DNA of 45,896 bases from Chloroflexia bacterium. Lineage in GTDB: Bacteria; Chloroflexota; Chloroflexia; Thermomicrobiales; CFX8. Where the stretch lies: positions 1 to 45,896 of the forward strand of contig JAUIIK010000027.1 of the NCBI GenBank assembly GCA_030431755.1. Direction: 5' to 3'. This document shows, piece by piece, positions 1 to 45,896 of the stretch. Position numbers and translations under genes: made by a program. Under the pieces are notes generated by a model. The model was given only the letters and a program-made list of their open reading frames with translations. It had not been told where the DNA came from and made no database searches. The stretch's first letter is position 1; every line of letters starts with the position of its first letter.

Positions 1-87
1 AAGAGACAAGAGGGCGTAGGGAAAACCGCCGACAAGTGGGAGCGCGGCGATCAGGTACTAGAGTGCACAGGAAGGTGGGCAGCACCG

Positions 88-1011
88 GTGCTGCTTGTGC
101 TCAACAAGGATGACCGGTCGGTGATGTTCATTGACGATGTGTCGGGCGAGATCGTCAAGACACTGGCCGTCGGTCTCAATCCGCATGAAGCCGTCGTCAG
201 CCCGCGCGGCAATGTCGCCTACATCTCGAACGCCGGCGACAACACGGTGACGGTGATCGACCTCGCCAACCGGCGCGTCGCGGGAGAGATCACGGACGAG
301 CACTGGAGCTTTCCCCACGGCCTCGAGATCACCGGCGACGGCAAGTACCTCTGGGTCGCCGCGACCCGCTCCCACGGCATCTGGATCTACGAACGCGAAG
401 AAGACAACCCCGGCTGGCACGAGCTTGTCAAAGTCGTACCAACCCAACACCGCCTGAGCCATATGGTCCACCTCAGCCCGGACGGCGGCCGGGCCTACGT
501 GCCGAACATCGAATCCGGCGTCCTGACCGTCTTCGACACGCAGCGCATGGAGATCCTGAACCAGGTCGGCGTCGGCCCCGGCCCCGAAGGTGTCGCTGTA
601 CACCCGCTCGACGGCACGATCTACGTCGCCAACCAGGAAGACGACACCCTCTACATCATCGACGACCGCGACTACTTCCGCCGTCACACGCTGCATATCG
701 GCAGCACACCGGTACGCGCCGCCTTCACCCACGACGGCGAGCTGGCGCTGGTCGCGAACCGCCTCTCGCACGACATCTCGGTTATCTCCCACCGCTGGGA
801 CCGCGCGACCGTCACCCGCCAGCCCTGGGAGATCAAGCGCTTCCCGGTTGGCCGCTGGCCGGGCCAGATCGTCATGGCCCCGGACGGTAACCGCGCCTGG
901 GTGACCAACAACAAGACCAACGACATTTCGGAAATCGACCTCCGTGCCCTCGTCGAGACGCGCCGCATCCCAGCTGGCGTCCACCCGGACGGCATGGTCT
1001 GGATTCCCTGA
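88..1011 (+). CDS. YVTN-type beta-propeller repeat protein
   Basis: The protein is built from repeating blades of about 43 residues with the YVTN-family pattern: VAYISNAGDNTVTVID, AYVPNIESGVLTVFD, IYVANQEDDTLYIID and AWVTNNKTNDISEID. Each blade pairs an Asn-rich turn with a strand ending in hydrophobic-Asp. Such proteins fold as 7-bladed propellers and usually bind ligands or partners; no catalytic residues are evident. The GTG start is preceded by a purine-rich GAAGGTGGG about 8 bases upstream. The frame is, however, open all the way back to base 1, so an N-terminal extension beyond the window cannot be excluded. With this start there is no signal peptide, which is unusual because many YVTN proteins are exported. 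The substrate and role are unknown. Confidence 0.75.
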   Translation: MLLVLNKDDRSVMFIDDVSGEIVKTLAVGLNPHEAVVSPRGNVAYISNAGDNTVTVIDLANRRVAGEITDEHWSFPHGLEITGDGKYLWVAATRSHGIWIYEREEDNPGWHELVKVVPTQHRLSHMVHLSPDGGRAYVPNIESGVLTVFDTQRMEILNQVGVGPGPEGVAVHPLDGTIYVANQEDDTLYIIDDRDYFRRHTLHIGSTPVRAAFTHDGELALVANRLSHDISVISHRWDRATVTRQPWEIKRFPVGRWPGQIVMAPDGNRAWVTNNKTNDISEIDLRALVETRRIPAGVHPDGMVWIP

Positions 1012-1254
1012 GGGAGGGATTCGGGATGCCAGTTATCGTACCTCGTGCGACTCAGGTCGGATCCCCCCTGGCAACTCCATGATCTGATGCTCAGTGCGCG
1101 CTTGATCGGCTGGCCGGACATCCGAAGTATGGCGCGTGTACTATTCCCCTATCCTCGTCGAGGTTGCCGCGCCAGATCCGGTTCGGCGAGAATGCCGGCG
1201 AACGACGCGACGCCCGACAGACGCACATCCTTAACCGATGGCTGAGGGGGAAAT

Positions 1255-3690
1255 ATGGTCCAGCCACTGACAGTCGACGACATACGCGCCCGTGGCACGG
1301 ATGAGACGGTCCCAGCACCACTCTCGTCAGATCAGCTCGCAACGCTCGACGAAGTACAACGCCGCATCCTCTGGCTCAGCACCGCCATCATCAACCACGC
1401 CAACAACGTGCGCGAGCCGCGTGATGGGCTCAAAGTGGGCGGGCACCAGGCATCCAGCGCCTCGGTTGTCTCGATCATGACGGCGCTCTATTTCCACGCC
1501 CTGCGCGCCGGCGACCGGGTTTCCGTCAAACCCCACGCCTCGCCGGTATTCCATGCCGTCCAGTACCTGCTCGGCAACCTGCCGCGCGAGTACCTGACCG
1601 AGCTGCGCGCCTATGACGGCTTGCAGTCCTATCCGAGCCGCACGAAGGACCCCGACCCGGTCGACTTCTCGACCGGCTCCGTCGGCCTCGGCGCGGTCGC
1701 CCCGAACTTCGCCGCGCTCGGCCATCTCTATAGCCAGAAGCACTTCGGCGACGTCACCTCCGGCCGCTTCATCTCGCTCGTCGGCGACGCCGAGCTCGAC
1801 GAAGGCAACGTCTGGGAAGCGTTGATCGAAGACGCGCTGACGCCGGTTAGCAACGTCCTCTGGATTGTCGATCTCAACCGTCAGAGCCTCGACCGCGTGA
1901 TCCCCGGCATCCGGGCCGCCGAATTGAAGCAGCACTTCGCGAACAGCGGCTGGCGCGTGCTGGAGGCAAAGTACGGCCGCGACCTGCGGGCAGCCTTCGA
2001 GCGGCCCGGCGGCAACGCCCTGCGCCAGACGATCGACGACATGGAGAACGAGGAGTACCAGGGGCTGATCCGCATGGAGGGCGCGGAGCTGCGCGAGCAG
2101 ATCACCCATCGGGACGGCGGCCTCAACCAGGATGTCGCCCGCAATCTGGCCGACGTGCCCGACGAGATTCTGCCGAGCCTGATTTCGAACCTCGGCGGCC
2201 ATGACCTGCAGGACCTGATCGACATGCTTGAAGAAGGCTTACGGCCCTCCGACAAGCCCGCCATCCTCTTCGCTTACACGATCAAGGGCTGGCAAATGCC
2301 CTTCTACGGCGACGCCCTCAACCACTCGGCTCTGCTCAACGCGGGCCAGATCGACCCGCTGCGCGAAGCGCTCGGCATCCCGGCCGAGGAGTACTGGGAA
2401 CGCTTCGACCCGGCGTCGGACGCCGGCCAGCTCTGCCAGCTGGCCTACGACCGCATCTACGGCGAGGACCAGACGGTCGCGCCACAGGTCACAGCCGACG
2501 AGATCCCCGTCCACCTGGGTCACAATCGCCTGCCCACGGCATCGACGCAGGAATCCTTTGGCCGCCTGCTGACCCAGCTTGGCGATGTCGACAAAGTCGG
2601 CAAGCGCATTATCACAACATCGCCGGACGTTTCGATCTCGACCAACCTCGGCGGCTGGATCAACAAGGTCGGCGTCTTCCGGCCCGAACCAGCGACGCTC
2701 TACTTCAACGCGCCGCGCCAGCTGCTGCGCTGGGAGCCGGCGCCGGAGGGACAGCACATCGAGCTCGGCATCTCCGAGATGAACCTCTTCATGTTCCTCG
2801 GTTCGCTGGGTCTGAGCCAGGAGCTTTCGGGACAGCTGCTCTTCCCAATCGGGACGGTCTACGACCCCTTCATCTGCCGCGGTCTCGACGCCTTGATCTA
2901 TGGCTGCTACTCCGGCTCAAAATTCATCTTCGCCGGCACGCCGGCCGGCGTCTCGCTGGCCCCGGAGGGCGGCGCGCACCAATCGACGATCACGCCCTCA
3001 ATCGGCCACGAGCTGCCGAACCTGCGCTCGCACGAGCCGGCCTTCGCCCAGGAGCTCGAATGGCTCCTGCTCGACGGCTTGCGCCAGTGCACCGACCGCG
3101 AGCACGGCAAATCGACCTACCTGCGGCTGTCAACGAAACCCATCGACCAACGGCTGCTCCAGCCAGCGCTCGACCGGCTCGGAGAGGAGACGTTGCGCGA
3201 ACAGGTTTTAACTGGCGGCTACCGGCTGATCGACGCGCGCCAGGATGCCGAGGGACCGGTCGATCCACGCGACACCGTCCAGATCGTCGCCAGCGGCGTC
3301 ATGATGCCTGAAGCCGTCGAAGCTGCTCGGATGCTCCACGCCGAAGGCATCGCCGCCAACGTCATCAACCTGACCTCGCCACAGCTCGTCTACGAACAGT
3401 GGCGCGATTGGCAGCGTGCCAAGATGCGCGGGACTGCGGACGGCGCGCCAGACGCAGGGCGCATTGACGACCTCATTCCTGCCAGCGAGCGCCGGGCACC
3501 GATCGTGACCGTCCAGGATGGCGCGTCCCACTCGCTAGCCTGGCTCGGCAGCGTCTATGGCGCGCGCCAGTTCGCGCTCGGAGTCGACGACTTCGGCCAG
3601 TCCGGCGACATCCCCTCGCTCTACCGCCACTTCGAGATGGACGCCGAACATATCGCCTCAACGGCCTTTGCGGTCCTTGATCTACGGTAG
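1255..3690 (+). CDS. AceE-like homodimeric 2-oxoacid dehydrogenase E1 / transketolase-superfamily enzyme
   Basis: This is a thiamine-diphosphate (ThDP) enzyme of 811 residues. The layout matches homodimeric pyruvate dehydrogenase E1 (AceE, usually near 890 residues): VGGHQASS at residues 61-68, HASP at 94-97, the ThDP/Mg motif starting GDAELDEG (177-184) and ending at N208 in VDLNRQ, and a GISEMN segment whose E508 would activate the cofactor. A C-terminal transketolase-type domain follows. The ATG has a strong GAGGGGG Shine-Dalgarno 4 bases upstream. No E2 or E3 gene lies nearby, so the acceptor of the two-carbon unit cannot be told from context. Pyruvate is the likeliest substrate by family. 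An atypical transketolase or another 2-oxoacid E1 remains possible. Confidence 0.75.
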   Translation: MVQPLTVDDIRARGTDETVPAPLSSDQLATLDEVQRRILWLSTAIINHANNVREPRDGLKVGGHQASSASVVSIMTALYFHALRAGDRVSVKPHASPVFHAVQYLLGNLPREYLTELRAYDGLQSYPSRTKDPDPVDFSTGSVGLGAVAPNFAALGHLYSQKHFGDVTSGRFISLVGDAELDEGNVWEALIEDALTPVSNVLWIVDLNRQSLDRVIPGIRAAELKQHFANSGWRVLEAKYGRDLRAAFERPGGNALRQTIDDMENEEYQGLIRMEGAELREQITHRDGGLNQDVARNLADVPDEILPSLISNLGGHDLQDLIDMLEEGLRPSDKPAILFAYTIKGWQMPFYGDALNHSALLNAGQIDPLREALGIPAEEYWERFDPASDAGQLCQLAYDRIYGEDQTVAPQVTADEIPVHLGHNRLPTASTQESFGRLLTQLGDVDKVGKRIITTSPDVSISTNLGGWINKVGVFRPEPATLYFNAPRQLLRWEPAPEGQHIELGISEMNLFMFLGSLGLSQELSGQLLFPIGTVYDPFICRGLDALIYGCYSGSKFIFAGTPAGVSLAPEGGAHQSTITPSIGHELPNLRSHEPAFAQELEWLLLDGLRQCTDREHGKSTYLRLSTKPIDQRLLQPALDRLGEETLREQVLTGGYRLIDARQDAEGPVDPRDTVQIVASGVMMPEAVEAARMLHAEGIAANVINLTSPQLVYEQWRDWQRAKMRGTADGAPDAGRIDDLIPASERRAPIVTVQDGASHSLAWLGSVYGARQFALGVDDFGQSGDIPSLYRHFEMDAEHIASTAFAVLDLR

Positions 3691-3692
3691 AA

Positions 3693-3750
3693 GGCCCTCA
3701 CTCCCAACCCCTCTCCCAATGCTGGGAGAGGGGGCCGGGGGGTGAGGGCC
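3693..3750. repeat. 58-bp palindromic intergenic repeat overlapping a start codon
   Basis: The outer arms GGCCCTCA and TGAGGGCC and the inner arms CCCTCTCCCA and TGGGAGAGGG form a long near-perfect hairpin. It begins two bases after the E1 stop codon. It carries the GTG start (3742) and purine-rich leader of the next gene. The C-rich/G-rich form resembles the dispersed palindromes common in Chloroflexota genomes. In RNA it would fold strongly across the ribosome-binding site. Confidence 0.8.
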
Positions 3751-5469
3751 CTTCCCGCCCTCCTCATCCTCCTCCTCACACTGATCACCCCACTCACCGC
3801 CGTCGCCGACGAGCAGGGCGTAATCGGGTTCCCGGTTGATCCCGATGCAACGCCGACCGGGCCGACCGGGAACATCTACGTGCGCGGCATCGCGTCGCAC
3901 GCCTGGTGGCTCGATCCGGAGGTCTACGGTGGTCAGCTCCTGCCGGCGCTCGACGAGCTGCAAGTAACGACGGTGCGACTGAGTATTGATTGGAAGGTCT
4001 TCGAACCCGAGCCCGGTGTGTGGGACTGGTCGGTCTATGACCGGGTGTTGGGAGAACTGGCCAGACGCAACATCCTGATCGTCGCCGACTTCAGCACGAT
4101 CCCAGCCTGGGCATCGACCGATCCAACGAGCTGTGCGATTCCACCTCTGGAAGTCCCTACCTGCCAGCTACGCGAGGACATGTACGACGAGTTCGCCAAC
4201 GCGATGCGGGCGGCGATCGAGCGCTATGCCTGGATCGAGCACTGGGAGTTCTGGAACGAACCAGAGCTGTGGACCTACCTCGGCAAGGACGGACCGCTCT
4301 ACGTCCGGCATCTGCGGATGTTCTACGACATCGCCCACGAGGTGAACCCGCAGGTCACCGTGGCGGCCCAGACGCTGGTCGGGCCGGAGTACATGGACTG
4401 GCTCTATAACATCAGCGACGCCGAATACGGGGATGACAACGAGCCCTGGGACGCTGTCTCGGTCCACCCCTACAACTGGTACTACGTCCCAACAGCGGGC
4501 GAACCGCCGCTTGAGATCAACTACGACCGCGTCCTCCAGCTACGCCAGATGATGATCGAGCGCGGTGACGCCGACAAAAAGATCTGGATCACCGAGTTTG
4601 GCTGGACCAACGACGAGGAGTGGCAGGCACGCAACCTGCCGGTGACGCTCGACTGGCTCCAGTCGCAACCCTACATTGAATTCGCCCATCTCCACATGCT
4701 GCATGACTGGAACGAGGAGCCGCAGGACCAGTTCGGGCTGATGCGGATCATCGAACGCGGCGGCTACCGCTACCTCGACGAGGAGACGGTCTTCGAGCCG
4801 AAAGCGCTCTACTACAACACCTTCCGCGACTATCCGACGAACCAGGTTGGGCGGCCTCCGGACGAACCCGCCGCGCGGACCTTCTTCCAGACGGGTCATG
4901 CGATAGAGGAACCATTCCTCAGCGGTTGGCTTGCGCGTGGTGGCCTGGCAGGGCCGGGCCTTCCATTGACCAGACCGTATGCCCGGCAGAATCTCACCGG
5001 CGAGTGGCTGCTGGTGCAGGATTTTGAGCGCGCCCGGCTCGAGAATCACCCGGAGTTCGCCGGCGAGCCCGCCGAAATCCTCGGCGCGCCGGTCGGCCGC
5101 GAGCTGGCGGCAACTCACCTACAGCCGGAGCACTTTGTCGCGTCGGCGCCATGCCAGCCGGCCGCCGACCGCGCCTGCTTCGCCGGCACGGACTTCGGCG
5201 TCGAAGCCGGCTTCCGCGATTTCTGGCTAGCCAACAATGGTGAGGTGCGCTTCGGACTGCCGATTTCGACGGAGTTCAACGAAAACGGCGTTACCGTCCA
5301 GTACTTCGAGCGCGCGCGCCTGGAATGGCATCCCGAGCTACCGTCGGGCGAGCAGATCATTGCCGGCCAGATCGTCCGCGAGCAATTGATCGACGAAGGC
5401 TGGCTGCTACCGGACGGCAGCGTCCCAAGCCACGACGCGCGCCTCCCCACCAGACGCGCCTTCGGCTAA
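3742..5469 (+). CDS. Exported clan GH-A glycoside hydrolase with two C-terminal FERARxExHPE modules
   Basis: A leucine-rich signal peptide (residues 1-23) ends at AVA before DEQ. The catalytic (beta/alpha)8 barrel spans about residues 40-360. The acid/base glutamate is E173 in EFWNEPE, and the nucleophile is probably E285 in WITEFGW, the two-glutamate arrangement of clan GH-A families such as GH5 and GH39. The C-terminal 200 residues hold two copies of a module with an FGLPIS-like turn and DFERARLENHPE or YFERARLEWHPE, frequent in exported Chloroflexota proteins and probably involved in surface or wall binding. The GTG start is required to give the signal peptide and lies inside a palindromic repeat, so translation may be weak or structure-controlled. 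The substrate glycan is unknown. Confidence 0.8.
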   Translation: MRALPALLILLLTLITPLTAVADEQGVIGFPVDPDATPTGPTGNIYVRGIASHAWWLDPEVYGGQLLPALDELQVTTVRLSIDWKVFEPEPGVWDWSVYDRVLGELARRNILIVADFSTIPAWASTDPTSCAIPPLEVPTCQLREDMYDEFANAMRAAIERYAWIEHWEFWNEPELWTYLGKDGPLYVRHLRMFYDIAHEVNPQVTVAAQTLVGPEYMDWLYNISDAEYGDDNEPWDAVSVHPYNWYYVPTAGEPPLEINYDRVLQLRQMMIERGDADKKIWITEFGWTNDEEWQARNLPVTLDWLQSQPYIEFAHLHMLHDWNEEPQDQFGLMRIIERGGYRYLDEETVFEPKALYYNTFRDYPTNQVGRPPDEPAARTFFQTGHAIEEPFLSGWLARGGLAGPGLPLTRPYARQNLTGEWLLVQDFERARLENHPEFAGEPAEILGAPVGRELAATHLQPEHFVASAPCQPAADRACFAGTDFGVEAGFRDFWLANNGEVRFGLPISTEFNENGVTVQYFERARLEWHPELPSGEQIIAGQIVREQLIDEGWLLPDGSVPSHDARLPTRRAFG

Positions 5470-5497
5470 CTAGCGCATCAATCGCAACCCACCACCA

Positions 5498-5523
5498 CGT
5501 AGGGCCGGGGCTCGTCCCCGGCC
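5498..5523 (+). repeat. 26-bp hairpin repeat, copy 1 (single arm)
   Basis: This unit starts CGTAGGGCCGGGGCTCG and ends TCCCCGGCC, with an internal hairpin GGCCGGGG-CTCGT-CCCCGGCC. It is identical to both arms of the inverted pair at 26094-26170. It lies just downstream of the glycoside hydrolase, where it may also act as a terminator-like structure. Confidence 0.8.
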
Positions 5524-5672
5524 ACTTGCATGCACTGTGCAACGAGTCCCCGAGAGTTCACCGTTTCGTCACATTCTCGTGAAATTTCCTCGATAGCTGC
5601 CGCGCATCATAGAAATGTCACAGGCCACGGCAATGACGCCGGGTCTCACGGGAACGAATGGAGAGGTGATCA

Positions 5673-6620
5673 ATGACGACTCCTTACGGGCATGGCAGCC
5701 GCGAAGCTGTCATCGAAGCGCGCGGCCTGACCAAGCGCTACGGCGAATTCGTTGCGGCCGACGCCGTCGAATTCACGGTCTACCGGGGCGACATCTTTGG
5801 CTTCCTCGGCCCGAACGGGGCCGGGAAGAGCACGACGATCGGGATGCTCCTCGGTCTGGTCGCGCCCAGCGACGGCGAAGTGCGGCTGTTTGGCCTGCCG
5901 CCCGCAAAGCAGCGGGAAGGTTTGGCCCGGGTCGGCGGGATCATCGAAGCTCCCGCCTTCTACCCCTACCTTAGCGGCCGCGACAACCTGCGCGCGCTTG
6001 GGCATCTACGGCCCGGCCTCTCGCGCGAACGCATCGACGAGGTGCTGGAGACCGTCCAACTCGCGCACGCGGCCGACCGCAAATTCGGAAAATACTCGAT
6101 GGGCATGAAGCAACGGCTCGGCATCGCCTGGACGCTGCTGCATGACCCCGAATTGCTCATCCTCGACGAGCCGACGAACGGCCTCGACCCGGCTGGGATG
6201 ATCGAGGTCCGCCACCTGTTGCTGAGTCTGGCGGAGCAGGGCAAGACGATTCTGATCTCCAGCCACCTGCTGCACGAGATCGAGCAGGTCTGCGACCGGC
6301 TGGCCGTCATTCAGGGCGGCAAGATCATTGCGGAAGGCGCGATTGATGAGCTCCGGGCAGCCTCGACACAGATCCGCATCGCCACGAGCCAGCCTGAGCG
6401 AGCTGCAGAACTGCTGACAGAGCTCGATGGCGTCGCGGCGGTCCGGAGCGGTCCGGAGTACCTGGAAGTTGACGCGCCGGACGCATCGTCGGCGACGATC
6501 AACATGGCGCTGGTCAGCGCCGGCATACCCGTCGACGAGCTCCGCATCCACAGCGCCACGCTGGAAGACGCGTTCCTCCAGCTGACGGCAAATGAGCAGA
6601 AAGTAGAGGTAGCAGCATGA
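5673..6620 (+). CDS. ABC-2 type exporter ATP-binding protein
   Basis: The nucleotide-binding domain fills residues 13-230. Walker A is GPNGAGKS (46-53), the signature loop is YSMGMKQR (141-148), Walker B is LLILDEP (161-167), and the H-loop lies in SSHLLHEIE. The degenerate signature (SMGMK instead of LSGGQ) is typical of the bacitracin/antibiotic-resistance (CcmA/BcrA) subfamily of ABC-2 exporters. The C-terminal 80 residues match the accessory domain of that group. The ATG follows GAGAGGTGAT. Its stop overlaps the ATG of the permease gene (ATGA), so the two are translationally coupled. The neighbouring two-component system suggests a role in export of, or resistance to, a membrane-active compound, but the substrate is not visible. 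Confidence 0.9.
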   Translation: MTTPYGHGSREAVIEARGLTKRYGEFVAADAVEFTVYRGDIFGFLGPNGAGKSTTIGMLLGLVAPSDGEVRLFGLPPAKQREGLARVGGIIEAPAFYPYLSGRDNLRALGHLRPGLSRERIDEVLETVQLAHAADRKFGKYSMGMKQRLGIAWTLLHDPELLILDEPTNGLDPAGMIEVRHLLLSLAEQGKTILISSHLLHEIEQVCDRLAVIQGGKIIAEGAIDELRAASTQIRIATSQPERAAELLTELDGVAAVRSGPEYLEVDAPDASSATINMALVSAGIPVDELRIHSATLEDAFLQLTANEQKVEVAA

Positions 6621-7492
6621 CCGCCCAGGTTTCGACCCTGCAACAGGTGACTGCGCGGGCAGACAATCCGGCGGGTACGGCGTCCCTGGCGGCGCTCGTC
6701 CGACTGGAGTTCCAGAAGCTCTCGAAGCGGCTGATGACGCGTGTATTGTTCGGCATGATGGCGCTGGGCATCGGCGGATTGATCGGCTTGACTTACCTGA
6801 TTCGGTCACTGTCAAGCGACCTCTCCGTTGCGGTGGAAGACTACACCTTCCCGCAGGTGCTCACAAATGGCTTCGACGTCATATCGTTCATTGGGCCGAT
6901 CCTGATCATCATCCTGGCAGCCGCGGCGGCGGGCTCGGACTACAGCTGGGGAACGGTGCGCACCATCGTCGGTAGCGGGGTGAGCCGGTCGAAGGCGCTG
7001 CTGGCCCAGTTCCTGACGATGGCGGCCGCGGCAACGGCCGTGACCCTGACCGGCCTCCTGTCGACCATCGTCGCCTCGTTGATTATTGGCGCGCTTGAGG
7101 GTCAGGGACTCCAGACCGGCTGGATCACCGGCGCCGCGCTTGGCGACCTGGGACTGATGATCGTCCGGAGCTCGTTTGTGATGATCTTCTTCGGCGCGCT
7201 CGGTTTCGTCACGGCGCACGTCACACGCTCGGTCGCCGCCGGCATCGCGACCGGCATCGGCCTGATGGTCCTTGGCCCGATCTCGCTCGCCATCGTTGGG
7301 ACGCTCGGCGAATTCGGCGAACGCATCGACCAGTTCCTGGTGACCGCCAACACGGAGGTGCTTCACGGCAACGTGGCAGGGGCCGGCGCGCCGGGGCCGT
7401 GGCAAGCCGCCGCGACGCTCGGCTTCTACATCGCCACCGGCTTCCTGTTGTCTCTCGTGCTCTTCCAGCGCCGCGACATCTCAGTCGACTAG
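6617..7492 (+). CDS. ABC-2 type exporter permease
   Basis: This 291-residue integral membrane protein has about six hydrophobic segments: one near residues 45-65, the next around 90-110 (GPILIIILAAAAAGSDYSWG), then three central helices and a last one just before the C-terminal QRRDISVD. The motif YSWGTVRTIVGSGVSRSKALLAQ is shortened here to YSWGTVRTI and SRSKALLAQ; it is characteristic of ABC-2 membrane subunits. The gene overlaps the upstream ATPase gene by four bases and would form the transporter with it. A hairpin at 7511-7535 follows before the regulator genes, so the regulators may be on a separate or attenuated transcript. Confidence 0.88.
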   Translation: MTAQVSTLQQVTARADNPAGTASLAALVRLEFQKLSKRLMTRVLFGMMALGIGGLIGLTYLIRSLSSDLSVAVEDYTFPQVLTNGFDVISFIGPILIIILAAAAAGSDYSWGTVRTIVGSGVSRSKALLAQFLTMAAAATAVTLTGLLSTIVASLIIGALEGQGLQTGWITGAALGDLGLMIVRSSFVMIFFGALGFVTAHVTRSVAAGIATGIGLMVLGPISLAIVGTLGEFGERIDQFLVTANTEVLHGNVAGAGAPGPWQAAATLGFYIATGFLLSLVLFQRRDISVD

Positions 7493-7510
7493 CTGGAGAC
7501 GCATATGCCG

Positions 7511-7535
7511 AAGCGCCCTGACAGAGCGGGCGCTT
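7511..7535 (+). terminator. Hairpin after the ABC exporter genes
   Basis: AAGCGCCC and GGGCGCTT form an 8-bp perfect stem with a 9-base loop. The tail CGCGCGTTTCT is only weakly T-rich, so this could be a terminator or a partial attenuator between the exporter and the two-component genes. Confidence 0.5.
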
Positions 7536-7605
7536 CGCGCGTTTCTACGGATGTCGGCGTGTATTCTCTGTATGGCGTTTTCGACGAAGGAATGAGCAGA
7601 GACAG

Positions 7606-8328
7606 ATGGCCCATGTCGTCGTGGTTGAGGACGAATATGAGATCGCCCGCATCGTCACGGAGGCGCTGCGCGAGGAAGGCCATGATGTCGAAACGCTCAG
7701 TGACGGCCAGGTCGCCCTCGCCCGGCTTACTGGAGACAGCGCGCCCGATCCGGACCTGATCGTCCTCGACCTGATGCTCCCCGGCGTCGACGGCCTGGAG
7801 ATCTGCCGCCAGGTGCGGCAAGTCCGCATCACGCCCATCCTGATGCTGACCGCGAAGTCAACCGAGTTGGACCGTGTTCTCGGCCTGGAGCTGGGCGCTG
7901 ACGACTACCTGACCAAGCCGTTCTCCGTCCGCGAGCTCCAGGCTCGCGCCGGCGCGATGCTCCGGCGCGTCGAAATGATGCGCGCCCATTCCAGGGTCGA
8001 AGAGGCCGGTGAGACGCCGCTTGTGCACGGCGCGCTGGAGATCAACTCGGTCAGCCGTGCTGTCTATGTCAACGGCGCGTCGGTGTCGTTGACGGCGCGT
8101 GAATTCGACCTGCTCTATCTGCTCGCCTCCAACCCGGAACGGGCCTTCAGCCGCGACTACCTGCTCGACCGGCTCTGGGGCGACGATTTCGCAGGCTTCG
8201 ACAGGACAGTTGACACCCACATCCTGCGGCTGCGGCGCAAGCTCGCACTCGACGAGACGCTCCCCGGCCGGATCGTGACGCTTTGGGGCGTCGGCTACAA
8301 GTACGTCGAAGACCCGGACCCGGAGTAG
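7606..8328 (+). CDS. OmpR/PhoB-family response regulator
   Basis: The receiver domain spans residues 1-120, with acidic residues E8 and D9, phosphoacceptor D55 in VLDLMLPG, and K104 in TKPFS. A winged-helix DNA-binding domain follows (about 135-235), with SLTAREFDLLYLLA and RTVDTHILRLRRKL, the PhoB-type recognition region. The length of 240 residues is normal. The partner kinase starts 9 bases after the stop, so the pair is one transcript. The ABC exporter lies 114 bases upstream and is the obvious candidate target, by analogy with other exporter/two-component clusters. No operator repeat was identified. Confidence 0.93.
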   Translation: MAHVVVVEDEYEIARIVTEALREEGHDVETLSDGQVALARLTGDSAPDPDLIVLDLMLPGVDGLEICRQVRQVRITPILMLTAKSTELDRVLGLELGADDYLTKPFSVRELQARAGAMLRRVEMMRAHSRVEEAGETPLVHGALEINSVSRAVYVNGASVSLTAREFDLLYLLASNPERAFSRDYLLDRLWGDDFAGFDRTVDTHILRLRRKLALDETLPGRIVTLWGVGYKYVEDPDPE

Positions 8329-8337
8329 CGGCGAGCG

Positions 8338-9948
8338 ATGCGCGACGCGGACGCCTGGCAACGAGCAAAACACATCGCTGGCTGGCCGCTTGCTGCCTAT
8401 CGCAAGCGCATCAGCATGCAGCTGATCCTCTCGAGCGTGCTGGTTGTGATCCTGACGGTTGCCCTCGTTGAGGTGATGGTGGTTGTGCTGCTGCTGTGGT
8501 TGACGGAACCGCCGGGTGACCTTGACATCGCTATCGACGAGCAACTCGGACGGCAGGCAGCCAGCGGAGCGCTACAGCTGGAATCCAGCAATGCCGGCGA
8601 CGCACTCGTCTCCGCGCAACGATCGGAGGACGATCAACGGGCGCTCGAGCTCATGCTCGAAGAGTTTCTGAGCGGCGGCCTTGTAGCCGGCGCGGATGAG
8701 GAGACAGCGCTTCCACTGGGCGGCAATCCCAGAGCAGCGCTGGTCAGCGCCAATGGAGAGATCGTCGCGTCGACCGACGACAGCTGGGCGCAGACCGGCG
8801 AGCAATTCACCACAATCGACTTCCCGCCGGCCCGCTCGGCCGCCTTCTGGGCGCTCCAGCTCGAGGGCGACGCGACGAGCTTCGGCAACAGCTACGTCCT
8901 CGACTACGAGGACGACACGATGGCGAGTAGTCACCCGGTGTACGTCGACGGCGAGTTTGCCGGGGCTGTGCTGCTCCAGGCCGATGACGTCGTCAATGCC
9001 CGTTCCTCGGGGCGCGGCAACCTGCCGGCCTTTGCCATCGGCAACGTAGTCGTGCTCCTGGTCCTCACCGTGCCTGCGCTCATCGCCGCCGCCCCGGTCG
9101 GCATCTACCGTGCACGGCGTATCTCACGGCGTCTCGAAGCCCTCTCGGCCGCAACGGCGACGATGGGCGCGGGTGATCTCTCCGCCCGTGTCGACGTGGC
9201 GGGGCACGACGAGGTAGCGCAGGTCAGCCGGCAGTTCAACGCCATGGTCGAGCAGCTCGACGAAGCCGACCGCACTCGCCGCGCCTTCGTCTCGAACGTT
9301 TCGCACGACCTCCGGACACCGGTCGCGATCCTGCGCGGTAACCTCGAACAGCTCCTGGCCACGGGCACGGCGAACCGCGGCCAGCTCGACCGGCTCCACC
9401 GCGAGACGCTGACCCTGACGCGGCTCATCGACGACCTCTTCGCCCTGGCCAAGATCGAAGAAGCGGTCGTGCAGGTCGAGCTCGGGCCAGTCGACCTCAG
9501 CGCCTGCATCGCCGACGCGGTCGACAGCATCGCCGGGATCGCCTGGACGCAGGGGAAGGTGAGCGTCGAGGCCATCGACACAGGCGGCCTGCCGCGCGTC
9601 CGCGGCGAGCGCCTGCGGATTCAGCAGGTTCTGAGCAACCTGCTCCACAACGCCCTGCGCCACACACCGGAGGGCGGCCTGATCGTCGTCAGCGCGAGAG
9701 CTGCCGGTGACACCGTCGAAGTGACCGTCGCCGACACCGGCATCGGCATCGCCCCCGATGATCTCGAACACATCTTCGACCGCTACCACCAGATCGAGCG
9801 GAGTGGCCGGAGCGCCGGCGGGGCGGGCCTGGGACTCTCCATCGTCCAGCGGCTGCTGGAGACGATGGACGGCACGATCCGCGTCGAGAGCAAGCTCAAC
9901 CAGGGCACGGCGTTCACCTTCAGCCTCCCGATCAGTGCCAGTGACTAG
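8338..9948 (+). CDS. HAMP-domain sensor histidine kinase
   Basis: The order is: cytoplasmic N-terminus, transmembrane helix 1 (about 29-55), an extracytoplasmic sensor of about 170 residues, transmembrane helix 2 (about 228-252), HAMP, HisKA and HATPase_c. The phosphoacceptor is H323 in VSHDLRTP. The ATP-binding lid has NLLHNALRHTP (N box), VADTGIGI (G1), IFDRYHQ (F box) and GAGLGLSI (G2). All boxes are intact, so the kinase should be active. The extracytoplasmic region is acidic and matches no sensor fold I can name. It is co-transcribed with the response regulator and probably senses the same compound class that the upstream ABC exporter handles. Confidence 0.92.
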   Translation: MRDADAWQRAKHIAGWPLAAYRKRISMQLILSSVLVVILTVALVEVMVVVLLLWLTEPPGDLDIAIDEQLGRQAASGALQLESSNAGDALVSAQRSEDDQRALELMLEEFLSGGLVAGADEETALPLGGNPRAALVSANGEIVASTDDSWAQTGEQFTTIDFPPARSAAFWALQLEGDATSFGNSYVLDYEDDTMASSHPVYVDGEFAGAVLLQADDVVNARSSGRGNLPAFAIGNVVVLLVLTVPALIAAAPVGIYRARRISRRLEALSAATATMGAGDLSARVDVAGHDEVAQVSRQFNAMVEQLDEADRTRRAFVSNVSHDLRTPVAILRGNLEQLLATGTANRGQLDRLHRETLTLTRLIDDLFALAKIEEAVVQVELGPVDLSACIADAVDSIAGIAWTQGKVSVEAIDTGGLPRVRGERLRIQQVLSNLLHNALRHTPEGGLIVVSARAAGDTVEVTVADTGIGIAPDDLEHIFDRYHQIERSGRSAGGAGLGLSIVQRLLETMDGTIRVESKLNQGTAFTFSLPISASD

Positions 9949-10014
9949 TGTTCTGTGACACATGATTTGATCGACATTCTGCGGCTTCCCGGATGACTCA
10001 ACAAGCATCAAGCT

Positions 10015-10097
10015 TGTCATTTCGACCAGCGGGAGAAATCTCAGTCTGACGTCGCTCTGGCGCAAAACTGAGATTTCTCGCTCCTCTCGAAATGACA
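10015..10097. repeat. 83-bp inverted-repeat element (TGTCATTTCGA family)
   Basis: The ends TGTCATTTCGA and TCGAAATGACA are perfect inverted repeats. The arms continue inward with AGAAATCTCAGT and ACTGAGATTTCT, leaving a centre of about 22 bases. It has no coding capacity, so it is a MITE- or REP-like dispersed element. It lies in the 743-bp gene-free stretch after the kinase gene. Confidence 0.8.
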
Positions 10098-10264
10098 GTT
10101 TCGTTGCGGTTGAGTTGCCTGGTGAGGTTGGATAATCCCTTCACTTCATGAGTAACAGAGCACTAGCCCCAGGGATGCGGTGGCGATAGGACAGGACGAG
10201 GCTTGTTTCGATTGAGTCAGAGAATCGGGAGTACGCAGTGTAGCCTACGCAACGACGCCACCAA

Positions 10265-10448
10265 GCGTCATTCTGAGCGGATACCCACTGGGTGCGAAGA
10301 ATCCAAGTCTTCACAGCCAGGGGGCAACACCGCGCTTCGAAGATCTGCTCCTCGATTCCGGAGGTGGAAAGAGCTACGGGTGGCCCTCGTGACTGACGAG
10401 GCCCGGTCGCGCAATGAGTCGGATTCTTCGCGGGGCTCAGAATGACGC
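10265..10448. repeat. 184-bp inverted-repeat element (GCGTCATTCTGAGC family)
   Basis: The left end GCGTCATTCTGAGC matches the right end GCTCAGAATGACGC in inverted orientation. Just inside are GCGAAGAATCC and GGATTCTTCGC. The centre of about 120 bases has no credible gene. It is probably a second non-autonomous repeat family. The rest of the stretch from 9949 to 10691 holds no gene and no recognisable riboswitch. Confidence 0.75.
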
Positions 10449-10691
10449 CCTTATTGGGCGTCTAGTCAAAGTCGACTGCGCGATGCGCTACGGTGACCTG
10501 AGATCAGGTGGATCTGCCAAACCGGAGAGCTCGCACACAGAATCGGCCCACAACAGCCCTGCTGGCCCCAGTTCGACCTGCAACACTCACGTCAATCCTG
10601 TCACCACCGTGTACGCTTTGCACAGCAGCGCCCGGAGCTATCCAAACGGCGCATCGCGCGTACACTGCGGCAAACCCCAAGGAGCCCCTGA

Positions 10692-11987
10692 ATGACGGAC
10701 AAGAGCACCCAGAAACGGTGGACGAAGCGGAACCTGAACGGCCGCGAGCTCGACCCTCAGACATTGATGATGACCTACGGCTACCGGCCCGAGTGGTCCG
10801 AAGGCGCGATCAAGCCGCCGATCTTCCAGACCTCGACGTTCGTCATCAACAGCGCCGAGGAGGGCAAGCGCTTCTTTTCGCTCGCCTACGGCCTGGAGGA
10901 ACCCAATGAGGAGGACGACGCAGCGGGCCTGATCTACGGCCGGATCAACAATCCAAACCTGGAGATCCTCGAGGATCGCCTGACGCTCTACGACGGCGGG
11001 GAAGCAGCGTTGGCCTTCGGCAGCGGCATGGCTGCCATCACGACGACGCTGCTGGCGCTCCTCAAGCCGGGCGATCTCCTGCTCCACAGCGGCTCGCTCT
11101 ACGGCGGCACCGACCACTTCATCAAGCACGTCCTACCGCGCTTCGATATCGCCAGCGTCTGGTTCGACAAGGACGATAGCTTCCAGGACATCGTCGAGCG
11201 CGTCCGTGCCAGCGGCCGGGCCGACAAGCTGGCGATGATTTATGTTGAGACACCCTCGAATCCGATGAACACGCTGGTCGACCTGGACATGTGCGCCGAG
11301 CTATCCGACACCTTCTCGACCGGCGAACAACGCATCCCGGTCGCCTGTGACAACACCTTCCTGGGCCCGATCTTCCAACAGCCGATCAAGCACGGCGTCG
11401 ACATCGTCCTCTACTCGGCGACCAAATACATCGGCGGCCATAGCGATGTCGTCGCCGGCGCGGCGGTTGGCTCGGCGGGCCTGATCTCCGAGATTCGCGG
11501 CATGCGGACGTTCATGGGCACGATGGCCGACCCCTGGACCTGCTGGTTGCTCCTCCGCAGTCTGGAGACGCTCAAGCCCCGCATGCAGCTAATGAGTGAG
11601 ATCGCCGGTGAGGTTTCGAACTTCCTGGCGGAGCACCCGAAGATCGAGCGTATCTACTGCCTGGGCCACCTCGACGACGATCCGGCCCAGCAGACGATCT
11701 ACGCCAAGCAGTGCCAGGCCCAGGGCGGGATGATCTCGTTCGATGTCGCGGGCGGCGAGGCCGAAGCCTTCCGCTTCCTCAACGCCCTGCAGATCATCAA
11801 GCTCGCCGTCAGCCTGGGCGGCACTGAATCGCTCGCGGAGCATCCCTACACCATGACCCACGCCGACGTCAGCCCGCAGGACAAGCAGAGCGTCGGCCTG
11901 ACCGACAAACTCATCCGCATGTCGATCGGGCTTGAGCATCCAGACGACCTGATTGCCGATCTGGATCAGGCCCTGGCAGCCGTTTAG
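10692..11987 (+). CDS. Cystathionine gamma-synthase / methionine gamma-lyase family PLP enzyme
   Basis: This is a fold-type I PLP enzyme of the Cys/Met metabolism family (431 residues). K245 in SATKYIGGH is the Schiff-base lysine. Other hallmarks are the phosphate-binding GSGMAAI loop, YVETPSNP, VACDNTF with the aspartate that contacts the pyridine nitrogen, and SLGGTESLAEHP near the C-terminus. The insertion YGLEEPNEEDDAAG before YGRINNPN marks the subgroup usually labelled cystathionine gamma-synthase family protein. The reaction could be gamma-elimination or gamma-replacement on homoserine esters or methionine; sequence alone does not settle which. AAGGAG precedes the ATG by about 7 bases. 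It stands alone, with no SAM riboswitch seen upstream. Confidence 0.88.
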   Translation: MTDKSTQKRWTKRNLNGRELDPQTLMMTYGYRPEWSEGAIKPPIFQTSTFVINSAEEGKRFFSLAYGLEEPNEEDDAAGLIYGRINNPNLEILEDRLTLYDGGEAALAFGSGMAAITTTLLALLKPGDLLLHSGSLYGGTDHFIKHVLPRFDIASVWFDKDDSFQDIVERVRASGRADKLAMIYVETPSNPMNTLVDLDMCAELSDTFSTGEQRIPVACDNTFLGPIFQQPIKHGVDIVLYSATKYIGGHSDVVAGAAVGSAGLISEIRGMRTFMGTMADPWTCWLLLRSLETLKPRMQLMSEIAGEVSNFLAEHPKIERIYCLGHLDDDPAQQTIYAKQCQAQGGMISFDVAGGEAEAFRFLNALQIIKLAVSLGGTESLAEHPYTMTHADVSPQDKQSVGLTDKLIRMSIGLEHPDDLIADLDQALAAV

Positions 11988-11994
11988 GAGGTCA

Positions 11995-12073
11995 TAGGGG
12001 ATAGGTTACAGGTTATAGCAGAGGGCAAGGCTCTCCTGTCTGCTACAACCTATCTCCCATAACCTATCCTCCC
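11995..12073. repeat. Palindromic repeat between convergent genes
   Basis: The left arm has GGATAGGTTACAGG and TATAGCAGA. The right arm has TCTGCTACAACC, CCCATAACC and TATCC. Together they form an imperfect inverted repeat around a GC-rich centre. The transketolase stop codon (12064-12066) lies inside the right arm. It could terminate transcription from both sides. Confidence 0.65.
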
Positions 12074-13926
12074 TGCCCGGACAGTTCCTTCGCTGCCGCC
12101 ACGATACTCGCGGCGTCGATGCCGGCCTGGGCGAGCTGTTCGGCGCTCGTTGCCGAGGCCGCGATCTCGCGCGGGGCGAGGTGCTTCAACTGGACGGAGG
12201 CCGCGTCGCCGGACGCGGTAAGCCCTTCCAGCACCGCCGCCGCGAGGCCGCCCTCGGGCCAGTGGTCTTCGACGACAACCAGCCGCTGGTCGGTATCGCG
12301 CAGCGCCTTCTGCAATGTATCGACGTCAACCGGCTTGACCGAATAGAGGTCGATGACACGGGCGCGCACGCCGTCGGCCTTGAGCTGCTCGTAGGCGTCG
12401 AGCACTTCGTAGATGGTGATGCCCGCCGCGACGATCGTGACGTCGTCGTTGTCAGAGTGGCGCAGCACCTTGCTGCCGCCTATCGGGAACTCCTCATCGG
12501 CGTCGTAGAGGGTCGGCTTCCCGGCGCGCGTCGTCCGGATGAAGCTGATGCCTTCGAGGTCGGCCATCTGCGCCACGAGCTTGGCTGTCTGGTTCGGGTC
12601 GGACGGGTAGAGCACCGTGCTGCCGGCGATGGCCCGCATCATCGCTATATCCTCCAGCGCCATCTGCGATGGACCATCCTCGCCAATGGAGACGCCGGCG
12701 TGCGAGCCGGACAGCCGCAGGTTGGCGCGGGAGACCGCCGCCATCCGCACAAAGTCATAGCCGCGGCTGAGAAAAGCGGCGAAGGTCGAGCCAAAGGCCG
12801 TGTAGCCGCGCACCTGGAGACCAACTGCCGCCGCCACCATCTGCTGTTCAGCGATGTACATCTCAAAATAGCGATCCGGATGGGCGTTCGCAAAGACCTC
12901 GGCATAGGTCGAGTTTCCGGTTTCGCCATCGACGGCGACAACATCGGGGTAGGCGTCGCCGAGCGCCTTGAGCGCGTCGCCGTAGGCGCGACGGGTCGGG
13001 ACGGCGTCGTCGGGGCCATAGGTCGGGAGCTTCAGCTCGCCCCGCTCTCCGGCGACGGCCGCCGTGCCGGTAGGCGGCTCGGCCACGCTCACACGCACAT
13101 CAGTCACGACGCCGCCGAGCTCCTGGAGCGCCTGCTCCGTCTGCTCATCGTCGGTCGGTTTGCCGTGAAAACCGTTGACGTCCTCCATGAATGAGACGCC
13201 TTTGCCCTTCTTCGTCTGGGCGACGATCAGGACGGGCTGGCCGTCGGATTCCAGCGCTTCGTTGTAGGCCGCGTCGATGGCATCGAGATCGTGGCCATTG
13301 ACCTGGATCGCCCGCCAGCCGAAGGCTTCGGCGCGTCTGGCATAGAGTTCGCCGTCCCATTCGTGCATCGTTGGGCCGCGCTGACCGAGCCGGTTCATAT
13401 CGAGGATCGCGATCAGATTGTCGAGCCGATAGTGGCTGGCATGGTCGAAGGCCTCCCACATCGAGCCTTCCGCCATCTCGCTATCGCCACAGAGCACCCA
13501 GACCCGGTAGGGCAGCTTGTCGAGATACTTGCCGGCCAGCGCGACACCGACGCCGATTGGCAGGCCCTGGCCGAGCGAGCCGGTCGCGACATCTACCCAC
13601 TTGAGTCGCGGCGTCGGATGGCCTTCGAAGAGGCTGCCCTGCTCGCGGTAGGTCATGATGTCGTCGTCACTGACCACCCCGGCGGCCTTATACATCGAAT
13701 AGAGCAACGTCGAAGCGTGGCCCTTTGAGAAGATCAGGTGGTCATTGGCCGAGTTATCCGGGTTGTCGAAATCGTAGCGCAGGTGGTTCGCCAGCAAGAC
13801 GGCCATCAGGTCGGCCGCCGACATCGACGACGTCGGATGACCGGAGCTGGCCTTATGCGCCATGCGGATGCCGTCGGTTCGGAACTGCCGCGCCAGCTCC
13901 TGAATCGTGTTCGTTGCAACTGTCAA
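12064..13926 (-). CDS. tkt: Transketolase
   Basis: All three transketolase domains are present in 620 residues: an N-terminal ThDP domain with GHPTSS (29-34), the motif GDSEMAEG (147-154) ending at N178 in LDMNR, and conserved HGKP; a pyrimidine domain with FEMYIAEQQMV, where the glutamate of IAEQQ is catalytic; and a C-terminal domain. It interconverts sugar phosphates in the pentose phosphate pathway. The start is TTG, chosen because AGGAAGGG lies 8 bases upstream and MTVATNTIQELA is a normal N-terminus. It is transcribed towards the PLP enzyme and away from csbD. At 620 residues it is slightly shorter than the E. coli enzyme (about 660). Confidence 0.93.
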   Translation of the reverse strand: MTVATNTIQELARQFRTDGIRMAHKASSGHPTSSMSAADLMAVLLANHLRYDFDNPDNSANDHLIFSKGHASTLLYSMYKAAGVVSDDDIMTYREQGSLFEGHPTPRLKWVDVATGSLGQGLPIGVGVALAGKYLDKLPYRVWVLCGDSEMAEGSMWEAFDHASHYRLDNLIAILDMNRLGQRGPTMHEWDGELYARRAEAFGWRAIQVNGHDLDAIDAAYNEALESDGQPVLIVAQTKKGKGVSFMEDVNGFHGKPTDDEQTEQALQELGGVVTDVRVSVAEPPTGTAAVAGERGELKLPTYGPDDAVPTRRAYGDALKALGDAYPDVVAVDGETGNSTYAEVFANAHPDRYFEMYIAEQQMVAAAVGLQVRGYTAFGSTFAAFLSRGYDFVRMAAVSRANLRLSGSHAGVSIGEDGPSQMALEDIAMMRAIAGSTVLYPSDPNQTAKLVAQMADLEGISFIRTTRAGKPTLYDADEEFPIGGSKVLRHSDNDDVTIVAAGITIYEVLDAYEQLKADGVRARVIDLYSVKPVDVDTLQKALRDTDQRLVVVEDHWPEGGLAAAVLEGLTASGDAASVQLKHLAPREIAASATSAEQLAQAGIDAASIVAAAKELSGQGG

Positions 13927-14175
13927 TGTGTTTCCCTTCCTGCTTCGGTGTGAGCTACTTCGTGTGCGTTCTCTGCTCTCACCATCTTAGGCCATCGCGG
14001 GCTTGCGGGCGGCCAGCGCTGGGCATGGAAACCGCCAGAAACAGGCCGGCCACGGCGGTCGTACCCACATCTGTACCCCGTGACTATGAACAGGCAGGCA
14101 TACACGCGCAAGCGTTGCGGCTACCTTTAGCGTCGTTGTCAGCGTCCACCAACAATGAGCAATCTGGAGAGATCA

Positions 14176-14400
14176 ATGAGCGCAGGACATATCACCGCAG
14201 GCAAGTGGAGTCAGATCAAGGGTTCGGTCAAGGAACGGTGGGGCGAGCTCACCGACGACGAGTACACCGAATCCGAGGGTCGCATCGACCAGCTAGCTGG
14301 CAAGATCGAAGAGAAGTACGGCCACGCGCGCCGCGAGGTCGCCGAACACCTCGACCGGTTGGTTGATGACGACCAATCGGACGACAACGACAACAACTAG
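14176..14400 (+). CDS. CsbD family stress-response protein
   Basis: This 74-residue hydrophilic protein has the CsbD pattern: GKWSQIKGSVKERWGELTDDE, shown here as KWSQIKGSVKERWGEL, then EGRIDQLAGKIEEKYG and a charged tail ending in Asp/Asn. CsbD proteins are small and mostly helical, and are induced by general stress in other bacteria; their molecular function is not known. The start at 14176 is preferred over the ATG at 14155 because GGAGAG lies 7 bases before it and the family starts here. It is divergent from the transketolase gene and followed by a GC-rich hairpin. Confidence 0.85.
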   Translation: MSAGHITAGKWSQIKGSVKERWGELTDDEYTESEGRIDQLAGKIEEKYGHARREVAEHLDRLVDDDQSDDNDNN

Positions 14401-14432
14401 GGAGTCCCCTCCCGCCCCAATCCCCCTCGTTC

Positions 14433-14465
14433 AACAGCCTCGCCAATCGATCCGGCGGGGCTGTT
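14433..14465 (+). terminator. Terminator-like hairpin after csbD
   Basis: AACAGCC-t-CGCC pairs with GGCG-g-GGCTGTT around a short loop. The tail is not T-rich. It separates csbD from the riboflavin promoter at 14482. Confidence 0.5.
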
Positions 14466-14481
14466 GGCTGTTGAGGGCTGG

Positions 14482-14512
14482 TTGCGAGCCGCAGTCCAGA
14501 TGTGTCTATAAT
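14482..14512 (+). promoter_or_regulatory. Promoter of the riboflavin operon
   Basis: A perfect TATAAT -10 box at 14507-14512 has a TTGCGA -35-like box at 14482-14487, with a 19-base spacer that is slightly long. Transcription would start around 14519, a few bases before the FMN riboswitch aptamer. Confidence 0.65.
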
Positions 14513-14524
14513 GAGCGCAATTGA

Positions 14525-14668
14525 GCAAGGTCCTTCGGGGCAGGGTGAGCGTGCGGCCCTCCACACGCAATTCCCGACCGGCGGTGAAAGCCCGCGAGCG
14601 AGACGCTGTCTTGCTGAACCGGTGAGATTCCGGTGCCGACGGTACAGTCCGGATGGGAGAAGACCTGC
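14525..14668 (+). ncRNA. FMN riboswitch (RFN element)
   Basis: The RFN consensus is recognisable block by block: CTTCGGGGCAGGGTG, then AATTCCCGACCGGCGGTGAA, AGCCCGCGAGC, GGTGAGATTCCGGTGCCGA and GGTACAGTCCGGATGGGAGA. Closing stem P1 pairs GCAAGGTC at the 5' end with GACCTGC at the 3' end. It senses flavin mononucleotide and lies directly upstream of ribD. Regulation is probably by transcription termination through the hairpin at 14753-14776. Confidence 0.95.
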
Positions 14669-14752
14669 GGAATAGCTGCCTGGCGCATGTCGTCCGGCGT
14701 GGACGGCGCGCGTCCACGCGGTCGCTCGCAACCGGCAATCCGCTTCCTGTCG

Positions 14753-14776
14753 CCCCGTAGGCATCCTGCCACGGGG
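14753..14776 (+). terminator. Riboswitch-controlled terminator hairpin
   Basis: CCCCGT-a-GGCA, loop TCC, then TGCC-ACGGGG form a 10-bp stem with one bulge, followed by TGTTGTCGTTTCT. Its place between the FMN aptamer and the ribD start (14806) fits the OFF-state terminator. The matching anti-terminator was not traced. Confidence 0.75.
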
Positions 14777-14805
14777 TGTTGTCGTTTCTGACGATTGGGT
14801 AGCGG

Positions 14806-15975
14806 ATGATCGCCGATCTCTTCCAGCCGGACACAGACGTGGCTGCTGCGCCCGATGCAGCGTTCATGCAGCTCGCGCTCGCCTATGCCCGGAAGGCGCT
14901 GGGGCGTGTCGCGCCGAACCCCGCCGTCGGCGCGGTCATCGTGCGTGATAGCGCCGTCATCGGAACGGGCCATACCGAACCGCCGCCGGGCCGGCACGCC
15001 GAAGTCGTCGCGCTTGCGGAAGCCGGCGACCGGGCAGCCGGTTCCACCCTCTACGTCACGCTCGAACCCTGCTGCCACCACGGGCGCACGCCGCCCTGTG
15101 TCGAGGCGCTCATCGCCGCCGGCGTTCAGCGCGTTGTCGTTGCATGCGCCGACCCGCACCCGGAGGTCGCGGGCAAAGGCCTCGAACAGCTACGCGCCGC
15201 TGGCATCGAGGTCAGCGTTGGTTGTCGGGACGAGGAGGGCCATGAACTCATCGCTGGTTTCGCGTCGCGCATTCAACGCGGCCGCCCGCACGTCACTGCC
15301 AAATACGCGATGACTCTCGACGGCAAGATCGCGACGCGGACCGGGCACTCCCGCTGGATCAGCGGCGAGGAAGCGCGGCAGGTCGCGCACGTGCTGCGAG
15401 ACAGGATCGACGCGATCATGGTCGGAAGCAACACCGTCGTCGTCGACAATCCGCGACTGACGACGCGCCTCCCGAATGATCTCGCGGGCGCTTGCGGGCC
15501 GCACGATCCACTCCGCGTCATCATCGACGGCCGGCTCCGAACGCCGCCCGACGCCGACATCCTTGACAGCGCGCGCGGCCCCGCTCCGCTCATCTACTGC
15601 AACGAACAAGCTCCGGACGCAGCCGAACGACGACTCGCCGACGCCGGAGCGCGGGTCGTCCGGACCACCGGGCCGTCTGGTCACGTCGATCTGCCCGCGG
15701 TCATGGCGGACCTCGGCGCGCGGGAGGTCAACGAACTGCTCGTCGAAGGCGGCGGCGGGCTGATCGGCGCGCTGCTCGACCGCAAGCTCGTCGATCACCT
15801 CCTGAGCTTCATCGCGCCGGTCATCGTCGGCGGCGACGGACCGCCACCGGTGGCCGGCTACGGCGTCGCGACGATGCCGGAAGCCTGGCGGCTGGAGGAC
15901 CAGCGGCTGCGGCGGCTCGGCGGCGAGCTGATGCTCCACAGCCGCCTCGTCTACCCAGAGCATGCTGATGTTTAG
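14806..15975 (+). CDS. ribD: Bifunctional riboflavin deaminase/reductase RibD
   Basis: The N-terminal deaminase domain carries the zinc motif HAEVVAL followed by PCCHHGRTPPC, with the proton-shuttling glutamate in HAE. The C-terminal reductase domain begins around TAKYAMTLDGKIATRTGHSRWIS (shortened: KYAMTLDGKIA, SRWISG) and contains GSNTVVVDNPRLT and LLVEGGGGL. It catalyses the second and third steps of riboflavin synthesis: deamination of the pyrimidinone and NADPH reduction of the ribosyl side chain. The length of 389 residues is normal. It is the first gene after the FMN riboswitch. The ribE start codons lie within the last bases of this gene. Confidence 0.95.
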   Translation: MIADLFQPDTDVAAAPDAAFMQLALAYARKALGRVAPNPAVGAVIVRDSAVIGTGHTEPPPGRHAEVVALAEAGDRAAGSTLYVTLEPCCHHGRTPPCVEALIAAGVQRVVVACADPHPEVAGKGLEQLRAAGIEVSVGCRDEEGHELIAGFASRIQRGRPHVTAKYAMTLDGKIATRTGHSRWISGEEARQVAHVLRDRIDAIMVGSNTVVVDNPRLTTRLPNDLAGACGPHDPLRVIIDGRLRTPPDADILDSARGPAPLIYCNEQAPDAAERRLADAGARVVRTTGPSGHVDLPAVMADLGAREVNELLVEGGGGLIGALLDRKLVDHLLSFIAPVIVGGDGPPPVAGYGVATMPEAWRLEDQRLRRLGGELMLHSRLVYPEHADV

Positions 15976-16609
15976 CGGCATCGTCGAAGAGCTCGGCGTC
16001 ATTGCCCGTGCGGCACCGAGTGCCGAGGGGCTGGCGTTGACAGTCGACTGCGAAACGGTGCTCGACGGCACCCGCATCGGAGATTCCATCGCCGTCGACG
16101 GCGTCTGCCTGACCGTCGCGGCGATAGCGGCGACGAGTTTCACCGCCAATGTCCAGCCGGTTACGGCCCGGCTCTCGACCCTCGGCGCATTGCGGTCAGG
16201 CGCCAGGGTCAACCTCGAACGCGCCATTGCGGCCGGGCAGCGCCTTGGCGGCCACTACGTCCAGGGTCACGTCGATGGGCGCGGCAGAATCGTCAACCGG
16301 CGCGGCGAGGGCGCATCGCTGATTGTTGAGATTGAGCTGCCGGAAGATGTCCGGGCATACGTGGTCGAACGCGGCTTCATCGCCATCGACGGCGCGAGCC
16401 TTACCGCAATGACCCGCGCCGGGTCGACGGTCGCCGTCTCGCTCGTCTACCACACCCAGCAGCACATCACCCTGAGCGCCAAGCGACCCGGCGACCCGGT
16501 CAATCTGGAAGCGGACGTCATCGCGCGCTATGTCGAAAGCCTGCTCGTCCCCCATGGCAAGGACGGCGGCGTGAGCCTCGACACGCTCCGCAAAGCCGGT
16601 TTCATCTAG
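15968..16609 (+). CDS. ribE: Riboflavin synthase alpha chain RibE
   Basis: There are two tandem lumazine-binding barrels of about 95 residues each. The first opens with MFSGIVEELG and contains SIAVDGVCLTV. The second opens near GGHYVQGHVDG and contains FIAIDGASLT. The enzyme dismutates two 6,7-dimethyl-8-ribityllumazine molecules to riboflavin. The start at 15968 gives the canonical MFSGIVEE; an in-frame ATG at 15962 would add two residues. Either start overlaps the end of ribD, implying translational coupling. Confidence 0.94.
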   Translation: MFSGIVEELGVIARAAPSAEGLALTVDCETVLDGTRIGDSIAVDGVCLTVAAIAATSFTANVQPVTARLSTLGALRSGARVNLERAIAAGQRLGGHYVQGHVDGRGRIVNRRGEGASLIVEIELPEDVRAYVVERGFIAIDGASLTAMTRAGSTVAVSLVYHTQQHITLSAKRPGDPVNLEADVIARYVESLLVPHGKDGGVSLDTLRKAGFI

Positions 16610-16644
16610 CGTCAACCAATCTTGAGGACGAGGACAGCAACATC

Positions 16645-17901
16645 GTGGCAGTCACATCGGTACCAGCGGCAATCGAGCGCTTCCGGCGCGGCGAGTTCGT
16701 CGTCATCGTTGATGACGAGGAGCGCGAGAACGAGGGTGACCTGGCAATCCCCGCCCAGGCCGTGACGCCGGAGACCATTGCCTTCATGGCGCGCATGGCC
16801 AGCGGTCTGATCTGCGTCCCGATGGCCGGCGACGACCTCGACAGGTTGCGGCTCCCGATGATGGTTGAGCCCGGCGCGAATGGCACGCGTTTCGGCACCG
16901 CGTTCACCGTGTCCGTCGAAGCGCGTACCGGCGTCACGACCGGCATCTCGGCCGCCGACCGGGCACGGACAATCCAGGCGCTCGTCGATCCGGAATCAGA
17001 GCCTGGAGACCTCGTCCAACCCGGCCACATCTTCCCGCTACGCTACGCGCCGGGCGGTGTGCTGGCCCGTCCGGGACAGACCGAGGCATCGGTCGATCTC
17101 GCGCGCTACGCGGGCTACAACCCGGCCGCCGTCATCTGCGAGATCATGAACGATGATGGGACGATGGCGCGCATGCCCGAGCTCGAGCGCTTTTCCACTG
17201 CGCATGACATCCCGATCCTGACGATCGCGGCGCTCATCGAGTACCGGCAAGATCATCCGCTACCGGCCACAGCCCAACCACACCGACCACCGGCGCGGGT
17301 CGAGCGTCTAGCCAGCGTGCCGCTGCCAACCGGACACGGCGAATTCCAGCTGCTTGCATTCGGAGAACCGGCCAAGCGCGGCAACCAGGAGCCCCATCTC
17401 GCGCTCGTTGCCGGCGACATCGATCAGAAAGCCACGCCACTCTGCCGTGTCCACTCCGAGTGCCTCACCGGCGACGTCTTCGGCTCCGCGCGCTGCGATT
17501 GTGGCGAACAGCTCGATGTCGCGCTGGCCCGAATTGCCGAACGAGGAGCCGGCATCATCCTCTATCTGCGACAGGAAGGGCGCGGCATCGGCCTGCTCAA
17601 CAAGCTGCGCGCCTACGAGCTTCAGGACCGTGGCCTGGACACCGTCGACGCCAACCATCAACTCGGCTTGCCGGCGGACGCCCGCGACTACCGCGTCGCC
17701 GCCGACATCCTCCGGGATCTGGGCGTCACCTCGGTTGACCTCCTGACGAACAACCCCGACAAGGTCGCCGGGTTGGAGCGCCACGGCGTGCGCGTCGTCC
17801 GGCAGCTCCCGTTACGGGTGGAACCGGGCGCATCAAACACCGGTTATCTCCAGACGAAACAGACGCGGCTCGGCCATCTGCTCGACATCGCGGGCAGCTA
17901 A
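16645..17901 (+). CDS. ribBA: Bifunctional DHBP synthase / GTP cyclohydrolase II RibBA
   Basis: Residues 1-205 form 3,4-dihydroxy-2-butanone-4-phosphate synthase, with the Mg-binding acidic motif DDEERENEGD (23-32) and TGISAADR. Residues 215-415 form GTP cyclohydrolase II, with zinc ligands C273, C284 and C286 in HSECLTG...ARCDCGEQ and the GTP-binding RQEGRGIGLLNK. Together they supply both precursors of lumazine: the four-carbon unit from ribulose 5-phosphate and the pyrimidine from GTP. The GTG start has GAGGACGAGGA upstream. The linker at about 205-220 is Pro/Arg-rich. Confidence 0.95.
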   Translation: MAVTSVPAAIERFRRGEFVVIVDDEERENEGDLAIPAQAVTPETIAFMARMASGLICVPMAGDDLDRLRLPMMVEPGANGTRFGTAFTVSVEARTGVTTGISAADRARTIQALVDPESEPGDLVQPGHIFPLRYAPGGVLARPGQTEASVDLARYAGYNPAAVICEIMNDDGTMARMPELERFSTAHDIPILTIAALIEYRQDHPLPATAQPHRPPARVERLASVPLPTGHGEFQLLAFGEPAKRGNQEPHLALVAGDIDQKATPLCRVHSECLTGDVFGSARCDCGEQLDVALARIAERGAGIILYLRQEGRGIGLLNKLRAYELQDRGLDTVDANHQLGLPADARDYRVAADILRDLGVTSVDLLTNNPDKVAGLERHGVRVVRQLPLRVEPGASNTGYLQTKQTRLGHLLDIAGS

Positions 17902-17934
17902 GCCGCACTCGACTAGCGAAAGGTACGTGTTCGT

Positions 17935-18405
17935 ATGACAACCTTTGAAGGCATGCTCAGCGGCGACGGCTTGAAGTTCGGCATCATCGTCGGCCGCTTC
18001 AACGAGTTCATCGGCGGCAAGCTCCTCGACGGCGCGCGCGATGCGCTGCTGCGCCACGCAGTCGCAACGGACGACATCGACGTCGCCTGGGTGCCCGGCT
18101 CCTTCGAGATCCCGCTCGTCGCCAAGCGCATGGCGGCATCCGGCCGCTACGACGCCGTCATCTGCCTCGGCGCGGTCATCCGCGGGGCCACCTCGCACTA
18201 CGATCACGTCGCCAACGAGGTATCGAAGGGCATCGCCGCCGTCTCGCTGGAGACCGGCTTGCCGGTGATCTTCGGCGTCCTGACGACCGACACGATCGAG
18301 CAGGCCATCGAACGCGCCGGGACCAAGGCCGGCAACAAAGGCTTCGAGGCAGCCACGGCCGCCATCGAGATGGCGAACCTGCTCGGTCAGCTCGACAAGG
18401 CCTGA
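17935..18405 (+). CDS. ribH: 6,7-dimethyl-8-ribityllumazine synthase RibH
   Basis: The 156-residue protein carries the lumazine-synthase signatures [40 protein letters not shown] (with the catalytic histidine in HYDHV), and [11 protein letters not shown]. It condenses the RibBA and RibD products into lumazine, the RibE substrate, and normally assembles into pentamers or icosahedral shells. It is the last gene of the operon, ending only 3 bases from the convergent S9 peptidase gene. Confidence 0.95.
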
Positions 18406-18408
18406 GCC

Positions 18409-20379
18409 CTACGCTGGTGTAGGCCCCTCAAGGTGCCGGTCGAACCAGGCGATGACCCGCCGAAGCAGGTCGAGCTGGTGCTGCCGCTCGCCGATGCCGT
18501 GGCCCTCGCGCGGGTAGAGCACGAGCTGACTCTCGACACCGCGCTTGCTTAGCCCGGCGTAGAGCTCGCGCCCCTGGGGCGGCGGCACGCGCGGGTCGTT
18601 CTCGCCGAAGAGGATCAGCGTCGGCGTTACCGCCCGGTCGATGCGCCGGATCGGCGAGAGCCGCCAGGCGGTCGCCGGATCTTCCTCGATGTTCCCGAAG
18701 TAGCGGCTGAAGACATCGCGGATGTCGCTCGTCCCGAGATAGCTGACGACGTTGGACATCCCGGCCCCGCTCACCGCGGCCTTGAACCTGTCAGTTTCGG
18801 TGATGACCCGGTTGGTGAGGTACCCGCCACCGCTCCAGCCGCCGACAACGAGCCGTTCCGGATCAGCGATGCCCTGGTCAATCAAGTAATCGACGCCGCT
18901 GAGCACGTCGGGAAGATCAGCTTCCCCGTAGGTCAGCGTGATCGCCCGGAGGAAGTCGCTGTCGCGCCCGGTCGAGCCACGCGGGTTCGGCATGAAGACG
19001 GCGTAGCCTCGCTGGGCGAGAAACTGGCCCCAGTCGTGCCAGTTCGCGTAGAGATGGTGCGTCCAGGCGGCGGCCGGTCCACCGTGAATATGCGTCAGCA
19101 GCGGGTAACGTTTCCCCGCGTCGTACCCGACCGGCAAGATCAGCAACCCTTCGATCTCCACGCCGTCGGGCGAGTCCCAGGCGATCTCGCGCAGTTCCCC
19201 ATAGTCGTAGTCGTGCACCCACGGGTTGAGGTCCGTCAGCCGCTGTGCGCCGCCGGACACGTCGGCAACATAGACATCGCCGTACGACCCAGCGTCCGCC
19301 CAGACGAACGCGCAACGCGTCCCATCGACGGAGAGGCTGAACGAATCAGCGCCCGCGCTGCGCGGCTCCGCGAGTTCGAAGGCCGGTTCCGAGGTATGCG
19401 TCTCGGGGTCGACATCGATGAACGCGTGTCGCTGGTGGGTCTCGACGCCGGCCAGGATGCGGCGACTATCCGGTAGCCAGGCGAAGCTCAGGAACGACCC
19501 ATCGAAGCCCGGCAGGGCGATCTGCGGCTCGCCGCCCTCCGCTGGCATCGTCAGGAGGACGAAGCGGGCCGGAATCATATCCTCGACGCCGATGTACGCT
19601 AGCGTCGCGCCGTCCGGACTGTAGCGCGGCGAGCTAGTGACACCCTCCAACTTGCTGAGGCTTGTCAGCGTTCCGTCGAGATCGAGCCGGTATGCCGTCG
19701 AGCGGATGCGGTCGTTCGTCAGCGGCGACGCGCCGGCCATGACGACGAAGCCGGAACCATCCGGCGCCCATGCGAAACCGCTATCGATATAGCCGCCGAT
19801 ATGGATACCCTCGGGCGAGACGCGCCGCGCCTTCGGGATGCTGCCAGGTTCTCGCGCCATGACATCCTCGGGAATGTCCGCGACCCACAGCGCCGTCCGC
19901 TTCTCACTCTCATCCACGACAATTGGATCATCACGCTCCGCCGTGCGCTGCCGCTCTTCGTCAGACTGCAGCTCCCTCGACAGGAAGGCGACGGAACCGC
20001 CATCCGGGGACCATTCGAAGGCCGTCACGCCTGTCGGCTGGTCGGTGATCTGGAGCGCTTCGCCACCGGCGCGCGGCAACAGGTAGATCTGAGCCGCACC
20101 CTGCTGCTTGCGGTCGGACAAGAACGCCAGATAGCGACCATCAGGTGCCCAGCGCGGACTGCGGTCGGCCACCGCGCCGCTCGTGATCCGGCGGGGCGAC
20201 GCGCCATCTGCGTCGACGAGCCAGATGGCGCTCGTCCGGCGCTCGCCGGCAACCGATGCCTCGGCCGTGACGTAGGCCACGCAGTGCCCGTCCGGGGCAA
20301 TCTGCGCGTCGTCGGCCAGCGTCGCCGACACAGCCCGTTCGAACGGCAGCCGGCGCGTGTCGGTTGTCTCACTCGTCAC
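18409..20379 (-). CDS. S9 family (prolyl oligopeptidase / acylaminoacyl-peptidase type) serine peptidase
   Basis: The N-terminal two thirds is a beta-propeller of TolB/WD40-like blades with repeated SPDG and APDG turns (RWAPDGRYLAF, EWSPDGGSVAF, RYSPDGATLAY). The C-terminal alpha/beta-hydrolase has the triad S516 (GGWSGGGY), D595 (GENDPRVPP) and H627 (REGHGI). These enzymes cleave short peptides or N-acylated peptides; no signal peptide is seen, so it is probably cytoplasmic. The GTG start at 20379 is preferred: GAGGGG lies 9 bases upstream, and the longer frame to 20487 adds a Cys-rich stretch without homology. That gives 656 residues, normal for the family. Confidence 0.9.
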   Translation of the reverse strand: MTSETTDTRRLPFERAVSATLADDAQIAPDGHCVAYVTAEASVAGERRTSAIWLVDADGASPRRITSGAVADRSPRWAPDGRYLAFLSDRKQQGAAQIYLLPRAGGEALQITDQPTGVTAFEWSPDGGSVAFLSRELQSDEERQRTAERDDPIVVDESEKRTALWVADIPEDVMAREPGSIPKARRVSPEGIHIGGYIDSGFAWAPDGSGFVVMAGASPLTNDRIRSTAYRLDLDGTLTSLSKLEGVTSSPRYSPDGATLAYIGVEDMIPARFVLLTMPAEGGEPQIALPGFDGSFLSFAWLPDSRRILAGVETHQRHAFIDVDPETHTSEPAFELAEPRSAGADSFSLSVDGTRCAFVWADAGSYGDVYVADVSGGAQRLTDLNPWVHDYDYGELREIAWDSPDGVEIEGLLILPVGYDAGKRYPLLTHIHGGPAAAWTHHLYANWHDWGQFLAQRGYAVFMPNPRGSTGRDSDFLRAITLTYGEADLPDVLSGVDYLIDQGIADPERLVVGGWSGGGYLTNRVITETDRFKAAVSGAGMSNVVSYLGTSDIRDVFSRYFGNIEEDPATAWRLSPIRRIDRAVTPTLILFGENDPRVPPPQGRELYAGLSKRGVESQLVLYPREGHGIGERQHQLDLLRRVIAWFDRHLEGPTPA

Positions 20380-20580
20380 AGTCTCAATCCCCTCGTTGTG
20401 GCACAGCAGCGGTGTATCCGCACGAGTATCGCATTGATTCGGGCATCCACGATCATCACTCCAGATTTCCCAGACGCCTCTCAGCAAGCTCCCAGCCGCG
20501 CTTGTTTAGATGACATCAGCCGCCCAGTAGCGGCACGCAGCAAGCCGATGATCCTGCTCTAGTAGAAGAGGAAGAAGCCA

Positions 20581-21537
20581 ATGTGTGACAACGATGAATT
20601 CGTCGGACGTGTGCTGAACCGCCGCGAGATCGTCGCGCTGTTCGGCGCGGCCGGAGCATGGATGTTGATGGGCTGCTCGACCGGCAACGATGACGGCGAC
20701 GCAGGCAGCGAATCAACCGCAACGAGTGGCAGCTCGGCCGCCACAAACACGATGGCAGATAGCGCAACCGCGACGCAGGAGACGAGCGTCCAGACACCAG
20801 AAGCCACGGCCACAACCGAAACCGTTGCCGCCAGCGCCACCGAGAGCGACATCGACCCGACGGCAACCTCCGCCGAAGCGACAGCTGAGCTGACCGCTAC
20901 TGTGGAAGATAGCGCAGATATCGCGACGTAGGAGGTCATCCCGGCCTGTGTCGTCAGCCCCGAGCTGACCGAAGGGCCCTACTTCGTCGTCGAGAACCTC
21001 GACCGCTCCGACATCCGCTCCGATCCATCGTCGGGCGAGGTCGTTGAGGGATCTCCGCTCGAGCTCGCGCTACGGGTGCTCCAGGTCAACGCCGGCGGTT
21101 GCGCGCCCCTCGTCGGCGCGCAGGTCGATATCTGGCAGTGCGACGCGCTCGGTGTCTACTCCGACGTCAACGACCCGGGCTTCTCGACCCAGGGCCAGCA
21201 GTTCCTGCGCGGCTACCAGCTCACCGGCGAGGATGGCGTGGCCCGCTTCACGACGATCTACCCCGGCTGGTACCGGGGACGCACCGTCCACATCCACTTC
21301 AAAGTGCGCTCGGCCGCCGGCACGGGCACGAGCTACGAGTTCACCTCGCAGTTCTTCTTCGACGACGAGCTGAGCGACCAGGTCTTCCAAGACGCGCCCT
21401 ACGCCGGGAAGGGCGAGCGCGGCACGCGCAACAGCAACGACGGCATCTACAACCAGGCCGGCGACCAGCTACTGCTCGACGTGGCCGCCTCCGGCGACAG
21501 CTATGCCGCCAGCTTCGACATCGGCGTCGTGATCTGA
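20581..21537 (+). pseudogene. Tat-type lipoprotein intradiol dioxygenase-like gene, split by an in-frame TAG
   Basis: The first part (20581-20928) encodes a twin-arginine lipoprotein leader (NRREIVALFGAAG... MLMGC, Cys in the lipobox) and an 80-residue Thr/Ala/Ser-rich linker. A TAG at 20929-20931 follows. The same frame then runs uninterrupted to 21537 and encodes an intradiol ring-cleavage dioxygenase-like domain: ELTEGPYF, VDIWQCDALGVYSDV, TIYPGWYRGRTVHIHF and SYEFTSQFFFDD. The two Tyr and two His iron ligands of this family are present (in GVYSD, PGWY and VHIH). Nothing else in the frame is damaged, so the TAG may be one substitution (for example CAG to TAG), a sequencing error or a readthrough site. 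AGAGGAAGAAG precedes the start. Confidence 0.8.
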
Positions 21538-21763
21538 TGCAAGCGCCTGGGCCGGGCGGCCGAGCGCCGCTCCCGGTCCGGGCTAGCGCCGCGCATCTTC
21601 CCCGTTCCCGCAACGTGACCTATCCACGCCAGTGGACGTTTGACGATATGTCAGTGCTCTACCTATACTGCGAGAATCAGCCAGGTGGTGGCAGTATTCA
21701 GCGTGGGATCGAGCGGGGTCTACAAGCCAGTAGGCCGCGTTCAGGGGGAAAGAGAGTACAACC

Positions 21764-24700
21764 GTGAAGCGACGGCGCAACCGACGCCCAACGCGGCTGC
21801 TTGCAGCCTTCTCGATAGTAGCAAGCTTCGCCATGCTTGCACTGTCCGCCGCGCCTTTCGCCGGTCAGCAGACTAGCGTCGCGGTGGCGCGCAACACACT
21901 CGTCTACACTAACAACGGTGACGCACTCTCGCGCCTCAATCCCGTGCTTGTCGAACGCGCGCAAGCCACGCCGAACGCCTCGATCGTCGTGCATGCCTAC
22001 GTTCTTGAAGGCACCGACCTCTCGGCCTACATGCCGGACGCGCTCCAGCGCAGCTGGGTATCGCCCGAAGGCATCACCATCACCACCGGCACGGTGCGCG
22101 CCCGCAACCTGACCAAACTCGCCAGCGTGCCCGGGGTGCTCTCGGTCGACCCGATGACCGGCGCGTTCGCGCCCGCCAGCATGCCAATGTCGGAGCTGCA
22201 AGCCGCGCCGCAGCCGGACGCCGAGCTGCGCGCCGGCATGACCGCCCAGATTCAGAGCGGCGAGCGCAGCAACACCCAGGTGGGCGCGATCGAAGCATCC
22301 CCCGACGGCTGGTATGACGTGCTCAACACCCATCACTCATCGGACGCCTGGGACCTCGGCTACACCGGGGCCGGCGTCAAGGTAATGGCCAACGACTCCG
22401 GCATCGACTTCGCTCACCCTGACCTGATTGGCACCTGGGCCACCGTCGACGACCCGGCCTCGCCCTATTTCGGCTGGCCGATGCAGTTCGATGCCTTCTC
22501 GATGTTCCTCCACGCCCGCGACATCATCCTCGGTGAATCGAACATCGCCAGCGGCGCGGGACACTACGCCGACACCAGCACCATCGTCTCCGACGGCAAC
22601 AGCAACTACCAGCCGCTCGATGCCGACGAGGCCGTCGACTTCACGCTGACCGGCACGAGCCTCAGCGGCGAATATCACATCGGCACCCATCCGGATACAT
22701 CGCTACGGCCCTACTTCTTCATCGCCACCGGCCTTGAGCCTGAAGACGGCGATCCCGGCGACCGCCCGGCAATCCTCGTCGTCGACGAGAACACCGCCGG
22801 CTGGTACGACACCGTTTATGTCGATCTGGACTACGACCGCGACTTCTCCGACGAGAAGCCGATGACGAAGTCCGACCCGATTGGCGGCGTCGACTGGTGG
22901 GGCGCGTTCGACCCCGAAACCGGCACCTATGATCCCGAGCCCGACGGCTACTATGACGTCTCGGCCGGCATGGTCTACTGGATCTCCGACGGCGTGAACC
23001 CGGTGCCCGCTGCCGACTGGTGGTGGGGCTTCGGCATCACAGGCAACGGCGCGAAAGACGCCGGCGAGATGAGCAACGGCAATCTCGTCCTCTTCGCCGT
23101 CAACGACTTCGCCCAGAGCCCGGCCGGCAACCACGGCCAGCTCGTCGCCTCCGGCATCGCTGCCCAGGGCGTCATCGACGGTGACTCGATGGAGCGCACT
23201 CTCGAAGAACCCGGCTCGCTGAACTGGCAGACCGGCGGCGTGCGGCCCGATTACAAACCGGCAGACGCCGGCGGCATGGTCCAGGCGGCCGGCCGCGACG
23301 TGCAGCTCGTCAGCGCCGGCGACTTCTACTCCTACGGTGGCGCGGACGCCTTCGTCTTCGCCGCGCTCGGCTACGACGGCTTCCCGGGCACCATTGACGA
23401 CGTGCAGATCATCAACAACTCCTGGGGTGGCTCGACCACCCACAACGACGGCTGGGACGGCGGCTCGCGGCAGATCGACGCGCTGACCCGCCCGGTCAAC
23501 CCGACCCTGCTCGTCGTCTTCTCGGTCGGCAACGGCTCGCCGGGCTTCGGCACCGTCGCCGGTCCCGCGCCGCCTAGCGGCCTCAACGTCGGCGCGTCGA
23601 CCTCGCAAGGCTCGACCGGCTGGGACGACGCCACCGGCGCGGATCAGATCACCTACGGCGACGTCGCCAGCTTCAGCGGCCGTGGTCCGAGCGCGCGCGG
23701 CACCGTCGGTGTCGATGTCGTCGCCTCCGGCTCGCGTTCATCGGGCGACGTGCCGGTGAACGAGGCGATGTCCGGCTGGCACTCCTGGACGACCTGGGGT
23801 GGCACCAGCCGATCCGCGCCGGTCGTGGCCGGAAACGCGGCGCTCGTCTACCAGGCCTTCGCTGAGACCTACGGCTTCTGGCCCAACTACGAGATCGCCA
23901 AGATGCTCCTGATGAACGGCGCGACGGACCTGCACAACGACCCGCTCCTCCAGGGCGCGGGCGCGGTTGACGCGCTGGCATCGGTGCAGCTGGCCTCCGG
24001 GGAGGCTGGCTTCCTGACCTTCCCATTCGAGTGGAACCCCGGTGACTACCACGGCGTCGAATGGCCCGGCTTCACCAACATCGTCCACCCTGGTGGCAGC
24101 TACGAGGAGTCTTTCCAGCTCTCGAACCCGACCGGCCAGACGGTCCACCTGTCGATCACCGACCAGTGGATGCAGAAGACCGGTACGCACGAATTCGACT
24201 GGAGCTCTTCGTCCATCGACGTCGAGCCAATCGTGCTGGCCGACCAGCCGGTCGACACCGAGTACGAGTGGGATGTCCCGCACTATCTCTGGGACGTCAC
24301 CGACCTGGTGCCCGAAGGCACCGACATGGTCGTGATGCGCTTCAACTACCCGTGGGACCAGTTCGACCCGGACTTCGACTACCAGACCGATCTGACGAAC
24401 AGCTGGTATCTAACCAGCTATGACTGGACCGACGTCAACGGTGACGGCGATCTCTGGACCGACGCGAACGGCAACGGCGTCATCGACGGCGAGGAGATCG
24501 ACGGCGGCGAGTATGTCCGCTTCGAGTACTCCAACCAGCGCGCGACGACCCACTACATCACCGTCGGCAACCCACACGGGCGAATCCACGACGGCCTGAT
24601 CCTGGGCATGCAGCACAGCCAGGCGCGGGCGGACATTCCGATCACTGACTTCACGATCGGCCTCGACTTCTACCAGCGCGTGGACATGCCGTGGATCACG

Positions 24701-26011
24701 GTTACGAACCAGGGCCAGACATCCGTCCCGCCGCTGTCGACGAACCGGGTCAATGTCAAGATCGACATTCCCGGCGACACCCCGGTCGGCATCTACGAAG
24801 CCTCGCTGCTCGTGAGCGACGGCTACCACGACACCATCGTGCCGGTCTCGATCAACGTGGCCAGTGATGACCTCAACATCACCGCCGGCGCCGACATGTA
24901 CAGCGATTACGAGAGCCAGGCGTACTACAACAACGAGTATGTCTACGGCGCGCAATCGTGGCGCTGGCGGCAGGAGTCCGGCGACTGGCGCTTCTACTAC
25001 GCCGATCTGCCGGCCAGCCCGGGCCTCTTCGAGTCGAAGATGCCGGACGGCAGCTTCTACTACCTGGCCGACGTCGCCTGGGACTCGACACTCACCGACG
25101 TTGACATCTATGTGATGAGCCCGTTCGTCGACCAGTACAGCACGCTGGAGCCGGAGTACTTCGGCCCCTACTCACTGGCGCTCTCGGCGTCGAGCAACAT
25201 CGCATACGTCGGCAACGGCACCTACCGGCTCGACACCTCCAGCGGCACGAGCCGCGAGGTTGTCTCCGCGCCGTACGTCCCGGGGCTGAACGGCATCGCG
25301 CTGCACAACACGAACTACTCGGGCGAGACGCCGGCCGAGGTGATCGAGCTACGCACCGGCGTCCTCGGCGTCTCCCAGGCGCCGATGGAGGTCACGACCA
25401 ACGCCGGCTCCGAGCGCACCTACCAGCAATCGGTGATGTCATCGATTCCGCTCTCTGGTCTCGTCGTCCAGGGCTTCGGCCTGAGCACGCCGGAGATCAA
25501 CACCGGCGTCCCGATCCAGCAGGACGACCCGAACGACCCGTCGACGTCGAGCTACACGCGCGAGATCACTCTTGAGAACGCCGGCTTGCTCGATATCCAG
25601 GTCTCGGGCGGCGAGAATGACGATGTCGACCTCTACCTGATCCAGGATCTGAATGGTGACGGCGAGTACGACTTCTTCAGCGAGCAGGTCGCGGCCTCGA
25701 CAACGGCAACTGCCGACGAGCGCATCACGATCCAGCTGCCGGAGGATGGCAACTACCTGATCGCGGTGCACGGCTGGGCGATCCCGCCGGATGGTTCGAC
25801 CTTCGATATCGGCGTCCTGGCGGTCCAGGGCGAGGGCATCGACACCAGCGGCGCGCCGGACGGCTCGATCAGCCCGAACCGCACCTATGACTTCGACGTG
25901 GCCTTCGACACCGAGGGGCTCGAGCCCGGCGCTTACACCGGCCTGATCACCATCGGTCCACCGGAAGGCCCGAGCGCGGTCCTCGTCTTCGCCAACGTCA
26001 CCATCGAGTAA
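21764..26011 (+). CDS. Large secreted S8 (subtilisin-like) serine protease
   Basis: A basic N-terminus with a hydrophobic segment (residues 12-32) forms the export signal. An inhibitor-I9-like propeptide region follows. The subtilase triad is D211 (ANDSGIDFAHPDL), H457 (GNHGQLVASG) and S682 (GGTSRSAP). About 245 residues separate D from H, a large insertion that includes Asp-rich segments. Oxyanion asparagine lies in IINNSWGG. Downstream are Ig-like repeats and two calcium-binding-like loops (DVNGDGD at 890-896 and DLNGDGEYD near 1300). A PPC-like domain with DDVDLYLIQD comes near the end. The GTG start follows GGGGGAAAGAGAG. It probably degrades extracellular protein. A hairpin terminator follows. 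Confidence 0.9.
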   Translation: MKRRRNRRPTRLLAAFSIVASFAMLALSAAPFAGQQTSVAVARNTLVYTNNGDALSRLNPVLVERAQATPNASIVVHAYVLEGTDLSAYMPDALQRSWVSPEGITITTGTVRARNLTKLASVPGVLSVDPMTGAFAPASMPMSELQAAPQPDAELRAGMTAQIQSGERSNTQVGAIEASPDGWYDVLNTHHSSDAWDLGYTGAGVKVMANDSGIDFAHPDLIGTWATVDDPASPYFGWPMQFDAFSMFLHARDIILGESNIASGAGHYADTSTIVSDGNSNYQPLDADEAVDFTLTGTSLSGEYHIGTHPDTSLRPYFFIATGLEPEDGDPGDRPAILVVDENTAGWYDTVYVDLDYDRDFSDEKPMTKSDPIGGVDWWGAFDPETGTYDPEPDGYYDVSAGMVYWISDGVNPVPAADWWWGFGITGNGAKDAGEMSNGNLVLFAVNDFAQSPAGNHGQLVASGIAAQGVIDGDSMERTLEEPGSLNWQTGGVRPDYKPADAGGMVQAAGRDVQLVSAGDFYSYGGADAFVFAALGYDGFPGTIDDVQIINNSWGGSTTHNDGWDGGSRQIDALTRPVNPTLLVVFSVGNGSPGFGTVAGPAPPSGLNVGASTSQGSTGWDDATGADQITYGDVASFSGRGPSARGTVGVDVVASGSRSSGDVPVNEAMSGWHSWTTWGGTSRSAPVVAGNAALVYQAFAETYGFWPNYEIAKMLLMNGATDLHNDPLLQGAGAVDALASVQLASGEAGFLTFPFEWNPGDYHGVEWPGFTNIVHPGGSYEESFQLSNPTGQTVHLSITDQWMQKTGTHEFDWSSSSIDVEPIVLADQPVDTEYEWDVPHYLWDVTDLVPEGTDMVVMRFNYPWDQFDPDFDYQTDLTNSWYLTSYDWTDVNGDGDLWTDANGNGVIDGEEIDGGEYVRFEYSNQRATTHYITVGNPHGRIHDGLILGMQHSQARADIPITDFTIGLDFYQRVDMPWITVTNQGQTSVPPLSTNRVNVKIDIPGDTPVGIYEASLLVSDGYHDTIVPVSINVASDDLNITAGADMYSDYESQAYYNNEYVYGAQSWRWRQESGDWRFYYADLPASPGLFESKMPDGSFYYLADVAWDSTLTDVDIYVMSPFVDQYSTLEPEYFGPYSLALSASSNIAYVGNGTYRLDTSSGTSREVVSAPYVPGLNGIALHNTNYSGETPAEVIELRTGVLGVSQAPMEVTTNAGSERTYQQSVMSSIPLSGLVVQGFGLSTPEINTGVPIQQDDPNDPSTSSYTREITLENAGLLDIQVSGGENDDVDLYLIQDLNGDGEYDFFSEQVAASTTATADERITIQLPEDGNYLIAVHGWAIPPDGSTFDIGVLAVQGEGIDTSGAPDGSISPNRTYDFDVAFDTEGLEPGAYTGLITIGPPEGPSAVLVFANVTIE

Positions 26012-26036
26012 CGGCGGCGACAAGCAAGAAGCAAGC

Positions 26037-26068
26037 AACCGGGGGCGTTCATCCGAGCGCCCCCGGTT
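26037..26068 (+). terminator. Terminator after the S8 protease gene
   Basis: AACCGGGGGCG pairs with CGCCCCCGGTT, a perfect 11-bp stem with a 10-base loop, followed by TCGTT. It starts 26 bases after the stop codon. Confidence 0.8.
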
Positions 26069-26093
26069 TCGTTAACACAGCCAAAACCAGACA

Positions 26094-26170
26094 CGTAGGG
26101 CCGGGGCTCGTCCCCGGCCGCGTTTGGATAGAGGCGCGCAGGCCGGCCGGGGACGAGCCCCGGCCCTACG
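26094..26170. repeat. Inverted pair of 26-bp hairpin repeats (copies 2 and 3)
   Basis: Two identical 26-base arms (CGTAGGGCCGGGGCTCG plus TCCCCGGCC, and its reverse complement) flank a 25-base centre. The same unit occurs once at 5498-5523, so this is a dispersed REP/BIME-type family with single and paired forms. Confidence 0.85.
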
Positions 26171-26257
26171 CAACTCGCCAGTGATGTCGCCAGGTAACCG
26201 GGTGGCTTGTCACTGACTTGTACCTGTTGCCGTCTCATTCAATTCATACACGAAAGC

Positions 26258-26896
26258 ATGCGCATCGATACTCGGACTGTCCACGGCATCATCCTCATCT
26301 GCACGTTCATCGCGCTCGCCACGTCAGTGACCGTCCTCACGTTCCCCATCTGGACCGTTGAGCTTGCCAACCTCATTACGCCATTTCTCGTTGTGTATAT
26401 CGTGCTCGTGATGCCGGTCATACTCGTTGGCACTGCCCTGAGTGGCGTCGCTAGCTTGATCCTTGACATCTGGCAACGCAACATCCTGGCCCCGTTGCCG
26501 CTGGTGATCCTGGCCCTGGGCCTGGTCGCATTCTGGTATTTGCCGGTCAACGAGTGGTTCTATCGAGCGGAGTTCAACATCCTCTATGGCAGGCGACAGA
26601 CTGTCGTTGAGGAGATCGAGGCCAGCGAGCTACAGCCGAATGTAGAGTGCTGCGATAGCCTCATCTACCTCGGAAATGGGAGACGCATCCTTTCCCGTGG
26701 TCACGGCGAGGTGCTGTACGACGAACGGGAGGGAGAAACACTCGTTTTCTTCTTCACATATCACGGCATCCTCGACAACTACGAGGGGTACTTGTACCGG
26801 TCGGGGCCAGACCGTCCGGAGAGCTGCTTCAACGGCGAGACAGCGCTCACCATCGTGAAGATGCGCGAGCATTGGTACTGGATGTCGTGTACCTGA
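26258..26896 (+). CDS. Hypothetical membrane protein, three TM helices plus soluble C-terminal domain
   Basis: I do not recognise the family. With the ATG at 26258 the protein has 212 residues. Hydrophobic segments lie at about 9-30, 38-66 and 75-95. A soluble domain (about 100-212) follows, rich in aromatic and charged residues, with a CC pair at 131-132 and further cysteines at 190 and 211, which would suit disulfides if the domain is outside the membrane. An upstream in-frame start at 26207 would add 17 residues but breaks into Cys-rich sequence. No strong Shine-Dalgarno is seen for either. It stands alone between a repeat element and a gene-free stretch. Confidence 0.55.
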   Translation: MRIDTRTVHGIILICTFIALATSVTVLTFPIWTVELANLITPFLVVYIVLVMPVILVGTALSGVASLILDIWQRNILAPLPLVILALGLVAFWYLPVNEWFYRAEFNILYGRRQTVVEEIEASELQPNVECCDSLIYLGNGRRILSRGHGEVLYDEREGETLVFFFTYHGILDNYEGYLYRSGPDRPESCFNGETALTIVKMREHWYWMSCT

Positions 26897-27243
26897 CTGC
26901 CGCCGCTTCAATCCAACCAGGGCTGGAACTGCGCGCCAACTCGTCTCGCAACCACACCAACGCCTTCAACGCCGTCGACCAACGGACGACACGCTAACCC
27001 CGACGACGCTGCACGCGCTCTAACTGCTGATGTAAGTCTGATTTGACAGGAACAGACCAGCATACAAGCGTGTCAGTTCGATCGAAGCTGTCGCCTGGAC
27101 CCGCTTACGGGCGCAAGAGATTTCAGCGCAGCGAGCCACCGGTGTTCGTCTGCGTGCCGCAAAGCCTCCGCTCCGGTCGAGGTGACGTGGGAGGCGGCAT
27201 GGGCTCTTGATCCCGAGTTCAATCGCAATTCGAGGATCCGCGG
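26897..27243. other. Gene-free stretch with a degenerate inverted-repeat remnant
   Basis: No gene is evident. TGTCAGTTCGATCGAAGC (27071-27088) and GCTCCGGTCGAGGTGAC (about 27169-27185) look like decayed termini of the TGTCATTTCGA repeat family seen at 10015-10097. AGAGATTTCAG at about 27116 resembles its inner part. Confidence 0.4.
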
Positions 27244-28092
27244 CTAGACCTCGACGACCGTGCCGACGCTGCAGAAGAAGAAGCGCTCCCCGAACTCGTG
27301 TGCCAGACGGGCGGCGACCCGCGGGCCGGTGCAGTGGGAGACGCCGATGCGCCCGATGTCGAACTCATGGAGCGCGGCAATCGTCCCATCGACCTGCTCA
27401 TCGCTGACCGGGCCGAGATGCGTGCCGCCCATCACGGTGTGGAAACGGCTCTTGCCAGTCTGCTCACGGATATAGGTCAGAATGTTGATCAACCCGGCAT
27501 GCGAACAGCCGAGGACCACGAACAAGCCCTCCGGTGTGTCGATGACAACGGTCTGATCATCGCGGATCGGATCGACGACGAGCTTGCCGCTTTCGTCGAT
27601 GTGATGCAGATCCTGATCGCCGAACTCGAAGTCGGTCACACGCGGCACTTCGCCGGTCATCGCCAGGCCGGGCGCGATCTCGGTCCAACCGGCCTCCAGC
27701 TGGAAGCTCGCGCCGGCGGTCTCGAGTGCTGGCCGATTGTGCGGCACGCCGATGTAGGCGAGATCCTCGCCGCGCTTGGAAAAGCTCTGCTTGAAGAGAT
27801 GCGGGTGGGCGTGGACAGGCACTGCATTGCGTTCCGCGCCCACCCGCAGCGTCTGAATCGCGTTCAGCAAGCCGCCGGTGTGGTCGGCGTGGTGGTGGCT
27901 GATCAGGATCGCCCGGGCATCCGCCAGCGGCACCCCGAAGAGCCGTGCATTGTTCAGGAATGCAGTCGACTGCCCGGTGTCGAAGAGATACGCTCCCTGC
28001 TCCGTCTCGATCCAGACCGACCAGCCATGCTCGGCAAGCGCGCCGGTGTTGCCATAGACCGAATTCTCACAGAGCACCGTCGCACGAATCAT
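27244..28092 (-). CDS. MBL-fold metallo-hydrolase (dihydropteroate-synthase-like subfamily)
   Basis: The metallo-beta-lactamase metal motif HHHADHTGG (H66, H68, D70, H71) is intact. Further ligands follow in VLGCSHAGLINIL and GVSHCTGP. The opening ENSVYGN and the GCSHAG motif place it with the archaeal/bacterial group related to RFA-P synthase and 7,8-dihydropterin-linked enzymes; those annotations are often transferred loosely. It is soluble, 282 residues, and probably hydrolyses a phosphate ester, lactone or thioester. It is divergent from the SBP operon, sharing the roughly 190-base intergenic region that holds the palindromic operator. Substrate unknown. Confidence 0.85.
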   Translation of the reverse strand: MIRATVLCENSVYGNTGALAEHGWSVWIETEQGAYLFDTGQSTAFLNNARLFGVPLADARAILISHHHADHTGGLLNAIQTLRVGAERNAVPVHAHPHLFKQSFSKRGEDLAYIGVPHNRPALETAGASFQLEAGWTEIAPGLAMTGEVPRVTDFEFGDQDLHHIDESGKLVVDPIRDDQTVVIDTPEGLFVVLGCSHAGLINILTYIREQTGKSRFHTVMGGTHLGPVSDEQVDGTIAALHEFDIGRIGVSHCTGPRVAARLAHEFGERFFFCSVGTVVEV

Positions 28093-28217
28093 CGCATTGA
28101 TCTATCTACTTACCACAAGGGCCGGAGCCATCGGGCGGAGAGAACTGCCCACTACATCATAATCCCATCCACGCAGCCGGGTGTAGCAGATCACAAGATC
28201 CGCCGGGCCGCGAGTGC

Positions 28218-28246
28218 TTGACATTATTGATACTATGTATCAATAA
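28218..28246 (+). promoter_or_regulatory. Promoter/operator palindrome of the SBP-permease operon
   Basis: A TTGACA -35 box (28218-28223) is followed at once by a perfect palindrome, TTATTGATAC-TAT-GTATCAATAA (28224-28246). It fills the usual spacer and -10 position and is strikingly AT-rich for this genome. A bound dimeric regulator would block RNA polymerase. No regulator gene lies next to it. The -10 itself (CAATAA at 17-base spacing) is poor. Confidence 0.65.
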
Positions 28247-28284
28247 GAACATGACCGTATGCTCCAACAATGAGGAATGGGAGA

Positions 28285-29889
28285 ATGAACGTGCGTAGCT
28301 GGCTATTGATCCTCGCCGTCGTGTTGACGGGCACGCTTGTTGCCTGCGGCGACGACGATGATAGTGAAAACATTGGCAACGGTGAGTCGCCAACAGCAGC
28401 GGCGGAAGACCACGCGACGGAAACCGGGGAAGCAACCGAGGTCGTCAGCACATCGAGCGGCGAATTGCGTATCGCGGGCAGCTTCGTGCCGGCAACACTC
28501 CAGCCGCTCGAGGACGGCTACAGCATCGTGCAGTTCGGCCTGGCCGAGACATTGACGCGCATCTCGGCAGACCAGCAAGTCGAGCCGTGGCTGGCAGAGT
28601 CGATCACGAGCGAGGACGATACCGTCTGGACGATTACTCTCCGTGACAACGCCACATTCTGGAATGGCGATCCAGTCGACGCTGCGGCTGTCGTCGCATC
28701 GCTTGCGTGGTCGTTGGAGAACATCCCGTCAGCGCCCCAGTATCTTGACGCGGCAGTCGAGCTTGAAGCTATCGACGAGCGCACCGTCGAGCTGCGGCTC
28801 CCCGAGGCCACTCCAGCGCTTCCAAACAACCTCGCGACGTTCCACCTCCTCATCACCGTGCCCGACGAGTCAGCCTTCAGCGGCTACCAGTACACTGGGC
28901 CCTACCAGCCGGTCGACCACACGCCCGATACCGAGATGCGGCTCGAAGCGTACCCGGATCATTGGGCCGGGCCGCCGCCCTTTGCCGCGGTCGAGGTCAA
29001 GCTGGTCCGGGATGCGAACGCGCGCATGCTCGCCTTGCAGTCCGGTGAGGTTGATCTGGTCAACCAGGTCCCGGCGGAGCTTGCCAGCAACCCCGGAGCC
29101 GGCATCGAGGTAGTCACGACACCGTCGACCCGCGTGCACTACATCATCCTCAACCACCAGACACCGCCGTTCAACGACCCGGCGGTGCGGGAAGCCTTCT
29201 CTATCGCGATTGATCGTGACATTCTCAACGAGATTGCCCTGTCCGGGCGAGGCACGCCCACCTGGGGGCCGTTCGCGGAAGGTCTCGGGCTGCCGACCAT
29301 CGATCCGCTGACCCTCGATCTGGAGCGGGCCGCCAGCGTGCTGGACGAGGCCGGGTGGACCGTCGGTGACAACGGCGTTCGCGAGAAAGATGGCGAACCT
29401 CTGGAACTCACGCTTCTGACCTATGCAAGCAGACCGGAGCTGCCGGTCATCGCTGTCTCGATCCAGGATCAGCTTGGCCAGCTGGGCTTCGACATCACCA
29501 TCGAACAGAGTGAAGATATCGTCGCCTCGCTCTCCGATCCAGCCTTCGACGCAGGCATGTTCTCGGTGAACCTGGTGCCTATTGGCGATCCGCGCTATGC
29601 CTTCAATGTCACGCTGATCGATGTCGCGATCTACAACTACGGTGGCTACTCGAACGCCCGGCTCAATGAGATCATGACGGAGTTGCAGACCGAGCGAGAC
29701 GAGAGCGCCCGTGAAGCGCTCATCATCGAAGCGCAAGAGATCGTCGCCGCGGACTTCGCAAACACCTATCTCATATCAGCGCCGCGCATCGTGGCCTATA
29801 GAACGGATGCGGTTGCGCCATTCACACTCCACCCGAATGATCTTTACCAGATAGATGAGACCTTACGGCCGGCATCGAGCGGCAGCTAG
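28285..29889 (+). CDS. ABC transporter substrate-binding lipoprotein (SBP_bac_5, peptide/nickel type)
   Basis: The lipoprotein signal MNVRSWLLILAVVL...LVAC places the lipidated Cys about residue 21, followed by an Asp-rich linker. The body matches family 5 solute-binding proteins: WTITLRDNATFWNGDPV, VREAFSIAIDRD, and a C-terminal lobe ending in RPASSG. It captures oligopeptides, nickel chelates or similar ligands outside the membrane. The ATG at 28285 is preferred over 28270 because GAGGAATGGGAG precedes it and the shorter signal peptide is typical. The two permease genes follow with gaps of 12 and 1 bases, forming one operon. No ATPase gene follows. Confidence 0.88.
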   Translation: MNVRSWLLILAVVLTGTLVACGDDDDSENIGNGESPTAAAEDHATETGEATEVVSTSSGELRIAGSFVPATLQPLEDGYSIVQFGLAETLTRISADQQVEPWLAESITSEDDTVWTITLRDNATFWNGDPVDAAAVVASLAWSLENIPSAPQYLDAAVELEAIDERTVELRLPEATPALPNNLATFHLLITVPDESAFSGYQYTGPYQPVDHTPDTEMRLEAYPDHWAGPPPFAAVEVKLVRDANARMLALQSGEVDLVNQVPAELASNPGAGIEVVTTPSTRVHYIILNHQTPPFNDPAVREAFSIAIDRDILNEIALSGRGTPTWGPFAEGLGLPTIDPLTLDLERAASVLDEAGWTVGDNGVREKDGEPLELTLLTYASRPELPVIAVSIQDQLGQLGFDITIEQSEDIVASLSDPAFDAGMFSVNLVPIGDPRYAFNVTLIDVAIYNYGGYSNARLNEIMTELQTERDESAREALIIEAQEIVAADFANTYLISAPRIVAYRTDAVAPFTLHPNDLYQIDETLRPASSGS

Positions 29890-29901
29890 AGAGAACCGGG
29901 G

Positions 29902-30834
29902 ATGGCCCGCCTGCTGATCATGCGCATAGCGGCGATCATACCGATGTTGGTGGCCATCTCCGTTCTCGCATTCGGCCTGCACTCGCTCGCACCCGGCGAT
30001 CCGGCCCGCTTGCTCGTCGAAGCAAGCGGGCTCTCGCCGGCGCCACCCGAAGCCGTCGCCGCGAAACGCGCCGAGCTCAAGCTGGACCAACCCATAGCAA
30101 CACGCTATGTCACCTGGTTGGCGGGAGCGGCCCAGGGCGACCTGGGTCGCTCGTACCGCACCTATGAACCGGTGAGCCGGATGTACCTGGAACGGCTGCC
30201 GGCGACGCTGGCGCTGGCGGCGGCGGCCACGTTGATCAGCGCGACTGTGGCGATACCCCTCGGCATCTTCGCGGCATTCCGGCACGGTACGAGTATCGAC
30301 CGAGCCGCGCAATTCATCGCCGTGTTTGGGGCCGCCGCGCCCGGCTTCTGGGTGGCGTTGATGCTGACCTACCTCTTTGGCGCGCGGCTCGGGTGGTTGC
30401 CGGTCTTCGGATCCGTCACGCCGCGCGGCATCATCCTGCCGGCCCTCGTCGTGGCGCTGCCGTTCATCTCGATCCTCACGCGCCTCACGCGTGCGTCGGC
30501 GCTCGATGTGCTCTCAAGCGACTTCATCAACGTCGCGCGCATGAAGGGGCTACGTGAATCCGCTATTGCGCTAAGACACGCGCTGCCAAATGTGCTGGTC
30601 CAGATCACGCCCCTCCTCAGCCTGGAGCTGGCCGGGCTGTTGAGCGGCGCGGCGGTCGTCGAGTATGTCTTCGCCTGGCCGGGCATCGGCCGACTGGCCG
30701 TCGATAGCGCATTGCTCCGCGACACTCCGGTCGTCGTCGGCTTTGCCGTGGCCACCGGCATTGCCTTCGCGCTGGCGAACCTCGCGGCCGATATCATCAT
30801 CGCCCTCATTGACCCGCGTCAACGCGCGGTCTGA
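29902..30834 (+). CDS. Peptide/nickel ABC transporter permease, DppB/NikB type
   Basis: The protein has 310 residues and about six transmembrane helices. The N-terminus shows the DppB pattern LAPGDPARLLVE, then LDQPIATRYVTWL and GDLGRSY. The cytoplasmic EAA-type loop is FINVARMKGLRESAIALRHALPN (shortened: NVARMKGLRES, HALPNVL), which docks on an ATPase. It pairs with the downstream permease and the lipoprotein. An exact substrate cannot be inferred. Its stop is separated from the next ATG by a single base. Confidence 0.88.
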   Translation: MARLLIMRIAAIIPMLVAISVLAFGLHSLAPGDPARLLVEASGLSPAPPEAVAAKRAELKLDQPIATRYVTWLAGAAQGDLGRSYRTYEPVSRMYLERLPATLALAAAATLISATVAIPLGIFAAFRHGTSIDRAAQFIAVFGAAAPGFWVALMLTYLFGARLGWLPVFGSVTPRGIILPALVVALPFISILTRLTRASALDVLSSDFINVARMKGLRESAIALRHALPNVLVQITPLLSLELAGLLSGAAVVEYVFAWPGIGRLAVDSALLRDTPVVVGFAVATGIAFALANLAADIIIALIDPRQRAV

Positions 30835-30835
30835 G

Positions 30836-31678
30836 ATGCTTGCGCGCGCGTCCACCTACTCCGGCCGTTTGCGACGCCACAGCCTGCTCGGTAGCAGCGC
30901 GGTCCTGGCAGCGCTTGTGCTTGCGATGATCGCGCTCATCGGTCCCGTCGTCTGGTCAACTGATCCGCTCGCGAACAATCCGCTCGAGCGCCTGCAAAAT
31001 CCATCGCTATCCCACCCGGCCGGGACAGACCTCTACGGCCGCGACATCCTGGCCCGGCTCCTGACCGGCGCGCGCTGGACGTTGCTCGGCGCGTGTCTGG
31101 TCTCGCTCACGGTTAATCTCGTTGGCCTCGCCGTCGCGATGCTCGCAACCACCGGCCGCACCGTTGACATCACCATTGGGCGCTTGCTCGAAGCGCTGCT
31201 GGCAGTACCCGGCCTCGTCATCGCCCTGGCGCTCACCTCGATTCTTGGCCCATCGTTTCGCAATCTGCTCTTCGCTCTGTCACTATCAGGATGGCCCTGG
31301 TACGCACGTCTCTATCGCGGCGTGATCCTCACTGAACTCTCGCGGGAATACATTGAAGGCGCAAGAGCGCTGGGCGCTAGCCGTTCGCGCCTGCTCTTCC
31401 GGCACGTGCTTCCAAACATCGTGGGGCCGGTGCTCGTCCTCGCGACGGCGAACCTGGGCTTCATCATGCTCAACCTCGCCGCACTGTCATTTCTGGGACT
31501 CGGCATTCAACCGCCCACCCCTGAGTGGGGCGCGATGGTCAGCGAATCGCGCACCTACCTGCAATCACACCCCTGGCAGGTAATCGCGCCGGGTGCAGCG
31601 ATCATGCTCGCCGTGCTGGTTGTCAACCTCACCGGCGACGCCCTGCGCGACCGCCTCGACCCACGTTTCCGGGTCTGA
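30836..31678 (+). CDS. Peptide/nickel ABC transporter permease, DppC/NikC type
   Basis: The protein has 280 residues. An N-terminal helix is followed by HPAGTDLYGRDILARLLTGARW (hallmark: GTDLYGRDIL), then five helices. The EAA loop EYIEGARALGASRSRLLFRHVLPN is shortened here to YIEGARALGAS and RHVLPNIVGP. LSFLGLGIQPPTPEWGAM is the family's late motif (FLGLGIQPPTPEWG). The start at 30836, one base after the upstream stop, gives the normal DppC length; the longer open frame from 30665 overlaps the dppB-like gene and is not used. The DppD/DppF ATPases must be encoded elsewhere. Confidence 0.88.
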   Translation: MLARASTYSGRLRRHSLLGSSAVLAALVLAMIALIGPVVWSTDPLANNPLERLQNPSLSHPAGTDLYGRDILARLLTGARWTLLGACLVSLTVNLVGLAVAMLATTGRTVDITIGRLLEALLAVPGLVIALALTSILGPSFRNLLFALSLSGWPWYARLYRGVILTELSREYIEGARALGASRSRLLFRHVLPNIVGPVLVLATANLGFIMLNLAALSFLGLGIQPPTPEWGAMVSESRTYLQSHPWQVIAPGAAIMLAVLVVNLTGDALRDRLDPRFRV

Positions 31679-31750
31679 GTACCGATCCAGCAGCCGCGTC
31701 TTGGTGTCTGGCGGTCTGGTGTCCCGTTCCGCGTCGGACCTGAGGCAACA

Positions 31751-33154
31751 TCAACGACAGTGGCCGCTCGGTGCAAGCTGCCAGCCGGCCGCTCGTTCGT
31801 ATGCGTGTCCGATGTCGAGCATCGTCTGCTCGTCAAATGGGCGGCCGACGATCTGGAGCCCGATCGGGAGGCCTCGACGATCGAATCCGCATGGCACCGA
31901 GAGCGCCGGCAGATGGGCCGCACTGAAGAGTGACAGGCAGCGCACGAATGCCTTGCGGAAGTCGATCCGCTGGCCGGCGAGCTCAACCGTCTCCTGGCCG
32001 CGCAATGGTGCGACAAGCGGGGTGCTTGGCGTGACAAAGACATCCACCGCTTCGAGCCGCTGACGCAGTTCCTCAGCCAGGGCCTGCATAGCCCGCCGGC
32101 CTTCGACGAGCGTGCGACCATCGATGACTGGCTGCCTCAGGTTTTGGAGCACATCCTCGCCGAAGTCCTCGGGTCGTGCAGCGAGCATATCAGCATGATA
32201 GTGAGCCGCTTCTGTCAAGATCCAGGGCCCGAGGCCGTCCGCCCTGTCGATTGGTAGCGGACGTTCGTCGTCCTGCACTTCGACGCCGAGATCTCGCAGG
32301 ACGTCGAGTGCCTCTTCGACAGACGCGCGCACATCATCTTCGAGCAGATCGAAGAAGAAGGGTCGCAGCACGCCAGCACGTAGACCATGCACATCGCTCG
32401 ACAGTTCTCCGGCGTAGTCGGGCACAGCCACCGGAACCGTCGCTGCATCGGCGGGATCGTAGCCGGCAATCACCCCTAGCAGCAGCGCCGTATCTTCGAC
32501 GTTCTGTGTCAGCGTACCGACGTGGTCGAAGGACGAAGCGAGCGGCATTACGCCCGCCTTGCTGACTCGCCCAAAGGTCGGCTTCAGGCCAACGACGCCA
32601 CAGAACGACGCGGGCAGCCGAATACTCCCGGCCGTATCCGTCCCAAGTGCGCCAGCCACCATGCCCGCCACGACCGCAACGGCCGATCCGCCGCTCGACC
32701 CACCCGGTACACGCTGAACATCCCACGAATTGCGCGCTGGCGGGTAATGTGGGTTCTCCGGCCCACCGAAGGCCAACTCATCCAGATTCGTCTTGCCGAG
32801 CAAGATCGCCCCGGCTTCACGCAATCGCCGCACTACCGTCGCATCCAGCGCCGCCACACGATCTCGGTAGACGGTCGAACCTCCGGTCGTCGGTAGACCG
32901 GAGACATCGAATACGTCTTTGAACGCAAGCGGCACGCCATGTAGCGGACCTCGAAGGTGGCCCCGCGCAAGTTCCTGCTCGGCCTGCGCCGCGTCTTCCA
33001 ACGCCTGTTCGGCGGTGATGGTGATGAATGCATGCAACCGCGGTTCAAGGCGTTCGATGCGCGCCAGGAACTGCTGCGTAACTTCGACGGGGGACAGCCC
33101 GCCACGTCGTATGCCTGCCGCCGTTTCCATCACGCCAGGACCCACTCGCCGCAC
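31751..33154 (-). CDS. Amidase-signature enzyme (GatA/amidase family)
   Basis: The Ser-cisSer-Lys triad is visible: K79 in AFKDVF, cis-serine S153 in PGGSSGGSA, and nucleophile S177 in GTDTAGSIRLPA. The spacing is the family standard (24 residues between the serines). The C-terminal part ends with GLPIGLQIVGRPFDE, typical of amidases. At 467 residues it could be an amide hydrolase or a GatA-like subunit. No gatB or gatC lies nearby, so a stand-alone amidase is likelier. The GTG start at 33154 has GGGAGG 4-5 bases upstream; a later ATG at 33130 lacks one. It sits just downstream of the exporter operon on the same strand. Confidence 0.87.
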   Translation of the reverse strand: MRRVGPGVMETAAGIRRGGLSPVEVTQQFLARIERLEPRLHAFITITAEQALEDAAQAEQELARGHLRGPLHGVPLAFKDVFDVSGLPTTGGSTVYRDRVAALDATVVRRLREAGAILLGKTNLDELAFGGPENPHYPPARNSWDVQRVPGGSSGGSAVAVVAGMVAGALGTDTAGSIRLPASFCGVVGLKPTFGRVSKAGVMPLASSFDHVGTLTQNVEDTALLLGVIAGYDPADAATVPVAVPDYAGELSSDVHGLRAGVLRPFFFDLLEDDVRASVEEALDVLRDLGVEVQDDERPLPIDRADGLGPWILTEAAHYHADMLAARPEDFGEDVLQNLRQPVIDGRTLVEGRRAMQALAEELRQRLEAVDVFVTPSTPLVAPLRGQETVELAGQRIDFRKAFVRCLSLFSAAHLPALSVPCGFDRRGLPIGLQIVGRPFDEQTMLDIGHAYERAAGWQLAPSGHCR

Positions 33155-33175
33155 GCCGCCTCCCTGCTATCCCGG

Positions 33176-34252
33176 TCAGGCTGTCGACGCCTCCCACTTG
33201 AAGAGGCGTAGCGAGAGCAGCAGGCCAACGGTGGCGGTCACGACCATGATCAGGATGTTGAACCACTCGTCGGGCAACGTCGCACCCCGCACCATCAGAT
33301 CGCGCATGGCGTCGGCGAGATACCGCAGCGGCATCGCGCGGGTGATCGGCTGGAGCCAGGCCGGGGCGCTGTCGACCGGGAAAAAGACGCCGGCCAGGAA
33401 AAGCATCGGAAAGGCGAAGGCATTGGCCAGCGCGTCGGCCGCCTCCTGATTCTTGGCGAAGGAGGAGATGACGAAGCCGAGCGACAGGAACGCCGTCGAA
33501 CCGATGATGACCATAATGAAGACGTTGATCAGGTTGCCGTCGATCCGCAGGTCGAAGAGCAGCTTGGCGAGGCCGATCAGAACGACAGCCTGGGCGAGCG
33601 CGATCGTCAGCTGGCTGGCGATACGAGCAACGATGAACTGGGACAACGGGAAGGGCGTCGCCTTGATCCGGCGCAGGATGCCCTTTTCACGGTAGGTCAC
33701 GAAGGCCGAGGCCAGTCCGATGAGCCCGGAATTCATGATCGACATCGCCAAAATACCCGGCACGAGAAAGTCGATGTAGCGCAGATCGTTTGTTGAAACC
33801 GGCGCAGTCGTGACCGTCACCGTGCGGGGTCCATCGAGCGCGTCAAGGTTGATCTGGTCCAGGAACTGCTGGACGGCGCTGAGCGCGATCTGGCTCTGCT
33901 GCGGGTTGCTTTCGTCGTAGTAGACCTGCGCGGCGACCTGCTCCGGTTGCTCGCCCGGCTCGAAGACGATGACGACCGAGCGGTTGCCATCTTCGAGCGC
34001 CTGCAATTCGCCGTCGGCAGTGCCGGTCGCAACGTCGAAGGCGGAGATGGTCTCCAGCTGTCCCGCGATCTCCTCACTGGTTGCATTCGTGTCAGCCCCG
34101 GCGATGCCGATATCGACCTCGAAATCCGTCGAGAAGAGGAAGCCGAACAAGACGATGAAAATCATGGGGAAAGCAAGGTTCCAGAAGAGCGCCATGCGGT
34201 TGCGGACGGTCATGCGGTAGTTCGCGAGAATCATGTGCAGCAGCGGTTTCAT
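33176..34252 (-). CDS. ABC-2 exporter permease with large extracytoplasmic domain
   Basis: There is one N-terminal helix (about 22-42, FWNLAFPMIFIVLFGFLFS). A soluble extracytoplasmic domain of about 130 residues follows. Five helices come after residue 170. YREKGILRRIKATP and PLSQFIVARI are the conserved cytoplasmic coupling segment of the daunorubicin-resistance/YhgE-like ABC-2 permeases. Its start overlaps the ATPase gene stop by four bases. It forms the membrane part of the exporter controlled by the upstream TetR. The long extracytoplasmic loop is typical of lipid or drug exporters of this class. Substrate unknown. Confidence 0.88.
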   Translation of the reverse strand: MKPLLHMILANYRMTVRNRMALFWNLAFPMIFIVLFGFLFSTDFEVDIGIAGADTNATSEEIAGQLETISAFDVATGTADGELQALEDGNRSVVIVFEPGEQPEQVAAQVYYDESNPQQSQIALSAVQQFLDQINLDALDGPRTVTVTTAPVSTNDLRYIDFLVPGILAMSIMNSGLIGLASAFVTYREKGILRRIKATPFPLSQFIVARIASQLTIALAQAVVLIGLAKLLFDLRIDGNLINVFIMVIIGSTAFLSLGFVISSFAKNQEAADALANAFAFPMLFLAGVFFPVDSAPAWLQPITRAMPLRYLADAMRDLMVRGATLPDEWFNILIMVVTATVGLLLSLRLFKWEASTA

Positions 34253-35223
34253 TCCCGCAGGCTCCGTCCGGTCAGATTGAGAAAGACATCTTCCAGATTC
34301 GCATTCGTCGTCGCGAGGTTGTCCAGCCGCAGGTCGATCTCCGTCGCGAGCGCGAGCAACGCCGTCAATGACGTCTGGACATCATGGGTGCGGATCGAGA
34401 GCTGGTCCTCGGCGATCTCCGCGTCGATGACTCCGGGCAATTCGCGAAACTGGTCGAGGTCGAGCCCGCGTGCAACACGCGCCCGGATGGTCGCTTCCTG
34501 TTCCAGGGATTGGATCAACCGCAGCGGCGTGTCGCAGGCGATGATCCGCCCAGTATCCATGATCGCCACACGGTCACAGAGCACCTCGGCTTCCTCCATA
34601 TAGTGCGTCGTCAGCACAATCGTCTTGCCCGCCGCACGCAGGCCGCTGATGACATCCCATAGGTTGCGCCGCGCCTGCGGGTCGAGGCCCGTCGTCGGCT
34701 CATCGAGAAAGACGATCTCGGGATCATTGACCAGTGCCAGCGCAATCGAGAGCCGTTGCTGCTGACCGCCGGAGAGTTGGTTGGCACGAGCATCCGACTT
34801 CTCCTCGAGCGATACCAGCGCCAGCAGTTGATCAATCCGCTCGCTGCTGGTATCGGCGTCATAGAGCGCCGCGAAGAGCGCGATCAGCTCGCGTACCGTC
34901 AGGTGGTCGAAAAGCGACGTCGTCTGGAGCTGGACGCCGATCAGATGCTTGACCCGGTTGGGCTCGCGGATCGCGTCGATGCCATTGACCTCGATCATGC
35001 CGCCGTCCGGCTCGCGGAGCCCCTCGATCATTTCGAGCGTGGTTGTCTTGCCGGCGCCGTTCGGACCGAGAATGCCGAAGATCTCGTCATCGCCGACTTC
35101 AAGATCGATATGGTCGACAGCCGTGAAGTCACCGTAGCGCTTGTGCAGCTGCACGACCTGGATCACCGCGCGGATGGCAGTCGTATCGCTGGTCGCTCCG
35201 CGCTGTGCTTGCGTACTCGTCAC
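34249..35223 (-). CDS. ABC-2 exporter ATP-binding protein (DrrA-like)
   Basis: The nucleotide-binding domain spans residues 21-250, with Walker A GPNGAGKT (53-60), signature LSGGQQQRL, Walker B IVFLDEPTTGLDP, and the H-loop in TTHYMEEAE. A C-terminal extension of about 75 residues matches the DrrA-type accessory domain. Unlike the first exporter in the window (5673-6620), the LSGGQ signature here is canonical, so the two systems are distinct. It overlaps the tetR stop by four bases and the permease start by four bases, giving a tightly coupled tetR-ATPase-permease operon. Confidence 0.9.
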   Translation of the reverse strand: MTSTQAQRGATSDTTAIRAVIQVVQLHKRYGDFTAVDHIDLEVGDDEIFGILGPNGAGKTTTLEMIEGLREPDGGMIEVNGIDAIREPNRVKHLIGVQLQTTSLFDHLTVRELIALFAALYDADTSSERIDQLLALVSLEEKSDARANQLSGGQQQRLSIALALVNDPEIVFLDEPTTGLDPQARRNLWDVISGLRAAGKTIVLTTHYMEEAEVLCDRVAIMDTGRIIACDTPLRLIQSLEQEATIRARVARGLDLDQFRELPGVIDAEIAEDQLSIRTHDVQTSLTALLALATEIDLRLDNLATTNANLEDVFLNLTGRSLRE

Positions 35224-35897
35224 CGTCTGTCCTTGTCTATGCGTGCCGCTTCCGGCCGGGGCCGCAGCCCCTCACCGAGAAGTTCCAAGCCGGTCTCAAA
35301 GATACGGTCGGTCACGCCCGGGATATGGGTCGGAAGCCGCTCTGTGATCTCAAGCATCACGAAACCGTGAACAAATGACCAGAGTGCCGCCGCCAGATGC
35401 TCCGGCTCACCGCCGCCGATCTCCTCGCTTTGCTGTGCGGCGCGCAACAGCTCGACCAACGATCCGAAGCTCGAGTCATCGGGCAAGTGGTCTGGGCCCA
35501 CCGTGCCGCGTTCACGCGTGTGACGCATCGAGAAGATCAACAGGTAGAGGTCGGGATGATCGAGCGCAAATGAGCGATAGGCGCGCCCGGCCATCGAGAC
35601 ACGGTCGCTGGTGCTTGCATGCGGGCCGGCAGCTTCGACCACCTGCCGCGTGCGGCCTTCGAGCCCTTCGGTTCCTTGAAAGTAGAGCGCCTCGAGGATG
35701 TCCTGTTTCGAGTCGAAGTACTCGTAGAGCGCGCCTGGTGAATAGCCGATGGACCTGGCGACGGCTCGCATTGTAAGCGCCTTTGGCCCCTCCTGGTCCA
35801 CGAGCGTGCGGGACGCAGCCAGAATCTCGGCGCGGATCTCCTCACGCTGCGCCGCTCTCCGAAGCTCAGCGGCTGTCGGTTGTTCGACCGTCGTCAT
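35220..35897 (-). CDS. TetR-family transcriptional repressor
   Basis: The N-terminal helix-turn-helix is clear: RTLVDQEGPKALTMRAVARSIGYSPGALYEYFDSKQDILEAL (hallmarks ALTMRAVARSIG and GALYEYFDSKQDIL). The C-terminal ligand-binding region matches the TetR_C-type domain, with a conserved FVHGFVMLEI. The start at 35897 is chosen because GGAGG lies 5 bases upstream; the ATG at 35912 falls inside the operator palindrome. The operator GAACATCGTTC overlaps its own leader, and a second copy lies in front of the MMPL gene. It therefore probably represses both its own exporter operon and the MMPL exporter and is released by a transported compound. Confidence 0.9.
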   Translation of the reverse strand: MTTVEQPTAAELRRAAQREEIRAEILAASRTLVDQEGPKALTMRAVARSIGYSPGALYEYFDSKQDILEALYFQGTEGLEGRTRQVVEAAGPHASTSDRVSMAGRAYRSFALDHPDLYLLIFSMRHTRERGTVGPDHLPDDSSFGSLVELLRAAQQSEEIGGGEPEHLAAALWSFVHGFVMLEITERLPTHIPGVTDRIFETGLELLGEGLRPRPEAARIDKDRR

Positions 35898-35906
35898 TAT
35901 GCCTCC

Positions 35907-35917
35907 GAACATCGTTC
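35907..35917. promoter_or_regulatory. TetR operator, site 1 (tetR side)
   Basis: A perfect palindrome, GAAC-ATC-GTTC, lies between the putative tetR promoter and its ATG, ending 10 bases from the start codon. Read on the minus strand it gives TGAACGATGTTC, the same 12 bases as site 2 at 36029. Confidence 0.7.
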
Positions 35918-35934
35918 AACAACGCCACAATGCA

Positions 35935-35963
35935 AGCCTACGGCGCGCGCTAGACGTCGTCAA
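35935..35963 (-). promoter_or_regulatory. Putative promoter of the tetR-exporter operon
   Basis: On the minus strand TTGACG (35963-35958) and TAGGCT (35940-35935) are separated by exactly 17 bases. Transcription would start just upstream of operator site 1. Confidence 0.5.
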
Positions 35964-35989
35964 GGCCGGTACTACGTGGATAGACAGGC

Positions 35990-36018
35990 TTGACAATTCG
36001 GTATCAGGTCGATACAGT
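35990..36018 (+). promoter_or_regulatory. Putative promoter of the MMPL exporter gene
   Basis: A perfect TTGACA (35990-35995) and a TACAGT -10 box (36013-36018) are separated by 17 bases. Between and around them lies GTATC-AGGTC-GATAC (36001-36015), a second small palindrome. TetR operator site 2 lies just downstream of the -10 box. Confidence 0.65.
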
Positions 36019-36028
36019 GCCAATGAAT

Positions 36029-36041
36029 TGAACGATGTTCA
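36029..36041. promoter_or_regulatory. TetR operator, site 2 (MMPL side)
   Basis: TGAAC-GAT-GTTCA is a perfect 13-bp palindrome. It shares TGAACGATGTTC with site 1 in inverted orientation. It sits about 10 bases downstream of the MMPL -10 box, so binding would block transcription start. Confidence 0.7.
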
Positions 36042-36080
36042 TTTTCTCAACCGACGTTCAGGATTGAAGTTGGAGCTATG

Positions 36081-38903
36081 ATGAGTCGACTACTCAACAA
36101 GCCGTTCAGCGAATGGCTCAACGACCACGCACGCTACGTGATCTTCGCCTTCCTCGCCGTGAGCGCTCTGCTCGTCGTGCCGCTCGTCACTATGGCGCCC
36201 GACGAAGACGCCAGTCAGGAACCTTCCGGCGAGGTCTTCGATCTCCAGCACGAGATTGACAACACCTTCGTCGCGCCAGACTTCACGACGAGCTACATCC
36301 TTGAAGCACGTGACGGCGACGCGCTGGATCAAGCGACCCTTTACGAGCTATACCAACGTGAGCAGGCGCTGCTCGCTGCCGATGCAGCCGGCGAACTCGC
36401 CCCAGACGCTCTTCCATCGCGTTCTTTCCTCTACGAGACCTACGACCCTGATACGGGTCGCAGCTATGTCGGTCTCAGCACGCTGGCCGACGCAGTCCAG
36501 GCAGTGCTGACAACCAACCCGGCCTTTGGCGTCACCCTGGCTGAAGCGACCGACGAGCAGGTGAAGCTTGCGCTCCACTTCCTCTTGAGTGATCCGGCGT
36601 CGGCCGGGCTCCAGGACAGTCTGTCGGTCGAAGCGAGCCGAGAGCGCGTGACCATCGAGGGGCAGGAGATCGACATCTGGACGTCGCCAGCGCTGGTCGT
36701 CCGAGTTTCGGCCGACAACGAAGCGCTCGGCGGCGCGAGCAGCTCCGGGCTGGCTGCCGATGACACCACCCTCGACAAGGAAGATTTCGCGCTCAATGTG
36801 CAGGAGGTCCTGCGCGGTGACGAGGAGAGCTACCAGCTCTGGGGCGTGGCGATCGACCAGAATCGCGAGATCGAAGCCGAGGGCCAGATCGCCGGCCAGT
36901 TCATCACCTTTACGGTCATCGCAGCCGTCATCGTCGCCGGCATCGCGATGCGCTCCTACTGGGCCGTCGCGCTGACCGGCGCGGGACTGGGTTTCCTGAT
37001 GCTCTGGCTCAAAGGCTGGAGCAACCTGCTCGGGCTCGAGGGCGGGCTCATCGTCTCGCTGATCGTGCCGATTGCGATGATCTCGCTCGGCATCGACTTC
37101 GCTGTCCACGCGGTCGGCCGCTACCGTGAGGAACGGCAGCTGGGCTACCCGCCACGGCGGGCGTTCGCCATCGGCCTTGGCGGCGTCATGAGCGCACTGG
37201 TCCTGGCCGCCGTCAGTGACAGCATTGCGTTCCTCTCGAACACTGCCTCGGGCATTGAGGCGATCACCCAGTTCGGCATCGCGGCAGCCATTGCCACGGT
37301 CTCATCGTTCATCGTCCTCGGCCTCATCGTGCCGTTGGCGCTGTCACGCATCGAGGAGCTCGAAGCGCGTGTCGAACAGCCTGGCCGCGCCCGGCGGTTG
37401 ACAACGACGCTCGTTGGCGGCTTCTTCGTCGCCGGATTCAGCGGCGCGGCGGTCATCTTCTTCGCCGCCATCGCGCCACCCATCGGCGTCGCCGTGTTGC
37501 TCGTGTCAGTACTGTTCACGATTGTCGCGCCGTGGCTGCTCCTTCGTCGCCGCGCTACGTGCAGCAATGTCGCGGCCTCGACAACTGCGCCGGTTGAGAG
37601 CTCCGGCACGGTCGATGCAGAAGGTGTCCTGCCGGCCTTCGTAGCCACACTAGCGCACGGCCGCGCCGCGGTCGTGGTCGTCGCAGCGGCGCTCACGGCA
37701 GTCGCGGGGTTCTACGCGCTCCAGCTCGAAGCCACCTTCGACGTCAAGGACTTCTTCGATAGCAGCTCGGACTTCGTCGTAGGGCTGGACAAGGTTGACG
37801 AGCATATCGGCGACCGCGGCGGCGAACCGGGCAATGTGCTGATCGATGGCGATCTTACGGACCCGGCAACAGTCGCAGAGATCGTGGCGTTCGAGCAGAC
37901 GCTGGAGACGAACGACCTGCTCGCCCACGACAGCAATGGGAAGTTGGAGACAAACGAGCCGAATCTGCTGGCCACACTTGCGCTCCTGACGACGAACAAC
38001 TACGCATCCGGCCAGGTTGAGGCCAGTACCGGTATCGCGCTCATCGACGCCGATGGCGACGGCTTGCCCGACAGCCGCGAGGCCATCGAAGCCGCCTACC
38101 AATACGCGTTGACCGAAGGCATCCCGCTGGACGAGCAGACTCAACTGTATTCCGCGGCCGAGGTCGCGACCGGCCTTGAACCTTCGGAGAATGGCTACGA
38201 AGCACTGTTCACCGTCTCGATTCCTGGCTCCCGTGAGCAGAGCGTCGTCACCGCGGCGCGGGAGTCGCTCGAAGCGCCGGTCGCCGAGCTCGCAGCGAGC
38301 CCCGGCATCGACCGGGTCGGTTTGACCGGCAGCCCCTTCACCCGCGAGCGTACCCTGATCGCGACGACCGATTCGCTCCAGACAGCAATCCCGCTTGCTG
38401 GCGCCGGGGCCTTCATTCTGTTGCTGATCGTCTTCCGGTCGGTGCGTTACGCCGTCGTGACGATCATCCCGGTCGGGCTAGTAGCCATCTGGCTCTACGC
38501 CGTGATGGAGCTGAGCGGCTTCGCGTTGAACTTCGTAACCGCCACGATCGGCGCGATCTCAATCGGCATCGGCATCGACTACTCAATCCACATGACCGAG
38601 CGCTTTCGCGAGGAGCTGGCGCGGACCGGCGAGCGCTTCGATGCCGTCCGCCGCGCCGCTGCCGGGACGGGCTCTGCGCTCGTCGCCTCGGCTGTCTCCA
38701 GCATCGTCGGCTTCGCGATCCTCGGCCTGGCGCCGATGCCGATGTTCGCCAGCTACGGCATCCTGACGGCGATCATGATTCTGCTCGCGCTGCTGGCATC
38801 ACTCCTGGTTCTGCCCTCGCTGCTAGTGATCGCCAGCCCGGCAACCGAGACCGAGGTACAGCCTGACACGGAGCGCCGACCGCAGCCAGCCGTAGCCGAC
38901 TAG
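36081..38903 (+). CDS. MMPL/RND-superfamily exporter
   Basis: This 940-residue protein has the duplicated RND layout: one N-terminal helix, a large extracytoplasmic loop, five helices (about 275-430), then a second copy with its loop (about 560-770) and five helices (about 770-920). The proton-relay regions are ISLGIDFAVHAVGRY and ISIGIGIDYSIHMTERF, each with the conserved GID. The second loop contains DADGDGLPDSRE (from residue 656), a calcium-binding-like loop unusual in this family. The start at 36081 is preferred over 36078 because GGAG is then 5 bases away. A TetR operator precedes the gene. It may export lipids or drugs, as MMPL proteins do; the substrate is unknown. Confidence 0.88.
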   Translation: MSRLLNKPFSEWLNDHARYVIFAFLAVSALLVVPLVTMAPDEDASQEPSGEVFDLQHEIDNTFVAPDFTTSYILEARDGDALDQATLYELYQREQALLAADAAGELAPDALPSRSFLYETYDPDTGRSYVGLSTLADAVQAVLTTNPAFGVTLAEATDEQVKLALHFLLSDPASAGLQDSLSVEASRERVTIEGQEIDIWTSPALVVRVSADNEALGGASSSGLAADDTTLDKEDFALNVQEVLRGDEESYQLWGVAIDQNREIEAEGQIAGQFITFTVIAAVIVAGIAMRSYWAVALTGAGLGFLMLWLKGWSNLLGLEGGLIVSLIVPIAMISLGIDFAVHAVGRYREERQLGYPPRRAFAIGLGGVMSALVLAAVSDSIAFLSNTASGIEAITQFGIAAAIATVSSFIVLGLIVPLALSRIEELEARVEQPGRARRLTTTLVGGFFVAGFSGAAVIFFAAIAPPIGVAVLLVSVLFTIVAPWLLLRRRATCSNVAASTTAPVESSGTVDAEGVLPAFVATLAHGRAAVVVVAAALTAVAGFYALQLEATFDVKDFFDSSSDFVVGLDKVDEHIGDRGGEPGNVLIDGDLTDPATVAEIVAFEQTLETNDLLAHDSNGKLETNEPNLLATLALLTTNNYASGQVEASTGIALIDADGDGLPDSREAIEAAYQYALTEGIPLDEQTQLYSAAEVATGLEPSENGYEALFTVSIPGSREQSVVTAARESLEAPVAELAASPGIDRVGLTGSPFTRERTLIATTDSLQTAIPLAGAGAFILLLIVFRSVRYAVVTIIPVGLVAIWLYAVMELSGFALNFVTATIGAISIGIGIDYSIHMTERFREELARTGERFDAVRRAAAGTGSALVASAVSSIVGFAILGLAPMPMFASYGILTAIMILLALLASLLVLPSLLVIASPATETEVQPDTERRPQPAVAD

Positions 38904-39061
38904 ACCACAGCGCATTCCGGCTGGGTCTTCGAGCAGGCTGCAAGGGTGGAATCCATCTCCCACCTTATGCATCATGTTCGACGCAGTATCGGGAGGTTGC
39001 GCCCGTTCTCTCCGCCGCACGACGCCGAGCACCGTCGTCTACGAACGTCCTACACCGAACC

Positions 39062-39206
39062 TGGCATCCCGACGCAGGAAGGATCTTCTAGCGCAACACC
39101 GGTGTTCCGAGGCCGTGGCGCCGCGTCGCCACGGAGTTGCTGTCAGCGTCTTGTCCCGCCGGCACGTGGCACGGTCGCAACGAGATCCCTCCTGCGTCGG
39201 GATGCC
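39062..39206. repeat. 145-bp miniature inverted-repeat element
   Basis: Terminal inverted repeats of about 25 bp open with TGGCATCCCGACGCAGGA at both ends; one mismatch follows, then GGATCT. There is no open frame inside and no clear target-site duplication. It fills much of the gene-free stretch between the MMPL and sigma-factor genes (38904-39331); nothing else was recognised there. Confidence 0.8.
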
Positions 39207-39331
39207 AATATTGATGCTATTGAGTCTGCTACGTGGCGCCGTGCGTCGGCTGATTGCTGACACGCCTCAAATCCACACATTGCCCTAATGCCCGGAAGGT
39301 AGAACTCATCTCCGCCCTGCGCGGCGCTTGC

Positions 39332-40672
39332 TCAATTCGACGTGATCCTGAAGACTCCGGTTATGTCGAGCTGCTCGCCGTCGTCGACGGTGAACGCGGA
39401 GACCTGGCTGACATCGGCCGCCTGGTACTCGGGTGGCAGGGACTGAATCCGCAAGACGTAGGTGCCGGGCCCATTCTCGGCCAGATCAACACGCCCGTTC
39501 TCATCGGTTGTGACCGGGATCAGCTCAGGCGTATCCCTGCCTGGCGCGACATACTCGACGATCAGCTCGACGCCGGAGATCGGTGTTCCAGCTTCGGAGG
39601 CGAAGGTAACTGTCGCGCCCGACGGGCCCGAGGCGGCGGTCTCGCTCGATCCGAACGGATTGACGAGCGCCAGCAGCAGCAAGATCACGCCAACGGTCGC
39701 CAGCGCCGCGCCGATGAGAAACGCCCGCGTCAGATACCAGGCAGTTCGAGTGGCGGCGACGGGGATCGTCTGCACCGGCACGCGCGTGGTCACCTGGGCC
39801 GCCGATGCGCCGCCGTCCGAGACGGGAGCGTTGCCCGGCCATTCGTTCATGACATTCGAGAGAATCGCCGCTTTGATATCCGGCCCGGCTTGCACCGGCA
39901 CGAACGCGCCGAGGATCGCGGTCGGCGAGACCATCTCAGCTTGTTTTTCCTGGCAGACCTCGCACGCAGCCACATGCCGGCGAACCAACCGGCGAGCGCC
40001 AGGCGAGATGCTGGCGATGCCCGCGTCAGTTAGCGCGGCATCGAGCTCCGGACAATGCCTGCGCCCCTCCCTCATCATGATATAGGCTCCGATTGATTCT
40101 TCGACGGCGGCGCGGAGCCGGTTGAGCATGACGTAGCCATTGTTGGCCGTCACACCCAGCACATCGGCTATCTCGGCGCTGTCGAGCCCTTGACGCAGAT
40201 GCATGTCCAGCAGTGAATACTGCTTCGGACTCAGCCCGGCCGCGGCTTCCCAAACCAGCGCGGCCATCGCTTCCGCCTGGGCCGCCTCGTCGGGCGACCC
40301 AAAACGGTCTGCATCGATCAGATCGAGTTCGACATCTTCGCCGTCGTCATCTGCAAAGACGAGCGGCCGGGAGCGCTTCTCACGCTCGATACGGTTGAGG
40401 GCGGTGTTGCGCGCAATCGTGAAGAGCCAGCTCTTGAACTTGTTGCCGCTCTCCAGCCGGTCAATCGAACGGATCGCTCGGATGAACGTATCCTGCGCGA
40501 CATCCTCCGCCTCAGCGCGGTTGCGCATCATACGGGAGAGGAAGTCGAAGATACGGTCGAAGTAGCGGTCGTAAAGCTCGGCGAACGCTTCCTGGTGACC
40601 ATTTTGAGCAAGACCAACCAGTTGCGCGTCATCGAAGCGAGTCAGATCGCGCTCGCTCGTCGCCATTGCCAT
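39332..40672 (-). CDS. ECF sigma factor fused to zinc-finger anti-sigma, TM helix and extracellular Ig-like domain
   Basis: Residues 25-95 form sigma region 2 (AFAELYDRYFDRIF, EDVAQDTFIRA, FKSWLFTIARN). Residues 135-190 form region 4 (LSPKQYSLLDMHL, SAEIADVLGVTANNGYVMLN). A ZAS-type zinc finger follows, with C207 and H233-x3-C237-x2-C240, as in anti-sigma factors. One TM helix (about 313-337) precedes a C-terminal domain of 105 residues with a carboxypeptidase-regulatory/CnaB-like pattern (GTPISGVELIVEYV, TDENGRVDL). Sigma and anti-sigma halves are normally separate proteins. Fusion implies a membrane-tethered sigma factor, released by proteolysis or acting at the membrane. The ATG at 40672 has GGGGAT upstream; 446 residues. 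Confidence 0.88.
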   Translation of the reverse strand: MAMATSERDLTRFDDAQLVGLAQNGHQEAFAELYDRYFDRIFDFLSRMMRNRAEAEDVAQDTFIRAIRSIDRLESGNKFKSWLFTIARNTALNRIEREKRSRPLVFADDDGEDVELDLIDADRFGSPDEAAQAEAMAALVWEAAAGLSPKQYSLLDMHLRQGLDSAEIADVLGVTANNGYVMLNRLRAAVEESIGAYIMMREGRRHCPELDAALTDAGIASISPGARRLVRRHVAACEVCQEKQAEMVSPTAILGAFVPVQAGPDIKAAILSNVMNEWPGNAPVSDGGASAAQVTTRVPVQTIPVAATRTAWYLTRAFLIGAALATVGVILLLLALVNPFGSSETAASGPSGATVTFASEAGTPISGVELIVEYVAPGRDTPELIPVTTDENGRVDLAENGPGTYVLRIQSLPPEYQAADVSQVSAFTVDDGEQLDITGVFRITSN

Positions 40673-40816
40673 CGGTGATCCCCGGCTCGCTAGCACGTTT
40701 GCATGCCTGTACTGACCAAGTGTACGCCCTTTCCGGCCCGGACCGGAATCCCGGCCCGCGTGCTAGTAAGACCGGCGAGGTGTGCTTTCCTTACAGATTT
40801 CGGTAACGGAGCAGGT

Positions 40817-41215
40817 TCACGGCGTTTCTATGAGCAGCCCAGGGATACCCCGAAAATCGGATTGATTGTTGGTAGCCAGCGTCAAGCCGTGTTCGAGCGC
40901 TGTCGCGGCGATCATGAGATCCATGAGCCGGCTTCGCACACGCATTCCCTGACGCTGCAATACTTGTCGCAGCATCGCACAACGCCTGGCTTCGGCCTCG
41001 CCAAACGCTACGACTGGCACCGCCCGCGCAAACTCTTCAATGCGGGTACGAGCCTCTAGAGGCCGCGGACTTGATGACATTCCCGCAAGCACCTCCATTA
41101 GCGTCACTGTGGATATCGCCACGCCCTCATCCATCAACCGATCAAGCATCCGCTCGATCTCCGGCGCTTCATTGGAGTAGTAGATCACGATGTCCGAGTC
41201 CACCAGATACGGCAT
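40817..41215 (-). CDS. PIN-domain toxin (VapC-like ribonuclease)
   Basis: This 132-residue PIN domain keeps the acidic catalytic set: D6 and D8 in YLVDSDIVI, E41 in TLMEVLAG, and D99 in RLMDLMIAATAL. A final T/N-rich ATNNQSDF follows. PIN toxins cleave RNA, often tRNA or rRNA. It starts 2 bases after the stop of the upstream gene, the usual antitoxin-toxin arrangement. The gap of 144 bases to the sigma-factor start shows no other gene. Confidence 0.87.
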   Translation of the reverse strand: MPYLVDSDIVIYYSNEAPEIERMLDRLMDEGVAISTVTLMEVLAGMSSSPRPLEARTRIEEFARAVPVVAFGEAEARRCAMLRQVLQRQGMRVRSRLMDLMIAATALEHGLTLATNNQSDFRGIPGLLIETP

Positions 41216-41217
41216 GG

Positions 41218-41544
41218 TTAGGAAGATGCGTCCCAGCGGTCATCGTGACGTTCATCACGAATCTGTTGGATCAGTGCGTCCACGTCTACCCCGTCCAAGA
41301 TGCCCTGGGTGGCCGCCAGCGCAGCGCGCACCTTCTTGACATCGTAATTCGTCCAGATACCTCGGCGCTGTGCGAACTGCTCGTGGCTGGTCTCCCGACG
41401 GCGCGCCGTGTCCACATCAGCGACGTATACGTCGTAACTATCTTCGCCGGTGCTTATCTGCAGTTCCAACTCCCCACGGGCCGCTCCTTCGATGAGCTGG
41501 GCAAGCTCCGGATCAGCGCGGTAGGTCCGGACGTTAACTGGCAT
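41218..41544 (-). CDS. Putative antitoxin partner of the PIN toxin
   Basis: The gene encodes a 108-residue acidic protein with GELELQISTGEDSYDVYVADVD in the first half and a helical second half (VKKVRAALAATQGILDGVDVDALIQQIRDERHD, shortened: RAALAATQGIL, ALIQQIRDERHD). The C-terminal tail resembles the toxin-wrapping tail of VapB-like antitoxins. I do not recognise a named DNA-binding family. The role is inferred from position: it precedes the PIN gene by two bases and is the right size. GTAGGAGG provides the ribosome-binding site 6 bases before the ATG. Confidence 0.65.
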   Translation of the reverse strand: MPVNVRTYRADPELAQLIEGAARGELELQISTGEDSYDVYVADVDTARRRETSHEQFAQRRGIWTNYDVKKVRAALAATQGILDGVDVDALIQQIRDERHDDRWDASS

Positions 41545-41684
41545 GCGGGCCTCCTACGGCGGCGGACGAACCAATTTCAGAACGCTCAACGGAATCATAC
41601 TTGCCGGATCGCGGGGAAACGGTCAATATAGGGGACTGAACGCGGATACTGGCCGTCGGAGCGGTCAATATGAGGAGTAGTGTG

Positions 41685-43400
41685 ATGGCAGATTCTCGGA
41701 CACGCACCGAGCAGGCAACCGATTTCGACGTGCGACACCGGAGCAGGACAATCCTCGACGGGCCCAACCGGGCGCCGGCGCGGTCCTATCTCCGCGCGAT
41801 CGGGCTCGACGACGAAGATTTCAAGAAGCCGGTCATCGGCGTCGCCCACTCCTGGATCGGCACCATGCCTTGCAACTTCGGCCTCCGCCGCCTGGCCGTC
41901 CAGGTCATGAATGGCATTCGCGAGGCCGGTGGCGTCCCGATGGAGGTCAACACGGTCGCCATCAGCGACGGCATCACCATGGGCACTGAAGGCATGAAGA
42001 CCTCGCTCGTCAGCCGCGAAGTCGTCACCGACTCGATCGAGCTCGTCGCCCGCGGCCACATGTTCGACGGCATGATCGTCCTCGCCGCCTGCGACAAGAC
42101 GATGCCGGCCGCCGCGATGGCCCTGTTGCGGCTCAACATCCCCGGCTTCCTTGTCTACGGCGGCTCGATCATGCCCGGCCATTTCAAAGGCGAGGACGTC
42201 ACGATCCAGGAGGTCTTCGAGGCTGTCGGCGCCCATGCGGCCGGCAAGATGAGCGACGCCGACCTCATGGAGATCGAGCGCCAGGCTTGTCCCGGCGAAG
42301 GCGCCTGCGGCGGCCAGTTCACCGCCAACACGATGGCCACAGCGCTGGAAGTGCTCGGCCTCTCGCCAACCGGCATGGCAGCAACGCCGGCCGTCGACCC
42401 CAAGAAAGAGATCATCGGCCGCGAGGCTGGCAAGCTGATCATGGAGCAGCTCGAAGCCGGGCTGCGGCCACGCGATATCGTCACCCGTCAGTCGATCATG
42501 AATAGCTTCGTCAGCGCGGCGGCGACCGGTGGCTCGACAAACATCATCCTGCATCTGCTGGCGATCGCCCGCGAAGCTGAGATCCCGCTCAGCATCGACG
42601 ACTTCAACGAGGTCAGCGACCAGACGCCGGTCATCGCCGACCTGAAACCGAGCGGCAAGTACACCGCCGTCGATGTCTACAATGCCGGCGGCATAGAGCT
42701 CATCACCAAGCGGCTTATAGAAGAAGGCATGATCGACGGCAACCAGCTCACCCCAACCGGCAAGACGCTGGCCGAGGAGAGCGCCTCCGCCGTCGAGACA
42801 CCCGGACAGCAGGTCATCTTGACCCGCGAGACAGCTAAGAGCCAGACCGGCGGTCTGCTCGTGCTCAAGGGCAACCTCGCGCCGGAAGGTGGGGTCATCA
42901 AGGTTTCCGGCGCGGACCGCAGCCGGCATCAGGGCCCGGCCCGCGTCTTCGAGCGCGAAGAGGACGCCATGCAAGCTGTCATCACCGGCCAGATCAACGA
43001 TGGCGACGTCATGGTCATTCGTTACGAAGGGCCAAAGGGCGGCCCCGGCATGCGCGAGATGCTCGGTGTGACCGCCGCGATTGTCGGCGAGGGACTGGGG
43101 GAAACGGTCGCTCTGTTGACCGACGGGCGCTTCAGCGGCGCTACCCGTGGCTTCATGATCGGCCACGTCGCCCCGGAAGCCGCAGTCGGCGGACCAATAG
43201 CGATCATCCAGGACGGCGACACGATCACCATCGACGTCGACACCCGTGAGCTAACCGTCGACCTGACCGAAGAAGAGATCGGTCAGCGCTTCGCCGCCTG
43301 GTCTGCGCCGGAACCGCGCTACCAGACCGGCATCATGGCCAAGTACGCGGCGCTCGTTTCGTCCGCCTCGGAGGGCGCGGTAACGCATCCAGTGCTCTAG
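41685..43400 (+). CDS. ilvD: Dihydroxy-acid dehydratase
   Basis: The protein has 571 residues. It carries the IlvD/Edd signatures CDKTMPAAAMA (C136, an iron-sulfur ligand) and CPGEGACGGQFTANTMA (C208), which is shortened here to GACGGQFTANT, plus GSTNIILHLLA, GPKGGPGMREML and TDGRFSGATRG. It dehydrates dihydroxy acids to the 2-keto acids used for valine, isoleucine and pantothenate synthesis. The ATG at 41685 is preferred: GAGGAG lies 7 bases upstream, while the open-frame start at 41670 lies over that site. It is a single-gene unit, with no other ilv gene visible and no T-box leader seen. A strong hairpin terminator follows. Confidence 0.95.
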   Translation: MADSRTRTEQATDFDVRHRSRTILDGPNRAPARSYLRAIGLDDEDFKKPVIGVAHSWIGTMPCNFGLRRLAVQVMNGIREAGGVPMEVNTVAISDGITMGTEGMKTSLVSREVVTDSIELVARGHMFDGMIVLAACDKTMPAAAMALLRLNIPGFLVYGGSIMPGHFKGEDVTIQEVFEAVGAHAAGKMSDADLMEIERQACPGEGACGGQFTANTMATALEVLGLSPTGMAATPAVDPKKEIIGREAGKLIMEQLEAGLRPRDIVTRQSIMNSFVSAAATGGSTNIILHLLAIAREAEIPLSIDDFNEVSDQTPVIADLKPSGKYTAVDVYNAGGIELITKRLIEEGMIDGNQLTPTGKTLAEESASAVETPGQQVILTRETAKSQTGGLLVLKGNLAPEGGVIKVSGADRSRHQGPARVFEREEDAMQAVITGQINDGDVMVIRYEGPKGGPGMREMLGVTAAIVGEGLGETVALLTDGRFSGATRGFMIGHVAPEAAVGGPIAIIQDGDTITIDVDTRELTVDLTEEEIGQRFAAWSAPEPRYQTGIMAKYAALVSSASEGAVTHPVL

Positions 43401-43451
43401 CTCCGGAGCGACCGAGCGAAGCAGCAAGCTCTAATCTTCAGGACCGCAACG

Positions 43452-43477
43452 AGGAGCCGCCGCTACTGGCGGCTCCT
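43452..43477 (+). terminator. Terminator after ilvD
   Basis: AGGAGCCGCC, loop GCTACT, then GGCGGCTCCT form a perfect 10-bp GC-rich stem followed by TCCGTGT. It sits about 50 bases after the ilvD stop. Confidence 0.8.
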
Positions 43478-43729
43478 TCCGTGTACGCCCCAAGAGCGAA
43501 CCCAAGGTAGAAAACTGAGTAGGGACTCGATGGCGACCGACTTATATACGTACTTTGTGCAGGGTTGCTGTCATCATCCCTGCTGGTGCACGGTGCTGGA
43601 TAGCCGGCAAGGCCCAGTATGTCTCGCTAATCGAACAGAAATAGCCGTAAGCAGTCCGCCGCAGTGCGACAGGGCCGTTAGATGTCTGCACTGGTCAGGC
43701 GGCGATGATCCGGGAAAGTGGTTGCCCTT

Positions 43730-43999
43730 ATGGGACAAGTCTGGCGTGTCGTGGCTACCGTAGTGATTTTGGCGGGACTTTTCGTGCTGAGCCCGGCTCA
43801 ACCGGCTGTTGCAGCCAGAGTGGTCGGGACCGAGACGGCCGGTAGCTGCACGGAAACAACACTGAACGCGGCGCTCGCGGACGGTGGGTTGGTGACCTTC
43901 AATTGCGGGGGCTTCCACACGATCCCGTTGACGAGCGAAAAGACAATCAGCGCCGGCAAGCTGTTTCGGTGCCAGATTGGCACACATCGTCTCGGATAA
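43730..43999 (+). pseudogene. Truncated N-terminal copy of the beta-helix repeat protein
   Basis: The 89-residue reading frame has a signal peptide (ILAGLFVLSPAQPAVAA) and then AGSCTETTLNAALADGG, VTFNCGG and PLTSEKTI. It aligns along its length with the start of the gene at 44461 (SPASPAVAA, AGSCVESALDTALAGGG, VIFNCGA, NLTSEKVI). After SEKTI the similarity ends within a few residues and the frame stops at 43999. The repeat domain expected downstream is absent. It looks like the decayed remnant of a tandem duplication; a short secreted protein is the alternative. A longer frame from a GTG at 43718 adds four residues. Confidence 0.65.
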
Positions 44000-44460
44000 T
44001 GGTCCACTCCGCTTCTGTGCCCATACATGGACCGGTGGCCTTCGCATTGTCTTTGGAAGTCAGGGGTGCAATTCCTACGAACGCGCGCGAACGCGCGGGT
44101 GTGGTGCCCGGCGCATAGGATGGGAGCCGCTAAGATGACGCCAGTGCCCCAGATAAGCACGTGCGAACGGTGACCGAGATCTGCCAGCACTTCATCGCCA
44201 GTAGTTGATTGCCTCGCGGGGCATCTGCAGTTTGCACACAACCGAGAGCTGTAGCCATCCGGAGGCCACGCGATGCAGCTCGTGTAGCGACGGCTGCGCC
44301 GCGTACGGCTCTCATGACATCCGACACAAGAAGATTCCAGCCTGTCGGGCCTCGCGCAGCCGACATTTGGGCATTCGCGTTCGCTTGCGACACAGGCGCG
44401 AACGATATCGCTTGTACAATCTCTACGCGCCGAAGTCGGATGTTCAGAGGAGTGTAGACA
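44000..44460. other. Gene-free stretch between the two beta-helix copies
   Basis: No credible gene is seen. It contains an alternating GC run with CGAACGCGCG repeated twice (about 44078-44097). A short frame near 44043 (LRIVFGSQGC) could be debris of the upstream copy, but this is too short to call. The purine-rich AGAGGAG near 44446 is the ribosome-binding site of the next gene. Confidence 0.45.
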
Positions 44461-45896
44461 TTGCAGATCGTAGTGCGTGTAGTTGCGATTGCCACGATCC
44501 TGACCGCCCTGGTCAGCTTGAGCCCAGCCAGTCCGGCCGTAGCCGCTGGTGTCGTCGGAGACGGCACAGCCGGGAGTTGCGTCGAGAGCGCACTGGACAC
44601 AGCGCTTGCCGGTGGCGGCCCAGTGATCTTCAACTGCGGCGCAGGTCCAGTCACGATCAATCTAACGAGCGAGAAGGTCATCGCAACCGACACACAGATC
44701 GACGGCGGCGGGATGATCACGCTCGATGGACAGGACCAGACGCGGCTCTTCTCCGTCAATGACAGTATCGCGTTGGAGCTGAGCAACATCACCTTGACCG
44801 GGGGCAACGCCATTGGCTCGACCGATACCAGAAATGGCGGCGCGATCTACAACAACGGCGGCACGCTTACGTTGATCAACGCCACCGTCAGCAGCAGTTC
44901 CGCAACGAGCACGAACACGAACAACACCGGCAACGGCGGCGGGATTTACACGCTGGGCGGCGTCGTTACGATCAGTGGCAGTACGCTCAGCGGCAACTCC
45001 GCATCCGGGAGTCTCAGCCAGACAGGTCACGGCGGCGCGCTCTACAACAATGGCGGAGCAGTCACGCTGACTGACAGCACCGTCAGCGGTAACACAGCCG
45101 ACCGCGAAGGCGGCGGCATCAATACCGGCGGCACGCTCGACGTGACCGGCAGCACCTTCAGCGGCAACACATCGATCCTCTCCGGAGGCGCGATCTATAC
45201 GAGGGTCAGCGGCAGCACTTCAGTGGAGGACAGCACCGTCAGCGGCAACACTGCCCGGTCGGGTGGCGGTATCTACAGCACGTCGGCCACCACGGCGGTC
45301 CTGACAAACGTCAACATCCTCAACAACATGGCGGTCGGCGTCAACGCAGTGAGCCAGCCGGTTGGGTCTGGCGGAGGAATTGTCGGCGGCGGCACCGGCG
45401 CCACGCTGTCGATCATCGACAGCACGGTCGACGGAAACAGCGCGAATCTTCAGGGTGGCGGTATCTTCAACAACAATAACGGCACAATCACGATCACCAC
45501 CAGCACGATCAGCGACAACTCAGCCGACGATGGCACGAGCGCGGTCTTTGAAGAGGACGGCGGCGCGATTCACAACGACGAGCGGGGCACCATCACGATC
45601 ACCCGCAGCACACTCAGCGGCAACACCGCTGGCGACGATGGCGGCGGCATCTTCAGTAGCAAACGCGGCGCCATAAGCATCACGAACAGCACTCTGAGCG
45701 GCAACACTGCGGGCGACGATGGCGGCGGTATCTATAGCGAGGCCGGCACGACCACTCAGCGTGGCTCCGTCACCATCGAGCACGGCACGCTCAGCGACAA
45801 TTCGGCCGGTGGCATCGGCGGCGGCATCCGCAGGGAAATATTCAGCACCGTCGAGTTTCAGAACACGATCATCGCCAACAGCACCACCGGCGCAAA
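44461..45896 (+). CDS. Secreted right-handed beta-helix repeat protein (3' end beyond the window)
   Basis: The frame runs without a stop from a TTG at 44461 to the last base of the window, at least 478 codons. The TTG has AGAGGAG about 8 bases upstream; a GTG at 44473 is an alternative. A signal peptide (ILTALVSLSPASPAVAA) leads to a conserved head (AGSCVESALDTAL, FNCGA). Repeats of about 25-40 residues follow with the pattern GGGIYxxGG, then VTIxxSTxSGNTA, for example GGGIYTLGGVVTISGSTLSGN (two parts: GGGIYTLGG, TISGSTLSGN). This is the polymorphic-outer-membrane-protein-like/parallel beta-helix fold, common in surface or adhesive proteins. Cell anchoring cannot be seen because the end is missing. 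Confidence 0.82.
   Translation, partial: MQIVVRVVAIATILTALVSLSPASPAVAAGVVGDGTAGSCVESALDTALAGGGPVIFNCGAGPVTINLTSEKVIATDTQIDGGGMITLDGQDQTRLFSVNDSIALELSNITLTGGNAIGSTDTRNGGAIYNNGGTLTLINATVSSSSATSTNTNNTGNGGGIYTLGGVVTISGSTLSGNSASGSLSQTGHGGALYNNGGAVTLTDSTVSGNTADREGGGINTGGTLDVTGSTFSGNTSILSGGAIYTRVSGSTSVEDSTVSGNTARSGGGIYSTSATTAVLTNVNILNNMAVGVNAVSQPVGSGGGIVGGGTGATLSIIDSTVDGNSANLQGGGIFNNNNGTITITTSTISDNSADDGTSAVFEEDGGAIHNDERGTITITRSTLSGNTAGDDGGGIFSSKRGAISITNSTLSGNTAGDDGGGIYSEAGTTTQRGSVTIEHGTLSDNSAGGIGGGIRREIFSTVEFQNTIIANSTTGA

Follow-up and report, generated by a model that had tools for sequence, protein, structure and literature searches.

The 45,896-nucleotide stretch of Thermomicrobiales DNA analysed here (the window) carries a gene (39332..40672, minus strand) that encodes a 446-residue protein combining an ECF sigma factor and its putative anti-sigma factor with a membrane helix and a predicted outside domain. 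The reading frame runs from an ATG at 40672 to a stop codon ending at 39332, with 446 codons and no internal stops. An earlier note, which gave no strand, had described sigma regions 2 and 4, a zinc motif, one transmembrane (TM) helix and a C-terminal beta domain in this single frame, and Pfam and NCBIfam searches, profiles, hydropathy and homologues confirm that description. The Pfam matches follow one another in the order Sigma70_r2 (2.1e-19), Sigma70_r4_2 (3.9e-5), zf-HC2 (weak, 0.07) and CarboxypepD_reg or SpaA (both weak, 0.001 and 0.01, respectively). The full domain order is kept in L021, a protein from another genus that is 48% identical to the window protein over its full length and, judging from this conservation, its occurrence in the window protein is well beyond chance.

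Sigma-70 region 2 (PF04542) occupies residues 33-100 (40373..40576, minus strand). Region 4 (PF08281; about residues 140-194, 40091..40255, minus strand) is weak by Pfam alone, its match falling just below the cut-off, and is further indicated by profile comparison with solved structures and by an AF2 model of this piece, which aligns with sigma-4 of SigL (3hug, 6dv9) at a Z of about 7. The NCBIfam sigma70-ECF model covers residues 28-192 (7e-26). A profile of the sigma part retrieves AlgU, SigW (1e-23), RpoE and other solved structures, with best values down to 2e-27, and the A2 profile aligns on SigW, RpoE and SigH chains as far as position about 194. Regions 2 and 4 are thus present, regions 1 and 3 are absent, and the profile covers full ECF chains, as in an ECF sigma factor. 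Two family members (L082:52-1623, plus strand; L083:916-2385, minus strand) have sigma domains too diverged for a Pfam match at 0.01, and sigma activity has possibly been lost in both.

The zinc anti-sigma domain (residues 207-278; 39839..40054, minus strand) contains the motif HVAACEVC, beginning at residue 233, and an extra cysteine upstream at residue 207. An alignment of 24 fused homologues shows no invariant columns other than C207, H233, C237 and C240 (C-x25-H-x3-C-x2-C), each conserved in 24/24. A profile of this stretch matches the solved structures of RsiW (5wuq, 1.7e-4), RslA (3hug, 7.7e-4) and ChrR (2q1z, 1.3e-3); its remaining matches to E = 0.02 are a collagen fusion chain, of which no stretch passed alone, and the antisigma factor DdvA (0.014). 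As judged from these homologies, the anti-sigma part is real despite the weak single-sequence Pfam match. The Hx3Cx2C motif, the upstream cysteine ligand and the homology to RsiW, ChrR and RslA place it in class I (zinc ASD/ZAS), whose helix 1 contacts sigma-4 and whose helix 4 contacts sigma-2 (PMC7406223). Since the N-terminal part matches SigW and the C-terminal part matches RsiW, both members of a SigW/RsiW-like pair lie in one chain. Profiles find in the window protein both halves of the split SigW/RsiW-type (5wuq) and SigL/RslA (3hug) systems; those systems, however, are each encoded by two separate genes, whereas the window protein is encoded by one.

A hydropathy peak at residues 319-337 (39662..39718, minus strand; mean Kyte-Doolittle value 2.84) is the sole TM candidate in the window protein, and this predicted helix speaks for the membrane topology on which the earlier note had made its reading depend. 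Topology was assessed from hydropathy and charge: lysine and arginine average 2.7 per 20 residues before the helix versus 0.9 after it in 48 proteins and are more frequent before it in 37 of the 48, which is consistent with the sigma part inside and the C-terminus outside. The C-terminal ectodomain (residues 352-446; 39335..39619, minus strand) is predicted to be a transthyretin/CarboxypepD_reg/SpaA-like beta sandwich and has no proline-rich stalk. CarboxypepD_reg is matched more strongly in the sister protein L021 (2e-6) than in the window protein (1e-3). AF2 models built on two sequences gave a fairly confident beta sandwich, with most of the C-terminal 95 residues at pLDDT 60-80, and a poor model of the whole chain (pLDDT 47). 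The sigma-4/zinc piece modelled better than the whole chain (pLDDT 66), but two-sequence input is too weak to place the domains and hence to tell how zinc domain and sigma pack in cis. VIA-align of the ectodomain model gives a Z of about 5 to 5-hydroxyisourate hydrolase (HIUase), transthyretin and SpaA/BcpA pilin domains, neighbours that fit the Pfam hints of CarboxypepD_reg and SpaA. In the model, the transthyretin/pilin likeness is one of fold and implies no function.

Within the window, no anti-sigma gene adjoins the fused gene. At four other ECF loci of the same genome (L002, L007, L011 and L013), a neighbouring ORF carries the zinc motif, three of these ORFs scoring above the profile threshold. 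Directly upstream of the sigma gene lie a VapC-like PIN-domain toxin gene (40817-41215, minus strand) and its small upstream partner (41218-41544, minus strand; weak Imm8 match), and on the downstream side an MMPL transporter gene is convergent with it. The window thus shows no conserved partner, as neither the VapC-like pair nor the MMPL transporter has a counterpart beside other fused genes. Near the end of the window, a protein with Chlamydia-type PMP repeats (44461-45894, plus strand; PF02415, 1.4e-18) runs to the last positions. The upstream regions of six Thermomicrobiaceae orthologues gave no clear alignment of an ECF promoter or autoregulatory motif, and a sigma-70 promoter scan found nothing.

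The genome encodes M50 site-2 proteases (best match 2.6e-55) and two rhomboids, all unlinked to the window gene. In two other genomes (G468 and G287), the gene directly upstream of the fused one, and co-directional with it, encodes a rhomboid, and in L039 a rhomboid gene lies 3.8 kb away; the rhomboid genes of these three relatives are L108:7500-8288 (minus strand), L110:7709-8584 (minus strand) and L039:1162-1962 (plus strand). The neighbouring rhomboid is a candidate for the releasing protease. There is no adjacent rhomboid gene in the window, and the other members of the family that were inspected have none to a distance of about 1.5 kb; rhomboid as a general partner was rejected on the count of three relatives and kept as a lead. 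In Thermomicrobiaceae and in the distant genome G341, the fused gene is followed by genes for DUF11/lectin-type surface proteins, which are candidate targets of the fused sigma factor. Such secreted DUF11/Laminin_G-type proteins are encoded at L070:10459-14204 (plus strand) among relatives of Thermomicrobium roseum and at L111:2602-5872 (minus strand) in the distant lineage.

A search of 158 genomes of the class found the full sigma-zinc-TM arrangement in nine, all from one order (Thermomicrobiales), at 1e-144 or better, the next match being at 1e-37. In T. roseum DSM 5159, the fused gene is located on the megaplasmid, whose sequence is complete, as one 436-aa CDS annotated just 'RNA polymerase sigma factor'. 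Further fused frames of the same domain order, spread over many other Chloroflexota families and many genera, were added by sampling the phylum (400 genomes) and another of its classes (294 genomes). The Cys...Hx3Cx2C motif occurs in all 49 frames read and a predicted TM helix in 48, the exception (L137) being interrupted by a contig end. As the search profile itself includes the zinc and TM parts, these counts characterise the family and do not test it independently. Lower-scoring matches in the same searches do lack the zinc part. One family (f28; L087-L094) has frames of 290-345 aa with sigma and zinc parts and no TM helix, and represents a soluble form of the one-piece protein.

The ectodomains are far more varied than the cytoplasmic part. 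BLAST clustering at E<1e-3, with low-complexity filtering, sorts the 48 ectodomains into 27 clusters, a number that does not equal 27 folds since ectodomains consisting of a stalk alone stay single in this clustering. Pfam identifies a PD40 propeller (L134:1426-3828, plus strand; 2e-35), a cohesin domain (L131:196-2481, minus strand; 7e-7), a BACON domain (L120; 1e-8), a right-handed beta helix (L081; 7e-10) and sortase domains (L142, 1e-20; L135, 3e-16), and in several family members the outside part is a Pro/Thr-rich stalk alone. The two sortase-ended sigma factors (L142:1447-3114, plus strand; L135:838-2457, minus strand) carry an enzyme that might serve as a sensor or as a reporter of the cell wall. 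L039 is 65% identical to the window protein in the sigma part but has a Thr/Pro stalk and a BACON-cluster domain outside. On the tree of sigma regions only, eight ectodomain labels require at least 10 changes versus a minimum of 7. Across this range of sequences, a CarboxypepD_reg-like ectodomain does not define the family but is one putative sensor type among many. Among actinobacterial fusions, L098, a plasmid-collection record, ends in a CAP domain (Pfam, 4e-26); a CAP-type end also follows the sigma-zinc-TM part in L072, L097 and L099 by sequence similarity, the four being from Streptomyces, Embleya and Kitasatospora. A sigma fusion on a Cellulosimicrobium plasmid (L096:1747-3339, plus strand) carries an AbfB arabinose-binding domain (1e-30).

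In sigma-only trees, the window protein groups with L021 (99/97) within a clade (100/96) whose further members include L039, L073 and L074. The Chloroflexota fusions, 41 in number, come together in one group (93/73), apart, with moderate support (87/50), from six actinobacterial fusions, which were drawn from plasmid-collection records and do not include SCO4117. L080, L084 and the TM-less sigma-zinc group L087-L095 are placed elsewhere with starred support, which implies more than one gain or loss of the fusion; the deep branches of these trees are weak and the root was not inferred.

The earlier note, while aware of C-terminally extended ECF groups, had singled out this exact architecture as deserving attention; as a claim of novelty this is not supported by comparison with described groups. 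The hallmark of ECF52, represented by SCO4117 of Streptomyces coelicolor, is a sigma factor fused C-terminally to a zinc finger, a TM helix and an extracellular domain (PMC5826349, PMC8999054), an arrangement shared in one chain with the window protein. Proteolytic release has been proposed for SCO4117, and results with a construct without the zinc, TM and carbohydrate parts are consistent with release (PMC5826349). ECF52 is, however, described from Actinobacteria only, and its proline-rich stretch and carbohydrate-binding module are both absent from the window protein. In ECF48 and ECF53, also from Actinobacteria, a zinc-finger anti-sigma domain and one or two TM helices are fused C-terminally to sigma (PMC8999054); the likeness of the window protein to these two groups is drawn from their descriptions. 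IutY of Pseudomonas putida (ECF243) likewise holds sigma and anti-sigma in one membrane polypeptide, from which cleavage by Prc and RseP frees sigma (PMC5411451), but its anti-sigma part has a periplasmic cell-surface-signalling domain and works with an outer-membrane receptor, whereas the window protein has a cytoplasmic zinc domain and a small beta-sandwich ectodomain. Thus, the one-piece sigma/anti-sigma architecture as such is not new. No published account of Chloroflexota ECF fusions was found in the literature searched, and the addition made here appears to be a mostly Chloroflexota clade with highly varied ectodomains, apart from the sampled actinobacterial fusions. As SCO4117 and the published group HMMs are absent from the comparison, an existing ECF group may already contain the window protein.

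The domain order, its conservation, the homology of both cytoplasmic parts at the family level, a predicted TM helix showing positive-inside bias and the presence of S2P and rhomboid genes are observed here; the clamp, the signal, the release and the target genes are what we infer. The protein probably serves as membrane receptor and sigma factor in one, held by a zinc clamp in cis and released by regulated proteolysis. The N-terminal ECF sigma would lie in the cytoplasm, where the zinc domain immediately after region 4 would inhibit it in cis, with one helix spanning the membrane and the small transthyretin/CarboxypepD_reg-like domain outside. A cue acting on the ectodomain (a ligand, or the state of the cell wall or envelope) would open the stalk to cleavage by a site-1 protease; the sigma part would then be freed by intramembrane cleavage, through either a site-2 metalloprotease or a rhomboid, and removal or loosening of the zinc domain would let sigma bind RNA polymerase. 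Release by regulated proteolysis, which the earlier note had suggested, is the most plausible activation route by the precedent of IutY.

Cleavage might also be dispensable, since the architecture of the fusion would allow a reversible intramolecular clamp: a signal at the ectodomain would shift zinc packing through the TM helix and leave sigma reversibly active at the membrane, and nothing in the present data shows cleavage. Such a tethered switch is unlikely, given that IutY, which comes closest among the one-piece proteins studied by experiment, is switched on when Prc and RseP cut it (PMC5411451) and that S2P and rhomboid genes are present in the genome. The invariance of all four zinc ligands and the members with a stalk alone outside would suit a zinc domain that senses redox state or zinc in the cytoplasm, as in RsrA or ChrR, with the ectodomain merely an anchor or envelope-binding module. 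The same motif is common in membrane-bound anti-sigma factors, however, where it can be structural, as in RsiW (PMC7406223), and many members have a recognisable folded domain outside, which makes a cytoplasmic sensor less probable again. Joining of two genes by an assembly error or frameshift, the refutation envisaged in the earlier note, is ruled out by the recurrence of the one-frame order in many genomes that are independent of one another, among them T. roseum DSM 5159 with its completely sequenced megaplasmid, and nothing was found in its favour.

Beyond the single protein, these genes may form an unrecognised, largely Chloroflexota family of sigma receptors, in which a conserved sigma/zinc-clamp/TM part is combined with many ectodomains and released by an intramembrane protease, a neighbouring rhomboid in some lineages; this tentative view has somewhat less than an even chance of being right. 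If it holds, the family would be the one-component counterpart of split ECF/anti-sigma systems. Should the mechanism be as proposed, sensor, anchor, inhibitor and transcription factor would reside in one gene, and the sensor of each sigma factor would be known without guessing partners. With so many natural ectodomains attached to a single conserved switch, the exchangeability of sensors becomes testable, and a modular way of engineering membrane-to-promoter receptors suggests itself. The family also adds a sizeable clade from a second phylum to the one-piece sigma/anti-sigma proteins, which have been described for the most part in Actinobacteria.
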